64,000 nucleotides of DNA, taken from positions 1,519,001 to 1,583,000 of the forward strand of contig NZ_CP113864.1 of NCBI RefSeq assembly GCF_026914285.1. The letters are read 5' to 3'. How positions within the stretch are numbered: position 1 is the first letter of the stretch; each line of letters opens with the position of its first letter. Source of the stretch: Caldicellulosiruptor naganoensis (GTDB lineage: Bacteria > Bacillota > Thermoanaerobacteria > Caldicellulosiruptorales > Caldicellulosiruptoraceae). This document shows, piece after piece, positions 1-64,000 of this stretch. The notes beneath the pieces are model-generated. The model saw only the letters and a program-made list of their open reading frames with translations, ran no database searches and was not told the origin of the DNA. The position numbers and the translations under genes were made by a program.

Positions 1-1080
1 TGAAATGATAAATTCAACTTCTTCATCCTTAAGCTCTGGAAACATTGGAATAGCAAACGCTCTTTTAGAAACTTCTTCTGCAACCTTAAAGTCTCCCTCT
101 TTATGCCCTAAAAATCTTAGTGCCTTTGTCAAATGTAATGGCACAGGATAATATATACCTGTTGCAATTCCCTTTTGTGTTAAATACTCAAGTATTTTAT
201 CGCGATTTTCATATTGCAGAATATACAAGTGATAAATATGTCCTCTTTCACAAGCATTTGTCTTTGCAGGAGTAACCAACCCCTCAAGTTTCAAGCCATG
301 GTTATATTTTTCAGCAATCTCTGATCTTTTTTTATTCCACTCATCTATGTATTTGAGTTTTACAAGCAAAATGGCAGCTTGAATCTCATCAAGCCTACTG
401 TTAAAACCAATGAGCTCATTGTAATATTTCTTCTTTGACCCGTGCTGGCGAAGCATTCTTGCCTTTTCTGCAACCTCATCATTATTTGTTACAATCAGAC
501 CTCCATCTCCAAAACCGCCCAAGTTTTTTGTTGGAAAGAACGAAAAACATCCAACATCCCCAATTGTCCCTGCTTTTTTGCCGTTGTATTCTGCTCCAAA
601 AGCCTGGCATGCATCTTCTATGACATATAGATTGTACTTTTTTGCTATTTCTAATATTCTGTTCATATCACATACTTGACCAAATATATGCACAGGCATA
701 ATAGCCTTTGTCTTTGGCGTGATTTTCCTCTCAATCTCCTCAGGATTTATATTGTAAGAAAGTGGATCAATATCAACAAAAACTGGTGTTGCACCGACTC
801 TCACAATAGCTTCTGCTGTTGCAAAAAATGTAAATGGGGTTGTGATTACTTCATTACCATTTCCAATCCCCAAACTTTCAAGTGCTATCACAAGAGCATC
901 CGTACCGTTGCCAACACCTATACAGTGCTTGACATTTAAGTATTCACTGCACCTTTTTTCAAATTCCAAAACTTTGGGACCGAGTATATACTGCCCACTT
1001 TGCAAAACCTCAGTTATAGCATGCATTATCTCATTTGAGAGCATTGTATATTGGCGCTTTAGGTCAATTAGAGGTATCAT
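1..1080 (-). CDS. DegT/DnrJ/EryC1/StrS-family sugar aminotransferase (3' end outside window)
   Basis: PLP-dependent aminotransferase of the family that aminates nucleotide-linked keto sugars for cell-surface polysaccharide. Read on the minus strand it starts MIPLIDLKRQY, the usual DegT opening, carries GNGTDAL near residue 58, EDACQAFGA near 155, and SFFPTKNLGG with the probable PLP lysine at about residue 185. The ATG at 1080 was chosen because GGAG lies 11 bases before it; an in-frame ATG at 1101 has no clear site. Roughly the last ten residues are cut by the window edge. It follows a Wzz-like gene, which fits a polysaccharide locus continuing to the left. The sugar substrate cannot be told. 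Confidence 0.88.
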   Translation of the reverse strand, partial: MIPLIDLKRQYTMLSNEIMHAITEVLQSGQYILGPKVLEFEKRCSEYLNVKHCIGVGNGTDALVIALESLGIGNGNEVITTPFTFFATAEAIVRVGATPVFVDIDPLSYNINPEEIERKITPKTKAIMPVHIFGQVCDMNRILEIAKKYNLYVIEDACQAFGAEYNGKKAGTIGDVGCFSFFPTKNLGGFGDGGLIVTNNDEVAEKARMLRQHGSKKKYYNELIGFNSRLDEIQAAILLVKLKYIDEWNKKRSEIAEKYNHGLKLEGLVTPAKTNACERGHIYHLYILQYENRDKILEYLTQKGIATGIYYPVPLHLTKALRFLGHKEGDFKVAEEVSKRAFAIPMFPELKDEEVEFIIS

Positions 1081-1115
1081 CTTTTTTTCATCTCCATTCA
1101 TATTGTATTTTGAAA

Positions 1116-1901
1116 TCAAAGTTTAGAAAGTATATATTTTCTTTCTCTCAAGATAACATACAAAATTGCTATTATAACTCCTGAAATTGTTCCAGCAGCA
1201 ATTCTTACAGCCTTTTCAAATTTGCTACCTGCTGATTCATATATTTTAAGTTTGCCGTATTCAGCTATGGCACTTTTTAAATCAATCACTTTATTATAAT
1301 TCTCATTAAACCACTTAATGAGGTTTATAGCCGAGAAGATTTGACTATACTGTTCCTGCTCAGCTGCAGTCAATTTTAGTTTGTCATACTTTTGTTTTTC
1401 CTTTAAAAGTTCATTCAAAAGCTTTTGAGCAGCTTCAGACCTGTTTTTCAAATCTAACAAAACCTTATCGTTTAAACTTTTCATATACTTGCTGAGCATC
1501 CTTTGTGCCTGGTCAGAAGAATCGGCAACAGCTTTTACAACAACATAGTTTACACCACTCTTGGATGCCTTTGGTTCAACAAATACGCCAAACCTCTCAT
1601 CTTCTCCATACTTGCTTGTGACATAGTCTAAAAAAGGCGGGTTTAATGCCACCATTTCCAAATACTCTTTGTTCAAGTCAATAGAAGTCATATTAGAATA
1701 AAGCCCTTGAACAATATTCGAGATTGAAGAAGAAGCCATATTGAAATTCAGAGGGTTTAAGAGGTTGTTGTCAAGCCTCAGATTTATTTCAGCTGTCCAA
1801 AGAGTCTTTGTGAAAAATTGAACAACAACAACTGACAATATCATGAAAGCAACTACAATTGATATTATTTCTTTCATTCTCTTTTTAAAAATCTCAGCCA
1901 T
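1116..1901 (-). CDS. Wzz/YveK-like polysaccharide chain-length or co-polymerase membrane protein
   Basis: A 261-residue protein with one transmembrane helix at about residues 13-33, a long hydrophilic, partly coiled-coil region, and a second helix at about 233-253. This two-helix plan is that of Wzz/Wzc-N polysaccharide co-polymerases, which set polymer length at the membrane. No kinase domain is present. AAAGGAG lies 11 bases before the ATG. It sits 35 bases before the DegT aminotransferase, supporting a surface-polysaccharide role. The assignment rests on topology and context more than on a sharp motif. Confidence 0.6.
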   Translation of the reverse strand: MAEIFKKRMKEIISIVVAFMILSVVVVQFFTKTLWTAEINLRLDNNLLNPLNFNMASSSISNIVQGLYSNMTSIDLNKEYLEMVALNPPFLDYVTSKYGEDERFGVFVEPKASKSGVNYVVVKAVADSSDQAQRMLSKYMKSLNDKVLLDLKNRSEAAQKLLNELLKEKQKYDKLKLTAAEQEQYSQIFSAINLIKWFNENYNKVIDLKSAIAEYGKLKIYESAGSKFEKAVRIAAGTISGVIIAILYVILRERKYILSKL

Positions 1902-1919
1902 TTAGCTTTTTTCTCCTTT

Positions 1920-2801
1920 CTACCTTTCTGTTAAGACTTTTACATTTCCATCAGGTGAGATTATAACTGCAATGTTACCATTGTCCATTGTTGTCAAAAC
2001 TTTTACATGATGATTTCTCAATCTCTTCAATGTAGATCTATGAGGATGACCGTACGGATTGTCTTTCCCCACACTTATTATGGCAAGCTCTGGTTTTACT
2101 TTATTGAGAAAACCATTGCTTGTCGCAGCGTAACTTCCATGATGAGAAACTTTTAAGATATCAGCCCTAACATCCTCATTCGCTTTTAGTATATCATATT
2201 CTACATCCTTCGAAATATCAGCAGTCAAAAGTACTCTTCTCTTTGCAAACTCTAACTTTACAACAGCACTTGAGTTATTTAAATCTTCGTAATCTTTTAG
2301 TGGAGACAAAAAAGTAAGTAAAACATTATTTATTGAGATTCTATCATACGGTCTTACAATATTTATTCTGAGGTCCTTTTTATCTAAAGCTTTAAGCATA
2401 TTTTCAAACGCTTGAGTATTTGTCGCCTTATCTATGGTATAAAACTTTTTGACATCAAACTCTGAGATAATTTTGTCCATGTTGCCAATATGGTCTTCGT
2501 GAGGGTGCGTGGCAATTACAACCTCAAAAGTTCTTATGTTTAAGATATCAAAAATCTTCAAAACTTCGTTCTCAGCAGTGTTTGGTCCTGAGTCTACTAA
2601 GATGAACCTATTTTCGGGAGTTTTTATTAATATGCAGTCACCCTGACCTACGTCTAAAAAGAATAATGTGCAGACATCTTTTGCTAAAAACTCTTTTAAA
2701 TTTTCTTGCCAAAACTTATCTTCCGTATTTAAAAAAGAACAAGAAGTCAAAAACAACAAAATAAAAATTAATAACAAAGAAAAAAACGATCTTTTTCTCA
2801 T
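1920..2801 (-). CDS. Secreted ComEC/Rec2-like metallo-beta-lactamase-fold lipoprotein
   Basis: A 293-residue protein with a lipoprotein signal (LFLTSC, lipidated Cys about residue 21), so it is probably anchored outside the membrane. The rest is a metallo-beta-lactamase fold like the C-terminal nuclease-like domain of ComEC: DVGQGD near 50, metal motif HPHEDH at about 99-104, TADIS, and SHHGS further on. It lacks the ComEC membrane channel, so it is a stand-alone hydrolase and not a DNA-uptake pore. GGAGG lies 6 bases before the ATG. Substrate unknown; DNA or a phosphoester are family-based guesses. Confidence 0.8.
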   Translation of the reverse strand: MRKRSFFSLLLIFILLFLTSCSFLNTEDKFWQENLKEFLAKDVCTLFFLDVGQGDCILIKTPENRFILVDSGPNTAENEVLKIFDILNIRTFEVVIATHPHEDHIGNMDKIISEFDVKKFYTIDKATNTQAFENMLKALDKKDLRINIVRPYDRISINNVLLTFLSPLKDYEDLNNSSAVVKLEFAKRRVLLTADISKDVEYDILKANEDVRADILKVSHHGSYAATSNGFLNKVKPELAIISVGKDNPYGHPHRSTLKRLRNHHVKVLTTMDNGNIAVIISPDGNVKVLTER

Positions 2802-2824
2802 TGGATTCCTCCGCTATTGAAATC

Positions 2825-3820
2825 TCAGCAGTTTTCTAGTCTTTCTTTAAATACCCTAATAAAGGATTTCATAGTTTGTGTAGCATCTGCTACAATCCCA
2901 TAGTTTGCAATTTTAAATATTTCTGCATCTTTGTTTTTATTGACTGCAATTAAAAGCTTTGGCTTTCCAATTCCGCACATGTGGTGAGCAGCACCTGATA
3001 TACCAAATGCGAAATAAATATCAGGAGAGATAATCTTGCCACTCTGTCCAATCTGAAGCTCTTTTGGTGCCCATCCCAAATCAACAAGAGGTCGTGTAAC
3101 ACCAACAGCACCACCTAAAATGTTTGCAAGCTCATATGCATACTTTAGATTTTCTTTATCTTTTATCCCTCGCCCAACACCAATAACTATTTTAGCACTT
3201 TCAAGCCTGTTATCAATATCTTCTCGCACAATTTTTTCTATAAAACTTATTTGACCACTCTTTTCTTGAATTTCTATTGTCTTTTTCACAATTTCAAATT
3301 CTTTTTTGACTTGACACAGACATTCAATCCCGCCTCTTGGCTTGATTGTGACAAATGTAATTGCACAGTCTTTTACAGAGATTTTTGCATTTATACTTGA
3401 ACCATAAGCTGGTTTTATAAAAACAAACTTTCCAGATGACTCATCAAACTTTATATCAATGCAGTCAGCCACAAAACCTGAAGAAAATTTAGCCGCAACT
3501 CTTGCTAAGACTGACTTTGTAAATTCACTTGAAAGTGCTAAAACCATCTGAGGTTTAATCTCATCTATACTTTTTGCAACTGCTTCAATGTATGGTCCTT
3601 CATAGCACGAAAAACTATTATTTGTATACACAAAAACTTCACAGCTATCAAAGAGTTTTAGTTCACTTAATAAATTTTCATCTGATAACGTTTCCGAATA
3701 TATTCCTATTATTACCTTCTTCGGGTTACCAATCTTGCTTTTAATAAGAGCTAAAAGTGGATTGATCTTTTGAAGTTTATCTTCCTTAAGAATGACAGGT
3801 ACAAATATTGTATATACCAT
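2825..3820 (-). CDS. etfA: Electron transfer flavoprotein alpha subunit
   Basis: The 331-residue alpha subunit of ETF, which with EtfB carries electrons between acyl-CoA dehydrogenase and the redox pool. The C-terminal FAD domain is recognisable from GVGRGI (about residue 213) through VTRPLVDLGW, QIGQSGKIISPDIYFAFGISG and the closing NYGIVADA. GGGAGG lies upstream of the ATG. It is last of the acyl-CoA dehydrogenase-etfB-etfA trio. Whether this ETF is of the electron-bifurcating type cannot be decided by eye. Confidence 0.93.
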   Translation of the reverse strand: MVYTIFVPVILKEDKLQKINPLLALIKSKIGNPKKVIIGIYSETLSDENLLSELKLFDSCEVFVYTNNSFSCYEGPYIEAVAKSIDEIKPQMVLALSSEFTKSVLARVAAKFSSGFVADCIDIKFDESSGKFVFIKPAYGSSINAKISVKDCAITFVTIKPRGGIECLCQVKKEFEIVKKTIEIQEKSGQISFIEKIVREDIDNRLESAKIVIGVGRGIKDKENLKYAYELANILGGAVGVTRPLVDLGWAPKELQIGQSGKIISPDIYFAFGISGAAHHMCGIGKPKLLIAVNKNKDAEIFKIANYGIVADATQTMKSFIRVFKERLENC

Positions 3821-3863
3821 CTATTTTTTATAACCTCCCTTGATGAATTAAAATTTGAAAACA

Positions 3864-4652
3864 TTAAATAAATTTTAAAATCACCTCTGCTATGCACTCG
3901 ATTTCGCTTATACTGCCTTGTTCATAAATCTTGCAACTGATGCTTTCCATCTTTTCTTTTTCAAAGTCATCTACAGCTGTTTTTGACCCCTCAAGTCCTA
4001 TTCTTTTAACATCTATATCTCTTAAGTCATCTAGACTTAGAACCTTAGGTTCGTATGAAAGTGCCCTTATCATGAAACTCAGTTTTGGAAATCTTACAAA
4101 GTTACTATCTTTTTTAACTGATAACAACATAGGAAGTTTTACCTCAAACTTTGCTAAGATATTTTCAACCTTTTTTACAATCTCAAGAGTATCTTTATCC
4201 TTAGGTTTTATATCAACCACTGAGGCAATATGGCAAATTCCCAAATACTCAGCAATCTGTGGTGGAACAATAGATGTCTCACCGTCAAGCGAATGATCAC
4301 CGCAAAGGATTAAGTCAAACCTCTCCAAAGTCTCAATAGCACAGGAAAGCGCATATGATGTAGCTGACGCATCAGATCCTGCAAGTCTTTTGTCGCTCAA
4401 CAGAATTGCCTCATCCACACCCAGCTCAATAAGCTCTTTTACTTTTTCCTTGCACTCCAAAGAACCCATGCTAAGGGTATATACTCGAGAGTCGGGAAAT
4501 ATGTCTTTTAGCCTCAAGGCAAACTCAAGTGCATTTAAATCAGCAGGATTGTTCATTAGATGCTGTGAACTTCTTTTTATTGTTTTTGTAGTTGAATTAT
4601 ATTCGATCTTATCTGGATCGACTATTTGTTTAACACAAACGAGGATATTCAT
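3864..4652 (-). CDS. etfB: Electron transfer flavoprotein beta subunit
   Basis: Beta subunit of ETF, binding AMP or a second FAD and docking to the dehydrogenase. The start is placed at ATG 4652 (MNILVCVKQIVDP, the normal EtfB opening), with GAGGTG 9 bases upstream; a GTG at 4664 gives four extra residues and no better site. The motifs NPADLNALEFAL, LCGDHSLDGET and VPPQIAEYLG are EtfB hallmarks. The gene lies 20 bases behind the acyl-CoA dehydrogenase and before etfA, so co-transcription is likely. Confidence 0.93.
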   Translation of the reverse strand: MNILVCVKQIVDPDKIEYNSTTKTIKRSSQHLMNNPADLNALEFALRLKDIFPDSRVYTLSMGSLECKEKVKELIELGVDEAILLSDKRLAGSDASATSYALSCAIETLERFDLILCGDHSLDGETSIVPPQIAEYLGICHIASVVDIKPKDKDTLEIVKKVENILAKFEVKLPMLLSVKKDSNFVRFPKLSFMIRALSYEPKVLSLDDLRDIDVKRIGLEGSKTAVDDFEKEKMESISCKIYEQGSISEIECIAEVILKFI

Positions 4653-4672
4653 ACCATTTGCCACCTCTTCTT

Positions 4673-5818
4673 TTATAATTCTTTCACAATCTCAGATGCA
4701 ATAATATTTCTTTGAATTTGATTAGCACCTTCAAATATCTGGGTCACTTTTGCATCTCTCATCATCTTCTCAACAGGATAATCCTTTACATACCCATTTC
4801 CACCCATAATCTGAACAGCGTCAATGGTTATCTTCATAGCTACATCTGATGCAAATACCTTGCATGCAGAAGATTCTTTTGTATAGTCTTTCGCACCACT
4901 GTCAATCATCCTACATGTAGAGTATAAAAGAGCCCTTGCCGCTTCGATGTTTATGTACATATCAGCAAGCATGTGCTGAATTGCCTGGAAGGATGTAAGA
5001 GGTTGACCAAATTGTATTCTTTCTTTTGCATACCTTAGAGCATGTTCATAAGCACCCTGAGCAATCCCAATTGCCATTGCCGCAACACCTGGTCTTGTCC
5101 TGTCAAATGTTTTCATTGCAATAATAAATCCCGTGCCTTCTCTTCCCAACAGGTTTTCTTTTGGAACTTTGCAATTTTCAAATATAAGCTCTGTGGTAGA
5201 AGATGCCCTGATTCCCATCTTGTCTTCTTTTTTCCCACAGTAAAAACCTTCGTATCCCTTCTCAACAATGAAGGCAGAAATGCCTCGTGGTCCTTTTGAT
5301 TTGTCTGTCACTGCAAACACAACATAGATATCTGCTTCTCCACCATTTGTTATCCAATGTTTGTTTCCATTTAAGATATAAAAATCCCCATCTTTTTCAG
5401 CTACTGTCTTTATACTGCTAACATCACTTCCCGCATCAGCCTCTGTTAATGCAAATGCAGCAATCGCCTCACCTTTGGCAATCTTTGGAAGGTATTTCTT
5501 TTTCTGATTCTCTGTCCCATACAGCATTATTGGATATGCACCTAAGGCAGTGGCTGCATATGACACAGCTATCCCTGCACAGTTTCTTGAAAGCTCTTCA
5601 ACAACAAGACACATCTCCAGCACACCGCCGCCAAAGCCACCGTATTCTTTAGGAATGTAAACACCTGTCAGTTCGGTGTATGCTAATAAATCCAATATAT
5701 CTCTTGGAAATATTCCTTCTTTATCATATTTGCCAGCAACTTTTGAAATAACCTCATCAGAAATCTTTTTTGCCAATCTTTTTATAATTTTCTGGCTATC
5801 TGTCAAAAAGTAATCCAC
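4673..5818 (-). CDS. Acyl-CoA dehydrogenase (short-chain/butyryl type)
   Basis: A 381-residue FAD acyl-CoA dehydrogenase of normal family length. Visible motifs are [12 protein letters not shown] (about 137-148), [16 protein letters not shown] and the C-terminal [10 protein letters not shown] with the catalytic Glu at about residue 363, placed as in short/medium-chain enzymes. The GTG start has GGGGG about 11 bases upstream. Together with the ETF genes it forms an acyl-CoA oxidation or crotonyl-CoA reduction module. No thiolase, crotonase or hydroxyacyl-CoA dehydrogenase is present here, so the acyl substrate and direction are open. Confidence 0.92.
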
Positions 5819-5855
5819 TTAAAATTTCGCCCCCTATTTTTTAAATAGCTTTTTT

Positions 5856-5889
5856 TGATAGTTTATCAGATGAAAATCTTCATTGTCAA
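5856..5889 (-). promoter_or_regulatory. Promoter of the acyl-CoA dehydrogenase-etf operon with two dyads
   Basis: On the minus strand TTGACA (5884-5889) is followed after 18 bases by TAAACT (5860-5865). The spacer holds the dyad ATGAAAATCTTCAT (5870-5883), and TGATA-N3-TATCA (5856-5868) overlaps the -10 box. Two symmetric elements over a promoter suggest a repressor site. Neither matches a Rex or CcpA consensus I know. Confidence 0.5.
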
Positions 5890-5934
5890 ACTAAAGCTTT
5901 TTTCTATATCAAAATTTTGCTTTTGAAAGCTTTC

Positions 5935-5963
5935 TTGTTTGAAGAAATTTTTTCTGCTATTAT
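5935..5963 (+). promoter_or_regulatory. Probable promoter of tmcAL
   Basis: TTGTTT (5935-5940), 17-base spacer, TATTAT (5958-5963), 33 bases before the GTG start. The -10 is good and the -35 weak. It is the plus-strand half of the divergent region that also serves the acyl-CoA dehydrogenase. Confidence 0.45.
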
Positions 5964-5996
5964 CTTTTTAAAGATTACTCTTCAAAAGGAAAAGGA

Positions 5997-7211
5997 GTGC
6001 TTAAATTTAAATTGAAGGTTGCTGGAATAATTGTTGAATATAACCCTTTCCACAATGGGCATTTGTATCACTTACAAAAGACAAAAGAAATAACAGGTGC
6101 AGATGTTGTTGTTGCTGTAATGAGCGGAAATTTCATACAAAGAGGGGAACCTGCAATTGTAAACAAATGGGCACGAACTAAAATGGCACTTTTAAATGGT
6201 GTGGACGTAGTTTTTGAGCTTCCCTTTGCATATGCCTGCAACAGTGCCGAAATCTTTGCATATGGCGCCATTTCCATTTTAAACACATTAGGTGTAGATT
6301 GGGTGGTATTTGGTTCAGAGGTCGGAGATATTAATCTTTTGAAAAAGATAGCTATGCATTTAGCTTTTGAAGAAGAAGGTTTCAAAAAATATTTGAAAGA
6401 ATATCTAAAAGTGGGACACTCGTTCCCAAAAGCGCGTGAGCTTGCATTAAAAAAAATAAGCAGTGACAATGTCGAGTTTTTACCAAACAATATACTCGGG
6501 ATTGAATATATAAAGTGGATTTTGAGAATGGATTCAAAAATAGAGCCAATTACAATAAAAAGGATAGGAAGTTCTTATAATGACCCAACCTTAGGAAGCG
6601 GCAATCTTTGCTCAGCAACGGCAATTAGAAATAACATAAATAATCTAGAGCTTATAAAAGACAAAATGCCTGAAGCTTCATACAAAGTTTTAATTGACGA
6701 GATTGAAAGCGGAAGAGGACCTGTCACTATTGAAAATTTTTTCAAAATTTTTGTCTATAGGTCGGTAATTGACAAAGATTTTTTGAAAGATCAGCTTGAT
6801 GTAAAAGAAGGAATTGAAAACAGATTTTACAAATACGTTTTTAGTTCCAAAAGTGCCGAAGACCTTCTTTCAAAAGTTAAAACAAAAAGATACCCTCTAA
6901 CACGGCTTCAACGAATATTTATCCACTCTCTTGTAGACAGTAAAGTAAACCAAAAAATTCTTCTTTCTAAAAAGCCATATATAAGAGTACTGGGATTTAA
7001 CGATAAAGGAAAAAATTACTTGCATACCATCAAGGAAAAAGTAGAGTACATCACAAAGCTTGACAGTTATACTGTTAAAAATCCTGTGTACAATCATCTG
7101 CTTGAACTAGAAATTAAGGCTTCGCAGATTCATGCAATAATGTATAAAGACTTCTACAACTATATGCAGCTTGAGTACAAACAAAATCCAATTTATATTT
7201 CTTTTAGCTAA
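5997..7211 (+). CDS. tmcAL: tRNA(Met) cytidine acetate ligase
   Basis: A 404-residue protein of the nucleotidyltransferase family that acetylates the wobble cytidine (C34) of elongator tRNA-Met. The N-terminal GIIVEYNPFHNGHLYH holds the HxGH nucleotide-binding motif (19-22); AVMSGNFIQRGEPAIVNKW is also family-typical, and length matches. The GTG at 5997 has AAAGGA 6 bases upstream. A TTG at 6012 would give the more usual MKVAGIIVEYNPF start but sits 14 bases from the nearest site. Its end overlaps the convergent patatin gene by 8 bases. Confidence 0.88.
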   Translation: MLKFKLKVAGIIVEYNPFHNGHLYHLQKTKEITGADVVVAVMSGNFIQRGEPAIVNKWARTKMALLNGVDVVFELPFAYACNSAEIFAYGAISILNTLGVDWVVFGSEVGDINLLKKIAMHLAFEEEGFKKYLKEYLKVGHSFPKARELALKKISSDNVEFLPNNILGIEYIKWILRMDSKIEPITIKRIGSSYNDPTLGSGNLCSATAIRNNINNLELIKDKMPEASYKVLIDEIESGRGPVTIENFFKIFVYRSVIDKDFLKDQLDVKEGIENRFYKYVFSSKSAEDLLSKVKTKRYPLTRLQRIFIHSLVDSKVNQKILLSKKPYIRVLGFNDKGKNYLHTIKEKVEYITKLDSYTVKNPVYNHLLELEIKASQIHAIMYKDFYNYMQLEYKQNPIYISFS

Positions 7212-7962
7212 TCAATCTTTTTATTTCTGGTACTGCTTCTTTTGTTTTTTCTTTTCCTCTTTGATATGCTATTTCTATGTCAGCAAGTGTATAAGGATTT
7301 ACATCTTCGAGCTCAATCTTTATAAGATAATCAATGTAGTTTTGCTTAAGCCTGAAAATCTCCTCACCCATGATATCTATTGTGGTCAATATCATTTCAA
7401 ATATATTTTTGGGCTCTTTTGTTGTACTTTTTCCAGAAACGTCAACACCAATTATAAACTCATGACCATTTTCCTTCAAAACCTTTGCAGGGACTTTATC
7501 AACAACTGCCCCGTCTACTAAAATTGTATTATTCAACTTTACAGGTGGAAGAATCCCTGGAATTGATATACTTGCCCTGATTGCTTCATATAAACTGCCC
7601 TCTTTGAAAACAACCTGCTCTCCTCTTAACAGGTCTGTTGCAACTACATAAAATGGATATTTTAATTGGCTAAACTTTTTATCTCTCAAAAAAAGCTTTA
7701 ATATTTCCTCTATATTCTTGCCAGAGATAAGAGCATTTTTTCTTATTTTGAAATCTATTAGTATGTCATTCCTCATTTCTCTGGCAATCTTGTAAATTAA
7801 TTTCAAATCATATCCTAAACAATAAAAAGCACCTATAACAGCACCCATACTACAACCTGAAAAAGCTTCAAATTCAAACTCTTTTTCCAAAACCTCTAAC
7901 ACTCCTATATGGGCAAAGCCTCTCATTGCTCCAGAACCAAGAGCAACCGATACTTTTTTCAT
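7204..7962 (-). CDS. Patatin-like phospholipase (RssA/NTE family)
   Basis: Serine acyl hydrolase of about 252 residues with a Ser-Asp dyad. Visible are the oxyanion-hole run GSGAMRGFAHIG (9-20), nucleophile motif GCSMG (Ser38) and the DGA motif (VDGAVVDKVPA). ATG 7962 was chosen because TGGAGGT lies just upstream; the longer open frame from a TTG at 7974 would start inside that site. Such proteins act on membrane lipids in the cytoplasm; the physiological substrate is unknown. Confidence 0.88.
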   Translation of the reverse strand: MKKVSVALGSGAMRGFAHIGVLEVLEKEFEFEAFSGCSMGAVIGAFYCLGYDLKLIYKIAREMRNDILIDFKIRKNALISGKNIEEILKLFLRDKKFSQLKYPFYVVATDLLRGEQVVFKEGSLYEAIRASISIPGILPPVKLNNTILVDGAVVDKVPAKVLKENGHEFIIGVDVSGKSTTKEPKNIFEMILTTIDIMGEEIFRLKQNYIDYLIKIELEDVNPYTLADIEIAYQRGKEKTKEAVPEIKRLIS

Positions 7963-8026
7963 TATTACCTCCAAAAATTAATAGAATTTTTAATGGACAA
8001 TAATCGGATTTTGAGGTAAATATTCT

Positions 8027-9003
8027 TTGAAAACAATATATAGCTTTACCATAATTGTTTTATGTCTACTTTACTTTATATGCATATTTTTAAATCCTCA
8101 CGCAATCATTGAGATAACCAAGACATCAATTCTCTTGTGGGCACAAAAGGTTGTAACATCACTTTTTCCTTACTTTCTCATCATCAATGTGCTTGTTAAT
8201 TCAGGAATGATAAGCTATATATCTTACATATTCTTGCCTGTGGCAAAAAGCATCTTTAAAATCTCTTCGCATGGTTTCTTAGCTTTTTTAATTGGTATTC
8301 TTTCAGGATATCCCATAGGAGTTAAAATAGTATGCAGTCTCTACAAGGAAAATCTCATTAGTAAAAAAGAGGCAACAAAGTTATTGCTTTATGTCAACAA
8401 CTCAGGACCGCTTTTTATAATTGGCACAGTGGAAATCACCTTTTGAATTCAAAAACTCAAGGATATATCCTTTTTTTATCCCATGCAATGGCAAGTATAA
8501 TTCTCGCTATATACTTTTCTATTTATCCCACAATGGAAAGCAGCTTTAACCACTGTAAAAAAGGAAATATAAATCTTGATATTGGAGCCCTTTTATACCG
8601 CTCAGTAAAAGACTCTATCGAGACAATTTTACTAATTGGTGGTTTTATTACACTGTTTTTTAACCTAAATTTTGTTCTCGAATATTTTAAGGTGTATTCT
8701 CTTTTGTACAATACCTTATATAATCTCTTCGGAATAAATAAGGACCTAACAAAAGGACTTTTATACGGATTCTTTGAAATTACAAATGGCACTGTTTTAG
8801 TCAGTAAATCCCAAACCCTTTCAACCTTTTACAAGTTATTAGCATGCACCTTCATTATTTCGTAAGGAGGAATGAGCGTCCATTTTCAAGCAGTTTCGTT
8901 TCTGAAAGAAGCTAAGTTACCTATCAAATTTTATTTTATTGGCAAATGTATTCATGCAATATTGTCAGTTGTAATACTTTTAGCAATATTAGTAGTCACA
9001 TAG
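8027..9003 (+). pseudogene. ylbJ: ylbJ, sporulation integral membrane protein (frameshift plus stop)
   Basis: Remains of YlbJ, a multi-pass membrane protein needed for normal sporulation in Bacillus. Reading from the TTG at 8027 the frame holds the family region FPYFLIINVLVNSG and IGILSGYPIGVK, then stops at 8444-8446. Adding one T to the T4 run at 8441-8444 joins it to a second frame from 8443 (LLYRSVKDSIETILLIGGF, FGINKDLTKGLLYGFFEITNG). That frame meets TAA at 8863-8865 and continues open as GGMSVHFQAVSF to TAG 9001-9003, a typical YlbJ C-terminus. Two independent lesions make it non-functional. Its place beside rsmD-coaD is the usual one. Confidence 0.85.
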
Positions 9004-9004
9004 T

Positions 9005-9463
9005 TTATGTATTTTTTTGTTTTATTTGGTCGATGTTATCATTCAGTTCTTTTACTATATTCTCAATTGTCTTTTTAGTCTGCTCTAAAAGCTCTATTGT
9101 ATATGTCTGTGCCATAATCCTATACTCTTTTGCATGCTCTTTTGCCTTTTGGATAATCTCCTCAGCTCTTTTTTCTGCCATCTTTACAATCTCTGTCTCA
9201 TCAATTAAGCCCTTAACCTTGCTTTCAGCATCACTTATAATAGCCTCTGCCTCTTTTTGTGCCCTTTCCAAAATTTTTTTTCTCTCCTCTTTTGCCCATT
9301 TTACCTGAGACAGCTCTTGTGGAAGAAGAAGCCTTATTTCTTTGATAATATCAAGAAGCTCATCCTTTTCCACCATAACCTTTGATGTAAATGGAATAGA
9401 CTTACTATTCTCTATTATTTCTTCCATTCTCTCTAAAAGTTCCAAAATACTGAGTTCGCTCAT
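9005..9463 (-). CDS. Coiled-coil hypothetical protein linked to coaD
   Basis: A 152-residue charged protein, nearly all helix. The middle (about 65-115) is heptad-like (ERKKILERAQKEAEAII, MAEKRAEEIIQKAKEHAKEY) and resembles stalk subunits of ATP synthases and DivIVA-like coiled coils, which is why relatives are sometimes labelled ATPase. No catalytic motif is present. Its ATG overlaps the coaD stop (TAATG), so translational coupling is likely. Function unknown; a scaffold or membrane-associated role is a guess. Confidence 0.7.
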   Translation of the reverse strand: MSELSILELLERMEEIIENSKSIPFTSKVMVEKDELLDIIKEIRLLLPQELSQVKWAKEERKKILERAQKEAEAIISDAESKVKGLIDETEIVKMAEKRAEEIIQKAKEHAKEYRIMAQTYTIELLEQTKKTIENIVKELNDNIDQIKQKNT

Positions 9464-9969
9464 TACTTATTTTCCTCCATTTCAGCATATTTCTTATTCA
9501 ATTTTCTCATAACCTTTTTAGCAATTTTTTCAGGCACTAAGTCTTCTATACATCCACCAAACCTTGCAACTTCTTTAACCATACTTGAGCTCAAATATGA
9601 ATATTTGCTATTGGTCATCATAAAGATTGTCTCAATTGAAGGTTCTAATTTCTTGTTCAAAAGCGCCATTTGAAACTCATACTCAAAATCAGAAACTGCC
9701 CTGAGTCCCTTGACTATCACCTTTGCATTCTCCTGTTTCATAAAATCAATCAAAAGCCCGTTGAAGGCCTTCACCTCAACATTTGGCAGATGTTCAGTTG
9801 TCTCTTTCAAAAGCTCAACTCGTTCTTCTATGTCAAAAACAGGTGTCTTGTTAGGATTAACAAGTACTGCAACAATTAATTTATCAAAAATCTTAGAAGC
9901 TCTTTCAATTATGTCAAGATGACCGTTTGTGACCGGGTCAAAACTCCCTGGATATACTCCTATCTTCAA
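9463..9969 (-). CDS. coaD: Phosphopantetheine adenylyltransferase
   Basis: Fourth step of coenzyme A synthesis: transfers AMP from ATP to 4'-phosphopantetheine. The signature [18 protein letters not shown] with (T/H)xGH ends near residue 17, and [13 protein letters not shown] matches the second motif. The TTG at 9969 was chosen since GGGGG lies 7 bases upstream and the resulting 168 residues fit the family. The longer open frame runs back into rsmD. It overlaps the rsmD end by 32 bases and is coupled to the coiled-coil gene downstream. Confidence 0.93.
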
Positions 9970-10534
9970 TCTGACTACCCCCAACAGTGAAGATTGTAAT
10001 TTTTGTATCTCCATATTCTCTTTCTCTAAGGATTGAAAGTCTATCATCTTCAAAATAAAAGTTTATATTTGACTCAACTATTATAAGTCCATTTTGCGAA
10101 ATTTTATCGTGTTTTAATATTTCTACTATACACTCTGCTGCATAATTAGACTTATAAGGAGGGTCTAAAAAAATAATATCAAAAACAGGACAATATTTTG
10201 AGTTTAAAAATCTCAAAACATCCATTTTAAAGACTTTTGCCCTTTTCAGTAAATTTAAATTTCTTAAATTTTCCTTTATAAGCTGGATACACCTTTCATT
10301 CTTTTCAACAAACACAACCTCTTTTACCCCACGTGACAAAAACTCAATTCCTACATTTCCTGTACCTGCAAAAAGGTCGGCAACTACTGCTTCTTTACTT
10401 AAAAAAGGAGATATCATATTGAAAAGAGCTTCTTTCACTCTATCAGAAGTTGGTCGTAATCCCTTAATGTTTAAGGTTTTTAACTTTCTACCCTTATTTT
10501 GTCCACTAATAACTCTCATTTTTTTAGGTTCCAC
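9938..10534 (-). CDS. rsmD: 16S rRNA (guanine966-N2)-methyltransferase
   Basis: Methylates G966 of 16S rRNA in the assembling 30S subunit. The protein begins [14 protein letters not shown] with [16 protein letters not shown] following, has the SAM motif [14 protein letters not shown] near residue 50 and the catalytic FLDPPYKS near 125. Two starts are possible: GTG 10534 or ATG 10519; the family usually begins at MRVISG, favouring 10519. It is paired with coaD as in most Firmicutes. Confidence 0.92.
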
Positions 10535-10570
10535 AATTTACTTATATATTGATTATATAAAAATCCCTCT

Positions 10571-10614
10571 AAAAAAACAACAACGAAGAGACCTAAAAAG
10601 TCCCTTCGTTGTTG
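10571..10614 (-). terminator. Strong intrinsic terminator ending the nadA-recG run
   Basis: Arms 10578-10592 and 10600-10614 pair over 11 bp (CAACAACGAAG/CTTCGTTGTTG), one mismatch, then 3 bp, with a 7-base loop. On the minus strand the stem is followed by seven T residues, so it terminates minus-strand transcripts from recG and the SASP remnant. Confidence 0.85.
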
Positions 10615-10639
10615 TATATCTTTTAAACGTTATCTGCTT

Positions 10640-10798
10640 TTATTGTTTTCCTGCAACCCTGTTTTCATAGTCCTGAATCATTCTTTTTCCCATATAACCA
10701 CCAATTGAGCCCGCCTGCTTTGCTGTCAAGTCACCATTGTAACCAGGTTTTAGCTGAACACCAATTGAGCTAAGAAATTTTTGAGAAGGGTTAAAGAC
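10640..10798 (-). pseudogene. Remnant of an alpha/beta-type small acid-soluble spore protein
   Basis: Directly after recG the minus strand encodes, up to TAA 10640-10642, a segment with SSIGVQLKPGYNGDLTAKQ, then AGSIGGYMGKRMIQDYEN. This is the DNA-binding core of alpha/beta SASPs, which coat spore DNA. The open frame reaches back only to a stop at 10799-10801 inside recG and has no ATG, GTG or TTG before the core; the usual N-terminal third is missing. It is therefore a 5'-truncated relic, unless a rare start codon is used. Confidence 0.75.
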
Positions 10799-12830
10799 CT
10801 ATATTTTCCATATTATTGTAAAACTGTTTATTAATTCTTTCAAGTAAAGTTTTATCAACAAGGTTTAATCTAATGGTTTCTTCAGCCGCCTTTCGCGCTT
10901 CTTTCAAAATTTCCATATCATTTACTATATCCGCAATCTTAAAATTCATAAATCCATGTTGCTTTGTTCCAAACAAATCACCTGGTCCTCTTAGTTTTAA
11001 ATCCATCTCTGCTATTTCAAAACCATTTTGGCTTTTGGTTATTGCAATCATTCTCTTTTTAGCTATCTCAGAATCACTTTGATTAAACAGGATACAGTAC
11101 GATTGATGTTCTCCTCTTCCAACTCTTCCACGGAGCTGGTGAAGCTGTGCAAGGCCAAATCTTTCCGCATTTTCAATCACCATCACAGTTGCATTAGGAA
11201 CATTTATACCAACCTCAACCACCGTTGTTGACACTAATATATGAATCAAACCTTCCTTAAACTCTTTGAGTACTCTATCTCTTTCTTTTGAAGAAAGTTT
11301 TCCATGCAGACAACTTATGTTGTAATCCTTAAAAAACCCTTCTTTCAATAGCTTTGCAAACTCCACAGCAGATTTTGCATTCAAAGTTTCAGATTCCTCA
11401 ATCAAAGGACAAATCCAGTAGACCTGCCTTCCGTTATCCAACTGTTTTTTGATAAAATTGTAAACACGCTGGCGAAAACTTTCATCAACAGCGTATGTTA
11501 AAATCTTTTTTCTACCTGGTGGCATCTCGTCTATTATAGATATATCAAGGTCACCATACAAAACCAAACTCAATGTCCTCGGGATTGGAGTTGCGGTCAT
11601 AACAAGTATATTAGGAGAATTCCCTTTTTTTGTAAGCTCCACCCTTTGTATTACACCAAATCTATGTTGTTCATCAGTAATTGCCAGACCCAAATTTTTA
11701 AATTTGACACCTTCCTGAATCAGTGCGTGAGTTCCAATTACCATAGAGCAAAGCCCATATTCCATCTCTTTTAAAATTACCTCTTTTTCTTTTTTTGGTG
11801 TTGAACCAATAAGAAGGCGTACATTTATTTTGTTTTTAAAATACTTTTTACACTCGTTATAGTGCTGGATAGCTAAAACTTCAGTTGGTGCCATCAGTGC
11901 AACCTGATACCCGCTTTTAATCGTAGCATATGCAGCAGCTAAGGCAACAATCGTCTTTCCGCAACCAACATCACCTTGGATAAGTCTGTTCATCTGTTTT
12001 GAACTTTCTAAGTCCTCTGCTATCTCATTTAAAACTCGCTTTTGTGCATTTGTTAGATCAAACGGCAAGAGTTTCCTAAATTCTTCTATATTTTCTTTTG
12101 CATTTTCCACTCTTACACCCTCATTTTTTTCTATGTTCTCTTTTAGAAGTAAAAGTGAAAGCTGCAAAAGATAAAATTCTTCAAACACAAGCCTTCTTCG
12201 CGCAAGACTGAGACTTAACATGTTATCTGGAAAGTGAATATTTTTCATCGCAAAGTTTATTTCACTTAAATGATATTTTTGTCTTATGTATGGCGGAATG
12301 ACATCTTCAAGCTGTCCTTCAACCTGCTGCAACAGATTATTTACAATGTTTCTTATTACTTTTTGAGATAGACCTTCTGTAGAATTATAAACAGGAACAA
12401 TCCTTCCTGTGTGAATAAGGTTTTGGTCGTATTTTTCAAATTCAGGATTTTTAACTTCGATATAAAAACCTCTTCTTTCTATTTTGCCCGAAAAACAAAA
12501 TACTTCTCCTTCTTTTAAAACATTCTTTATATAGTCTTGATTAAACCAGACGGTTGTAATAACACCAGTACCATCCTCAACAGGTATTTTTATTATCTTT
12601 ACATTTTTTGTCTCTATCTCAGTTGGTTTTCCACAAACAACCCCCACAAATGATTCTATTTCACCATCTGAAAGGTCTTTTATCTTCTTAAGTTTACTAT
12701 AATCGAGGTATTTCCTTGGAATGTGCCAAAGTAAATCTTCAACCTTTTTGATACCAAGCTTTTTAAAAAGTTTCTCTCTATTTTCTCCAACACCTTTTAG
12801 GTATCTTATCTCTTTTTCAAGTAGCTTCAT
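10791..12830 (-). CDS. recG: ATP-dependent DNA helicase RecG
   Basis: Superfamily 2 helicase that regresses stalled forks and processes branched DNA. About 679 residues: N-terminal wedge domain (VEDLLWHIPRKYLD), OB fold, Walker A GDVGCGKT, DEQH box (ITDEQHRFGVIQR), TATPIPRTL, and C-terminal helicase motifs GRVGRGEHQSYC and LRGPGDLFGTKQHG. ATG 12830 was chosen over a TTG at 12854 because MKLLEKEIRYLKGVG is the family start. It lies 7 bases after yloV, the usual Firmicute neighbour. Confidence 0.96.
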   Translation of the reverse strand: MKLLEKEIRYLKGVGENREKLFKKLGIKKVEDLLWHIPRKYLDYSKLKKIKDLSDGEIESFVGVVCGKPTEIETKNVKIIKIPVEDGTGVITTVWFNQDYIKNVLKEGEVFCFSGKIERRGFYIEVKNPEFEKYDQNLIHTGRIVPVYNSTEGLSQKVIRNIVNNLLQQVEGQLEDVIPPYIRQKYHLSEINFAMKNIHFPDNMLSLSLARRRLVFEEFYLLQLSLLLLKENIEKNEGVRVENAKENIEEFRKLLPFDLTNAQKRVLNEIAEDLESSKQMNRLIQGDVGCGKTIVALAAAYATIKSGYQVALMAPTEVLAIQHYNECKKYFKNKINVRLLIGSTPKKEKEVILKEMEYGLCSMVIGTHALIQEGVKFKNLGLAITDEQHRFGVIQRVELTKKGNSPNILVMTATPIPRTLSLVLYGDLDISIIDEMPPGRKKILTYAVDESFRQRVYNFIKKQLDNGRQVYWICPLIEESETLNAKSAVEFAKLLKEGFFKDYNISCLHGKLSSKERDRVLKEFKEGLIHILVSTTVVEVGINVPNATVMVIENAERFGLAQLHQLRGRVGRGEHQSYCILFNQSDSEIAKKRMIAITKSQNGFEIAEMDLKLRGPGDLFGTKQHGFMNFKIADIVNDMEILKEARKAAEETIRLNLVDKTLLERINKQFYNNMENIGL

Positions 12831-12837
12831 TTTTTCA

Positions 12838-14478
12838 TCACATCTCGGCAACAATTATAAAGTGATATATGTCATTTCCACTTTGATAGCTTTCTATGTC
12901 AATTTTAGGAAATTCCGCTTTAAGGCTTTCCACTAATTTCTGCACATCATCAAAACTAACATTTTTACCATAGTAGATGCTCAAAATTTGAGTGCTATCG
13001 TCAACAATCTTCTTCGCGCACAAGAAAGCCACTTCTATTAGGTCTTTGCCAGATTGTATTATCTCTTTTTTGGATATTCCTATAAAATCACCTTCTTTAA
13101 TCTCAAAACCGTTTATTCTTGTACTTCTTACAGCTTGAGTAACTTCAGCAACTTTAATAGAATTTATTGCTTCTTGCATCCGCTGGAGATTTTCCTCAAC
13201 ATTTGAGTTTACATCAAACCGTATGAGGGCTGCAATACATTCTGGAATGTTGCTTGTTTTTATAATTTTGATATTCTTTTTTGTATTGATTATTTGAAGA
13301 GCAAGCTCAGCCGACATTATAACATTTTTGTTATTTGGAAATACAAATATATTTTTTGCTGGGACATTTCTTATTGCACTTATAAACTCCTCTGCACTCG
13401 GGTTCATTGTCTGTCCGCCCTCTATAATAACGTCAACTCCTAAACCTTTTAAAATTTCATTAAATCCTTCACCCTGGGATACAGCTACAAATCCATATTC
13501 TTTTGTAATTATCTCATTCTCGATATTCTCATTTTTCCTTTGGTTCATTTCAGTTTTTACAAACTCTTGGTGCTGATATTTCATATTGTCAATCTTTATA
13601 TTTATAAGCTCCCCATACTTCAGAGCCTTTTCTATTACCTTGCCAGGTGAGTTTGTATGGACATGGGTTTTTAAAATTTCTCCATCTTGGATTACTATAA
13701 TTGAATCGCCAATGGTCTGAAGATATTCTCTAAACTCATCCTCTATATTTTTTTTAAGTCCCGTTATAAAAAACTCTGTACAGTAAGTAAACTTTATATC
13801 ATCAGTTTTAAGAGTAGCTACCTCACAAGCATCTTCCTCTTGAACATCTTCAAAACTAATTCCTTCTTTCAAAAACTTATACATCCCTTCAAAAATTACA
13901 ACAAGCCCCATGCCACCACTGTCAACAACATTTGCTTCTTTTAAGATAGGCAACATTTCAGGAGTTTTGCTTAGCCACTTTTTACCACTCAAAACACAAA
14001 GTTCAAGAAGGTCTTCTATTTCACTTATGGAATCTGACATAGTCTGTTTTTCAACATCTTCAGCTATTCCTTTTGCAACGGTCAGCATTGTACCTTCTGT
14101 GGGTTTCATTACCGCTCTATAAGCACTTGCAGCGGCCGATTTAAGACAGGCAACAAATGTTGGAATGTCCAATACATCTTTTCCTTTTAGTTCCTTTGCG
14201 AAGCCTCTTAAAAGCTGTGAAAGTATAACTCCAGAGTTTCCTCTGGCACCTTTTAAGCTACCAAAAGCTACTGCATTCATAAGTTCATCAACGCTTTTAA
14301 AAACCTTGCCATTAATCTCTTTTATGGAACTCGCAAGTGTTGCAGACATGTTTGTGCCTGTATCTCCATCTGGTACAGGAAAAACATTTAGAGCATTTAT
14401 CTTTTTTGCATTCAATTTTAAATAGTTATTAGCTGCCTTTAGCATATCTTTTAATACATCTGCTGTTAAAAATTTCAT
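12838..14478 (-). CDS. yloV: DAK2-domain fatty acid kinase-like protein (FakA/YloV)
   Basis: A 546-residue protein of the FakA/YloV family. The N-terminal Dak phosphatase (DhaL-like) domain binds ADP and Mg (NVFPVPDGDTGTNM near 30-43, GARGNSGVILSQ near 76, VDSGGMGLV near 190). The C-terminal part is the YloV domain. In Staphylococcus FakA phosphorylates fatty acids carried by FakB proteins; no FakB/DegV gene is in this window. GGAGG precedes the ATG. It follows yloU, the standard pairing. Confidence 0.9.
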   Translation of the reverse strand: MKFLTADVLKDMLKAANNYLKLNAKKINALNVFPVPDGDTGTNMSATLASSIKEINGKVFKSVDELMNAVAFGSLKGARGNSGVILSQLLRGFAKELKGKDVLDIPTFVACLKSAAASAYRAVMKPTEGTMLTVAKGIAEDVEKQTMSDSISEIEDLLELCVLSGKKWLSKTPEMLPILKEANVVDSGGMGLVVIFEGMYKFLKEGISFEDVQEEDACEVATLKTDDIKFTYCTEFFITGLKKNIEDEFREYLQTIGDSIIVIQDGEILKTHVHTNSPGKVIEKALKYGELINIKIDNMKYQHQEFVKTEMNQRKNENIENEIITKEYGFVAVSQGEGFNEILKGLGVDVIIEGGQTMNPSAEEFISAIRNVPAKNIFVFPNNKNVIMSAELALQIINTKKNIKIIKTSNIPECIAALIRFDVNSNVEENLQRMQEAINSIKVAEVTQAVRSTRINGFEIKEGDFIGISKKEIIQSGKDLIEVAFLCAKKIVDDSTQILSIYYGKNVSFDDVQKLVESLKAEFPKIDIESYQSGNDIYHFIIVAEM

Positions 14479-14498
14479 ACTACATCCTCCTCAGCTTC

Positions 14499-14849
14499 TT
14501 ACAAGCGGATACCATCCACATAAATATTGATGTTACCTGGTTTTAATCCAGTGTACTTTTCAATTGCATACGAAACCCTTTCCTTTATATTTTCAGCAAC
14601 TACAGGAATTCTTGTTCCATATTCAACAACTATATGGATATCAGCATTGACGACACCATTCTCTGCTGTAACCTTTATTCCCTTTTGTAGATTTTCTCTC
14701 CCAAGTAGGTTTACAATTCCGTCTGTTATGCTTTTTGATGCCATCCCAACAACACCATAGCTTTCCATGCTGCTAAGCCCTATTATGGTTGCAATACAAT
14801 CATTTGTTATCTCTATCTTGCCAAACTTATTTTCAAAATACACACCCAT
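14499..14849 (-). CDS. yloU: Asp23/Gls24 family envelope-stress protein YloU
   Basis: A 116-residue Asp23/Gls24 protein. It begins with beta strands (GKIEITNDCIATIIGLSSMESYGVVGM) and has VNADIHIVVEYGTRIPVVAENI, both family-typical. Members associate with the membrane and alkaline or envelope stress, without known catalysis. It lies 20 bases before yloV, a conserved pair. Confidence 0.88.
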   Translation of the reverse strand: MGVYFENKFGKIEITNDCIATIIGLSSMESYGVVGMASKSITDGIVNLLGRENLQKGIKVTAENGVVNADIHIVVEYGTRIPVVAENIKERVSYAIEKYTGLKPGNINIYVDGIRL

Positions 14850-14862
14850 ATCTTTCCATCCC

Positions 14863-15447
14863 CTATCTTTTTACAATCTTTGAAAGTCGTTTATAAAGAG
14901 CAAACGTAATAATGGAAATTATAGTACCTTTTATAAGATTAAACGGAATAATTGAGAACAATATCAAGGTAAACTTGTCAGTAATAAGACTATTGAACTT
15001 TGCAGCAAGTTTTACTATTTCTGTTATAGGAAATTTCAACACCTTTTCATACAAAGGAAGAAAAACAAAATAGTTTAAAATTCCCGCCCAGATAGAAAAA
15101 ACAACAGTAGATATTATTAAAGACAAAATTGCTCCCTTTTTTGTTTTATTGCGACTGTATATGTATCCAGCTACAAATACAAAACAACTACCTACTGTAA
15201 AGTTGGCAAGCTCACCTATTCCAGCTGTTTTTGTGACAAAAAGGTGAAGTAGATTTTTTAAAAGCTCAACTGCAACTCCAGGTAAAGGTCCTAAAGCGAA
15301 TGAGATAATAAGAGCTATCGAATCACTGAAATCAAGTTTCAGAAAGTCTGGAAATATTCCAAGCGGAAACTCAATGAGCATTACAACAAAAGCAAGTGCA
15401 CCAAATATAGAAATCTTAATAAGGTTTTTTGTTCCTGTCTGGCTCAT
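14863..15447 (-). CDS. ribU: ECF transporter S component, riboflavin type
   Basis: A 194-residue membrane protein with about six helices, the substrate-binding S component of an energy-coupling-factor importer. FPDFLKLDFSDSIALI and GPLPGVAVELLKNLLHL followed by GIGELANFTVGS match the riboflavin-specific RibU group. It would use the shared EcfA1-EcfA2-EcfT module encoded at 32.3-34.8 kb. GGAGGAG precedes the ATG. The 33-base gap upstream leaves no room for an FMN riboswitch. Substrate is inferred from family resemblance. Confidence 0.82.
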   Translation of the reverse strand: MSQTGTKNLIKISIFGALAFVVMLIEFPLGIFPDFLKLDFSDSIALIISFALGPLPGVAVELLKNLLHLFVTKTAGIGELANFTVGSCFVFVAGYIYSRNKTKKGAILSLIISTVVFSIWAGILNYFVFLPLYEKVLKFPITEIVKLAAKFNSLITDKFTLILFSIIPFNLIKGTIISIITFALYKRLSKIVKR

Positions 15448-15480
15448 TCTTTTTGATCTCCTCCTTTTACCAAACGCTTG

Positions 15481-16179
15481 TTACTCAAACACTAAAAAAG
15501 CATCAAGCTCATCTAACACCTTATATTCGCCAGGGTTCAAATTTTCATCTAACTTTAGCCTGCCTATTCTAATACGTTTTAAATACACAACCCTATTTCC
15601 AATTGATTCAAACATTCTCTTTATTTGATGGTATTTTCCTTCATGAATGGTAATGCTAACTGTAAAATCATCTATTATAGTATATTTTGCTGGCATGGTT
15701 TTATAACCATCATCTAAAACAACACCATCTTCAAATACCTTTATCTTTTCTCTATTAAGCTCTTTCTCAAGCTTAACAATGTATTCCTTCTCTATGTGTT
15801 TTTTTGGTGATATAACTTTGTGCGTATACTCTCCGTTGTTTGTAATTATCAAAAGCCCCTCAGCGTCTTTATCAAGTCTACCAACCGTGTGCAAATTTCT
15901 ATATTTTAGGTTTTCCGGAATAAGCGAGAAAATAGTAGGTGAAAACGGGTCATCATTTGAACAAACATACCCTTGAGGCTTGTTCATCATAATGTAAACC
16001 CACTTTTGAAGCTTTACTATTTTTTCTCCCACCTGTACAACATCCTTTTCTTCATCAACTTTCAAATCTGGGCTGTTAGCTTTTCTGCCATTTACTTTTA
16101 CAACGCCCTTCTTTATCAACCTTCTTACCTCACTTCTTGTCCCAAAACCACTGTGTGCTAAAAATTTGTCAAGTCTCAT
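15481..16179 (-). CDS. Pseudouridine synthase, RsuA/RluB family (likely 16S)
   Basis: A 232-residue enzyme: N-terminal S4 RNA-binding domain (MRLDKFLAHSGFGTRSEVRRL) and a catalytic domain with GRLDKDAEGLL, whose Asp is the catalytic residue, plus EGKYHQIKRMF. The short MMNKPQGYVCS loop and length favour the RsuA side (16S U516) over RluB. A second, clearly RluB-like paralogue lies at 38.7 kb. It starts 1 base after the rRNA methyltransferase stop, so the two are co-translated. Confidence 0.87.
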   Translation of the reverse strand: MRLDKFLAHSGFGTRSEVRRLIKKGVVKVNGRKANSPDLKVDEEKDVVQVGEKIVKLQKWVYIMMNKPQGYVCSNDDPFSPTIFSLIPENLKYRNLHTVGRLDKDAEGLLIITNNGEYTHKVISPKKHIEKEYIVKLEKELNREKIKVFEDGVVLDDGYKTMPAKYTIIDDFTVSITIHEGKYHQIKRMFESIGNRVVYLKRIRIGRLKLDENLNPGEYKVLDELDAFLVFE

Positions 16180-16180
16180 A

Positions 16181-17548
16181 TTACTCTAATCTCCACCCTC
16201 TTGGAAAATAGTTCTTTATTATATGCCCTTCTGCCTTGCCCCAGCCAAGTGTAAAACCATCTACGCACATAGCAACAAATCCCTTTAAATTTTCAACATT
16301 TTCAATAGTCTCGCCCTTGAGATACCTAATTAGCCTTTCATCATCTACAGAAAAGTTGATTGCTTTTTTTAAATTCTCGAACTTAAGACTTGAGATAAGG
16401 TGCGCTGAAGGATAAAACCTCCCTTTGTAAACCTCTCCAAGCAAAAGCCCATTTCTTATAGGAGTAATTTTGTCAAACGGTCCTTCATATCCTAAATAAA
16501 GCTTGTCAGCCTTTTTATAAAATACCCTGTTTTCAAACATTTTAAAATCTATATCAAAGTGCTTTTGGCAAAATCTTTCAAAAATCTCTAAATCACTTTT
16601 GTCAACTTGATATCTTTTCGGTTCAAAAACCCATTCATTGCCACTTTCTTTTACCTTCTTCAGCTTACATATAAAATGCCCTTCACCTTTAACTTTGTGT
16701 GGATAGATTCTAACAGCCTTTTTAAGCTCCATATTTCCATTTATTGCGAGTCCATCAGAAAATCCTGGGTATTTTTTTATCTCAACCACCTCATAGTTTT
16801 TATGTTTTTTCAAAAACCAGTCAATTATCCCCTCATTTTCTTCTGGCTCAAATGTACAAGTAGAGTAAACTATTTCTCCCCCTACCTTTAAAAGTTCATC
16901 TACCTCTGTCATAATACTTCTTTGCAAATTAACATATTTTTGTGGATGATTTGAAGTCCATTTTTTAGAAGCAGCTGGGTCTTTGCGAAACATTCCTTCA
17001 CCAGAACAAGGTGCATCAACCAAAATTTTGTCAAAGTATGCACCATAGCTTTCAGCTATTTCTTTTGGCCTGTTATTCAAAATTACAACATTTGTAACTC
17101 CAAGATTTTCTACATTCTTAACAAGTGCCTTTATCCTTGTTGGTTTGACATCATTTGAAACAAGCATACCATTTGGTCCAATCTTTGCTGCAATCTGGAT
17201 TGTCTTGCCGCCTGGTGCTGCACACAAATCTAAAACCTTTTCACCTTCTTTTACATCTAAAGCCTCAACAGGAAACATTGCCGATGGCTCTTGGATGTAG
17301 ATAAGTCCAGCAAAATAGTAAGGGTGTTTACTCAGTCTAATTTCATCGTTGACATAAAACCCATCTTCACACCATGGAACTTTTTCAAACTCTATACCAA
17401 TCCGCTTCATGAATTCATCAACCGAAACCTTTGCAGTATTTACCCTAAATCCTTTGTAACTATCAAAATCATACACCTTTACAAAATCCTCAAACTCTTC
17501 TTTCAAAATCCTTTTCATCTTTGACAAAAATTCTTCTGGCAAGTTCAA
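16181..17548 (-). CDS. rRNA (cytosine-C5)-methyltransferase, RsmF/NOL1-NOP2-Sun family
   Basis: A 455-residue m5C methyltransferase. The SAM-binding CAAPGGKTIQIAAK lies near residue 108. DAPCSGEGMFRKDP (near 180) and YSTCTFEPEENE (near 235) carry the two cysteines used for base attack and release. The C-terminal RNA-binding part (YLGYEGPF, LSSLKF, FTLGWGKAEG) resembles RsmF/YebU. TTG start with GGAGGT 11 bases upstream. Exact target cytosine (16S C1407 in E. coli RsmF) is not certain here. Confidence 0.9.
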   Translation of the reverse strand: MNLPEEFLSKMKRILKEEFEDFVKVYDFDSYKGFRVNTAKVSVDEFMKRIGIEFEKVPWCEDGFYVNDEIRLSKHPYYFAGLIYIQEPSAMFPVEALDVKEGEKVLDLCAAPGGKTIQIAAKIGPNGMLVSNDVKPTRIKALVKNVENLGVTNVVILNNRPKEIAESYGAYFDKILVDAPCSGEGMFRKDPAASKKWTSNHPQKYVNLQRSIMTEVDELLKVGGEIVYSTCTFEPEENEGIIDWFLKKHKNYEVVEIKKYPGFSDGLAINGNMELKKAVRIYPHKVKGEGHFICKLKKVKESGNEWVFEPKRYQVDKSDLEIFERFCQKHFDIDFKMFENRVFYKKADKLYLGYEGPFDKITPIRNGLLLGEVYKGRFYPSAHLISSLKFENLKKAINFSVDDERLIRYLKGETIENVENLKGFVAMCVDGFTLGWGKAEGHIIKNYFPRGWRLE

Positions 17549-17575
17549 CTTCTGAATTTACCTCCTCTTCAAGCT

Positions 17576-18745
17576 CTATAAAACTTGGAATATAAAGCAC
17601 TTTAGGTATAGTGATTCTTCATAATTTATAAGATACGGATGGTCTTTTGCCTGTGTTCTATACTCAATCATTCTCAAAGTCTTTTTTACATCCTTTGCTG
17701 CATCTTTTATTACCTCAAAGAACAAATCTGGCTTCATATAGTGCGAACATGAACATGTGACTAAAATACCACCTTTTTTGAGTATTTTCATAGCTCTTAA
17801 GTTTATCTCTTTATATCCTCTTTTCGCATTTTCAATTGTATGAATACTTTTAGCAAAAGCAGGCGGGTCCAGAATCACAACATCGTACTTTTCCTTTTTG
17901 TCATCAAGTTCATTCAAATAGTCAAAGACATTAGCAACCACAAACTCACATTTGCTTTCAACACCGTTCAGTTTCGCATTTTTCATTGCCTGCTCAATTG
18001 CTGTATCTGAAATGTCAACTCCAATGACTTTAGATGCCCCAAACTTTGCAGCATTTATTGTAAAACCGCCTGTATGACAAAAACAATCAAGAACAGTCTT
18101 GTCATTTACAAAATTTCTGATTGCAACCCTGTTTTCTTTTTGGTCCAAAAAATACCCTGTCTTTTGTCCATTCTCTATGTCAACAATCATCTTTATACCA
18201 TTTTCTTCTATCTCAACCTCTGTAGAAGACTTTCCATACAAAAAGCCTTTCTTAAGCTCAAGCCCTTCAATCTCTCGTACCTTTGCATCATTTCTCTCAT
18301 ATATTGCTTTTGGATTTACCACATCAACTAATATATCTACCAACTTATCCTTGTATCTGTCAACACCTTTTGAAAGTGTTTGCATAACCAGAACATCGCC
18401 GAATTTGTCAACAATAAGTCCCGGCAAAAAATCAGCTTCTGCAAAAATAAGTCTGCAATTATTAACGTATCCTATACTCTTTCTATACTCCCACGCATCT
18501 TGAACTCTTTTTCTGAAAAAATCCATGTTAATCTCTTCGTTTTTCCTTGTAAGAATTCTTACTAAAATTTGTGATTTTGAGTTTATAAAACCTTTACCAA
18601 CAAACTTATTTTTGAAATTATAAACCTCCACAATATCGCCATCTTCAAACTCCCCATCTATTCTTTCAACCTCATGTCTGAATACCCAAGGATGTCCATT
18701 TTCAACTCTCAAGCCTTTTCCTTTTGCCAGGAACACCTTTGCCAT
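17576..18745 (-). CDS. Class I SAM-dependent rRNA methyltransferase, RlmI-like with PUA domain
   Basis: A 389-residue protein: N-terminal PUA domain (KGRGLRVENGHPWVFRHEV-like start), an extended central domain and a Rossmann methyltransferase domain with DCFCHTGGFTINAAKFGA (near 216), catalytic DPPAFAKS (near 290) and TCSCSHYM (near 338). The closest characterised relative is RlmI, which makes m5C1962 in 23S rRNA. GAGGTG precedes the ATG. It belongs to a run of RNA-modification genes. Confidence 0.87.
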   Translation of the reverse strand: MAKVFLAKGKGLRVENGHPWVFRHEVERIDGEFEDGDIVEVYNFKNKFVGKGFINSKSQILVRILTRKNEEINMDFFRKRVQDAWEYRKSIGYVNNCRLIFAEADFLPGLIVDKFGDVLVMQTLSKGVDRYKDKLVDILVDVVNPKAIYERNDAKVREIEGLELKKGFLYGKSSTEVEIEENGIKMIVDIENGQKTGYFLDQKENRVAIRNFVNDKTVLDCFCHTGGFTINAAKFGASKVIGVDISDTAIEQAMKNAKLNGVESKCEFVVANVFDYLNELDDKKEKYDVVILDPPAFAKSIHTIENAKRGYKEINLRAMKILKKGGILVTCSCSHYMKPDLFFEVIKDAAKDVKKTLRMIEYRTQAKDHPYLINYEESLYLKCFIFQVL

Positions 18746-18763
18746 CTGAACAAAAACACCTCT

Positions 18764-19360
18764 TTATTTTATTCTCTTTTGTGTCAGGTACTCATATACA
18801 AGATAAGTAGAATGGTAGCGCAATCTTGCCCAGTCTTTCCAAAAACCGCTCTGCTGCTCAATAATATCGCAATAGTCTTTTATCCTTGGCACTTCAACAG
18901 GCAAAACTTCAGAAATCTCTCCATCAGTTTCTGCAAAGCTGTCTTTTTTGTAATCATCTATTAAGAAGACGAAAGAGAAAAACTTATATGATTTGTCTTT
19001 ATAACAAAGATTGTACTCGATAACACCTATCAAAGAAAACTCTTGAACATCAATCCCAAGCTCCTCTTTTACTTCTCTTTTCAAGGCATCAACCACTTTT
19101 TCACCAATTCCAATCCCACCTGATGGTACTCTGTACAAACCTTGAGGGTACTTATCCTGCCTTACAAGCAAAATAAAATCACCATCTTTTACAGCAAATA
19201 CAACCTCACCAATTCTGTCAACGTTTATCTTAGAGTTTACATATTCAAAAAATTCTTGAGTTTCAATCTCTATATCAATTTTTTTCTCTATCAAATCCCT
19301 TGATACATCTATCTCACTCAAATCAAACATGCTCGGCAAACGCACTTTTAAACTGCTCAT
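18764..19360 (-). CDS. Nudix hydrolase
   Basis: A 198-residue protein with the Nudix box GGIGIGEKVVDALKREVKEELG (residue 95-116 region; REVKEE carries the metal-binding glutamates). Nudix enzymes hydrolyse nucleoside diphosphate-X compounds; the substrate is not evident. ATG 19360 was chosen because a strong GGAGGAGG lies 5 bases upstream, even though this overlaps the mobA end by 38 bases. The N-terminal 60 residues are an extra domain of unknown role. Confidence 0.85.
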   Translation of the reverse strand: MSSLKVRLPSMFDLSEIDVSRDLIEKKIDIEIETQEFFEYVNSKINVDRIGEVVFAVKDGDFILLVRQDKYPQGLYRVPSGGIGIGEKVVDALKREVKEELGIDVQEFSLIGVIEYNLCYKDKSYKFFSFVFLIDDYKKDSFAETDGEISEVLPVEVPRIKDYCDIIEQQSGFWKDWARLRYHSTYLVYEYLTQKRIK

Positions 19361-19922
19361 TTGCCTCCTCCAAATCTTGTATAGTGTTTATATTCTTAAA
19401 GCTCATTAACATGCTATCAAATTGTAGTATTTCATTTAGCTCTATCTTTTTTATATTTGAATTTTTTAGTGCAAAGTTAAGCGATAGTATCCCTTTGCTA
19501 ACACATTCAAGTGCACTTTTTAAAAATGTTTTGCTATACACACAGCATAAAGGTTCAAAATAGCCATTGTAAAATGGCACAACTGCATCATATCCTTCAA
19601 ACTGTAGCATATACCTTACCAATTCTCTATTTATAAACGGCATGTCACATGCACAAATAAAATTTTTATCGCTTTGAGAATATATCAAACTTGTAATAAC
19701 TCCTGCCACAGGTGCATCAATTTTAAGTGCATCTTTTATCACTTTAAAATTTTTTAACTTTAAGACTTTTTCTTCTTTCACAACAATAAATTTTTGATCA
19801 AATAAATCTCCTATGTTTTGGTCTATTATCTCAACAACGTTCTTCCCACAAATAGTTATGTTTAGCTTGTCAAAACCAAGCCGGCTTGATTTTCCACCTG
19901 CAAGTACAAATAGATTTTTCAT
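19323..19922 (-). CDS. mobA: Molybdenum cofactor guanylyltransferase
   Basis: Adds GMP from GTP to molybdopterin, giving the guanine-dinucleotide cofactor used by DMSO-reductase-type enzymes. The N-terminal LAGGKSSRLGFDK (7-19) is the nucleotide-binding loop, and CACDMPFINRELVRYM (near 94) the metal site. About 199 residues, normal length. Its ATG overlaps the molybdenum oxidoreductase stop by 4 bases (ATGA), tying cofactor finishing to the one enzyme here that would need it. Confidence 0.88.
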   Translation of the reverse strand: MKNLFVLAGGKSSRLGFDKLNITICGKNVVEIIDQNIGDLFDQKFIVVKEEKVLKLKNFKVIKDALKIDAPVAGVITSLIYSQSDKNFICACDMPFINRELVRYMLQFEGYDAVVPFYNGYFEPLCCVYSKTFLKSALECVSKGILSLNFALKNSNIKKIELNEILQFDSMLMSFKNINTIQDLEEANEQFKSAFAEHV

Positions 19923-21853
19923 GTTGCCACCTTTTTGACAAACACAAAATTAGAATTAAAAGCAGCCTGGGAGTCTTTTTCAGCTGTAAAACCAAAAAGA
20001 CAAGAGTTTATTGTCTCAATCTTTTCATTTTGAAATCCCTCTTCAACAATTATAAATCCTCTGCCAACATTTTCGCTTATACAAGCCTCCAAAATAAAAC
20101 CTCCACATCCATTGTATATTAAAATTCTATCCCTGTCTGAAATGTTTAACCTCTTTGCATCAAGAGGATTGATATAAGCAAGCTTTTTTCTTTCAAAAAA
20201 CTCTTGTGAGTGTAGTGTCTTGTCAGAGTGAATTGTAACAAGTCTTAGCTGATTTTTCAAAGGTTTTTGAGTACAATCCAAAGCCGGTACAGCTACTCCT
20301 AATTCTTCACTCTTAAACTCAAATTTTTTGCTCTTTGTCAAAAATACTCTGTCTTCCCATGGCACATCGATTGCACAGCCTCTTGTAAAATGGCCTTCAA
20401 GTTTTATATTCAGGTTTCTCTCAAGGTGCTGTTTTACAACATCTACCCACTCTTTTTCGGATTTTATAGGAAAATCAAGATTTAGCCTCTTTGCAAGCTC
20501 ATTTATTATCTCAACCTCTGACTTGGCTTCACCTATCTTCTCAATAGCCTTTTCTGAAATGCCTACATAGTCATGCCACATATTCGGGATGAATATATCT
20601 TCCTTTTCCAGAAAACTTGCTGCAGGCAAAATTAAGGTAGAGGCATAAGAGGTTGCTGTCAAAAACATATCTACATTGACAACAAACCTTTTTTGAAGTT
20701 CCCTGAACACCAAGTCAGAATCAGGACATTGCGAAACAGGATTTCCTGCCGAGATATAAACAAATTCAATTGGCGGATCTGATAAACTCTTGAGATACTC
20801 TCCAAGTTTTGCTCTATTATAAAAACGCTTATTCACAGCCCTTATATCATCTTTGAAAACTGGCTCAAGGTTTTGCGTAAACCTGTGAGCAAAATTCGCA
20901 CCGCCACCTTTTATGCCTACATTTCCAGAAATTGCAACAAGATAGTCAATTGTCCTGACTGTATTAACACCATTTGTATATCTCTGTAGTCCATAGCCAA
21001 TAAAGGTTGAAACAGGCTTTTGTAAATAAACCTGTGCAACTTGTTCAATTACTTCTTTCGATATCCCACATTTTTCTTCAACCTCTTTATATGAAAGACT
21101 TTCGGCAATTTTCTTTACTTCTTCAAACCCAATAGAATGATTATCAATAAAACCTCTATCCTCTTTGCCGTTTTCAATTATATACTTAATTGCTCCATAA
21201 GCAAGATAAGAGTCAGAAGATGGTTTTATCACAATTCCTATATCAGCAATTTTAAAAGTAGGAGATTTGTATATATCAATCACCATTACCTTTTTGCCTT
21301 GTTTTTTAGCCTTTAAAACAAGATAATAAAGGTGTAGGTTTGTCCATTGTGCATTCCTTCCCCACAGCACAATCCAGTTAGAATTGAACAAATCAAAAGG
21401 TGAATGACAAAGCGAATTTCCAAAGTCTGCCTTTTGCGCAAGCAAGCCAGCACCCCAACAAAGGCTACCTTCAGAATATGTAGCTCCACCCAAGTAATCA
21501 AAAAATAGCCTCTCTATATTTTTTAAATATCCTTCGTATCCATCGCCACTGTAGTACAAAATAGCACTTGATTTGTATTTTTTCAAAATTTCTTCTATTC
21601 TCTCTGCTATCAGATCAAGTGCAGTATTCCAGTCAACCTCGTGAAAATCGTTTTTCACTCTCAAAAGAGGCTTTTTTACTCTCTCTTCAGAGTAAACTTT
21701 GTCCAGCAGTCTATAACCTTTTTTGCACAAAAAACCCTGAGTAATGGGATGGTCTTTGCTACCCGAAAGTTTTAAAGCTCTACCATCTTGTACTTCTGCC
21801 AAAATTGCACAGCTGTCAAAACAATCAAGCGGACAGAAAACTTTTTTAATCAT
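19919..21853 (-). CDS. Molybdopterin-dependent oxidoreductase (bis-MGD, 4Fe-4S)
   Basis: A 644-residue DMSO-reductase-superfamily enzyme. The N-terminus has a 4Fe-4S set (Cys 7, 11, 15 and 43: FCPLDCFDSC and GFLCKKG). A candidate molybdenum-ligand cysteine sits in GSLCWGAG at about 132, followed by LWGRNAQWTN and the C-terminal beta-barrel (RLVTIHSDKTLHSQEF). No signal peptide, so cytoplasmic. ATG 21853 is preceded by GGGGG; a longer frame reaches 21880. No partner subunits adjoin it, and its substrate is not identifiable by eye. Confidence 0.85.
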   Translation of the reverse strand: MIKKVFCPLDCFDSCAILAEVQDGRALKLSGSKDHPITQGFLCKKGYRLLDKVYSEERVKKPLLRVKNDFHEVDWNTALDLIAERIEEILKKYKSSAILYYSGDGYEGYLKNIERLFFDYLGGATYSEGSLCWGAGLLAQKADFGNSLCHSPFDLFNSNWIVLWGRNAQWTNLHLYYLVLKAKKQGKKVMVIDIYKSPTFKIADIGIVIKPSSDSYLAYGAIKYIIENGKEDRGFIDNHSIGFEEVKKIAESLSYKEVEEKCGISKEVIEQVAQVYLQKPVSTFIGYGLQRYTNGVNTVRTIDYLVAISGNVGIKGGGANFAHRFTQNLEPVFKDDIRAVNKRFYNRAKLGEYLKSLSDPPIEFVYISAGNPVSQCPDSDLVFRELQKRFVVNVDMFLTATSYASTLILPAASFLEKEDIFIPNMWHDYVGISEKAIEKIGEAKSEVEIINELAKRLNLDFPIKSEKEWVDVVKQHLERNLNIKLEGHFTRGCAIDVPWEDRVFLTKSKKFEFKSEELGVAVPALDCTQKPLKNQLRLVTIHSDKTLHSQEFFERKKLAYINPLDAKRLNISDRDRILIYNGCGGFILEACISENVGRGFIIVEEGFQNEKIETINSCLFGFTAEKDSQAAFNSNFVFVKKVAT

Positions 21854-21876
21854 TATATAGCCCCCAAAAATTTTTT

Positions 21877-22716
21877 TCACATTTCTGCAAAGTCAAGACT
21901 AATATCAAGACTTTTTACAGAGTGAGTAATGCTACCGACTGATATAATGTCAACCCCTGTTTTTGCAATCTCCTCGATATTCTCCAATGTTATGTTGCCA
22001 GATGCCTCAATCAAAGCCTTCCCTGATGCTACTTCTACAGCTTTTTTCATATCATCAAGCCCAAAGTGGTCAAGCATGATAATATCAGCACCTGCTTCAA
22101 GTGCTTCTTCAAATTCATTCATTGTCCTTACTTCAACCTCTATTTTCATTGTGTGAGGTATGTTTTCTCTTGCTCTTTTTATTGCCTCTTTTATACTCCC
22201 TACAGCTTTGATATGGTTGTCTTTTATCAAAACAGCATCAGACAAGGAATACCTATGGTTTTTCCCACCACCAACAAAAACTGCGTACTTGTCAAGCATT
22301 CTCAAAAGCGGCACTGTCTTTCTTGTATCTGTAACACACGCTTTATAGCTTTTTATCTTCTGCGAAAGCTTATATGTTGCGGTTGCAATCCCGCTCATTC
22401 GTTGAAGAAGGTTTAATGCTAACCTTTCACCTTTTAAAATTGCACGAGTATTTCCATTAATCTTTGCTAAAACATCACCTTTTTTAATAATCTCACCATC
22501 TGATTTTACCTTTTCAAACTCTATATTCTCATCCAATATCTCAAACACTCTTTTGGCAACATCAATACCACATAAAATTCCTTCTTCTTTTGCAACTAAA
22601 TCTGCTGAGGATATACTGTCTTGAGGTATTAACAGGTCTGTTGTTATATCTCCATATGGCATATCTTCTATCAATGCTTCCTTGATAAGCTTATCGACTA
22701 TTAAAAAATTTAACAT
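21877..22716 (-). CDS. nadC: Nicotinate-nucleotide pyrophosphorylase (quinolinate phosphoribosyltransferase)
   Basis: Converts quinolinate and PRPP to nicotinate mononucleotide, third step of de novo NAD synthesis. The 279-residue protein shows EDMPYGDITTD, LNLLQRMSGIATAT (near 106), TRKTVPLLRMLDKYAV, GGGKNHRYSLSDAVLIKDNH (near 150) and EASGNITLENI, all NadC hallmarks. GGAGGT lies 11 bases before the ATG. It begins right at the nadB stop and ends 23 bases before the molybdenum enzyme. Confidence 0.95.
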   Translation of the reverse strand: MLNFLIVDKLIKEALIEDMPYGDITTDLLIPQDSISSADLVAKEEGILCGIDVAKRVFEILDENIEFEKVKSDGEIIKKGDVLAKINGNTRAILKGERLALNLLQRMSGIATATYKLSQKIKSYKACVTDTRKTVPLLRMLDKYAVFVGGGKNHRYSLSDAVLIKDNHIKAVGSIKEAIKRARENIPHTMKIEVEVRTMNEFEEALEAGADIIMLDHFGLDDMKKAVEVASGKALIEASGNITLENIEEIAKTGVDIISVGSITHSVKSLDISLDFAEM

Positions 22717-24342
22717 CTATTCTAATACCTCCCATCCACTTAGAGAGAACACCAGGTGCTTTTTCCAATTAACATCGTCCTGATAAGGAAAGTCTTCTCT
22801 GTAATGAGAGCCTCTGCTCTCTTTTCTCATCAACGCACCAGATACCACTGTATATCCAATCAAAAGCATGTTGTAATACTCTATTTGCTTCGGAGTCTGA
22901 AGTTTTACTTTGCTCAAAGTAGATAATTTATCTAAAATATAGCTAATTAAATTTTCAAGCCCTTCATTATTTCTGACAATTCCAGCAAATTCACTCATCT
23001 TTGATCTTAAAATTTCTATCTCAGAAATTACATCTCCTTTAAACTCTTCAGAATCTTTAGAGAAATAATGTACATCTTTTTCTTTTACTTCTCCAATATT
23101 TCTGCTATTGATATACTCTGCTATTCTTTTTCCAAAAACCAAGCCTTCTAAGAGCGAGTTTGAAGCAAGTCTATTTGCACCATGTACGCGCGTCCCTGCA
23201 GCCTCACCGCATACAAACAAGTTATCAATTGTAGTTCTTCCAAATTCATCTGATAAAACCCCACCCATACTGTAATGCTGAGCAGGTGCAACAGGAATCT
23301 TCTCTTTTGTTATATCCAAACCAAGCTCTAAGCATGTCTTGTATATATTTGGAAATCTCTTTTTAATAAACTGACTGTCAAGGTGAGTTATATCAAGAAA
23401 CACGTTGTGTGAGTTTGTTCTTTTCATCTCAAAATATATTGACCTTGAAACAACATCGCGTGGTGCAAGCTCTGCTTGTGGATGATATTTTGGCATAAAT
23501 CTTTCATTGTAGATATTATAAAGAATTCCTCCTTCGCCTCTCACAGCTTCTGAAATTAAAAAACTCTTGTTCTTTTCATGATATAATACTGTTGGATGAA
23601 ACTGCACAAGCTCCATATCAACTAATTTTGCACCACACCTCAGAGCTGCTGCGCAACCATCTCCAGTTGTTACTTCAGGGTTGGTAGTGTACTTGTATAA
23701 ATACCCATAACCACCAGATGCAAGTACGATATATCTTGCAAATATTATCAGATTTTTATCTTTTCTTTTAAGTAAAACTCCAATTGCTCTATCGTCATCA
23801 GTCAATATATCAACAAGAAAGGTATTTTCAAACACTGTCACGTTATTATATGATTTCAACTTCAGTCCAAGATGTTCTGAGATTATCCTTCCTGTTGCAT
23901 CACCACTTGCATGTACAATCCTTCGCCTGCTATGCGCACCTTCTTGTCCTAATACAATCTCTCCTTCGTCATCCAAATCAAACGGTATGTTCATCTTAAG
24001 CAAAATGTTTATATTCTCAATTGCTTCATCAACTAAGATTCTTACCATATAAGTATCACAAAGCCCTGCACCTGCTTTAATTGTATCCATGTAGTGAATG
24101 TCAGGGCTGTCATCTTGGCTCAAAGGAGCTGCAATTCCACCCTGAGCCAAGGTTGTGTTACTAATTTGGATATTTTCCTTTGTTATAAGAGCAACTTTTA
24201 ATGACCTATCAAGGTTAATTGCTGTATAAAGCCCTGCAACACCTGTTCCCACGATAACAACATCAAACTTTAACACATCATCACTTTTTGTATCAAAATC
24301 AACACAATATCTTTTAAACTCAACCAAATTGACCATCCCCAA
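22717..24342 (-). CDS. nadB: L-aspartate oxidase
   Basis: FAD enzyme oxidising L-aspartate to iminoaspartate, first step of NAD synthesis. The 541-residue protein has the dinucleotide fold GTGVAGLYTAINL, TLAQGGIAAPLSQDDSPDIH, HSRRRIVHASGDATG, TNPEVTTGDG and AGTRVHGANRLASNSLLEGL. Start is uncertain between TTG 24342 and ATG 24336. In anaerobes this oxidase probably uses fumarate instead of oxygen. It lies 6 bases after nadA and abuts nadC. Confidence 0.95.
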   Translation of the reverse strand: MGMVNLVEFKRYCVDFDTKSDDVLKFDVVIVGTGVAGLYTAINLDRSLKVALITKENIQISNTTLAQGGIAAPLSQDDSPDIHYMDTIKAGAGLCDTYMVRILVDEAIENINILLKMNIPFDLDDEGEIVLGQEGAHSRRRIVHASGDATGRIISEHLGLKLKSYNNVTVFENTFLVDILTDDDRAIGVLLKRKDKNLIIFARYIVLASGGYGYLYKYTTNPEVTTGDGCAAALRCGAKLVDMELVQFHPTVLYHEKNKSFLISEAVRGEGGILYNIYNERFMPKYHPQAELAPRDVVSRSIYFEMKRTNSHNVFLDITHLDSQFIKKRFPNIYKTCLELGLDITKEKIPVAPAQHYSMGGVLSDEFGRTTIDNLFVCGEAAGTRVHGANRLASNSLLEGLVFGKRIAEYINSRNIGEVKEKDVHYFSKDSEEFKGDVISEIEILRSKMSEFAGIVRNNEGLENLISYILDKLSTLSKVKLQTPKQIEYYNMLLIGYTVVSGALMRKESRGSHYREDFPYQDDVNWKKHLVFSLSGWEVLE

Positions 24343-24348
24343 TTCTAT

Positions 24349-25269
24349 TTAGCTGAGCTCAAGCATCTTCAAAAGAGCTTTTCTTGCCCCTTCTATAATA
24401 TTTTCTTCAACATTAATCTCATATCTATCATACAAAAGAGCATTTCTTACAGACTCTAAAGTATTTTTCTTCATATTAGGGCATATCATTCCCGGATGGA
24501 GAATATAAAACTTTTTATCAGGATTTCGTTTTTTCAAACTGTACAATATTCCCATCTCAGTACCAATTATGAACTCCTTTGCATTTGAAGAAGTGGCAAA
24601 ATCAATAATCTGCTTTGTGCTACCAACAAAATCAGCAAGTTCAACAACTTCCGGTCTGCATTCAGGATGAACCAAAAGCAGTGCCTCTGGATAAGCTTCT
24701 TTGACCTTTAGTACATCTTCTTTCTTTATTTTGTAATGAGTAATACAAAAACCTTCCCACAAGATTATGTCTTTTTCGGGTACCTGTTTTTTCACAAAGC
24801 TGCCTAAATTTTTGTCTGGCAAAAAGATAATTTTATCATTTGGAAAATTTCTTACAATTTTTACCGCATTTGATGAGGTGCAAATGACATCTGACTTTGC
24901 TTTTACAGCTGCAGGTGAATTTATATAACACACAATTGAATAGTCTGGATATTTTTCTTTCAAGCTATCAACATCTTCCTCAGTTATCATATCAGCAAGC
25001 GGACAGCCAGCATCTATCTCTGGTAAAAGAACCTTTTTTTGTGGTGATAGAATTTTGGCACTTTCTGCCATAAAATGCACACCACAAAATACTATTACAT
25101 CTTCTGTACGCTCTGCACACACTTTGCTCAGATAAAACGAGTCACCCACAAAATCTGCTATCTCCTGAATCTCATCAATCTGATAGTTATGAGCAACAAT
25201 TATCGCATTTTTCTGTCTTTTTAACTCCTCTATTTCTCTTTTAATCTTTTCAATATCCAAGAAAATCAC
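24349..25269 (-). CDS. nadA: Quinolinate synthase
   Basis: 4Fe-4S enzyme condensing iminoaspartate with dihydroxyacetone phosphate to quinolinate. The 306-residue protein shows [23 protein letters not shown]-type opening, [45 protein letters not shown], and the C-terminal [11 protein letters not shown]; cysteines in these motifs bind the cluster. The start is ambiguous between GTG 25269 and TTG 25260. It is the first gene of a long co-directional run and has a clear promoter upstream. Confidence 0.95.
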
Positions 25270-25296
25270 TCGCTTTTCTACTTGGATTTTATCTCT

Positions 25297-25325
25297 AATA
25301 TAACATTTAAAACTTAGAAAATCAA
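25297..25325 (-). promoter_or_regulatory. Promoter of nadA and the run behind it
   Basis: On the minus strand TTGATT (25320-25325), 17-base spacer, TATATT (25297-25302), about 28 bases before the nadA start and inside the 71-base gap after ruvX. No clear NiaR operator was recognised around it. Confidence 0.6.
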
Positions 25326-25340
25326 CATTTCAGAGGTATC

Positions 25341-25757
25341 TTAAGAATTTATAAAATCAAGATAGCCTTGAAGGATATAAACAGCTGCAAGCTTGTCGAC
25401 CACCTTTTTCCTCTTCTGCCACGACACATTTTCTTCCTTAAGTATCCTTTCAACAGCCTTTGTAGAAAACCTCTCATCCCACTTGGTAATTTCCACTTTA
25501 TACCTTCTCTCAAGCTCACTACATATCTCATCAATCTTTTGGAGTTTCTCTGTAGTCTTATCTGGATGAAACTTGCTTACAGGGTATCCAATTACAATTT
25601 TTTCTATCTGATATTCATTAAAAATTTTATCAAGGCAAGAGTATAAATTCTCTTTCTGAATGTCAAGCACACAAAGAGGCTGGGCAGTCAGCTTAAGTGG
25701 ATCAGATATTGCAATTCCAATCCTCCTGCTTCCTATATCAAGGCACAAAATCCTCAA
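25341..25757 (-). CDS. ruvX: Putative Holliday junction resolvase / pre-16S rRNA nuclease YqgF
   Basis: A 138-residue RNase H-fold protein of the RuvX/YqgF family. RILCLDIGSRRIGIAISDPL holds the first catalytic Asp; IVIGYPVS and the C-terminal WDERFSTKAVERIL and DKLAAVYILQGYLD are family signatures. In E. coli the protein matures 16S rRNA 5' ends; resolvase activity is also proposed. TTG 25757 has AGGTG 8 bases upstream; an earlier TTG at 25763 is too close to that site. Confidence 0.9.
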   Translation of the reverse strand: MRILCLDIGSRRIGIAISDPLKLTAQPLCVLDIQKENLYSCLDKIFNEYQIEKIVIGYPVSKFHPDKTTEKLQKIDEICSELERRYKVEITKWDERFSTKAVERILKEENVSWQKRKKVVDKLAAVYILQGYLDFINS

Positions 25758-25784
25758 GTTCAAATCACCTGCACAAAATTTTTT

Positions 25785-26738
25785 TTAAATTATCTTGAGC
25801 GCAAAGACACTGCAATATCTACTGCAATATCCACAACACAAGCACTTTGTATAATCCACAATTACCTTTCCATCTTTTATTCTAAGCGCCCTTTGATGAC
25901 AATGTTCAACACATCTTCCACATCCTTCACACCAGCTTTCTACATGGAGTCTTTTTGTTTTTATATTTTCAACCAGTTTATCGTCTAAGTATATCTTCTT
26001 TTCTTCAAAACATTTTACGTTGTAATCAATTTCAAATTTACTTTGCATTCCCACCGCGACAGAATGAAGATACGGAAAGTTAAACACAAACTCAAGTGCA
26101 TTTTTGAAATCTGAAAGTAAATTTCCACCGCCAAATATTTTCATAGCAAAGATTCCTTTGCCCCTGTGGTATGCTTCTTTTACTGCCTCAATCATTTCAT
26201 TAATTGTACCATCAACAATTCCAATGCCTTTGAAATTAAATATTGGATGTATTACCTCAATCTCTGGATATTTCAAAGAGTCCTTCACTGCTTTTACATA
26301 GTGAGTTGAAATGCCAAAATGCTTTATATAACCTTTCTCCTTTGCTTTTAAAAAATACTCTATCGCCTCAAAATGCCCTTTGATTGTGTGATCACCCTCT
26401 TGCTCATGGAGCATAAACAAATCTATGTAATCTACATTTAGCTCTAATATAGCCTTTTTTAAAGAGGCCTCTGCAGTCTTTTTATCATAAGCATATGATT
26501 TTGTCGATATCACTGGTCTTTTTTCACTTATCTCAATAGACCTCTTTATGTATTTGTATGTATCATAAAGCTCGGCTGTATCCACAAAGTTAATCCCTTT
26601 TTGATAGCCATACGCTAAAAGCTCTGCTCCCTCGTCAATAGAAAGATTCTTCTGAAGAGGACCAATTGTAAGTGTCCCAAAACAGAGCTTGCTCACAACA
26701 AGGGAGGTATTGCCTAATTTAACGTACTCCATATTCAT
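25785..26738 (-). CDS. Aldo/keto reductase with C-terminal 2x[4Fe-4S] ferredoxin domain
   Basis: A 317-residue fusion. The N-terminal TIM-barrel reductase has [31 protein letters not shown] (catalytic Asp/Tyr) and YIDLFMLHEQEG. The last 50 residues are a bacterial ferredoxin domain with CEGCGRCVEHC and CLCCGYCSRYC, enough for two 4Fe-4S clusters. Such fusions occur widely in anaerobes and may take electrons from ferredoxin rather than NADPH; substrate unknown. Its start overlaps the end of the upstream membrane-protein gene by 20 bases. Confidence 0.88.
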   Translation of the reverse strand: MNMEYVKLGNTSLVVSKLCFGTLTIGPLQKNLSIDEGAELLAYGYQKGINFVDTAELYDTYKYIKRSIEISEKRPVISTKSYAYDKKTAEASLKKAILELNVDYIDLFMLHEQEGDHTIKGHFEAIEYFLKAKEKGYIKHFGISTHYVKAVKDSLKYPEIEVIHPIFNFKGIGIVDGTINEMIEAVKEAYHRGKGIFAMKIFGGGNLLSDFKNALEFVFNFPYLHSVAVGMQSKFEIDYNVKCFEEKKIYLDDKLVENIKTKRLHVESWCEGCGRCVEHCHQRALRIKDGKVIVDYTKCLCCGYCSRYCSVFALKII

Positions 26739-28218
26739 TCACCATCTTTGAATAGTATATTCCAACGCCAAGAAAACCCTGAAGCAAAGCTACAATTATT
26801 ATGCCGGAGTCGTTAAAAAAGTATGCAAAAAGTCCAATTATAAAAAATAGTGTAAATATCTCTCTATGCTTTTCTGTTAAAGACAGTATATTGAATCTTT
26901 TTTGAACAATGAGCAAGAATAATACCACAAAAGCCAAAAGTAGTAATATTGTTGCAGGGTACTGAAAAAGATAGGAAAGATTCATAAGCATTTTTCTTTT
27001 TGCGATAGAAAAAAGAGTATCAAAACTTGCAAATGCTTTATATACATAACTATTTTTCAAAATTAAAATCAAAGCAAGTGGCACAAAAGCAAATAGTGCT
27101 GCTAACACTTTGATTTTCTCTCTTGTTTTGAAGAGTAAAAATACTGTAATCCCAGCTACGATAGATAAAAATCCCCCAAAATTTACACCATAATATGGAA
27201 TTATCAAAACAAAGGCACTCAAGAATAAAGTTACAAATAGATTCCTGAAAGACATATTGCTAACAATTGATAATATAAATACGAAACCCATTAAATACGC
27301 AAAAAACTCATTTCCAATCCCATAGAATCTATTTGCAAACGAAGGATGATATCCTGCTGTTGATAAAAGCTGTAGAATATTGTCGAATAAAAACGCCTGA
27401 CCCAAGATTGAAAATATTCCAAAAAGAGAACATAAAAGCTGTGAAATTTTTAAACCAAGAGAAGAAGTGACAAGCGCTGTTAAAAAGAATATTGCTAAAA
27501 ATAAAAAAATATTGTTTATCTTCAAAATAAGTAAGGGAGAGTAGATAACAAATATATACCCTAAAACTACAGTCATTGGTATGAATTTTAAAAAGAACTT
27601 ATTGTACTTTTCATTTGGTTTTGACAGAAAAATTATCGCACCCAGCACCGAAAAGACAATTATGATAGCAAATAAGAATATCAAAAAGCTATTTAAATAT
27701 TGCAACTGATAATTCAAAATCCAAAAAAGTCGCCACAATTTTATAACAAAGCTTTTCGAAACAGGAACGCTACTACTTTTTTTGTAGTCTTTTATAAGCC
27801 CTAAAAACTCTCTTTCTAATACAAGCCCTTTTCTTTTTGTATCAGCTGACTTTTCTGTCCAAAAGCCGTTTTTTAAATTACTTTCAAAAACAAATGCAAG
27901 CCTACCATCGCCACTGTATAAAAAAAATAAACCTTTATTATCGGTATTAACGGCTACTTTGCCTTTTTCCAAATTTATGCCGTTTTTCTCAAGATAATAT
28001 CTGACACTCAAAGAATTCTTTGGATCTTTTAATACAACAATTGTTACAAATCCGCTTTTTTTGTTCTCCAGAGCTTTCTTTATATACTCATAAAAGTCAG
28101 AATTGCTAAAAACTTTGGTTTCAAATTTGAAAAAATTCATCGAAAGACAAGTAGTAAAAAAAGCGCTACTCAATATTATTGTCAATATAAAACTTAACAA
28201 TCTCCTCCAGTATTTCAT
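26719..28218 (-). CDS. Polytopic membrane protein with FYGIGNE and NDSG motifs, function unknown
   Basis: A roughly 499-residue protein: N-terminal signal/anchor helix, an extracytoplasmic region of about 130 residues, then some 10-11 transmembrane helices. Near the middle is [20 protein letters not shown]; near the C-terminus [11 protein letters not shown] recall similar F/YYG(I/V)GNE and NDSG motifs in other uncharacterised bacterial membrane proteins but cannot name a function. ATG 28218 is chosen because AAGGAG lies 11 bases upstream. Its first 53 bases lie inside ireB, and its end overlaps the aldo/keto reductase start. Confidence 0.65.
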
Positions 28219-28420
28219 CCCTTTCAATTCTCCTTATAATTGAACGAGCATTCTTATGGTTAGTAATATAGGTAGGGTCACCAGATATTAAATACCCAAC
28301 GAGCTGAGCAATCGGATTATAACCCCTTTCTTTCAAAGCACTGTATACCTCACTCAAGATCTCTTTCACCTTTTTTTCCATACCATCCTCAAATGAAAAG
28401 TGTTGAGTCTTATCATTCAT
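28166..28420 (-). CDS. IreB family regulatory phosphoprotein (UPF0297)
   Basis: An 84-residue protein recognised by [38 protein letters not shown] and [19 protein letters not shown]. In Enterococcus IreB is phosphorylated by the Ser/Thr kinase IreK and tunes cephalosporin resistance. It commonly lies near ruvX (with alaS or a DUF1292 gene), as here. GGTGGG precedes the ATG by 9 bases. The 3' end overlaps the next gene by 53 bases in another frame. Confidence 0.92.
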
Positions 28421-28450
28421 ATTAAAGTTCCCACCTTATAATTAATTTTT

Positions 28451-28488
28451 AAGCCCTCATCCATTTCAAGAGTTTTGGATGAAGGCTT
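28451..28488 (-). terminator. Hairpin between the TrmH-like gene and ireB
   Basis: AAGCCCTCATCCA (28451-28463) pairs with TGGATGAAGGCTT (28476-28488) with one mismatch. On the minus strand only a mixed A/T tail follows, so it is a weak terminator or a processing stem after the RNA methyltransferase. Confidence 0.4.
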
Positions 28489-28496
28489 TGAAGTTT

Positions 28497-29312
28497 TTAT
28501 TTTTTTCTAAGCTCGTATAGCACAATTGCAGCTGCCACTGCAGCATTTAATGACTCTGCCTTGCCCGGCATAGAGATTTTAACCTTCTTTGTCGCATTTT
28601 CTAAAAAAGCAGCATCAATGCCTCTTGATTCGCTGCCAATTACTATTGCAAACCTATTATCAACAGAGAGCGTTGATATATCAACATTTCCATGCGGAGT
28701 TGTGACGTATAAAGCAAACCTTTTTTCCCTTAAAGTTTCCAACAACTCTTCTTTCTTTGTTTCTCTTACGATATCTATATGAAATATCGAACCCATCGCT
28801 GAGCGAACAACTTTTGGATTGTACACATCTACTGTACCATCCAGTGTCACAATGCACTCGAAGCCAAATGCATCAGCACATCTTATAATTGTTCCTAAAT
28901 TGCCTGGGTCTTGAACACAGTCAATAACAACAACTCTATTATGGTGATTTAAGACATCTAACCCTTTGTCGAAAAATGAACATTCTGCCAAAACCCCTTG
29001 TGGTGTTGTAGTTGTGCTGATATGTTCAAAAATCTTTTCTGGCACTTGCACAAGTCGTCTCAGTTTGCCAGAATTTAGAAGATTTATGCACTTATCAAAA
29101 AACTCCCCATATTTCTGGATTGCTTCTTGTGAAAATACTACAAGGTTTATGGTCTCTGATACATTATCCAAAGCTTCGTTAACTACTTTTACACCTTCTA
29201 TTAAAAAAGCTTTAAGTTCCTCTCTGTATTTTTTTTCATGGAGTTTTTTTAATCTTTTTATACTCTCATTCTCTTTACTTGTGATAACCTCAATTCTCCT
29301 ACTTTTAGGCAT
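28497..29312 (-). CDS. TrmH/SpoU-family RNA 2'-O-methyltransferase
   Basis: A 271-residue SPOUT methyltransferase. The three family motifs are present: VQDPGNLGTIIRCADAFG (near 137), VIGSESRGI (near 220) and ISMPGKAESLNAAVAAAIV (near 244), forming the knotted SAM site. The N-terminal substrate-binding domain (ENESIKRLKKLHEKKYREEL, AFLIEGVKVVNEAL) is that of RlmB/TsnR-type rRNA enzymes. AAGGTG lies before the ATG. It follows rplT by 36 bases. The modified nucleotide is not predictable here. Confidence 0.9.
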   Translation of the reverse strand: MPKSRRIEVITSKENESIKRLKKLHEKKYREELKAFLIEGVKVVNEALDNVSETINLVVFSQEAIQKYGEFFDKCINLLNSGKLRRLVQVPEKIFEHISTTTTPQGVLAECSFFDKGLDVLNHHNRVVVIDCVQDPGNLGTIIRCADAFGFECIVTLDGTVDVYNPKVVRSAMGSIFHIDIVRETKKEELLETLREKRFALYVTTPHGNVDISTLSVDNRFAIVIGSESRGIDAAFLENATKKVKISMPGKAESLNAAVAAAIVLYELRKK

Positions 29313-29348
29313 TTTTCAGCTTTTACACCTTTACTTTTTAAGATTGTC

Positions 29349-29705
29349 TTAACCATTTATTTGCTTTTTAGCTATCTCAACAAGCTCAGCAAAAGCTTTT
29401 TGGTCGTTTACGGCCATGTCAGCCAAAACCTTTCTATTTAAGCTGATTCCTGCCTTTTTAAGACCATTGATAAATTTGCTGTATGTTAATCCATTTTGTC
29501 TTGCAGCTGCATTTATTCTTGTTATCCAAAGTCTTCTGAAATCTCTCTTCCTGAGTCTCCTACCGATATATGCATATCTTAATGACCTCATAACAGCAAT
29601 ATGAGCCTGTTTAAATACCCTACTCTTTGCACCCCAATAACCCTTTGCAAGTTTTAACCACTTTTTGTGTCTTTTTCTTGCCCAAACACTATTCTTTATT
29701 CTCAT
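29349..29705 (-). CDS. rplT: 50S ribosomal protein L20
   Basis: A 118-residue L20, essential for early 50S assembly and the autogenous repressor of its own operon in Firmicutes and E. coli. Begins [25 protein letters not shown]-type, then [18 protein letters not shown] and [19 protein letters not shown] strong GGGAGG precedes the ATG. Third gene of infC-rpmI-rplT; its protein would act on the leader at 30.5-30.66 kb. Confidence 0.98.
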
Positions 29706-29738
29706 ATGACAATTACCTCCCGTTTAATTATTTAGTTT

Positions 29739-29936
29739 TTACAGATATGGCAAAAGTTTCTTTACTGCTCTTACATTTGTTGAGTCAACAACAACTGTCT
29801 TTTTCAAGTTTCTCTTCCTCTTTCTTGACTTGCCACTCAAAAGATGACTTTTTCCAGCTTTCTTTCTAAGATATTTCCCATTTCCACTTACTTTGATTCT
29901 TTTAGCAAGACCTCTATGCGTTTTTAATTTTGGCAT
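29739..29936 (-). CDS. rpmI: 50S ribosomal protein L35
   Basis: A 65-residue basic L35 with PKLKTHRGLAKRIKVSGNGK at the start and AGKSHLLSGKSRKRKRNLKK in the middle; normal length. AAGGAGGTG is placed 5 bases before the ATG. Lies between infC and rplT in the conserved order. Confidence 0.98.
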   Translation of the reverse strand: MPKLKTHRGLAKRIKVSGNGKYLRKKAGKSHLLSGKSRKRKRNLKKTVVVDSTNVRAVKKLLPYL

Positions 29937-29962
29937 TCTTACACCTCCTTACCTGAAAATTT

Positions 29963-30478
29963 CTATTGCTGTTTTGGTGCTATAATAGCTGTAATGTTTT
30001 TACCATCAAGTTTTGGCTTTTTCTCAACTACTCCATAATCTTTGACCATTTCAATAAATTTGTTTATTATTTCCTCACCAATTTCAGGATGCAAAATCTC
30101 TCTACCCCTAAAGCGAATCGAAACCTTTACCTTGTCACCATCTTGCAAAAACCTGATAGCATTTTTTACTTTGACATTAAAGTCATGGTCTTCAATTGTA
30201 GTGGTAAGTCTTACCTCTTTTACATTAATAACCTTCTGATTCTTCTTTGCCTCTTTTTCCTTTTTGGCAAGCTCAAATTTGTACTTTCCATAGTCCATTA
30301 TCTTGCACACAGGTGGGTTTGCATGAGGAGCAATCTTAACAAGGTCAAGTTTTTTCTCCTCAGCAATCCTCAGTGCTTCTTTGATACTCATAATACCAAG
30401 TTGGACACCATTCTCATCAATAACCCTTACCTCTTTATCTCTTATTTGCTCATTAATGGGCAAATCTCTATTATTTAT
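29963..30478 (-). CDS. infC: Translation initiation factor IF-3 (probable AUA start)
   Basis: IF-3 binds the 30S subunit and rejects poor start codons. About 171 residues: INEQIRDKEVRVIDENG, GIMSIKEALRIAEEKKLDLVKIAP, CKIMDYGKYKFELAKKEKEAKKNQ, and the C-terminal KVSIRFRGREILHPEIG. No ATG/GTG/TTG fits the start: GGGAGGTG at 30486-30493 is followed 7 bases later by ATA (30476-30478), giving a normal IF-3 length. The open frame runs back to 30526 through the terminator. Rare infC starts (usually AUU) are a known autoregulatory device; AUA is inferred here. Confidence 0.9.
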   Translation of the reverse strand: MNNRDLPINEQIRDKEVRVIDENGVQLGIMSIKEALRIAEEKKLDLVKIAPHANPPVCKIMDYGKYKFELAKKEKEAKKNQKVINVKEVRLTTTIEDHDFNVKVKNAIRFLQDGDKVKVSIRFRGREILHPEIGEEIINKFIEMVKDYGVVEKKPKLDGKNITAIIAPKQQ

Positions 30479-30662
30479 ATTGGAACACCTCCCAAAAAAA
30501 TAAATACTCCACTCTGATTTAAACAAAAAGTGGATAGAAGCATAGTCTATCCACCCACTAGGCGTACTTTGAGCCCATTTTATGGCTCAAATCCCCTATT
30601 GACCTTCCGACATTATATTGTCGGATAGGTGAGAAGCGATAGACTTCTACTTCTTTTTTACC
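30479..30662 (-). promoter_or_regulatory. L20-type ribosomal protein leader with attenuator
   Basis: The 184-base untranslated leader of infC-rpmI-rplT. In transcript order it has stems at 30632-30648 (AGAAG/CTTCT), 30607-30624 (CCGACA/TGTCGG), 30570-30589 (TGAGCC/GGCTCA) and a terminator at 30525-30554. The bases complementary to 30638-30644 can instead pair with the 5' arm of the terminator (30545-30551), giving an antiterminator. This matches the Firmicute L20 leader, where L20 binding favours termination. Confidence 0.75.
30525..30554 (-). terminator. Leader attenuator of infC-rpmI-rplT
   Basis: Perfect 9-bp stem GTGGATAGA/TCTATCCAC (arms 30546-30554 and 30530-30538) with a 7-base loop, followed on the minus strand by TTTTTGTTT. 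It lies about 47 bases before the infC start. Confidence 0.85.
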
Positions 30663-30668
30663 TTTATA

Positions 30669-30698
30669 AGAATATCATAAGTAGCTGGATAATGTCAA
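30669..30698 (-). promoter_or_regulatory. Promoter of infC-rpmI-rplT
   Basis: Minus strand: perfect TTGACA (30693-30698), 18-base spacer, TATTCT (30669-30674). Transcription would start near 30662, just before the structured leader. Confidence 0.6.
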
Positions 30699-30722
30699 TA
30701 TGCCCTCACTTTTATAAACCGC

Positions 30723-31307
30723 TCATTGCCTTAAGTATATGAAGTATGTATACAAAACCGCTGGCACTTCTCGCAAAAAGCCATGGACTTCTTCATAAAG
30801 ATATTGACCTACATAAACCCCAGAAAAACTTGCTTTTATTCCAACTTTTTTGGCAATTATACTTGCTCTTTTTAAGTGAAATTTATTTGATACAATCACT
30901 GCACTTTTTAGAGAGTATTTATTCATAAGTTTTTTAGAAAATAACAAATTCTCATAAGTAGAGAAAGATTTATTTTCAATGAGAATAAACTCAGATGGCA
31001 CTCCCCTTGCACTAAGATATTCTTTACCTGCCTCTGCTTCCGAAATATTCTCTCCCAGTCCTTTCCCACCAGAGACTATTATGTACCGACCATATCCTTT
31101 GTTGTAAAGTCTTAGAGCTTCATCCAGTCTTGCTTTAAAAAAAGGACTTGGAAAGTCTCCATATACAGCACAGCCCAATACAATAATAGCATCAGATTTT
31201 TTAGGTTTGCTATTTACACCAAAAAAGATAATTATAAGCTCTAATATCGTAAATGCTATAATTATACCTCCAATCAAAATCCCTAAGGACTTAAGAATTT
31301 GTTTCAT
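30723..31307 (-). CDS. YdcF/DUF218 family membrane-anchored protein
   Basis: A 194-residue protein with one N-terminal transmembrane helix (about 7-28) followed by a DUF218 domain: SDAIIVLGCAVYGD, RLDEALRLYNKGYGRYIIVSGGKG, ENISEAEAGKEYL, ENKSFSTYENLLFS and VSNKFHLKRA. Relatives include SanA and ElyC, linked to envelope integrity. ATG 31307 has GAGG 6 bases upstream; an ATG at 31322 is within that site. Stands alone between the infC leader and tRNA-Val. Confidence 0.85.
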   Translation of the reverse strand: MKQILKSLGILIGGIIIAFTILELIIIFFGVNSKPKKSDAIIVLGCAVYGDFPSPFFKARLDEALRLYNKGYGRYIIVSGGKGLGENISEAEAGKEYLSARGVPSEFILIENKSFSTYENLLFSKKLMNKYSLKSAVIVSNKFHLKRASIIAKKVGIKASFSGVYVGQYLYEEVHGFLREVPAVLYTYFIYLRQ

Positions 31308-31363
31308 CTTCAACCTCTCCATCTAATTAGCTAAAATTAAGCATTTCAACTATATTATTCTAT

Positions 31364-31392
31364 TTGCAAATTTTAAAAATCTATGCTATAAT
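31364..31392 (+). promoter_or_regulatory. Promoter of tRNA-Val
   Basis: TTGCAA (31364-31369), 17-base spacer, perfect TATAAT (31387-31392), 31 bases before the tRNA 5' end. Confidence 0.75.
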
Positions 31393-31423
31393 ACATACTG
31401 CAAAAGTTAAATAATTCAGTGGT

Positions 31424-31500
<77 letters not shown>

Positions 31501-31531
31501 TTTTATTTTTCTCTGTGCTTTATAGAGAAGT

Positions 31532-32266
31532 TTAGTAAACAACATCCACAAGATAGAGTCCCCATGGTGGAAGAGTTTTGCCAGCTTTGGTTCTGTCTCT
31601 GCTCTCTATTATGAGAGGAATATCAGTTGGTTTTATTTTCCCCACACCTACATCTAAGATTGTTCCTGCTATTATTCTTGCCATATTGTAGAGAAATCCA
31701 TTGGCAGAGATGTATATTGCAATACAGTCATTTTCGGATGTTAAATAGCAGTTAAAAATGCGACGTACCTTTGAATTTGTTTCACTGCCACTTGAGCAAA
31801 AGCTGCTAAAGTCATATTCTCCAATGAAATACTCACAAGATTTTTGCATCGAAGCTATATCAAGCTCATATGGAAAGTGATAAACATAATTTCGTAAAAT
31901 AGCAGGTCTTGTTTTGTGGTTGTAAATCAAATATTTGTACGTCTTTTGCTTGGCACTGTAGCGTGCTGAAAAATCAAGTGAAATCTCAGCAGCATCTTTT
32001 ATTGAGATATCATTTGGAAGGACTGAATTAAGAGCAAGTGGAAACTTTTCTGTTGGAATTTTGCTTTCTGTTTTGAAATTTGCCTTTTGCCCCAAAGCAT
32101 GTACTCCTCTATCTGTACGACCTGACCCAACAAGATTTACATCTTCACCTGTAATTTTTTTTATTGCATCTTCAATAACACCTTGGACTGTTTTTTTGTT
32201 TGGCTGCTTTTGCCAACCAAAATAGTTTGTTCCATCATATTCAATTGTTAGAAGAATGTTTCTCAA
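31532..32266 (-). CDS. truA: tRNA pseudouridine(38-40) synthase
   Basis: Isomerises uridines 38-40 in the tRNA anticodon arm. The 244-residue protein has LTIEYDGTNYFGWQKQPN, the catalytic SGRTDRGVHALGQ with Asp near residue 52, YIYNHKTRP-like region and FLYNMARIIAGTILDVG. TTG start with GGTGAG 5 bases upstream. It closes the conserved ecfA1-ecfA2-ecfT-truA order. Confidence 0.95.
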   Translation of the reverse strand: MRNILLTIEYDGTNYFGWQKQPNKKTVQGVIEDAIKKITGEDVNLVGSGRTDRGVHALGQKANFKTESKIPTEKFPLALNSVLPNDISIKDAAEISLDFSARYSAKQKTYKYLIYNHKTRPAILRNYVYHFPYELDIASMQKSCEYFIGEYDFSSFCSSGSETNSKVRRIFNCYLTSENDCIAIYISANGFLYNMARIIAGTILDVGVGKIKPTDIPLIIESRDRTKAGKTLPPWGLYLVDVVY

Positions 32267-32272
32267 AAGAAC

Positions 32273-33061
32273 TCACCTCACCATTATAGCCAAAACCATT
32301 AAAATTGCTGCTATTAAAAAGGAAATATAGTCGTTTATTGAATATTGAAGTTTTTTTAGTTTTGTTCTACCTTCTGAGCCTCGATAGCATCGAGCTTCCA
32401 TGGCAATTGCAAGTTCATCTGCTCTTTTAAATGCTGACATAAAAAGTGGAATCAAAAGTGGTAAAAGTGACCTTGCCTTTTTCATAAGTCCTCCACTTTC
32501 AAAATCAGCCCCTCTTGACATTTGAGCTTTCATAATCTTGTCTGTCTCTTCATAGATTGTAGGGATAAATCTCAAAGCAATTGACATCATCATTGAGATC
32601 TCATGTACAGGAAACTTAAGCTTTTTCAAAGGTTTTAATAGTTCTTCTAAAGCATCGGTTATCTCAATTGGGGAGGTTGAAAGAGTGAGCAAGCTGGTAG
32701 AAAATACAAGTAGTAGAAGTCTTATTACTAAAAATGATGAGAGAATTATCCCTTTGTCTGTAATTGTCAGACCTAAAAACCTTACCACTGGCCTTCCTTG
32801 GGTCAAAAAAAGGTTAAAAATGACAGTTATCAGAATTAAAATAAACACAGGTTTTGTGCCACGCAAAAGTAATATTGGGTTTGTCTTTGAAAAGATTGTC
32901 CACAATACTATTAAAGCAAATAAAAATACATATCCACAAAAATTATTTACTACAAAGATAGAGATACAGAAAAATACCAAGATTATTATCTTTGTCCGTG
33001 GGTCAAGGTTGTGCACAAATGAATCTCTTTTGACGTACTGACCGATTACAAAGTCAACCAT
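32273..33061 (-). CDS. ecfT: ECF transporter transmembrane component
   Basis: The 262-residue EcfT (CbiQ family) couples the ATPases to vitamin-binding S components. Four or more helices in the N-terminal half, and the two coupling-helix motifs AQMSRGADF (near 185) and AMEARCYRG (near 225). Its ATG overlaps the ecfA2 stop by one base (TAATG). It would serve RibU at 14.9 kb and other S components. Confidence 0.93.
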   Translation of the reverse strand: MVDFVIGQYVKRDSFVHNLDPRTKIIILVFFCISIFVVNNFCGYVFLFALIVLWTIFSKTNPILLLRGTKPVFILILITVIFNLFLTQGRPVVRFLGLTITDKGIILSSFLVIRLLLLVFSTSLLTLSTSPIEITDALEELLKPLKKLKFPVHEISMMMSIALRFIPTIYEETDKIMKAQMSRGADFESGGLMKKARSLLPLLIPLFMSAFKRADELAIAMEARCYRGSEGRTKLKKLQYSINDYISFLIAAILMVLAIMVR

Positions 33062-33933
33062 TATTCTTCGCCACCTTCTTTTGTAATATTTCCTGCTATA
33101 TTTTTCACAATCATGTCAGCAACATTTTCTATTCTGTACTCAAACCTTTCAATTTTAAATCCTCTCATTTTAAGCCTGTGCTGAAGATACAATATATCTG
33201 GCGCAATCAAACCGCTTTTTTCTAAAAGCTGGATATTCTCAAATATCTCATGTTTCGAACCGTCAAAATAGATTTTTCCGCTATTTAACACAATCACTCT
33301 TTCACACAAAGCAGCAACATCTTCTAAATTGTGTGAAATGAGAATTATAGTTTTTTTCATTTCTCGATGAAGCCTTTCTATAATATTGAATATTCTTTTT
33401 CTTCCCCTCATATCAAGCCCAGCAGTGGGCTCATCCAAGATCAAGCATTCAGGGTCCATTGCTAAAATTCCGGCAATTGCAACCCTTCGCTTTTGTCCGC
33501 CCGACAGCTCAAACGGTGACTTTTCCAAAAGAGCATTAGGTATTTCTAAAAGTTCACATACCTCTTTTATTCTCTTTTCAATCTCTTCATCAGAAAACCC
33601 TAAATTCTTTGGTCCAAATGCAATGTCTCTATATACCGTCTCTTCAAAAAGCTGATATTCAGGATATTGGAAAACAAGCCCAACTCTTTTTCGAATCTCT
33701 TTTACTTTCTTTTTCTCCTTGGTATTTATTCCATCAACAATGACGTCTCCCCGCTGAGGTACAAGGAGTCCATTCATAAGCTGAACAAGAGTTGATTTTC
33801 CCGAACCTGTTTTTCCTATTATTCCAATAAATTCGCCTTTTGAGATTGTGAGGTTAACCTCAGATAATGCCTTTTTTTCAAATGGTGTTTTATAACCATA
33901 CACATATTCAACATCTCTCATCTCAATGAACAT
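33061..33933 (-). CDS. ecfA2: ECF transporter ATPase A2
   Basis: A 290-residue ABC ATPase: Walker A GKTGSGKST (near 37), Q-loop VFQYPEYQLF, signature LSGGQKRRVAIAG, Walker B CLILDEPTAGLD, and switch ISHNLEDVA. The YPEYQLFE stretch is typical for EcfA2, where A1 has NPDNQ. GGAGAG precedes the ATG. It overlaps the ecfA1 end by 16 bases and forms the A1-A2 heterodimer. Confidence 0.93.
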   Translation of the reverse strand: MFIEMRDVEYVYGYKTPFEKKALSEVNLTISKGEFIGIIGKTGSGKSTLVQLMNGLLVPQRGDVIVDGINTKEKKKVKEIRKRVGLVFQYPEYQLFEETVYRDIAFGPKNLGFSDEEIEKRIKEVCELLEIPNALLEKSPFELSGGQKRRVAIAGILAMDPECLILDEPTAGLDMRGRKRIFNIIERLHREMKKTIILISHNLEDVAALCERVIVLNSGKIYFDGSKHEIFENIQLLEKSGLIAPDILYLQHRLKMRGFKIERFEYRIENVADMIVKNIAGNITKEGGEE

Positions 33934-34754
33934 AAAAATCTCTCCATTTCATCAACTGTCCAGATTTCACCATCGATATCAATCCCTCTTTTTTTAAGCT
34001 CATAAGAAAGCTTTAAAATCTGAGGCATGTCAAATCCCATCTCATAAAACCAATCAAGCTTTAAAAGCTCTTTCGGAGTCCCTATATATTTTATCTTTCC
34101 ATTTTCTAAAACCACCACTTTATTACTGTATATCATCTCGTCAATATTGTGAGTAACTAAAACTATTGTCTTTTTTTCTTCCCTATTGAGTCTTAAAATG
34201 GTTGATATAACCTCTTTTCGCCCTTTTGGATCAAGCATAGAAGTTGGCTCATCTAAAATGATACATTCCGGCCTCATTGCCAAAATTCCTGCAATTGCAA
34301 CCCTCTGTTTTTGTCCACCAGAAAGCTTGTAGGTTGCGTGGTTTTTGTACTCAATCATCTCAACAGTTTCAAGCGCCTCATTTACAGCCCTTATTATTTC
34401 CTCACGTTCAAACCCTAAATTCTCTGGCCCAAAGGCGACATCTTCTTCAACTATCGAGGCAACTAATTGATTATCAGGATTTTGAAATATATATCCACAC
34501 TTTCTTCTTATCTCCCAAATTTGACTTACATCTTTTGTGTTCATACCGTCAACCAGTACATCACCTTTTTCGGGTATTAAAAGCCCATTTATTAGCTTTG
34601 CCAAAGTGGATTTCCCTGAACCGTTGAGCCCTAAAATTGAAACAAATTCTCCTTTCTCTATCTTTAAATTTATATCAATTAACGCAGGATTTTTGCTTCC
34701 ATCCGATCTTGTATATGAAAAGCTGACATTTATAAATTCTATGAAAGCACTCAT
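33918..34754 (-). CDS. ecfA1: ECF transporter ATPase A1
   Basis: A 278-residue ABC ATPase with Walker A GLNGSGKST (near 41), Q-loop IFQNPDNQLVASIVEEDVAFGPENLG, LSGGQKQRVAIAG, Walker B CIILDEPTSMLDP and VTHNIDEM. NPDNQ marks EcfA1. First gene of the module; the 190 bases upstream are shared with the divergent 62-codon gene. It powers vitamin uptake through EcfT. Confidence 0.94.
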   Translation of the reverse strand: MSAFIEFINVSFSYTRSDGSKNPALIDINLKIEKGEFVSILGLNGSGKSTLAKLINGLLIPEKGDVLVDGMNTKDVSQIWEIRRKCGYIFQNPDNQLVASIVEEDVAFGPENLGFEREEIIRAVNEALETVEMIEYKNHATYKLSGGQKQRVAIAGILAMRPECIILDEPTSMLDPKGRKEVISTILRLNREEKKTIVLVTHNIDEMIYSNKVVVLENGKIKYIGTPKELLKLDWFYEMGFDMPQILKLSYELKKRGIDIDGEIWTVDEMERFLCSLR

Positions 34755-34945
34755 CTCTCTTTTTTCCCCTTATAAAAATGTTTTTCTATTCTTTAATAGG
34801 CACAGCTTTTCTTGCGATAAACTACCTTTTATTATAGCAAAGATTTTAAAGTTTAAATATACATGTATTTTTGAAGTATTCGTGGATACATTGAACATAT
34901 TGATAATACAACGGGTATAATATATATTGGAAGGGGGGATTTAAC

Positions 34946-35134
34946 ATGTTTACTCCCAAGTGTGACATATACTTTGACACAAACTTAGTTAACTTAAAGG
35001 AGTTCAACATTCCAATTGAAACAAAAAACATGCTGTTAGAAGAGTTTTCGAAGATTGAAGAGATTTCAAAACTAAAAAGCCATCTCACAGATGAACTAAA
35101 AGAACTTGATGAAAAAATAAAGGAAATTCAATGA
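34946..35134 (+). CDS. Small hypothetical protein, 62 residues
   Basis: Real gene judged by its signals: TATAAT at 34916-34921, GGAAGGGGGG at 34929-34938 and an ATG 7 bases later. The protein is acidic to mixed charge, with MFTPKCDIYFDTNL at the start and a likely coiled coil from about residue 33 (FSKIEEISKLKSHLTDELKE). No family recognised. The IS element entered just behind it: the last codons and stop lie in the duplicated target, so the protein is intact but its natural terminator (37172-37196) is now 2 kb away. Confidence 0.6.
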   Translation: MFTPKCDIYFDTNLVNLKEFNIPIETKNMLLEEFSKIEEISKLKSHLTDELKELDEKIKEIQ

Positions 35135-35138
35135 AGTA
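35113..35138 (+). repeat. Target-site duplication, left copy (26 bp)
   Basis: Identical to 37121-37146 on the other side of the element (starts AAAAATAAAGG, ends AATGAAGTA). It includes the stop codon of the 62-residue gene. Confidence 0.92.
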
Positions 35139-35185
35139 CTTGACTTTGTCAGTTTGAAACTCAAAAAGCTTGGGGGGACTGGGAT

Positions 35186-35213
35186 TGACAAAATATGGAC
35201 CTCAATTTTGTCA
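35186..35213. repeat. Conserved hairpin inside the IS end
   Basis: Perfect 9-bp inverted repeat TGACAAAAT/ATTTTGTCA with a 10-base loop, between the transposase stop and the left terminal repeat. It is present unchanged in the second copy (63385-63412). It lacks a T-tail. Confidence 0.7.
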
Positions 35214-35218
35214 CTACA

Positions 35219-36922
35219 TCATTTCCTTATACCAATAAATTCTAAGCCTTCCTCATATGTAATGAAATTTTTTGGCCCCTTTATCTTCATCACATTCAGT
35301 ATATCTCCAGCTCCTCCTTCTGTCCTTTGCTTTATCAAATATCTCTTCCCTTTTATCTCTATTTCAATAAAATTCATTGAATCTATTGCTTTCATTATCC
35401 CTTCACTACTTATTCCTTTACCTTTTTTCCTCAAAATATATTCCAATGTCCTCTGTAATAAAAATGCCAAAAAACATATCACAAAATGTCCTTTTATTCT
35501 GCTTTCTGTAAAGTGATATATCGGTCGTACTTCTAAACAGCTTTTCATTACTCTGAAAGACTGTTCTATCTTCCATAAATCGTGATATGCTCCTAAAACT
35601 TCTTCTACATCCATATCCTTTTTGCTCGTTTGTATTGCATAGTAACCGTCAAACTTCTCATCTCGTTTTATCGCTTCCTCATCCAATACATATTCTTCTG
35701 ACTTTGATTTCTTCTTCAAATATTTCCTCGCACCTTTTTTCTCTGAGGCTGTTATACTTCCTTTGTTCTCTAAAAGCTCTTTGGCTTTTGATACCAATCT
35801 CTCTCTGTCTTCTTTGTCTTTCTTAGCTCTCTTGCTTGAATAGGTTATTATCAGTCTCTCTTCTATTTTAAACTCTTTACACTCTTCATCCTTGATAACA
35901 TTTGTTCTTTCCAATACCTTATATTTGAATTCATCTCCATAAATTTCTTCAGCATTCAAACAACTTTTTCCATCAAGCCTTTTATATCCTTCTTGCTTAA
36001 ATACTTCATCTAAAATTTCTTTACTTGCATTCTTTAATCTGCTTGCTACTATATAATCGTATCCCGCTTCTTTTATCATCTTTAAATTTAATCTGCTGTT
36101 GAGCCCTTTGTCTGCTACTATCACTATCTTATCTATACTAAATTTTTCTTTCAGTTTCCTCAGTATCTTTACCATTGTTTTGCTATCTATTGTATTGCCA
36201 GGAAAAAGTTCATAACCTATCGGCCTGCCTTCTTTGTCTACCAAAAGCCCTAACACAACCTGTACTTCATTTATCTTGTTGTCTTTGCTAAAACCAAAAT
36301 TTTTAAGTTCATCGGCTCTACAACTCTCAAAGTATATTGTCGTCACGTCATAAAAAACTACATCAACTACCATCTTAAATAAATCCCTATTTTTCTGATA
36401 CAGATACGTCTCTAAATCTTCTTTTATACTGTCAAGAAAATCTAAACACCTGTACAACTGATTTAAATCTATATCCTCTTCAAATCCAAAATATTTATTT
36501 CTCTGATGATAAGTTCTTAGTTTGCTCATAGGTTCTATCAATCTCTGTATGGTCATTAAAAAACTTACTTTGTCTACATCAAATTTTATCTTTCTCCCTT
36601 TTGTTGCTCTCTCTTTTAAAAACTTATCTATTTCAAGTTCTTCCCATAACTTTCTGAATACAATGTATCCCCAATTTTTTATAACTGCATCCGATACATC
36701 CTCTTCAGATTCAATAGTAACAGCTTTTGTATTTCCAGTAGTTGTTTTTTCAACAATGTCGGATAGTTTTCTTACAATGTTTTTAAAAGCAGGATCACTT
36801 TTGAGAAGATCAAGTCTACCAAAATTAAATAACACTCTTTGTTTTACCTTGCCATTTTCACGATAGTTTTCGACTAATCTAACATACTGGTAACCGCCAG
36901 CATTAGTTATTTTGACAAACAT
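35219..36922 (-). CDS. IS1634-type DDE transposase
   Basis: A 567-residue transposase beginning MFVKITNAGGYQYVRLVENY, a typical IS1634-family start. Candidate catalytic residues are DVTTIYFES (near 190-200), IVADKGLNSR (near 275) and the late YHDLWKIEQSFRVMKS, which holds the YREK-like Glu. ATG 36922 has GAGGAG 7 bases upstream; the longer open frame from 36961 is not needed. The protein is uninterrupted, so the copy could be active. Confidence 0.92.
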   Translation of the reverse strand: MFVKITNAGGYQYVRLVENYRENGKVKQRVLFNFGRLDLLKSDPAFKNIVRKLSDIVEKTTTGNTKAVTIESEEDVSDAVIKNWGYIVFRKLWEELEIDKFLKERATKGRKIKFDVDKVSFLMTIQRLIEPMSKLRTYHQRNKYFGFEEDIDLNQLYRCLDFLDSIKEDLETYLYQKNRDLFKMVVDVVFYDVTTIYFESCRADELKNFGFSKDNKINEVQVVLGLLVDKEGRPIGYELFPGNTIDSKTMVKILRKLKEKFSIDKIVIVADKGLNSRLNLKMIKEAGYDYIVASRLKNASKEILDEVFKQEGYKRLDGKSCLNAEEIYGDEFKYKVLERTNVIKDEECKEFKIEERLIITYSSKRAKKDKEDRERLVSKAKELLENKGSITASEKKGARKYLKKKSKSEEYVLDEEAIKRDEKFDGYYAIQTSKKDMDVEEVLGAYHDLWKIEQSFRVMKSCLEVRPIYHFTESRIKGHFVICFLAFLLQRTLEYILRKKGKGISSEGIMKAIDSMNFIEIEIKGKRYLIKQRTEGGAGDILNVMKIKGPKNFITYEEGLEFIGIRK

Positions 36923-37120
36923 ATGGTAACTCCTCAAAGGTATTTTGAGTAATTGTACCACAAAATATTCAAAATGTCAAGTATTTATAGCATATTTCAG
37001 ACTATAATTTGCCACTACAATTTTTAAAATTTTTTATTTTTCTATTCTCAAAACCCGCATAAATTAAGACTTTGTTATTTTTTGTTAGCTCAAAAACTCC
37101 TCCTAACTGACAAAGTCAAG

Positions 37121-37146
37121 AAAAATAAAGGAAATTCAATGAAGTA
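37121..37146 (+). repeat. Target-site duplication, right copy (26 bp)
   Basis: Exact repeat of 35113-35138, beginning directly after the right inverted repeat of the element. Confidence 0.92.
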
Positions 37147-37164
37147 GGATGGAAGGAAGGGAAT

Positions 37165-37200
37165 ATAAAAAGGGGGATGTCAAAAAAACATCCCCCCTAA
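37165..37200 (-). terminator. Intrinsic terminator after the holin-like gene
   Basis: Stem GGGGGATGT (37172-37180)/ACATCCCCC (37188-37196), 7-base loop. The minus strand continues CCCCCTTTTTATA, a good U-tail for the holin-like gene. Before IS entry it would also have ended the 62-residue gene from the plus side. Confidence 0.85.
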
Positions 37201-37206
37201 AATAAT

Positions 37207-37509
37207 TTAGGTTTGTTTTTCGTCTGTAGACCTTTTTCTATATGTGTCCTTTATCATCTCATAATTCCCAAATGATGCCATGCAGATTAGTATAGAATTT
37301 ATCATCAGTAGTGTAATGTCTTTCAATGTGTTTTGGTGTGGAATAAAAACAAAGGATAGAACGAATGCAACAAAAAAGGTATAGATTCTAATTACATAAT
37401 CTTTGCACCGTTTTTTGAATATACCTTTTGTAAACTGAACAATAACATTTGTAGCAACTGTAATTCCTGCAAATGTACCAAGCTCCTGAGCTGAAAAATA
37501 ACTGTCCAA
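37207..37509 (-). CDS. Small holin-like membrane protein
   Basis: A 100-residue protein with about three hydrophobic stretches (15-30, 42-57, 67-83) and a charged tail. The opening SAQELGTFAGITVATNVIVQFTK resembles phage and phage-derived holin-like proteins of Firmicutes. TTG start with GGTGAG 6 bases upstream and own terminator. No lysin or other phage gene is nearby, so it is an orphan; host use or prophage remnant are both possible. Confidence 0.55.
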   Translation of the reverse strand: MDSYFSAQELGTFAGITVATNVIVQFTKGIFKKRCKDYVIRIYTFFVAFVLSFVFIPHQNTLKDITLLMINSILICMASFGNYEMIKDTYRKRSTDEKQT

Positions 37510-37580
37510 AGTATTCTCACCCTACAAAATTTTATGTCTACTTTTATGTTATTCACGAAAACTTTAGTTTGTGAAAAAAA

Positions 37581-38702
37581 TTATTTAAGATTTTCTGGAT
37601 TTAAATCTTCAAGCTCAGGTATGACAAACCTTCCATCTTTTCTAATAAGTTTTCCATCAAAGTAAATTTCTCCGCCGCCATACTCAGGGGTCTGAATCAA
37701 CACTATATCCCAGTGCACAGCTGATCTGTTGCCATTGTCAGCATCCTCATAAGCACTGCCCGGTGTAAAGTGTATGCTTCCGACTATCTTCTCATCAAAT
37801 AGGGTGTCTTCCATAGGCTTTGTAATGTATGGATTTAGTCCAATTGAAAATTCACCTATATACCTTGCACCCTCGTCTGTGTCCAAAATCTTATTTAGCT
37901 TTTCTGTGTTGTTTGCAGTAGCTTTTACAATTTTTCCATCTTTAAATTCAAACCTAATATTTTCAAACTTAAAACCTGCATAGTTTGAAGGGGTGTTATA
38001 GGTTATATACCCATTGACAGAGTCTTTAACAGGTGCAGTGTATACTTCACCATCAGGTATATTCATATGTCCATCACATTTTACAGCTTTCATACCCTTT
38101 ATTGAAAATGTGAGGTCTGTACCTTCACCTACTATTCTCACTTCATCTGTTTTTTCCATAAGTTCAACCAGCTTGTCCATCGCCTTTGACATCTTTCTGT
38201 AGTCAAGGTTGCAAACATTGAAATAAAAATCTTCAAATGCCTCTTTGCTCATCCTTGCTTGCTGAGCCATTGAGTAATTGGGGTATCTTAAAATACACCA
38301 TTTTGTCTTTGGCACTCTTACCTCACCGTGTACTTTGCGAAACCAGATTTTCTGATACAGCGCCATCTTATCATCTGGCACATCGCTTAGCTCAAATGGA
38401 TTTTGACTTGACCTGATACCAATATACGCATCCATATTTTCCATGAGCTGCTTTTCATTTTCAGCGATTATTTTTATTTGATCTTCAGTGGCATTTAAAA
38501 GAAGTTCTCTCAATAGGCTCTGATTCTTAATCCATAAAAACGGCATTGCGCCTTTTTGATATGAAAGCCTTATAAGCTCCTTTGTCAAATCAATTTCCTC
38601 ACCAATCAGTTCTATCAGAATCTTTTCACCACTCTTTAGTTCAACAGAGTATTCTATAAGATTTTTAGCAAGTATTTTTACTCTTTCATCTACCAATGTC
38701 AC
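37581..38702 (-). CDS. M29 family metallo-aminopeptidase
   Basis: A 373-residue peptidase of the aminopeptidase T/PepS/AmpS family, first known from Thermus. Family features: GEGTDLTFSIKG (near 190), DGHMNIPDGEVYTAPV (near 214, metal-binding Glu), EFSIGLNPYI with metal site, and GSIHFTPGSAYEDADNGNRSAVHWD (near 310). Cytoplasmic, two-metal enzyme releasing N-terminal residues. Start either GTG 38702 or TTG 38696; AAGGAG fits the latter at 9 bases. Confidence 0.92.
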   Translation of the reverse strand: MTLVDERVKILAKNLIEYSVELKSGEKILIELIGEEIDLTKELIRLSYQKGAMPFLWIKNQSLLRELLLNATEDQIKIIAENEKQLMENMDAYIGIRSSQNPFELSDVPDDKMALYQKIWFRKVHGEVRVPKTKWCILRYPNYSMAQQARMSKEAFEDFYFNVCNLDYRKMSKAMDKLVELMEKTDEVRIVGEGTDLTFSIKGMKAVKCDGHMNIPDGEVYTAPVKDSVNGYITYNTPSNYAGFKFENIRFEFKDGKIVKATANNTEKLNKILDTDEGARYIGEFSIGLNPYITKPMEDTLFDEKIVGSIHFTPGSAYEDADNGNRSAVHWDIVLIQTPEYGGGEIYFDGKLIRKDGRFVIPELEDLNPENLK

Positions 38703-38722
38703 CGTCTCCTTTCTAAAAATTC

Positions 38723-39436
38723 TTATTTTTCAAACACCTTGTTCACCATATTCTCATCTAAAAAAACAAACTCACCTTCTTTTAGCTTGCCAAGTTTTAG
38801 CTTGCCTATTGCAACTCTCTTTAGTTTTAACACCCTGTGACCAATTGCATCGCACATTTTTCTTACTTGCCTGTTCCTTCCTTCGTGTATTTTTATCTCA
38901 ACAAGAGACCTTCCTTTAAAAACCTTTAAAACTTTAAACTTGGCTGGTGAAGTCAGTCTTCCATCAATTAAAAGGCCTTTTTCAAACTGCTCAATCTCTT
39001 CTTTTGTTGGCACACCTTCAATGAGTGCAATATACGTCTTTTCAATATCATGCTTGGGGTGTGTAACTTTATATGCAAACTCTCCATCATTTGTAAGAAG
39101 TATAAGCCCTGTTGTGTCAAAGTCAAGTCTTCCTACAGGAAAAACTCTAACATCCACTTTGTCTTTTACAAGGTCTACAACAGTTTTTCTACCTTTCTCA
39201 TCCTTTGCAGAAGATATCACACCAAATGGCTTGTTGAGCATTATATAAACCTTCTTTTGGACTGGTACAAGTTTTTTGCCATCAACCAAGACTTCATCCT
39301 TTTGAGGGTCAACTTTAAAGCCAAGCTCTGTAATGGTTCTGCCATTTACCTTTACTCTTCCTTGGAGAATAATCTCTTCGCACTTTCTGCGTGATGCAAC
39401 ACCACAGTCAGCCATAAATTTTTGAAGGCGAACCAA
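38723..39436 (-). CDS. 23S rRNA pseudouridine synthase RluB-type
   Basis: A 237-residue RsuA/RluB-family enzyme: S4 domain (QKFMADCGVASRRKCEEIIL), MLNKPFGVISSAKDEKGRKTV (the RluB loop), catalytic GRLDFDTTGL (near 102) and EGRNRQVRKMCDAIGHRV. In Bacillus the orthologue makes pseudouridine 2633 of 23S rRNA. TTG start with AGGTGA upstream. It begins 1 base after the thiI stop. Confidence 0.9.
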   Translation of the reverse strand: MVRLQKFMADCGVASRRKCEEIILQGRVKVNGRTITELGFKVDPQKDEVLVDGKKLVPVQKKVYIMLNKPFGVISSAKDEKGRKTVVDLVKDKVDVRVFPVGRLDFDTTGLILLTNDGEFAYKVTHPKHDIEKTYIALIEGVPTKEEIEQFEKGLLIDGRLTSPAKFKVLKVFKGRSLVEIKIHEGRNRQVRKMCDAIGHRVLKLKRVAIGKLKLGKLKEGEFVFLDENMVNKVFEK

Positions 39437-39437
39437 A

Positions 39438-40616
39438 TCACCTATCTTCTATCACCATCCATTCAGTATTCGAAATGGCATTCTCTATCAATGATGATAC
39501 ATCTAATTTTTCCTCTTCTTTAATAACTTCTTCAAGTTTTGGCTTGGTCTTTGGATGTTTTGGAACAAATACCGTACAGCAATCCTCATATGGCAAGATT
39601 GAAATGTCATATGTGCCAATGTTCTTTGCAATTCTTATTATCTCTTCTTTGTCCATGCCAATAAGAGGTCTTAGAACTGGCATTGATACAGCAGCGTTTG
39701 TACAAATGATACTTTCCATTGTTTGGCTTGCAACCTGCCCAATACTCTCACCAGTAACAAGTGCTAAACCGCCGTTTTCTTTAGCAATCCTTTCTGCAAT
39801 CTTCATCATAAACCTTCTCATAATAATTGTAAGATACCTCTCATTGCACTTTTCATAGATAGTAGTCTGAATTTCAGTAAAAGGTACAATGTAAAGTTTT
39901 AGTCTATCTGTAAACTGAGCTAAAACCCTGCAAAGGTCAATGACCTTTTCTTTTGCTTTCTCACCAGTATATGGAAAGCTGTAAAAATGGACCGCTTCTA
40001 TTTCAACACCTCTTTTTGCTATCATGAACCCTGCAACGGGGCTGTCTATCCCGCCAGAGAGTAAAAGGTGTGCCTTGCCCCCTGTGCCCAGTGGCATACC
40101 ACCAATACCTTTTTCTTCTGATGAATACACATATGCCTTGTCCCTTATCTCAATATTTACCTCAAAATCAGGATTGTGTACATCAACCTTAAGACCATAT
40201 TTGTCAGCAAGATTTTTAAGAATATGTGCGCCAATAAGTCTTGAAAGCTCTGGCGACCTTAATTCAAATGTCTTATCAGCCCTCTTTGTCTCAACTTTGA
40301 AAGTTTTTTTGCCTTTTTGAATCTCATTAAGAGCAACGTTTAAAGCTGCAGATTTGATAGCCTCTACTTGTTTTTCTGCAACTTCGCAGATAGTAAAACC
40401 AACAAGACCATAGACCTTCCTCAGCCTTTCAATTGCAAAATAAAAATCATTTTCAGAGAGGTTTTCAATAAATATTCTACCTTGTTCTTTCGTAATTGAG
40501 ATATTCTCAAGATTCTTGAGTTTTCTTTTTATGTTCCTCACAAGCATGTCTTCAAACAAAGGACGATTTAATCCTTTTAAGGCAAGTTCACCATACCTTA
40601 TTAAAATAGCCTTCAT
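39438..40616 (-). CDS. thiI: tRNA 4-thiouridine synthetase
   Basis: Adenylates U8 of tRNA and inserts sulfur delivered by a cysteine desulfurase. About 392 residues: N-terminal ferredoxin-like and THUMP domains, PP-loop LLSGGIDSPVAGF (near 183), VTGESIGQVASQT (near 280). There is no C-terminal rhodanese domain, as in many Firmicutes. ATG 40616 (MKAILIRYGELALKG) is the family start. It follows the desulfurase gene by 12 bases, its likely sulfur donor. Confidence 0.93.
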   Translation of the reverse strand: MKAILIRYGELALKGLNRPLFEDMLVRNIKRKLKNLENISITKEQGRIFIENLSENDFYFAIERLRKVYGLVGFTICEVAEKQVEAIKSAALNVALNEIQKGKKTFKVETKRADKTFELRSPELSRLIGAHILKNLADKYGLKVDVHNPDFEVNIEIRDKAYVYSSEEKGIGGMPLGTGGKAHLLLSGGIDSPVAGFMIAKRGVEIEAVHFYSFPYTGEKAKEKVIDLCRVLAQFTDRLKLYIVPFTEIQTTIYEKCNERYLTIIMRRFMMKIAERIAKENGGLALVTGESIGQVASQTMESIICTNAAVSMPVLRPLIGMDKEEIIRIAKNIGTYDISILPYEDCCTVFVPKHPKTKPKLEEVIKEEEKLDVSSLIENAISNTEWMVIEDR

Positions 40617-40628
40617 TCCATTCATCCT

Positions 40629-41777
40629 TTACCTTTTTATTTTCTGCAAAAACTTGAGCAATTTTTCCAATACTTCAAGTGTGTAATCAACTTCTTCAAG
40701 GTTATTCAAATAAGAAAAACTAAAACGTATATTACTTTGTGCAATTTCCATTGATTTTCCCATGCTATAAAGAACCTTGTTATATGTTCTGCCCCTTGAT
40801 GAACAAGCAGAACCAGACGATGCGAATACATTATAGCTTTCAAGAGTATGAAGCAGAACCTCGGATTTAATCCCTAAAAATGACACATTTAAAATTGCGT
40901 CAGATGTATTGTCAAGTGGTGAATTTATCACAACATCATCAAAATTTCTTAGCCCCTCAATAAATCTTTGTTTTATCATTCTTAGCTTATTTGGCTGCTC
41001 ATTTTGCAGCCTTTCATACACCTCAATTGCCTTATAAATCGAAAAAATACCTGGCATATTCTCTGTCCCAGGTCTTACTTCATTTTGCTGCTCTCCACCA
41101 AAAATTATTGGTTGGATGTTGATTCCCTTTTTGATATACAGGGCTCCAATCCCTTTTAATGCATGAATCTTATGCCCACTTATTGACATCAAATCAACGT
41201 TTAGATCTTTGGCATTGGTCTTTTCCTTCATAAACGCCTGAACTGCATCTGTGTGGACAATCACATTTGGATTTTTCTTCTTTGCCACTTCAGCTATCTT
41301 TTTTACATCAAAAATATGCCCTGTTTCGTTGTTTACAAGCATGACGCTCACTAAAATTGTCTTATCGTCCACTTCATTTTCAAGCTCTTCAAAGTCAATA
41401 TTTCCGTTTTGATCAACCTTTAAAAAGCGCACTTCAAATCCACACCTTTTCAGGTGCTCAAGTGTACTTAACACTGATGGGTGCTCAACAGGGCTTGAGA
41501 TTATTTTATTTCCTCTTTTGTGATTAGCAAAGGCAATTCCAATTAGTGCTAAATTGTTTGCCTCTGTACCCCCAGATGTAAAGTATATTTCTTCAGGATT
41601 TACATTTATCTTTTGAGCTATTTTCCATCTTGCCTCTTTTAACACCTTTTCAGCGCTGACTCCAAGCCTATGCAAGGACGATGGGTTACCATAATTTTGG
41701 GCCAAAAAATCTTTCAACCCTTCTATAACCTCATCAAACGGGCGTGTTGTTGCTGCATTGTCAAAATATACAACCAT
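40629..41777 (-). CDS. Cysteine desulfurase (IscS/NifS family)
   Basis: A 382-residue PLP enzyme that takes sulfur from cysteine. YFDNAATTRPFDEV at the start, SGGTEANNLAL (near 68), HTDAVQAF (PLP Asp), SGHKIHALKGIGALY with the PLP lysine near 203, and SSGSACSSRGRTYN with the persulfide cysteine near 323. Its placement with thiI suggests it serves tRNA thiolation. Confidence 0.93.
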   Translation of the reverse strand: MVVYFDNAATTRPFDEVIEGLKDFLAQNYGNPSSLHRLGVSAEKVLKEARWKIAQKINVNPEEIYFTSGGTEANNLALIGIAFANHKRGNKIISSPVEHPSVLSTLEHLKRCGFEVRFLKVDQNGNIDFEELENEVDDKTILVSVMLVNNETGHIFDVKKIAEVAKKKNPNVIVHTDAVQAFMKEKTNAKDLNVDLMSISGHKIHALKGIGALYIKKGINIQPIIFGGEQQNEVRPGTENMPGIFSIYKAIEVYERLQNEQPNKLRMIKQRFIEGLRNFDDVVINSPLDNTSDAILNVSFLGIKSEVLLHTLESYNVFASSGSACSSRGRTYNKVLYSMGKSMEIAQSNIRFSFSYLNNLEEVDYTLEVLEKLLKFLQKIKR

Positions 41778-41792
41778 CTTCTACCCTTCCTT

Positions 41793-42521
41793 TCACATCT
41801 CACCAAGAAGATGCATGACAATAGAAATTGCTGAAATAGTTGCAGTTTCACTTCTTAGAATACGTTTTCCAAGTGAGACTATTCTGACTTTTTGCAAGTC
41901 TTTAAAAATCTTTATTTCCTCTTCTTCAAAACCACCCTCTGGTCCAATCAATATACCTACTCTGTTTGTGTTAGGATTAATATCCAAGTAAACTTCTTCA
42001 TTTTTCTTCTCATATGGAATTATAAGAAGATCAAGCTCATCTAAAAAGTCTTTGACTCTACCAATTTCAATAGGTTTTTGAATCAGTGGCGGATATGGTC
42101 TTAAGCACTGCTTTTGTGCCTCTTTAGCAATTTTCTGCCAACGTTCTATCTTTTTTTCTTCCTTCTCGCTGATATCAATGACAACTCTTTTTGAAATAAC
42201 AGGAATTAAAACTTTTACGCCAAGCTCAGTTGCTTTCTGAATTATAATATCCATCTTCTGATTTTTTATAATACACTGAAATAAAAAAACATCTTTTTGT
42301 GGCTCCCGTTGGTTGAGAACCTTTTCTTCTATTGCTACTTTTATTTTATCCTTTGAAATTTCCAAAATCTTAGCTTTGTAATCATATATGCCATCACAAA
42401 GTTCTACAGAAGCACCTTCTTTTTTGCGCAAAACTTTTACTATGTGGTTTATATCTTCTTTGTCTGTTATATATGCAATGTCATTGACAATGTCTTTGCT
42501 CTCAATAAAAAAAATAGGCAA
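41793..42521 (-). CDS. rsmE: 16S rRNA (uracil1498-N3)-methyltransferase
   Basis: A 242-residue SPOUT methyltransferase with an N-terminal PUA-like domain. Visible: INHIVKVLRKKEGA, QCIIKNQKMDIIIQKATELGVKVLIP-type region, IGPEGGFEEEEI (near 195) and SLGKRILRSETATISAISIV at the C-terminal knot. TTG start with GGTGA upstream. It follows prmA, the standard pairing. Confidence 0.94.
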   Translation of the reverse strand: MPIFFIESKDIVNDIAYITDKEDINHIVKVLRKKEGASVELCDGIYDYKAKILEISKDKIKVAIEEKVLNQREPQKDVFLFQCIIKNQKMDIIIQKATELGVKVLIPVISKRVVIDISEKEEKKIERWQKIAKEAQKQCLRPYPPLIQKPIEIGRVKDFLDELDLLIIPYEKKNEEVYLDINPNTNRVGILIGPEGGFEEEEIKIFKDLQKVRIVSLGKRILRSETATISAISIVMHLLGEM

Positions 42522-42543
42522 TGTCTATCACCCTATACTACTT

Positions 42544-43452
42544 TTACTTTTTCGCTACTACCAAACACCAGCTGTTAAGTTTTTTGATTTCAACTACTTC
42601 CAAAGAATTCCCTCTAAAGCTTTTTAATACATCATCAAGTCTATCCTCAATAATTCCAGATGAGATAAAAAGCCCATCTTCTTTGAGAACGTTTTTAATA
42701 TCATTTGCCAATTTTATTATTATATCAGCTATAATATTTGCAATTGCTATGTCAAACCTCTCTTCAATTCCAAAAACTAAGTCATTTTGCCTAATTTCAA
42801 TTTCAATGTTGTTCAAAGCAGCATTTTCTTTTGCAACCTTTACAGCAACATCATCTATATCAACTGCTAAAACTCTATTGGCTCCAAGCTTTTTTGCTGA
42901 AATCGCTAAAATCCCTGAGCCTGTACCAATATCAATTACATCAAACCCTGGCTTTATATATCTTTGAATTGCCTCTAAGCAAAGCATTGTTGACTCATGT
43001 GTACCTGTACCAAATGCCATACCAGGGTCAAGCTTTACAATCGTCTTGCCACTGGTATTTTGGTAGCTTTCCCACGATGGTACAATGACAATATTCCCTA
43101 TTTCAACAGGCTTATAATACTTCTTCCACTCTTCTGCCCAGTCTTTTTCATCAACCTCAGAAATATCAATCTTGCCCTCGCCAATATTGAGGTACTGTGA
43201 AGCATCTTTTAACCTCTCTTCAATGTTGAAAATAAGTTCTGAGATATTCACACTTTCAGGAAAATACGCACGAACGATTGCAAAATTTCGTTTAGGAAAT
43301 TGATTTTCATCTATATAGTCCCACGAATTTGGATATTTTAAAATTTCATCATCCTCTATTACAACACCGTTTGCTCCAAGATCATACAAGATATTCGAAA
43401 TAGCATCCTCAGCCTCTTGCAAAGTTTTAATTGAGACCTCAAACCACTTCAT
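42544..43452 (-). CDS. prmA: Ribosomal protein L11 methyltransferase
   Basis: Methylates L11. The 302-residue protein shows WAEEWKKYYKP, LDPGMAFGTGTHESTMLCLE (near 140), DVIDIGTGSGILAISAKKLGA (near 166) with VDIDDVAV, and ANIIADIIIKLA (near 230) as the substrate motif. Lies between dnaJ and rsmE in the usual heat-shock neighbourhood. Confidence 0.95.
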   Translation of the reverse strand: MKWFEVSIKTLQEAEDAISNILYDLGANGVVIEDDEILKYPNSWDYIDENQFPKRNFAIVRAYFPESVNISELIFNIEERLKDASQYLNIGEGKIDISEVDEKDWAEEWKKYYKPVEIGNIVIVPSWESYQNTSGKTIVKLDPGMAFGTGTHESTMLCLEAIQRYIKPGFDVIDIGTGSGILAISAKKLGANRVLAVDIDDVAVKVAKENAALNNIEIEIRQNDLVFGIEERFDIAIANIIADIIIKLANDIKNVLKEDGLFISSGIIEDRLDDVLKSFRGNSLEVVEIKKLNSWCLVVAKK

Positions 43453-43483
43453 ATTTCAGCATTTCTCCTTTTTTTACATAGGT

Positions 43484-44647
43484 TTACGAAAAAGCTTCTC
43501 TTATCCTATCCCAAAAATGTTTTTTCTTTTCGTACCCTTCTTCAGACGAAAGCTCTTCAAATTTTCTCAAAAGCTCTTTTTGCCTTTCAGAAAGCTTCTT
43601 TGGTACCTCAACAATAAATTTCACAACCAAATCGCCTCTGCCCCTACCTCTCAAATATGGCACACCTTTACCTTTAATCCTCACCTCATCACCACTTTGT
43701 GTACCTGGTTCTATTTTTACCCTTGTTCTGCCATCTAAGGTAGGTATTTCTATCTCACCACCAAGTGCTGCATTGACAAATGTAATTGGTACCTCAACAT
43801 AAAGGTCTTGCCCCACTCGTTTAAAAACAGGATGTGGTGCTATTTTGATCCTAATGTGCAAATCACCATTTGGTCCACCTTTTATGCCACTTTCTCCTTC
43901 GCCTCTTAAAGTTATTACCTGGCCATCGTCAATTCCAGCTGGAATGTTTATCTTCACCCTCCTCTGGCGTCTCACAGTTCCAGTACCACCACATTCTCTG
44001 CATGGATCTGTGACGATAGTTCCAACACCACCACAAGCATCGCATGTTTTTATTGTAGTAAACTCACCAAAGAATGTTGCCTGTCTTGACCTAATCTGCC
44101 CTGTACCACCACATTTTTGACATCTGACAGGTGTCGAACCTGGTCTTATACCACTTCCACCACAGACAGAACATTTCTCTGTCCTGTAAATAGGAATCTC
44201 TTTTTCACAGCCAAAGACCGATTCTTTTAAAGTCAGTTCTAAATCAACGTGTATATCAGCACCTTTTCTGGGTGCTTCTTTTCTTTTTCTTGATGACCCA
44301 AAGATATCAAACCCTTCAAACAGGTCTTCAAATATATCTCCAAAACTTCCAAAGTCAAAGTCTGCGAAACCGCCTGTAAAGCCACCAGAAAATCCTCCGC
44401 TCTGAGCACCATATGTTGGGTCAAATGCAGCATGGCCAAACTGGTCGTACTTCCTTCTCTTTTCAGGGTCACTCAACACTTCATATGCTTCATTTATCTC
44501 TTTAAATTTTTCTTCTGCTTCTTTGTTTCCTGGGTTGGCATCAGGGTGATATTGCTTTGCAAGTCTTCTATATGCTCTTTTTATCTCTTCTTGTGTTGCG
44601 TTTCGTGGAACACCTAATATTTCATAGTAATCTTTTTTCTGTGCCAT
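43484..44647 (-). CDS. dnaJ: Chaperone DnaJ
   Basis: A 387-residue type I J protein: J domain with YHPDANPG (HPD near 34), a Gly/Phe-rich linker ([17 protein letters not shown]), and a zinc domain with four CxxCxGxG repeats ([32 protein letters not shown]). It stimulates DnaK ATPase. A terminator after dnaK and a separate promoter mean it can be expressed apart from the CIRCE operon. Confidence 0.97.
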
Positions 44648-44678
44648 TTTCTATCACCCACTTAACTTACTGAATATT

Positions 44679-44707
44679 ATTATATACCAATACAAAACTT
44701 TTAACAA
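44679..44707 (-). promoter_or_regulatory. dnaJ promoter
   Basis: Minus strand TTGTTA (44702-44707), 17-base spacer, TATAAT (44679-44684), lying between the dnaK terminator and dnaJ. No CIRCE is near it. Confidence 0.6.
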
Positions 44708-44760
44708 ATCATTAAAAAGGACCAAAGCCATTTTTAAAGTGTTATGACTTTGGTCCTTTT
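44708..44760 (-). terminator. Intrinsic terminator after dnaK
   Basis: Long stem AAAAGGACCAAAG/CTTTGGTCCTTTT, arms at about 44715-44727 and 44748-44760, with a 20-base loop, followed on the minus strand by T residues. Confidence 0.82.
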
Positions 44761-44780
44761 CTCTAAAAAATCTAAATTTG

Positions 44781-46625
<1,845 letters not shown>

Positions 46626-47279
46626 TTAATTTGCATTAGCAACCTTAACAAGGCTGTATCTTATAACCCTGTCTTTTATCTTATAACCTTTTTGGAATTC
46701 TTCAATCACAATGTTCTTACCATACCTTTCATCCACCACATGCATAATAGCATTGTGGAGGTATGGGTCAAACTCTTTATTTAAAGCTTCAATAGGCTCC
46801 ACTCCAAGTTTTGAGAAGATATCATCAATTTGCTTTTTTATCATCTCAAGTCCTCTTAAAAACTCTTCATTTGTATTTTCTGATTCTTTAGCAGAGCTGA
46901 TTGCTCTTTCAAAGTTGTCGACAATAGGAAGGAGTTTTCCTACAACATCAGCAACAACTTCATAGTACATATTTTCCTTGTCCTTTGCAATTCGCTTTTT
47001 GTAGTTGTCAAAGTCAGCAGCAATTCGCTGACATAAGCTTTTGTATTCTTCAACTTCCTTTTCCTTCTCTTCAAGCTGCTTCTTTAACACTTCAATTGGG
47101 TCTTCTTGCTCTTGACTCTGGGTATCTTGCTGAACATTTTCAGTTTGATTATTTTCACTTTGTGGCTCGACATCCTGCTCCTGAGAAACCTCTTTCTCTA
47201 CTGCCTCTTCAGTAGCTGGAGGACTTTCAGAAATATTTGTCTCTTCACTTTTTAACTCTTTGTTTTCCATCTCACACAT
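46626..47279 (-). CDS. grpE: Nucleotide exchange factor GrpE
   Basis: Releases ADP from DnaK. The 217-residue protein has an acidic low-complexity N-terminus of about 60 residues, a long coiled coil (LKKQLEEKEKEVEEYKSL, ADFDNYKKRIAKDKENM) and the GrpE core (KLLPIVDNFERAI, LGVEPIEALNKEFDPYLHNA, FQKGYKIKDRVIRYSLVKVA). Between hrcA and dnaK. Confidence 0.96.
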   Translation of the reverse strand: MCEMENKELKSEETNISESPPATEEAVEKEVSQEQDVEPQSENNQTENVQQDTQSQEQEDPIEVLKKQLEEKEKEVEEYKSLCQRIAADFDNYKKRIAKDKENMYYEVVADVVGKLLPIVDNFERAISSAKESENTNEEFLRGLEMIKKQIDDIFSKLGVEPIEALNKEFDPYLHNAIMHVVDERYGKNIVIEEFQKGYKIKDRVIRYSLVKVANAN

Positions 47280-47300
47280 CTTAAAAAATCACCTCTTTAT

Positions 47301-48332
47301 TTATTCTGTGAAAAGTCTTGTCAAAATATCAGATAGCTCATCGCAGATATAATCAATCAAAGAAACTGTTTGCGAATACTTGAGCCTCTTTGGTCCGATT
47401 ATACCAATTGAACCTGCAATACTGTCTCCTATTCGGTAAGTGGAAAGAATAATGCTGCATTCCTTTAAATCTTCAATTGGGTTTTCTGTACCTATGCGTA
47501 TGGTTATATGGTCGTGCATTGAAGAGTTTATAATCTTTCGCAGCATGTCCTTTTGCTCAAATATATGCAAGAATATCTTAGCTTTTAAAACATCGTTAAA
47601 TTCCGGAAAATCAAACATGTTTTTAATACCGCTTAGAACAACCTCTGTACTGTCTGCTGCACTAATTGTTCTAAGAACACTATCAATGATTGGTGAGAGG
47701 ATTGTCTTGTTCTTGCCCAAACTATTTTCAATATCTAAAACGGTGTTTTCATCAATGTCTTCAAGTCTAAGCCCACTTAGCTTTTCGTTGAGAATGTTAG
47801 AGATATACACAAATTCTTTGTTTTCAATATTCTCAGGTTTGTCCAAAAGTATGTCCTTTACAAGCCCAGTATTTGTGACTAAAATCAATATATATTTTTT
47901 GCTGTCAACTGGCAAAAGTTGTAGATGCTTAATGTAGCTTTTCTTCACATTTGGGGTTGAGAGCACAGCTGTGTAGTTTGTAAGATTTGAAATAATTCTC
48001 GCTATGTTCTCCATGTACTCGTTTATCTCATTAAACTTTACATCCAGCTGAGACCTTATAAATGCAGTTTCTTGCGGTGAAGGTCTTGTGACCTTCATAA
48101 GCTCATCAACATAATATCTATAACCTTTATCAGATGGAATTCTTCCAGCTGAAGTATGTGGTTGCTCTAAATATCCCATTTCTTCTAAGTCAGACATCTC
48201 ATTTCTAATTGTTGCAGAAGAAATACCAACAATATACTTTTTTGCAATTGTGCGTGAGCCCACTGGCTCACCTGTATTTATATAATCATCTATAACCGCC
48301 TGAAGTATTCTTTTCTTTCTTTCATCCAACAT
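47301..48332 (-). CDS. hrcA: Heat-inducible transcription repressor HrcA
   Basis: Repressor binding CIRCE. About 343 residues with an N-terminal winged helix (RILQAVIDDYINTGEPVGSR, SATIRNEMSDLEEMGYLEQP, HTSAGRIPSDKGYRYYVD) and the GAF-like C-terminal domain (IGIIGPKRLKYSQTVSLID). ATG 48332 is taken because AAGG lies 8 bases upstream; a GTG at 48341 falls in that site. First gene of its own regulated operon. Confidence 0.96.
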   Translation of the reverse strand: MLDERKKRILQAVIDDYINTGEPVGSRTIAKKYIVGISSATIRNEMSDLEEMGYLEQPHTSAGRIPSDKGYRYYVDELMKVTRPSPQETAFIRSQLDVKFNEINEYMENIARIISNLTNYTAVLSTPNVKKSYIKHLQLLPVDSKKYILILVTNTGLVKDILLDKPENIENKEFVYISNILNEKLSGLRLEDIDENTVLDIENSLGKNKTILSPIIDSVLRTISAADSTEVVLSGIKNMFDFPEFNDVLKAKIFLHIFEQKDMLRKIINSSMHDHITIRIGTENPIEDLKECSIILSTYRIGDSIAGSIGIIGPKRLKYSQTVSLIDYICDELSDILTRLFTE

Positions 48333-48348
48333 TTTCCTCACCTTACTG

Positions 48349-48375
48349 TTAGCACTCTCATTTGATGAGTGCTAA
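48349..48375. promoter_or_regulatory. CIRCE operator
   Basis: Perfect TTAGCACTC-N9-GAGTGCTAA, 16 bases before the hrcA ATG. Binding site of HrcA, with autoregulation of hrcA-grpE-dnaK. Confidence 0.97.
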
Positions 48376-48386
48376 TTCTAAGATAT

Positions 48387-48415
48387 AAGATATCACTTAA
48401 GTAGAAAATTGTCAA
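48387..48415 (-). promoter_or_regulatory. Promoter of hrcA-grpE-dnaK
   Basis: Minus strand TTGACA (48410-48415), 17-base spacer, TATCTT (48387-48392). CIRCE starts 12 bases downstream of the -10 box, so HrcA would cover the transcription start. Confidence 0.7.
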
Positions 48416-48443
48416 GTAGATTTTTTGACTTTCTTTGACCTTT

Positions 48444-49583
48444 TTAGATAAACTCTTGCCACACTATATTTGCAAGATCAATTCCTCTTTTTGTAAGTCT
48501 AAAATGCGAGTTTACCTCTACAAGCCCATACCTTTTTAGCTTTTCTATCTGAGCACTATATTTCCCAGTAAAAGCCACATTAAATCTTCTTTCAAACTCT
48601 AAAAGGTCAAAGCCTTCAATTTTTCTGAGGCCCAAAATGATATATTCTTTTTCTTTCTCTTGGTCATCTATAAATTGTTTCTTCTCCCATGCAAAACTTC
48701 CGCTCTTTATCCTGCTAATGTACTTTTCAAGATTACTAACGTTGAAATATCTATATCCTTCAAAAAAAGAATGAGCAGCACAACCAATACCAATATACTC
48801 TTCGTGGTTCCAGTATTTAAGATTATGCTTGCATTTAAAGTTTTTTTTAGCAAAGTTTGATATCTCATAGTGATATATACCAACATCGTTAAGCTTTTGG
48901 ACTGCAAGCCAGTACATACTTCGTTCTTCTTCCTCAGAAGGCAAACAATTCTTTAAAGATTCATATTCATTATAAAAATATGTGCCTTCTTCAATTTTCA
49001 AAGAATATACAGAGACATGAGGAGGGTCGAAACTAATTACTGCTTCCAAAGTCTTTGAAAAACTCTCCATATTCTGGTGTGGAAGTCCAATCATTAAATC
49101 AACATTGAAGTTTTCAAAGTATCTTACTATAAGCTCTAATATTTCCAGCACTCGTCTTGATGTGTGAATTCTTCCAAGCGCTTTTAACTCAATGTCATTT
49201 AAAGACTGAACGCCAATACTCAGTCTATTTATATTTGAGAACCTATAAATTTTGACCTTTTCTTCATCCAAACTCTCTGGATTTGCTTCAATTGTCGTTT
49301 CGCAACTGCTTTCAACCTCAAAATTAGAATATACAAATTCAAGTAAACTTCCTATATGTGCAGGATTTACTGCAGACGGAGTACCACCCCCAATGTAAAT
49401 TGTCTCTATTTCAATATCATAGTTTTCTTTATAAAAATTAAGTTCTCTTTTAAGAGAACTAAAATATTCAGCAACAACACTTTCTTCAATATTATCAAAA
49501 GACACAAAATCACAATACAAACATTTTTTCTTGCAAAAAGGAACGTGAATATAAAGCCCTATTTTTTTGCCCAATTTCTGCAC
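48444..49583 (-). CDS. hemW: Heme chaperone HemW / coproporphyrinogen oxidase-like radical SAM protein
   Basis: A 379-residue radical SAM protein: GLYIHVPFCKKKCLYCDF with the 4Fe-4S CxxxCxxC, IYIGGGTPSAV (near 64), RLSIGVQSLND (near 121), NVDLMIGLPHQN and EEYIGIGCAAHSF. The lack of the fourth HemN cysteine and the length place it with HemW, not the true oxidase. GTG start with AAAGGGAA just upstream. Located between lepA and hrcA, as commonly seen. Confidence 0.9.
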   Translation of the reverse strand: MQKLGKKIGLYIHVPFCKKKCLYCDFVSFDNIEESVVAEYFSSLKRELNFYKENYDIEIETIYIGGGTPSAVNPAHIGSLLEFVYSNFEVESSCETTIEANPESLDEEKVKIYRFSNINRLSIGVQSLNDIELKALGRIHTSRRVLEILELIVRYFENFNVDLMIGLPHQNMESFSKTLEAVISFDPPHVSVYSLKIEEGTYFYNEYESLKNCLPSEEEERSMYWLAVQKLNDVGIYHYEISNFAKKNFKCKHNLKYWNHEEYIGIGCAAHSFFEGYRYFNVSNLEKYISRIKSGSFAWEKKQFIDDQEKEKEYIILGLRKIEGFDLLEFERRFNVAFTGKYSAQIEKLKRYGLVEVNSHFRLTKRGIDLANIVWQEFI

Positions 49584-49589
49584 TTCCCT

Positions 49590-51398
49590 TTATTCTTCTA
49601 ACTTCAAAACTGCCATAAATGCCTCTTGTGGAATCTCAACCTCTCCAATCTGTTTCAACCTCTTTTTACCCTCTTTCTGCTTTTCTAAAAGTTTCTTTTT
49701 CCTTGTCACATCACCACCATAGCATTTAGCAAGCACATCTTTTCTCAGCGCTTTGACAGTTTCTCTTGCAATTACTTTGCTACCAATACATGCCTGAATA
49801 GGTATTTCAAATAGGTGCCTTGGAATCTCTTCTTTGAGCTTTTCAACAATCTTTCTTGCTTTCTGATAAGCCTTGTCCCTGTGCACAATGAACGAAAGTG
49901 CGTCCACTACCTCACCTTTAATCATTATATCAAGCTTTACTAAATTGGACTCTGCATATCCTATGAACTCATAGTCAAATGACGCATAACCTTTTGAGCG
50001 TGATTTTAGCGCATCAAAAAAGTCATAGACAATCTCCATAAGCGGCATTTCGTAGGTGAGTATAACACGGGTTGTTTCTATATAGGACATATCTTTAAAT
50101 ATTCCTCTTCTTTCCTGACAAAGTTCCATTATTGCTCCAACATACTCGTTTGGCACCATGATGGTTGCCTTTACCATTGGTTCTTCTATCTTGTCTATCT
50201 CATTTGGTGGCGGAAGTTTTGTAGGATTGTCTATATACAAAACCTCTCCATTTGTTTTTGTCACTCTATAAACAACAGATGGTGCTGTTGTGATGATATT
50301 CAAATCATACTCCCTTTCAAGCCTTTCCTGAACAATTTCCATGTGCAAAAGGCCTAAAAATCCACACCTAAAACCAAAACCAAGTGCCGCAGAGCTCTCT
50401 GGCTCAAAAAAGAGCGCTGCGTCATTTAGCTGAAGCTTTTCAAGTGCCTCTTTGAGTTCCTCATATTTTGTATCACCAGTTGGGTAGATTCCACAGAACA
50501 CCATCGGGTTTAGCTTTCTAAAACCAGGCAGTGGTTCATCAGCGGGATTATTTGCATCAGTGATAGTATCACCAACTCTTGTGTCTCTCACTGTTTTGAT
50601 TGATGCTGCAATGTATCCAACATCACCTGCCCTTAGCTCTTCACAAGGAATTAACATCCCAGGCTTGAAATATCCAACTTCTGTAACTGTAAACTGAGCA
50701 CCTGTTGACATCATCTTTATTGTCATGTTAGGCTTTACTACCCCATCAAACACTCTGACATATGCCAAAACACCTTTGTAGTTGTCATAAAGCGAGTCAA
50801 ATATTAAGGCTTTGAGCGGTTTTGTCTCGTCACCTTTTGGAGGTGGAATGTCTCTTACAATTCTTTCCAGAACCTCTTCAATATTAATTCCCTGCTTTGC
50901 AGAAATCAAAGGTGCATCGGATGCATCAAGCCCAATGACATCCTCTATCTCCTTTTTGACTTCTTCAGGTCTTGCACTTGGAAGGTCGATTTTATTTATA
51001 ACTGGTATTATTTCCAAGTTATGTTCAAGCGCAAGATAAACATTTGCAAGTGTTTGAGCTTCAATACCTTGAGTTGCATCCACAACCAAGATTGCGCCTT
51101 CGCAAGCAGCAAGGCTCCTTGAAACCTCATAGGTAAAGTCTACATGCCCCGGTGTATCAATTAGGTGAAATATATATTCTTTGCCATCTTTTGCCTTATA
51201 ATTTAACCTCACTGCCTGTGCTTTTATTGTAATACCCCTTTCTCTTTCTATCTCCATTGTGTCAAGTACCTGGTCTTGCATCTCACGTTCACTCAAAGCT
51301 CCTGTGAGCTCAATTATTCTATCAGCAAGAGTTGATTTTCCATGGTCAATATGAGCAATTATGCAGAAATTTCTAATTCTGTCCTGTCTTCTCTCCAC
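49590..51398 (-). CDS. lepA: Elongation factor 4 (LepA)
   Basis: Ribosome-associated GTPase of 602 residues. Motifs: [17 protein letters not shown] (G1), [12 protein letters not shown] (G3), VINKIDLP (G4), [11 protein letters not shown] (G5), plus the EF4-specific C-terminal domain with [20 protein letters not shown] and [23 protein letters not shown] start with GGGGG upstream. Next to hemW, a conserved order. Confidence 0.97.
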
Positions 51399-51425
51399 TT
51401 CAAGTAATCCCCCTACAAAATCAAA

Positions 51426-52667
51426 TTATTGCAACTTCTGAAGTTGATTTTTCACATCCTCTAATAGTTTTTTTGCATATCGAATATAAGACTGTCTTAC
51501 ATCAGTCCTGTTTAGAATATCTTTTGCTTTTAGAAGCATGAAATCATAGTAATTGCCATTTGTTCTTGTCTTTCTGAAGATATATATAGGCTCTACCAAA
51601 ATCTTTTTTGTAAGTTTGTCATCCCTTTTGGTAAGCTCAAGTCTCACAGTCAAGCCAAACCTATTGTATGGGAAAATAACTGTCTGGTCACAAAGGAAAT
51701 TTCCCAAGGAATAAAACACTATACCATCTCTTTTACCAGAAGTTCCATCATCAACCTGTATCTTTTCGAAGGGCTGAATTGTATGTGTATGTGTTCCAAT
51801 TACAATGTCAGCTCCGTATTTTATGAGCTCTCTTGCAAACTCCTTTTGCTCTGAAGTTGTGCTTATTGAATTTTCATATCCCCAATTTGCATATGCTATT
51901 ATAATGTCACAGTTTCGACCTTTCAAGTACTCAAGCTCATTTTTAATAATGTCTTTGTCCAAAACATTTACATACTCTTTATATGATGAACCGTCTTCAA
52001 GATAGACTCTTGAAAGCTCTTTTGTAAATGCGGCAACACCAATTCTAATATTGTTTATATCAAACACCTTCGATGCTTGCTCACCCGAAGAAAGTTTTAC
52101 CCCTACCGAACTAATTCCTACATCTTTCAGATTTTTGATTGTATCTTCTAAGCCTTGCTTTTTACCATCAAAAATATGCGAAGAAGAAAGTACTGCCACC
52201 TTAAAACCAGCAGATTTCAGCAAATTTAAAACTTCTTTTGGCGCATTGTATCTGCCATATGTTGAAACAGGCATACTCTCTGTTAAACTGCTATCAAACT
52301 TGAAAATACTCAAATCTGCATAGGTTATGTCTTTAACATTTTCCATAATATTCCCGAATGAATATGACTGTGTTTGTCTATCGTAATATGACTTTAAAAG
52401 ATATCCATTGAAGAACACGTCGCCAACAAGCGAAATTGTTGCTTTATACTCCTTTGGTTTGTTTTGTAGCTGAATAGAAGGTTCTTTTTTTGGTTCAGGT
52501 TTTTTTACCGAAGGCACAAACGTTTCCTCACTTTTTGGAGTATTATAAACCTCTTGTGAAACTGGGATATAGTTTTTCACATACATATTCTCATAGTAAA
52601 ATATTGCATTTATTCCAATTAGAAGTATTATAATGAACGATCCCAGCACATACAAAACCTTTTTCAT
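51426..52667 (-). CDS. CapA-like (poly-gamma-glutamate type) metallophosphatase-fold protein
   Basis: A 413-residue protein with an N-terminal membrane anchor (about 5-25), a short Lys/Pro linker, and a CapA fold facing outward. ISLVGDVFFNGYL, YGADIVIGTHTHTIQPFEKI and VFYSLGNFLCDQT are clear CapA motifs. However the usual NLE(G/S) reads IFKFDSSL, and the usual NNHxxD reads SSSHIFD, so metal ligands may be missing. Its ATG overlaps the upstream pseudouridine synthase stop (ATGA). Enzymatic activity is doubtful. Confidence 0.75.
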   Translation of the reverse strand: MKKVLYVLGSFIIILLIGINAIFYYENMYVKNYIPVSQEVYNTPKSEETFVPSVKKPEPKKEPSIQLQNKPKEYKATISLVGDVFFNGYLLKSYYDRQTQSYSFGNIMENVKDITYADLSIFKFDSSLTESMPVSTYGRYNAPKEVLNLLKSAGFKVAVLSSSHIFDGKKQGLEDTIKNLKDVGISSVGVKLSSGEQASKVFDINNIRIGVAAFTKELSRVYLEDGSSYKEYVNVLDKDIIKNELEYLKGRNCDIIIAYANWGYENSISTTSEQKEFARELIKYGADIVIGTHTHTIQPFEKIQVDDGTSGKRDGIVFYSLGNFLCDQTVIFPYNRFGLTVRLELTKRDDKLTKKILVEPIYIFRKTRTNGNYYDFMLLKAKDILNRTDVRQSYIRYAKKLLEDVKNQLQKLQ

Positions 52668-53599
52668 AACTCAAGCCCTCTTTCTTTATAAACGCTTATT
52701 GTGCTAAGGCTTTCAATTTGAATAGGAAATTCAACAATGTCCTTGACAATCCTTTTACCATCTAAATATCTCAAAATTCCTTTTTTGCCTATGTCAAATT
52801 TAAGATAATACGCGCAAAGACACTGAATACTTGCGTTGTACTTTTTATTTAGCTCCCAATTGCCGTATTTGTTATCACCCAAGATACAAAGTCCGACATG
52901 AGCAAGCTGCGCTCTGATTTGATGGGTTTTCCCTGTTTCTATCTCAACATCAACAAGTAACAAATCGTCCTTGCCTCGTATTATCTTGTATTTGGTTATA
53001 ATCTCTGAATACCCATCAGAGGGCGAATCTGAGATGTAAACCTTACTCTTTTTTGAGTCCTTTTTAAGATAGTGAACAAGCACACCACTTTTTGGTAAAT
53101 CCGCCCTCTTTGTTATGCATAAGTATTTCTTTTTTATAGCCCTTCTACTCATATATTTTAACATCTCGTTTAAAACTTGTCTATTTTTTGCAATAATCAT
53201 AAGCCCCGAGGTATTTCTGTCAAGTCTATGACAAAGCGATGGCAACTCATCACCAGAATAATTGTCTTTAATCCAGTTCACAACAGAGTATTCGTTGTTC
53301 GAATCAGGATGGGAAGGAATACCATATGGTTTGTCAATGACAATTATATTGTCATCTTCATATACTTTTGTTATCTCAACCTTCCTTTGCTCTAAAAACT
53401 TTTCCTCTATGTCAAAGCTAATTAAATCTCCAAACTGAAGAACCTGTCCCTTTTTGGCAGTCTCTAAGTTAACTTTTATGAGTCCTTTTCTCAGAAGCTT
53501 AAATATGACACTCATTGGAATTGTAGGATATTTCTTTTTTATGGCTTTTTCAACTTTCATACCCGCAAAGTCTTTTCCTACTGATATCTCTATTGTCAT
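52664..53599 (-). CDS. RluA-family pseudouridine synthase
   Basis: A 311-residue enzyme with an N-terminal S4-like domain (KKYPTIPMSVIFKLLRKGLI), then IIVIDKPYGIPSHPD, catalytic CHRLDRNTSGLMIIAKN (Asp near 124), and VEIETGKTHQIRAQLAHVGLCILGDNKYG. Closest to RluC/RluD, which modify 23S rRNA; the exact uridine is not assigned. Coupled to the CapA-like gene by a 4-base overlap. Confidence 0.88.
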   Translation of the reverse strand: MTIEISVGKDFAGMKVEKAIKKKYPTIPMSVIFKLLRKGLIKVNLETAKKGQVLQFGDLISFDIEEKFLEQRKVEITKVYEDDNIIVIDKPYGIPSHPDSNNEYSVVNWIKDNYSGDELPSLCHRLDRNTSGLMIIAKNRQVLNEMLKYMSRRAIKKKYLCITKRADLPKSGVLVHYLKKDSKKSKVYISDSPSDGYSEIITKYKIIRGKDDLLLVDVEIETGKTHQIRAQLAHVGLCILGDNKYGNWELNKKYNASIQCLCAYYLKFDIGKKGILRYLDGKRIVKDIVEFPIQIESLSTISVYKERGLEL

Positions 53600-53677
53600 C
53601 TTCCCATACCTCGCTTTTTAACATGTTGAATAATATTATCATATAATAAAATTGACCATATTGAAATTGAAAAAAAC

Positions 53678-54802
53678 ATGAAAATTGGCATTGACGGTAG
53701 AGCAGCTAAATGGTATAGAGGCTCTGGCATTGGAACATACACTTATCAACTTTTAAATTATATCAAAAAACTTGACAAACAAAATGAATATCTTATCATA
53801 TGGCCTGATAAGTCTGAAATAGAGTTTGTCTCAGCAGAAAATATTAACATAAATCTTCTGCCTCAACAACAGGATAAATTCTGGGAAGAAATAATGATAA
53901 AGGAGATAATAATTCAAAATGCCATTGACATCTATCATGTTCCTCAAAACGGTATAGGTCTTCCTCTTTCTAAAAAATGCAGTTACATTATAACCCTTCA
54001 CGATATAATCCCATTTATGCTACCAGAAACAGTAGTTCCAGGATATTTAAAGATTTTTATTGAATAAATACCAAAAATATTAAAAATTGTTGACAGCGTG
54101 ATAACCGTTTCTGAATTTTCTAAAAAAGATATATGCGAATTCTTTGACTACAACCCATCAAAAGTATTTGTAACACACTTAGCACCAGAGGATATTTATA
54201 GACCACTTGACAAACAAGAAGTTGAGACTATACTCAAACAAAAATTTGGTATTGTCTTTCCTTACATCTTATATGTAGGAGGTTTCTCTCCTCGCAAAAA
54301 TCTTACAAGACTAATTAAAGCTTACAACATGATAAAACGAAAAATTGATAATATTCATCTTGTTATACCTGGGAAATTTAGTAGAAGTTTTGAGGAAGTA
54401 AAAAACTTGGTGATTGATCTTGGCCTATGTGAATGTGTTCATTTCATCTCATATGTTGATGTAGAACTTATGCCATATTTATACAATGGCGCCATTTTAT
54501 TTGTATATCCATCCCTATATGAGGGATTTGGCCTTCCACCACTTGAAGCAATGGCCTGCAAAGTTCCTACAATTGCCAGCAACACAACTTCTTTGCCAGA
54601 GGTATTAAAAGATGCAGCAGTGTTTGTAAATCCTTATTCTGCAGAGGATATTGGTGAAAAGATTTTATTTATACTTCATAATGAGACATTTAGAAAAGAG
54701 CTTTCTGAAAAGGGGTATAAGTTGGCTAAGAACTACAGCTGGGAGAAGACCATAAGTTCTACTTTAGCCATCTATCAGCAAATTTTTGCCTTGAAATCTT
54801 AG
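53678..54802 (+). pseudogene. Group 1 glycosyltransferase (GT4-like) with an in-frame stop
   Basis: A single frame of about 375 codons encodes a GT-B glycosyltransferase: KIGIDGRAAKWYRGSGIGTYT at the start, ITLHDIIPFMLPE near 105, ITVSEFSKKDI, LYVGGFSPRKNLTRLIKAY, and [19 protein letters not shown] with the EX7E motif. TAA at 54065-54067 interrupts it after YLKIFIE; the next codons continue the domain without frame change. Probably GAA changed to TAA. The two halves (129 and 234 residues) are unlikely to work separately. Confidence 0.82.
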
Positions 54803-54819
54803 AGAAGATAGAATATAAT
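54791..54819 (+). promoter_or_regulatory. Promoter of tRNA-Pro
   Basis: TTGAAA (54791-54796), 17-base spacer, perfect TATAAT (54814-54819), 29 bases before the tRNA. The -35 box overlaps the last codons of the broken glycosyltransferase. Confidence 0.75.
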
Positions 54820-54848
54820 GTATTTATAGCAAAGAAAATAATAAAGGT

Positions 54849-54927
54849 CGGGGCGTAGCTCAGTTTGGTTAGAGCGCTAGCTTGGGGTGCTAGAGGTTCG
54901 CTGGTTCAAGTCCAGTCGCCCCGACCA
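54849..54927 (+). tRNA. tRNA-Pro (GGG anticodon)
   Basis: Acceptor CGGGGCG/CGCCCCG, D arm GCTC/GAGC, anticodon stem CTAGC/GCTAG with loop TTGGGGT (anticodon GGG), T arm GCTGG-TTCAAGT-CCAGT, discriminator A and encoded CCA. Intact within an otherwise decaying region. Confidence 0.95.
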
Positions 54928-54947
54928 TTTTTATATTTTGCATATTT

Positions 54948-56103
54948 TCAAAGCTCTAATTTTAAGAGCATTTTGAATATGTCAAATATATTTTTTTTTT
55001 CAACTTCTTGATCAGCAATTAAATTATAAACAGCAATGGTTTTACCATCTTTTGTAAATTCTACTTTTCCTACTGCCTGTCTATGTTTTACAGGTGCTGA
55101 TAATTCTTTTGGTAAAGTAAGTTTAGGAACAATAGAATTTTCTTCACCTTTTTTTTACAATAAGTTTTACATCCTTTTCTAAAACTGCATTTACCTCTTT
55201 TTTGAGCCCGTTTCTTACTTTTATCTTGCCAAAACCAAAACCTTTTGAATATGTGGCATACATTGCAAAGTTTGCGAATCCCCAGTCAAGAAGTTTTGTA
55301 GATTCATTAAAACGTGTCTTACTATCTGGTGCACCCATTATCACTGCAATAAGCTCAAGTGCATTTCGCTGAGCTGATGCTGAAATACAGAATTTTGCTT
55401 TGTCAGTTGAACCTGTCTTGACACCTGTACAGCCTCTATAAAACTTTACAAGCTTGTTTGTGTTTGTAAGACCAAACTTTCCACCTCTTAGAGTACCAAC
55501 CCAGGTTGTGAGATACTTTCTAATAAGCTGGTGTTTTAAAAGTTCCCTTGACATAATAGCAACGTCATAAGCAGAGGTATAATGTTCTTCTGCGTCAAGT
55601 CCATAAGGGTTTACAAAGTTTGTATCAAACATTCCAAGTTATTTTGCCTTTTTGTTCATCATATAAACAAACTCTTGAACACTTCCTGCAATATGTTCAG
55701 CTAAAGCAACACATGCACCATTCGCAGAGGCAATTGCGATGGATTTTATTAATAGATCTTCCACTGTCATCTCTTCATTTTCTTTAAGGTATATTTGGGA
55801 GCCACCAAGGCTTGCAGCATTTTGGCTTGCTACTACCTTGTCTGAAAGTTTAATTCTGCCTTTTTCAATTGCTTCACATATCAAAATCAGTGTCATTATC
55901 TTTGTAATAGAAGCCGGGGGAAGTCTTTCATGTGGGTTTTTCTCAAAAAGTACCCTACCTGTGTCAAAGTCAACAAGTATTGCAAATTTCGCTGAAAGTT
56001 CAAGAGCATTTGAACTCTCATTTTGTGGTTGACAAAAGGCCTTAGTAAAAGGCAGTCCAAACAAGAATATGCACAAAAGCAATAAAGCCAAAGATCTTTT
56101 CAC
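54948..56103 (-). pseudogene. D-alanyl-D-alanine carboxypeptidase (DacF-like), stop plus frameshift
   Basis: A penicillin-binding protein 5/6-type carboxypeptidase trimming peptidoglycan stem peptides. The GTG at 56103 starts a signal peptide, then SITK (SxxK nucleophile) and SAN motifs. TAA at 55636-55638 follows MNKKAK; the same frame resumes LGMFDTNFVNPYGL and reaches GCTGVKTGSTDKA (KTG). One extra A in an A8 run near 55148-55155 then shifts the frame; the shifted frame continues as GEENSIVPKLTLPKELSAPV to TGA 54948-54950. Two lesions, non-functional. Confidence 0.85.
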
Positions 56104-56251
56104 GCTCTTTCACTCCACTTCCTTTGATTTTCTTATAATTAAATTATCTGCACAAGCTCGGTTTGTTATTCACAATGCATATTCTCAAAAATCAAGAGAC
56201 ATACTATTTTTAAAAACTATTAAATTTTTGAAACTACATGAGGTGAAGTAA

Positions 56252-56932
56252 ATGAAATATATAAAGGCTTTATTCGCATATGTTCTTTTAGTTGCTACCC
56301 TTTATACACTTACCCACTACGAACAGATAAAATTCAGATATGTAGTAAATCCTGTTGTCTTATTTTACTACGGTTCAACTGGAAGTGAGGTTATAGAAAT
56401 TCAAAGAAGGCTCAAACAATGGGGATATTATGATTGACCAATTGATGGAATATACGGGTACAAAACTTATATGGCTGTGAGATACTTTCAGGCCAAAAAC
56501 GGCCTAAAAGTTGATGGAATTGCAGGAAGTGAGACCTTAAGAGCACTTGGAATTGTAACAACAACCACACGTTCATCTTACAATTCTAATTTAAATCTTC
56601 TTGCACACTTGATCAGCGCAGAGGCGCGAGGTGAGCCATATGTTGGACAGGTTGCAGTTGGAGTTGTTGTACTGAATAGAGTAAGACATCCCAGTTTCCC
56701 AAACTCCATTGCAGGTGTCATATACCAGCCTGGAGCATTTGAGTCTGTTTCAAATGGACAGATTAATTTACCTCCAACAACCTCAGCTATAAACGCAGCA
56801 CGTGATGCTCTAAATGGCTGGGATCTAACAGGTGGAGCTCTTTACTTTTTCAATCCAGCAAAGACAACAAACAAATGAATGTGGAGCAGACCGATTGTCG
56901 CTGTCATATGCAACCATGTATTTACAAAGTAA
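56252..56932 (+). pseudogene. Spore cortex-lytic enzyme SleB-like hydrolase, two in-frame stops
   Basis: One frame of about 227 codons: N-terminal membrane/signal helix, peptidoglycan-binding repeat (GSTGSEVIEIQRRLKQWGYY, then PIDGIYGYKTYMAVRYFQ, KNGLKVDGIAGSETL) and a SleB-type Hydrolase_2 domain (LLAHLISAEARGEPYVGQVA, VLNRVRHPSFPNSIAGVIYQ, GALYFFNPAKT). TGA at 56435-56437 (probably GGA) and TGA at 56876-56878 (probably TGG) break it; the frame goes on as MWSRPIVAVICNHVF to TAA 56930-56932. GAGGTG still precedes the ATG. Confidence 0.85.
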
Positions 56933-56939
56933 GGTGAAA

Positions 56940-57254
56940 ATGTCAAAAATGGGCCTTCCGTTTAAGCTTTATCCCTCAGCACCAATCTCGGGCGATAAGT
57001 TAATGGTAATTTATAACAAGGGTATTCTATTAGACGGTCTCAATAAAGATATTTATCTTCGGTTTGGATTTGGAAAAGTTGACTTAGTAGAAATAGTTTA
57101 TGAATGCAAGATGATCAAAAAGAACTCAGAATATATTATGGTAATTCCAACATTGATAAATGGATTTTAATACTTAGCATTTAAAGACAGCTTTGGAAAT
57201 ACCGATGACAACAACGGCAGTTTCTATAGGATCCTTATAAAATCAAAGGAATGA
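56940..57254 (+). pseudogene. CBM25-like carbohydrate-binding domain protein with in-frame stop
   Basis: ATG 56940 (AAGGTG upstream) opens a frame of about 104 codons: SAPISGDKLMVIYNKGIL, IYLRFGFGKVDLV, then TAA at 57168-57170, continuing YLAFKDSFGNTDDNNGSFYR to TGA 57252-57254. The YxxxGFG and FKDS(...)DNN(N)G pattern resembles single-domain CBM25-type starch-binding proteins of thermophilic clostridia. The final strands carrying the ligand site are lost after the stop. The family call is tentative. Confidence 0.6.
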
Positions 57255-57278
57255 GAGAAAATTCTCTCATTCCTTTTT
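57248..57278. terminator. Bidirectional terminator between CBM25-like remnant and fur
   Basis: Perfect 10-bp stem GGAATGAGAG/CTCTCATTCC, 6-base loop, plus-strand tail TTTTT. The stop codons of both convergent genes (57252-57254 plus; 57267-57269 minus) lie inside the stem. Confidence 0.85.
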
Positions 57279-57710
57279 GCACTCTTTGCAAATACCATAG
57301 AATTTTACCATATGATTTATCACTTTAAACCCATTTTTCTTTTCAATCTGTTCTTCCAAAGCCTCCAAAAGGTCGTCTTCTGCCTCTTCTACTTTGCCAC
57401 ATTTTACGCAAATCAGATGGTGATGATTGTGTGACTCTTCACTATTTGAAAGTTCAAATCTTGAACACCCATCGTCAAGATCAATCTTATTGAGTACCTT
57501 CAAATCACTTAAAAGCATTATTGTCCTATAAACTGTTGCAAGTCCTATCTCTGGCATCTTCTGTTTGACTATTTTGTAAATCTCTTCTATACTCAGATGT
57601 TTATCTTGATTATCTAAGATAGAATCAAGAATTATTCTTCTTTGTGTAGTCAACTTATATCCTTTTTGTTTTAGCTGTTCTTTTATCTCTTCTAACTGAT
57701 TTCTATTCAT
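57267..57710 (-). CDS. Fur-family metal-dependent repressor
   Basis: About 147 residues: winged helix (TTQRRIILDSILDN, IGLATVYRTIMLLSDLKVL), regulatory metal site in SHNHHHLICVKCGKVEE, and a structural zinc site from CVKC and C-terminal CKEC. ATG 57710 has GGGGAG 5 bases upstream; the longer frame adds seven unlike residues. The feoA-feoB neighbourhood and a Fur box upstream of feoA favour iron-sensing Fur over Zur or PerR, by context only. Confidence 0.88.
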   Translation of the reverse strand: MNRNQLEEIKEQLKQKGYKLTTQRRIILDSILDNQDKHLSIEEIYKIVKQKMPEIGLATVYRTIMLLSDLKVLNKIDLDDGCSRFELSNSEESHNHHHLICVKCGKVEEAEDDLLEALEEQIEKKNGFKVINHMVKFYGICKECKKE

Positions 57711-57766
57711 AGACGCTCCCCAACTCCATTTAGGCAAGTTGTTAACGTGTGTATTTTATGATATAC

Positions 57767-57796
57767 ATTTTATTCCTAAGTCAACTCATATGTCAA
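57767..57796 (-). promoter_or_regulatory. Probable fur promoter
   Basis: Minus strand TTGACA (57791-57796), 18-base spacer, TAAAAT (57767-57772), between the Cys-rich gene and fur. Confidence 0.55.
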
Positions 57797-57799
57797 TAT

Positions 57800-57937
57800 T
57801 TAAGTAGCGCACTTTTGTTTACAACCTTTGCAATTACCACTGCATTTAAAAGAATCTAAAAGTGAGGAGTTACACCGTGGACATTTCTTGTTTGTAATGT
57901 CAGTTACATAACCACATACAGGACACTTTACCTTCAT
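57800..57937 (-). CDS. Small Cys-rich zinc-ribbon protein of the feo locus (45 residues)
   Basis: An ATG at 57937 with GAGGTG 10 bases upstream opens 45 codons ending at TAA 57800-57802. The protein has eight cysteines: CPVCGYVTD and CPRCNSS form a zinc-ribbon pair, and CSGNCKGCKQKC is a tight C-terminal cluster. It lies 34 bases after feoB and before fur on the same strand. I do not know a name; it may bind iron, zinc or an Fe-S centre for the Feo system. The strong ribosome site and coding look support a real gene. Confidence 0.72.
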   Translation of the reverse strand: MKVKCPVCGYVTDITNKKCPRCNSSLLDSFKCSGNCKGCKQKCAT

Positions 57938-57971
57938 CTTAAAATCACACCTCTTCTCTTTGAAAAATATT

Positions 57972-59798
57972 TTAAGCAATCATAATATGTGCCAAAAGTC
58001 CCCCTACCAATATGGCTATCACAGCAGAAGAAATCCAAACAAAGAGTGAATACCTCAGCCCATTTTCCTTTGTCATCATAGCAAAAGAAGTGATACAAGG
58101 AACAAACAAAGTGGTGGTAACAAGTGCCACAAACATCTGGCTCTTTGTTGTGGGAATTGTCACAAGACCTGCTGCACCATAGTCTCGTCTTATAATGCTC
58201 AGAATAAACACCTCTGTTATTTGCTTTGGAAGTTTTAAAAAACCTGTCACAACAGGCTGGGCAAGGTTTTCGATAACTTTTAGCAGACTTGCTGCATCCA
58301 AAAATCCAAGCAAGAGTGTAGCAACTACAAAAACAGGAAAAGCTTCAACCAAAAATCCTTTAGATTTGTAATAGGTTTTCTTTAAAACGTTAGAAAGTTG
58401 CGGAATCCTTAAAGTAGGAAGATCTATAAACAGTGATGTTGATTCCCCCTTTATAATTCTGCTTAGTATCTTACCTACCACACCAAATATAAATCCAATA
58501 ATTAAAACATAAGCAACAAGGTACCAAAAACCAAGCTTTGAAATCAACCCACTAATAATTCCAAGCTGAGCAGAGCAAGGAATTGTAAGTCCCAGCAAAA
58601 ATATTGTAATAAGTCTTTCTCTCTTTGAACCAAGTATTCTTGTGGTCATTGTTGCCATTGTAACACAACCAAAGCCCAAAATTATAGGAATGATTGATCT
58701 ACCGTTTAAACCTATCTTATTAAACACTCTATCAACAAGTGTTGCAATTCTCGGGAGATATCCACTATCTTCTAAAATGCTCATGAAAAAGTGAAAAGCA
58801 ACAACAAGAGGTAAGAGTAGTCCGAAAAATATTATCGGAAACATAGATAATATTCCATAACTACCAACCAGCAACTTTTGTAAAAACATGTTTGGTATAA
58901 TTCCTTTGATAACCTTTTCTATAAACCCAAAGTAATATTCACCCATCACCGTGTTCATAGTAAAGCCTACAAGCTTTTGGGCAACAAGTACACCCAAAAA
59001 ATAATACATAATATAAAGAGTTGCAACCAAAATAGGAATTCCTGTTATGGGATTTATAAGAATTTGACTCAACTTGTTTTTAAACGCAAGTCGTTTAGAG
59101 TCAAATTTAACAGTTTGGCTATATATCACATCAACATAATTTCGCCTCAGAGCATAAATTTTTTCCTGAAGTTCTGAAACTGATGTTTCAAAAATATTTT
59201 CAGCTTCTGCAAGTTCTCCACAACATAGTTTCTTCCCTTCAGATTCTAAAAGCATATCTAAATTTGGAGTAGGATTGCCCTTTTTAAAAAGATTTTTGTC
59301 TATTGCTTCTTTTAATTCATTAATACCAATTCCTTTGCTGGCTGAAGTAGTGATTACTTCAACACCAAGGTGTTGTTTTAGTTTTTCGACATCAATCTCA
59401 ATATCATTTTTTTTAACCTCGTCAACCATATTAAGTACAACAATAATTTCTTTTTGATAGTCAATAAGCTGCTGGGTTAAAAATAAATCTCTGTCTAAGT
59501 GTACACTATCGATAACATTTATAATTTTCTGAGTATTCAAGACTATATCACGCGTTACTATTTCTTCTTCACTGAACGAAGATATTCCATAAACCCCAGG
59601 AGTATCAACAATGATGTAATCTCTATAGTAACCATAGTTAACATCCACAGTTGTACCCGGATAATTAGAAATCTCTACGTATCTCCCAGTAAGTTTATTA
59701 AAAATAACAGACTTTCCGACATTAGGATTTCCAACAAGAGCTATTACTTCATTTCCTTCTGGAATATTCAGCAGCCGATTTACGCTATGACAGTTCAA
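57972..59798 (-). CDS. feoB: Ferrous iron transporter FeoB
   Basis: About 608 residues: an N-terminal G domain with GNPNVGKSVIFNKLTG (G1), YPGTTVD (G2), DTPGVYG (G3) and NMVDE (G4); a helical GDI-like linker; then a membrane domain of about 8-10 helices with two gate regions (LEDSGYLPRIATLVDR, GFGCVTMATMTTR). TTG 59798 has AAAGGAG 9 bases upstream; the TTG at 59807 directly abuts the site but would add KCLNC. Shorter than the E. coli protein because the C-terminal tail is small. Imports Fe(II). Confidence 0.95.
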   Translation of the reverse strand: MNCHSVNRLLNIPEGNEVIALVGNPNVGKSVIFNKLTGRYVEISNYPGTTVDVNYGYYRDYIIVDTPGVYGISSFSEEEIVTRDIVLNTQKIINVIDSVHLDRDLFLTQQLIDYQKEIIVVLNMVDEVKKNDIEIDVEKLKQHLGVEVITTSASKGIGINELKEAIDKNLFKKGNPTPNLDMLLESEGKKLCCGELAEAENIFETSVSELQEKIYALRRNYVDVIYSQTVKFDSKRLAFKNKLSQILINPITGIPILVATLYIMYYFLGVLVAQKLVGFTMNTVMGEYYFGFIEKVIKGIIPNMFLQKLLVGSYGILSMFPIIFFGLLLPLVVAFHFFMSILEDSGYLPRIATLVDRVFNKIGLNGRSIIPIILGFGCVTMATMTTRILGSKRERLITIFLLGLTIPCSAQLGIISGLISKLGFWYLVAYVLIIGFIFGVVGKILSRIIKGESTSLFIDLPTLRIPQLSNVLKKTYYKSKGFLVEAFPVFVVATLLLGFLDAASLLKVIENLAQPVVTGFLKLPKQITEVFILSIIRRDYGAAGLVTIPTTKSQMFVALVTTTLFVPCITSFAMMTKENGLRYSLFVWISSAVIAILVGGLLAHIMIA

Positions 59799-59822
59799 GC
59801 ATTTCAACTCCTTTCCGTTTTT

Positions 59823-60044
59823 TTACTTCTGAGCCTCTACCTCAATTTCTTTAGCAAAGCCTTGACCTATTGCTATTTCCTGATGGTTTTTACGCAAAAT
59901 AACTGGTCCATTGTTTATTTTTGCAATGCACTTGACCCTGCTCCCTTCATTTATTCCAAATCTTAGAGCATATATCCTTGCATTTTTGCTTTTTATGCTC
60001 TTTATTACAACCTCTTGCCCTCTTGATACCATGTCCAGTGTCAT
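59823..60044 (-). CDS. feoA: Ferrous iron transport protein FeoA
   Basis: A 73-residue SH3-like protein: GQEVVIKSIKSKNARIYALR, FGINEGSRVKCIAKINNGPV, ILRKNHQEIAIGQGFAKEI; normal FeoA size and pattern. GAGGTG lies 7 bases before the ATG. First gene of feoA-feoB, 15-25 bases ahead of feoB, and directly downstream of a Fur-box promoter. Confidence 0.93.
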   Translation of the reverse strand: MTLDMVSRGQEVVIKSIKSKNARIYALRFGINEGSRVKCIAKINNGPVILRKNHQEIAIGQGFAKEIEVEAQK

Positions 60045-60124
60045 ATGTATTCACCTCACTTTTATAATCAAGACACTTGCAAAATATTCTTGAAAACAAA
60101 CTACAATTGAGATTTTATTTTAAT

Positions 60125-60139
60125 TGATAATTATTTTCA
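60125..60139. promoter_or_regulatory. Fur box
   Basis: TGATAATTATTTTCA matches the 7-1-7 Fur consensus TGATAATNATTATCA with one mismatch, inside a longer dyad (TTTAATTGA...TCAATTAAA). It starts just downstream of the feoA -10 box, so iron-bound Fur would block initiation. Confidence 0.85.
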
Positions 60140-60144
60140 ATTAA

Positions 60145-60173
60145 ATGATACCAAACTTTCTTTAACAAGTCAA
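60145..60173 (-). promoter_or_regulatory. feoA promoter
   Basis: Minus strand TTGACT (60168-60173), 17-base spacer, TATCAT (60145-60150), followed at once by the Fur box. Confidence 0.75.
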
Positions 60174-60289
60174 GCATAGCTCTTAAAATTTTAAATTTAA
60201 AGGCAAAGTTATAGTGGGGGTGGGAAAAGGAATGATTTTTTTAGATTTTTCAGTTATTTTAGGTTAAAATTCGTAAATTTTGACCTTTT

Positions 60290-60318
60290 TTGACCTTGAC
60301 AAAGTTTATATTTATAAT
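60290..60318 (+). promoter_or_regulatory. Promoter of the KaiC-like operon with repeated TTGAC motifs
   Basis: TTGACC (60290-60295), 17-base spacer, perfect TATAAT (60313-60318). Further TTGACC and TTGACA copies sit at 60280-60285 and 60296-60301, so three TTGAC units lie in 22 bases and could form an operator. Confidence 0.55.
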
Positions 60319-60346
60319 TATTTTTATAATTGGGTGAGTGTATAAC

Positions 60347-60369
60347 CCTCCTTTACCTGAAAAAGGAGG
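60347..60369 (+). promoter_or_regulatory. Hairpin covering the ribosome-binding site of the KaiC-like gene
   Basis: CCTCCTTT (60347-60354) is perfectly complementary to AAAGGAGG (60362-60369), 7-base loop. The paired 3' arm is the gene's own Shine-Dalgarno sequence, 12 bases before ATG 60382. Translation would need the stem to open. Confidence 0.6.
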
Positions 60370-60381
60370 TGAAATTAAAAA

Positions 60382-61278
60382 ATGAGCAAGACAAGCAGTG
60401 AAGTACAATCTAGCATAGATGCTGTTAAACTGAAAGAACTATCAAAGTCTGCACCAGAGCTTTTTGGAGTAAAAACAGGAGTTGATGGCATAGACAAGCT
60501 TTTTTACAAAGTTGAATTTTCAAAAGAACTTGGAAAACCTGCCATAAAGCCACTTGGTGGAATTCCGGCGTATTCGGTTATAAACTTAAGTGGAGTTGCT
60601 GACACTGGTAAAAGTCTATTTGCTGAACAGTTTGCCGTGACTCAGGCTAATGAAGGAAATAGCGTTCTTTATATAACAGTTGAAACACCTGCGGAGTTTT
60701 TGTACTCTTCACTTCTTTCGCGTGCTGCTGCTATGAACATTGACAAGTCAAAAGTTGAAGAAAATGTGTACATGCTTGATATTACCAAAGACTTTAATAT
60801 CCGTGGCAACATAAATAACTTTATCAAGACAATTGAAAATGCTGCAACAAGATTTGACATAAAAAATGTAGTAATTGACTCTGTCACTGGATTATTTGAA
60901 TCAAAAGAGATTTATGCACGGGAAATTGTGAGAACTATTTATAACTTCCTAAAAGCAAAAAGGCTCACAACTTTGATGATTTCACAAAAGCGAAGTGGTC
61001 AAGAACACCTGTCCGCTGAGGCTGCAGGCGGATATGCAGTAAGTCACATAGTTGATGGGACAATAGTATTTTCAAAACAGGTTATTATGAACAGGTTTGA
61101 CAGCAGTACGTTTAAAAGACCAATTGGCGATGTTATTCGACTTTTGAGAGTTGACGGCTGTAGAATGTGCGGCCATGATTCCAAAACATATGTATTTGAG
61201 ATTGAGCAAAACGGGCTTATAAAGGTTCTGTACCCACTTGGATATATTGCAGGCCAGCAAAAAGAAGACAAAGAGTAA
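60382..61278 (+). CDS. KaiC/RecA-superfamily ATPase, function unknown
   Basis: A 298-residue single-domain ATPase. Walker A is GVADTGKS (71-78); YITVETPAEF gives a catalytic Glu near 101; Walker B is NVVIDSVTG with Asp at about 166; LTTLMISQKRSGQEH and HIVDGTIVFSK follow, as in KaiC/RadA-type proteins. A C-terminal CRMCGH (Cys 260 and 263) could hold a metal. No kinase-type second KaiC domain, no signal. Related single-domain KaiC proteins occur in archaea and thermophilic bacteria. It forms an operon with the HTH gene 22 bases downstream. Confidence 0.8.
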   Translation: MSKTSSEVQSSIDAVKLKELSKSAPELFGVKTGVDGIDKLFYKVEFSKELGKPAIKPLGGIPAYSVINLSGVADTGKSLFAEQFAVTQANEGNSVLYITVETPAEFLYSSLLSRAAAMNIDKSKVEENVYMLDITKDFNIRGNINNFIKTIENAATRFDIKNVVIDSVTGLFESKEIYAREIVRTIYNFLKAKRLTTLMISQKRSGQEHLSAEAAGGYAVSHIVDGTIVFSKQVIMNRFDSSTFKRPIGDVIRLLRVDGCRMCGHDSKTYVFEIEQNGLIKVLYPLGYIAGQQKEDKE

Positions 61279-61300
61279 ATAAAATATAGAAAAAAAGGGG

Positions 61301-61672
61301 GTGCAGGCCATGAAAAGGATTGATTTAGTTCAGCAAAACATTGACGAGGTTATAAAGCAAATTTTCTCAATTGCCATTGACATCTTAGGTGGACCAAGAA
61401 AGCTTGTTGAGTACAAAAGACTTACATGGCTTGCATCACTGATGGAAGCTATCTTTGTCATTTACCTTCACAATGAAGAAAACAAATCAGCAGATGAGAT
61501 TGCTGAATTTTTGGGAATCAGCACTCAAACAGCCAAAGCAATTTTGCAGAGCAAACCTGAGTATGCAAAGAGCAAACTTGAAAGTGGCGATAGCGCTGAA
61601 AAAACTCATATTGCAGGTGGTATTGCAAAGCTTGCATACAAGACATGGAAGGAAAGCCAAAGTGGAAAATAA
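61301..61672 (+). CDS. Small HTH protein paired with the KaiC-like ATPase
   Basis: A 123-residue protein: an amphipathic N-terminal half (IDEVIKQIFSIAIDILGGPR, LTWLASLMEAIFVIYLHNE), a helix-turn-helix at about 59-80 (SADEIAEFLGISTQTAKAIL) and a C-terminal helix (HIAGGIAKLAYKTWKE). GGGGG lies about 8 bases before the ATG. The tight pairing suggests that it partners or regulates the ATPase; I recall the label KaiC-associated regulatory domain for similar proteins but could not verify it. An IS1182-type element begins six bases after the stop. Confidence 0.7.
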   Translation: MQAMKRIDLVQQNIDEVIKQIFSIAIDILGGPRKLVEYKRLTWLASLMEAIFVIYLHNEENKSADEIAEFLGISTQTAKAILQSKPEYAKSKLESGDSAEKTHIAGGIAKLAYKTWKESQSGK

Positions 61673-61769
61673 AAAACGAGGCTGTCCAAAAACAATAATT
61701 TTTAATAACCAAAATCAAGCATTTGATGGTATTTAATGTTAATATTGAACTATGCAGTAAAAAGCAAGA

Positions 61770-61802
61770 GGGTTGGCTGGCAATTTTGCCCCAACCCCCT
61801 AT
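61770..61802 (-). terminator. Hairpin after the IS1182 transposase
   Basis: Plus-strand arms GGGTTGG and CCAACCC (about 61770-61776 and 61792-61798), extended by GGC/GCC inside. On the minus strand the stem is followed by TCTTGCTTTTT, so it may end the transposase transcript. Confidence 0.45.
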
Positions 61803-61850
61803 TATTATCTTCGCCAATCTTTCTATGTTATAGGCAATACAAACCAAACT

Positions 61851-63311
61851 CTACTTTAGCTTCACACCCTTCATACCCCTGAGCAGGAATCTCCTAAACC
61901 CTTTATTGTTCTTTATTATCCCAAATACTGTCTCAACTTCTATCTTCCTTTTTTCGTAAATCTCTTCGCCTTCTCTACTTAACAGCCTTTGCCTCACCTC
62001 TTCCTTCAATTTCTCTAACCTCGGTCTTATACTAAATCTCTTCTTCCATCTCTTACCTTTATAACATTTTTCTCTGTGTTCACAACCATTACAAATATCT
62101 TCACATTGATATACCTTCTCATAACTTACAAATCCTCTCTCATTTGCACTTATCTTCGGATATAAGTATTTCACCTTCTTACCAGCAGGACAAATATATG
62201 CATCTTCTTCAGCTATGTACTCCCAGTTCCTTACATTGAAAATATCCTTCTTAAATCTTCTTGTCTGTTCCAAGTCAAATGTGTTATACTTAATGTAGCT
62301 ATTTATGCCACATTCTTTCAGATGAAGGTAGTTTTCTTCAGACCCATAGCCACTGTCTGCTACAATGTTCTTTGGCATGAAACCTGTTATCTTCGTCACA
62401 AGCTCAAGGTGTTCCTTTAGACAGACAGTGTCTGTGGGACTTTGGTGGATGCTAAAACCTATGACAAATCGGTTCTGTGTGCCGATTTGTACATTATACC
62501 CGGGTTTTAGCATCCCATTTTTCATATGGTCATCCTTCATCCTCATAAATGTGGCATCATTGTCTGTTTTTGAAAAACTATTCCTGCCATTTAAGATCTG
62601 CTCATAAGACTCATATTTCTTGAGTCTTAATACGCAGTTGTTTTGGAGAGTTTTTACAAGCTTTTTCACTCTCCTTTCTTTCCTTTTGCTCCCAAAGTTA
62701 GCTTCTGCTATCTTTTGGGAGAGTTCTTCAACTTTTTGTTCAAGCTCTTGGCTATCATAATCAGCTTCTAAATTGACATCCAACTCGCCAAGAATTCTGT
62801 CTTCTTCCTCATTTATCCTCTCTATTTCATTAAGAATTTCTCTTACTTTTTCTCTTAATTTCTTTTTGTATGTTCTTGTACTTCTTGCCCATACAAATGT
62901 ATACTTGTTCGCATTTGCTTCAATCTTTGTCCCGTCAAGGTAGTAATACTCAAAGTTTACATACCCCAGTTTTACAAGAAGTTCAATAACTTGTGCGAAA
63001 ATCTCTTCAATGCAATCACCTATTATCTCTTTTCTGAATCTATTGATAGTTCTGAAATCAGGGGTTTGAAGTTTTGAAAGCCACATAAAGGTTATATTCT
63101 CTTGAAGTGCTTTTGCTATCTTTCTTGAAGAGTATATCCCCTGTATGTAAGCATAGATAAGTACTTTCAAAAGCATCAAAGGATGGTAGCTGGAAGTCCC
63201 ACCACCTTTGTATTTCTCTACTATGGTTGAGATATCTATTTTATCAATGATTTTATCGATTGCTCTTACTAGATGAGTTTGAGGGATAAAGGCTTCAGGG
63301 TCGATTGGCAT
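61851..63311 (-). CDS. IS1182-type transposase, probably N-terminally truncated
   Basis: A 486-residue frame: FIPQTHLVRAIDKIIDKIDI, YHPLMLLKVLIYAYIQGIYSSRKIA, FMWLSKLQTPDFRTINRFR, YYLDGTKIEANANKYTFVW (first Asp), NIVADSGYGSEENY (second Asp), CNGCEHREKCYKGK, and the late EVETVFGIIKNNKGFRRFL with the Glu. Upstream of ATG 63311 the frame stays open as NPNQLI, a normal IS1182 opening, up to the junction with the next element. The native start seems removed, so activity depends on the internal ATG. Confidence 0.85.
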   Translation of the reverse strand: MPIDPEAFIPQTHLVRAIDKIIDKIDISTIVEKYKGGGTSSYHPLMLLKVLIYAYIQGIYSSRKIAKALQENITFMWLSKLQTPDFRTINRFRKEIIGDCIEEIFAQVIELLVKLGYVNFEYYYLDGTKIEANANKYTFVWARSTRTYKKKLREKVREILNEIERINEEEDRILGELDVNLEADYDSQELEQKVEELSQKIAEANFGSKRKERRVKKLVKTLQNNCVLRLKKYESYEQILNGRNSFSKTDNDATFMRMKDDHMKNGMLKPGYNVQIGTQNRFVIGFSIHQSPTDTVCLKEHLELVTKITGFMPKNIVADSGYGSEENYLHLKECGINSYIKYNTFDLEQTRRFKKDIFNVRNWEYIAEEDAYICPAGKKVKYLYPKISANERGFVSYEKVYQCEDICNGCEHREKCYKGKRWKKRFSIRPRLEKLKEEVRQRLLSREGEEIYEKRKIEVETVFGIIKNNKGFRRFLLRGMKGVKLK

Positions 63312-63337
63312 TATTAATTGGTTGGGGTTATATTCTT

Positions 63338-64000
63338 CTTGACTTTGTCAGTTTGAAGCTCAAAAAGCTTGGGAGGACTGGGATTGACAAAATATGGACC
63401 TCAATTTTGTCACTACATCATTTGCTAATACCAATAAATTCTAAGCCTTCCTCATATGTCATGAAGTTTTTTGGACCCTTTATCTTCATTACATTCAGTA
63501 TATCTCCAGCTTCTCCCTCAATTTTTTGCTTTATCAAATATTTCTTCCCTTTTATCTCTATTTCAAAAAAGTTCATTGAATATATTGCTTCCATTATCCT
63601 TTCACTACTTATTCCTTTACCTTTTCTCCTCAAAATATATTCCAATGTCCTTTGCAGTAAAAATGCCAAAAAACATATCACAAAATGTCCTTTTATTCTG
63701 CTTTCTGTAAAGTGATATATCGGTCGCACTTCTAAACAGCTTTTCATTACTCTGAATGACTGTTCTATCTTCCATAAATCGTGATATGCTCCTAAAACCT
63801 CTTCTACATCCATATCCTTTTTGCTCGTTTGAATTGCATAATAACCGTCAAATTTCTCATCTCGTTTTATCGTTTCCTCATCCAATACATATTCTTCTGA
63901 TTTTGATTTCTTCTTCAAATATTTCCTTGCACCTTTCTTTTCTAAGGCTGTTATGCTTCCTTTGTTCTCTAAAAGCTCTTTGGCTTTTCTTACCAATCTC
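63338..64000 (-). mobile_element. IS1634-like insertion sequence, second copy (runs off window)
   Basis: Begins with the same CTTGACTTTGTCAG terminus as the copy at 35139, keeps the inner hairpin at 63385-63412, and stays about 95% identical by eye to the window edge. Its own far end and target duplication are outside. Confidence 0.92.
63418..64000 (-). CDS. IS1634-type transposase, C-terminal part (cut by window edge)
   Basis: The last 194 or so residues of a transposase nearly identical to the one at 35219-36922, including YHDLWKIEQSFRVMKS and RPIYHFTESRIKGHFVICF, ending LEFIGISK. No stops or shifts in the visible part. It differs from the first copy by scattered substitutions only. Confidence 0.9.
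   Translation of the reverse strand, partial: RLVRKAKELLENKGSITALEKKGARKYLKKKSKSEEYVLDEETIKRDEKFDGYYAIQTSKKDMDVEEVLGAYHDLWKIEQSFRVMKSCLEVRPIYHFTESRIKGHFVICFLAFLLQRTLEYILRRKGKGISSERIMEAIYSMNFFEIEIKGKKYLIKQKIEGEAGDILNVMKIKGPKNFMTYEEGLEFIGISK

Follow-up and report, generated by a model that had tools for sequence, protein, structure and literature searches.

Caldicellulosiruptor naganoensis carries a two-gene operon, encoding a single-domain KaiC-type ATPase and a small helix-turn-helix (HTH) protein, which is strongly predicted to be under heat-shock control by CtsR and whose relatives in separate archaeal and bacterial clades include pairs that directly precede the gene for reverse gyrase. On balance, we consider it probable that the two proteins of this heat-shock operon act together on DNA in the sphere of reverse gyrase and protect the chromosome. 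Reverse gyrase is a hallmark gene of hyperthermophiles, and its working partners are poorly known. A conserved pair with predicted heat-shock control that tracks reverse gyrase in separate lineages, and adjoins it in some, is a concrete candidate for such a partner, and offers a role that can be tested for a KaiC branch catalogued in databases without a function. The host genome carries both the pair and reverse gyrase, and related thermophiles are genetically tractable. The predicted CtsR operator over the −35 box and the reverse gyrase link of the pair are new here; neither was reported in the literature searched, although coverage was sparse for subscription journals, so that this is no proof of novelty.

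The ATPase and its HTH partner

The pair was found in a stretch of 64,000 nucleotides that was analysed as a whole (the window). The initial annotation had called two open reading frames on the plus strand, and both proved to be real:

60382..61278, plus strand: single-domain KaiC/RecA-fold ATPase of 298 aa, TIGR03878 (419.9 bits against TIGR03878, 170.7 bits against Pfam KaiC PF06745)
61310..61672, plus strand: HTH protein of 120 aa, short form of TIGR03879 (125.1 bits against TIGR03879; all-helical AlphaFold2 model)

The ATPase passed the cut-off of NCBIfam TIGR03878 (thermo_KaiC_2, a hypothetical equivalog; 232.2 bits) over model positions 1–258 of 259. It shared the thermophile distribution of that family and did not differ from it in the features tested. 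PF06745 matched at eight places in the 2.49 Mb host genome, with the ATPase as the sole strong full-domain match. As initially annotated, the Walker A (GVADTGKS) and Walker B (VVIDS) motifs were intact. ATP turnover is likely, since the P-loop, Walker B and a D-G-x-R-x-x-x-H element are kept across the family, in which the residues D258, G259, R261 and H265 are invariant. The CxxC tail that had also been pointed out was present in the window protein (CRMCGHD), but its second cysteine varied among relatives (e.g. CRMSGHS, CRLTGHD). The CxxC is therefore no conserved zinc motif, and a zinc CxxC switch was ruled out as a family feature.

The small protein passed the cut-off of TIGR03879 (near_KaiC_dom; 65.1 bits) over model positions 1–90 of 91 and, as the name of that family implies, adjoins a KaiC gene. 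Its gene had been placed 22 bases downstream of the ATPase gene, with 123 residues, which corresponds to a GTG start at 61301. The gene pair stood, but the ATG at 61310, 31 bases after the ATPase gene and giving 120 aa, is the more likely start, because one ortholog (L012) has no start codon upstream of that ATG. The AlphaFold2 model comprised seven helices (mean pLDDT 86.7), and helices 61–68 and 72–79 lay in HTH position, consistent with the fold first proposed. No general Pfam HTH family scored above its cut-off (best: Sigma70_r4_2, E 7e-4). Foldseek returned no significant whole-fold match for the short-form model (best E 0.5, the top entries being mostly DNA-binding HTH proteins) and nothing significant for a long-form model, and a search of solved structures gave only a repeat-protein entry, matched along 25 residues, and a weak, unrelated match. 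The motifs LGGxxxL...LTWL and HxAGGxAKLA were kept around the HTH-like core. The 56 TIGR03879 relatives fell into two size classes, 47 long forms (approximately 195–250 aa, with an extra C-terminal domain) and nine short forms of approximately 120 aa, to which the window protein belongs. The C-terminal domain of the long form resembled DUF2795 only below the cut-off.

Calling the pair an undescribed system, as the initial annotation did, was thus too strong. With a full-length TIGR03878 member and a TIGR03879 member, it combines catalogued families without assigned function rather than new families.

Both genes stood side by side in each of the 12 members of the genus. When the GTDB collection was scanned, 165 relatives were confirmed. 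Neighbourhoods were counted in 80 loci, drawn from many archaeal and bacterial phyla and for the most part from thermophiles. These loci were the best-scoring ones and mostly contigs of metagenome-assembled genomes (MAGs), so the adjacency rates are not from an unbiased sample. An iterated profile built from the HTH proteins of the genus detected the HTH gene in 56 of the 80 loci. Among the 75 informative loci, which were not broken off by a contig end, the HTH gene was directly adjacent to the ATPase gene in 51 (48 downstream, three upstream), followed after a gap of 0.7–1.3 kb in five, and was not found nearby in 19. The idea of a dedicated ATPase/HTH pair was thus borne out, with adjacency kept across archaea and bacteria. 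When genomes without a nearby HTH gene were searched, 15 of 16 had one TIGR03879 gene elsewhere. Five distant genomes of the host phylum had the ATPase, and no HTH protein above the cut-off was found in them. Thermotoga maritima and Methanocaldococcus jannaschii had a TIGR03879 protein and reverse gyrase and no TIGR03878 match, which suggests that TIGR03879 proteins may have partners in a different KaiC branch. In three archaeal loci (L042, L043, L045), a gene of approximately 353 aa that looked like a Sua5/YrdC-type tRNA-modification gene lay between the ATPase and HTH genes. Three WOR-3/Hydrothermota loci (L095, L101, L113) had the HTH gene followed by a conserved protein of approximately 575 aa and an apparently membrane-bound one of approximately 284 aa.

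In a maximum-likelihood (ML) tree, the window ATPase grouped with Geothermarchaeota proteins (support 89/56), nested in a better supported archaeal set (97/86) and apart from other ATPases of the host phylum. This placement suggests, with modest support, a transfer between domains. An origin from a mobile element or phage was rejected, as there was no relative in viral contigs and a single plasmid match, to a 0.9 Mb Thermomicrobium plasmid on which the HTH gene was also next to the ATPase gene.

Predicted heat-shock control by CtsR

The upstream region of the operon and a second site in the window contained the following elements:

60279..60295, minus strand: predicted CtsR operator, GGTCAAA-AAA-GGTCAAA (plus strand: TTTGACC-TTT-TTTGACC), exact match to RGTCAAANANRGTCAAA
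60290..60318, plus strand: predicted sigma-70 type promoter, TTGACC-17-TATAAT, 11 of 12 consensus positions, with the −35 box overlapping the operator
48424..48440, minus strand: second CtsR box of the window and member of the same predicted regulon, before hrcA-grpE-dnaK (44781–48341, minus strand)

We take the CtsR operator consensus to be RGTCAAANANRGTCAAA. The box before the ATPase gene was kept in 12 of 12 genus members (five exact, seven with one mismatch), in a surrounding upstream region that had diverged. A genome-wide pattern search gave five exact boxes, and none with the reversed pattern as a control. The other four preceded ctsR-mcsA-mcsB-clpC (one), hsp20-clpB (two) and hrcA-grpE-dnaK (one); these gene names were read from translations, except for CtsR, which was identified by profile match (PF05848, E 5e-35) and is encoded once in the host genome. 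The two exact boxes within the window compare with 0.09 expected even when one mismatch is allowed. The exact box over the −35 element, its conservation throughout the genus, the company of the regulon and the presence of CtsR in the genome led us to predict strongly that the operon is under heat-shock control. Operator sequence, position over the −35 box, the CtsR gene and the clpC/clpB/hsp20/dnaK company are all shared with the CtsR regulon of Gram-positive bacteria. It had been proposed that the HTH protein binds the TTGAC repeats in this region. We replaced this proposal, as the repeats form the genus-conserved, predicted CtsR heptad operator and the −35 box that it overlaps, and they were dropped as a candidate operator of the HTH protein itself. 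The exact box before hrcA-grpE-dnaK, an observation apart, suggests dual control of the DnaK operon by HrcA and CtsR.

Upstream of relatives outside the genus, neither CIRCE nor CtsR motifs were found. To our knowledge, textbook descriptions of the CtsR regulon do not include a KaiC/HTH pair. In a literature search that mostly covered sources outside subscription journals, no paper named the genus together with KaiC, and the genus appeared with CtsR only in one unrelated review. A counterpart by description exists in Pyrococcus furiosus, in which the consecutively numbered PF1931 (KaiC domain) and PF1932 (predicted regulator) were reported as targets of Phr that are strongly upregulated in heat shock (PMC10746257). 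Their control by the archaeal Phr differs from that by CtsR predicted here, and by analogy their induction may support an independent heat link for a KaiC/regulator pair.

Linkage and co-occurrence with reverse gyrase

Reverse gyrase was encoded directly after the HTH gene in 11 of the 55 loci with enough sequence, and did not adjoin it in the other 44. The linked loci belonged to Thermoplasmatota (five), an unassigned archaeon (one) and Campylobacterota (five); one of the linked reverse gyrases was scored against TIGR01054 and reached 1151 bits. They were well separated in the ML tree of the ATPase, whose well-supported branches force at least five label changes, so the linkage does not go back to one recent transfer. 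Judging from the tree, it has either more than one origin, or an ancient one followed by frequent losses.

The ATPase and reverse gyrase also tended to occur in the same genomes. In a panel of 399 genomes of the host phylum, 13 had the ATPase, 10 had reverse gyrase above the cut-off and 10 had both; among 249 Campylobacterota genomes, the corresponding numbers were 10, 12 and 10. Naive hypergeometric P values, which ignore phylogeny, were approximately 1e-17 for the host phylum (1e-6 when counted by genus) and 3e-16 for Campylobacterota. Shared thermophily could account for part of this co-occurrence. Reverse gyrase was present in 37 of the 47 ATPase-bearing genomes, mostly MAGs, that were reached via the loci. 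Exceptions were found in both directions. Three genomes (G150, G257, G413) had the ATPase and no reverse gyrase, and reverse gyrase occurred without the ATPase in two genomes of the Campylobacterota panel (G495, G506) and in the controls T. maritima, M. jannaschii and Sulfolobus acidocaldarius. Loss of reverse gyrase looked more frequent with the short HTH form, as the enzyme was absent from five of nine such genomes and from five of the 38 others, in a small sample that consisted mostly of MAGs.

In the host genome, reverse gyrase lies approximately 120 kb from the pair, and the genome-wide pattern search found no exact CtsR box upstream of it. The reverse gyrase gene rgy of Nautilia profundicola was reported to be induced more than 100-fold by heat (PMC2628731).

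Proposed role and alternatives

The predicted heat-shock switch and the occasional adjacency to reverse gyrase point to a heat-protection role on DNA and not to a clock. We infer the following mechanism. At normal temperature, CtsR bound on the −35 box would repress the operon. Heating would release CtsR, and the operon would be turned on in the host together with ClpC, ClpB, Hsp20 and DnaK. The ATPase and its dedicated DNA-binding HTH partner would bind each other and form, upon heating, a complex that works on DNA in an ATP-dependent manner. In alliance with reverse gyrase, this complex would help to protect, re-pair or keep the topology of the heat-stressed chromosome. More tentatively, TIGR03878 and TIGR03879 may make up a heat-induced partner system of reverse gyrase, which loads, steers or regulates this enzyme or the heat-stressed nucleoid, has stayed together in both archaea and bacteria, and is wired into the heat-shock regulator of the host, i.e. 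CtsR here and perhaps Phr in Pyrococcus.

The main rival to an ATP-dependent complex on DNA is a transcriptional switch, in which the ATPase would sense the energy or nucleotide state, oligomerise and control the HTH protein as a regulator of heat genes, perhaps with reverse gyrase among them. The initial annotation had leaned this way; it recognised the dedicated ATPase/HTH pair but missed the heat-shock control and the reverse gyrase link. A small HTH protein with its own ATPase partner fits such a switch, as do the 11 loci in which its gene precedes reverse gyrase and the NCBIfam label of TIGR03879 as a probable regulatory domain. But the HTH protein had no significant Foldseek match to a known regulator fold, no known sensor domain accompanied the ATPase and no operator for the HTH protein was found here, and we regard a switch as possible yet somewhat doubtful. 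A role as a RadA-paralog-like recombination mediator, which would modulate RecA/RadA filaments when heat causes damage, the HTH protein serving as DNA loader, would be comparable to the role proposed for archaeal aRadC proteins, which affect recombination (PMC4080772). The RecA-fold similarity is consistent with it, including the solved-structure match of the ATPase to the related single-domain SSO2452 (2w0m; E 2e-8, a weak similarity). The ATPase sequence is nearer to KaiC proteins than to RadA, though, and neither recA nor radA was noticed among the most frequent neighbouring genes, which makes this role unlikely.

It is more unlikely still that the genes are a thermophile housekeeping pair without a special tie to reverse gyrase, the linkage reflecting only that both belong to life at high temperature and that operons are assembled by chance. 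The confounding of co-occurrence with thermophily and the 44 of 55 loci not beside reverse gyrase would agree with this, but the same three-gene order recurs in separate archaeal and bacterial clades, and thermophily alone does not entail heat-shock control. Finally, only the KaiC-fold ATPase speaks for a KaiABC-like circadian clock or other timer, and the chance of one is negligible. The ATPase shares the RecA-like KaiC fold with clock KaiC, but has one ATPase stretch where clock KaiC has two domains (CI, CII). It scored 37.5 bits against the clock KaiC model TIGR02655 (cut-off 546), far below its TIGR03878 score, and KaiB (PF07689) had no match in the host genome. The single domain and the lack of KaiB ruled out the clock reading.

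The ATPase-HTH operon is flanked by genes of other kinds. Just upstream, on the minus strand (57267–60044), lie divergent feoA-feoB-like and Fur-family genes, an ordinary iron-uptake cluster. Just downstream, a transposase gene is located at 61851–63311 on the minus strand, and GAGGCTGTCCAAAAA at 61678, a few bases past the HTH stop codon, may be an insertion sequence end. The same opening recurs in a protein that the host genome encodes slightly downstream of its reverse gyrase gene (L145:9133-10500).
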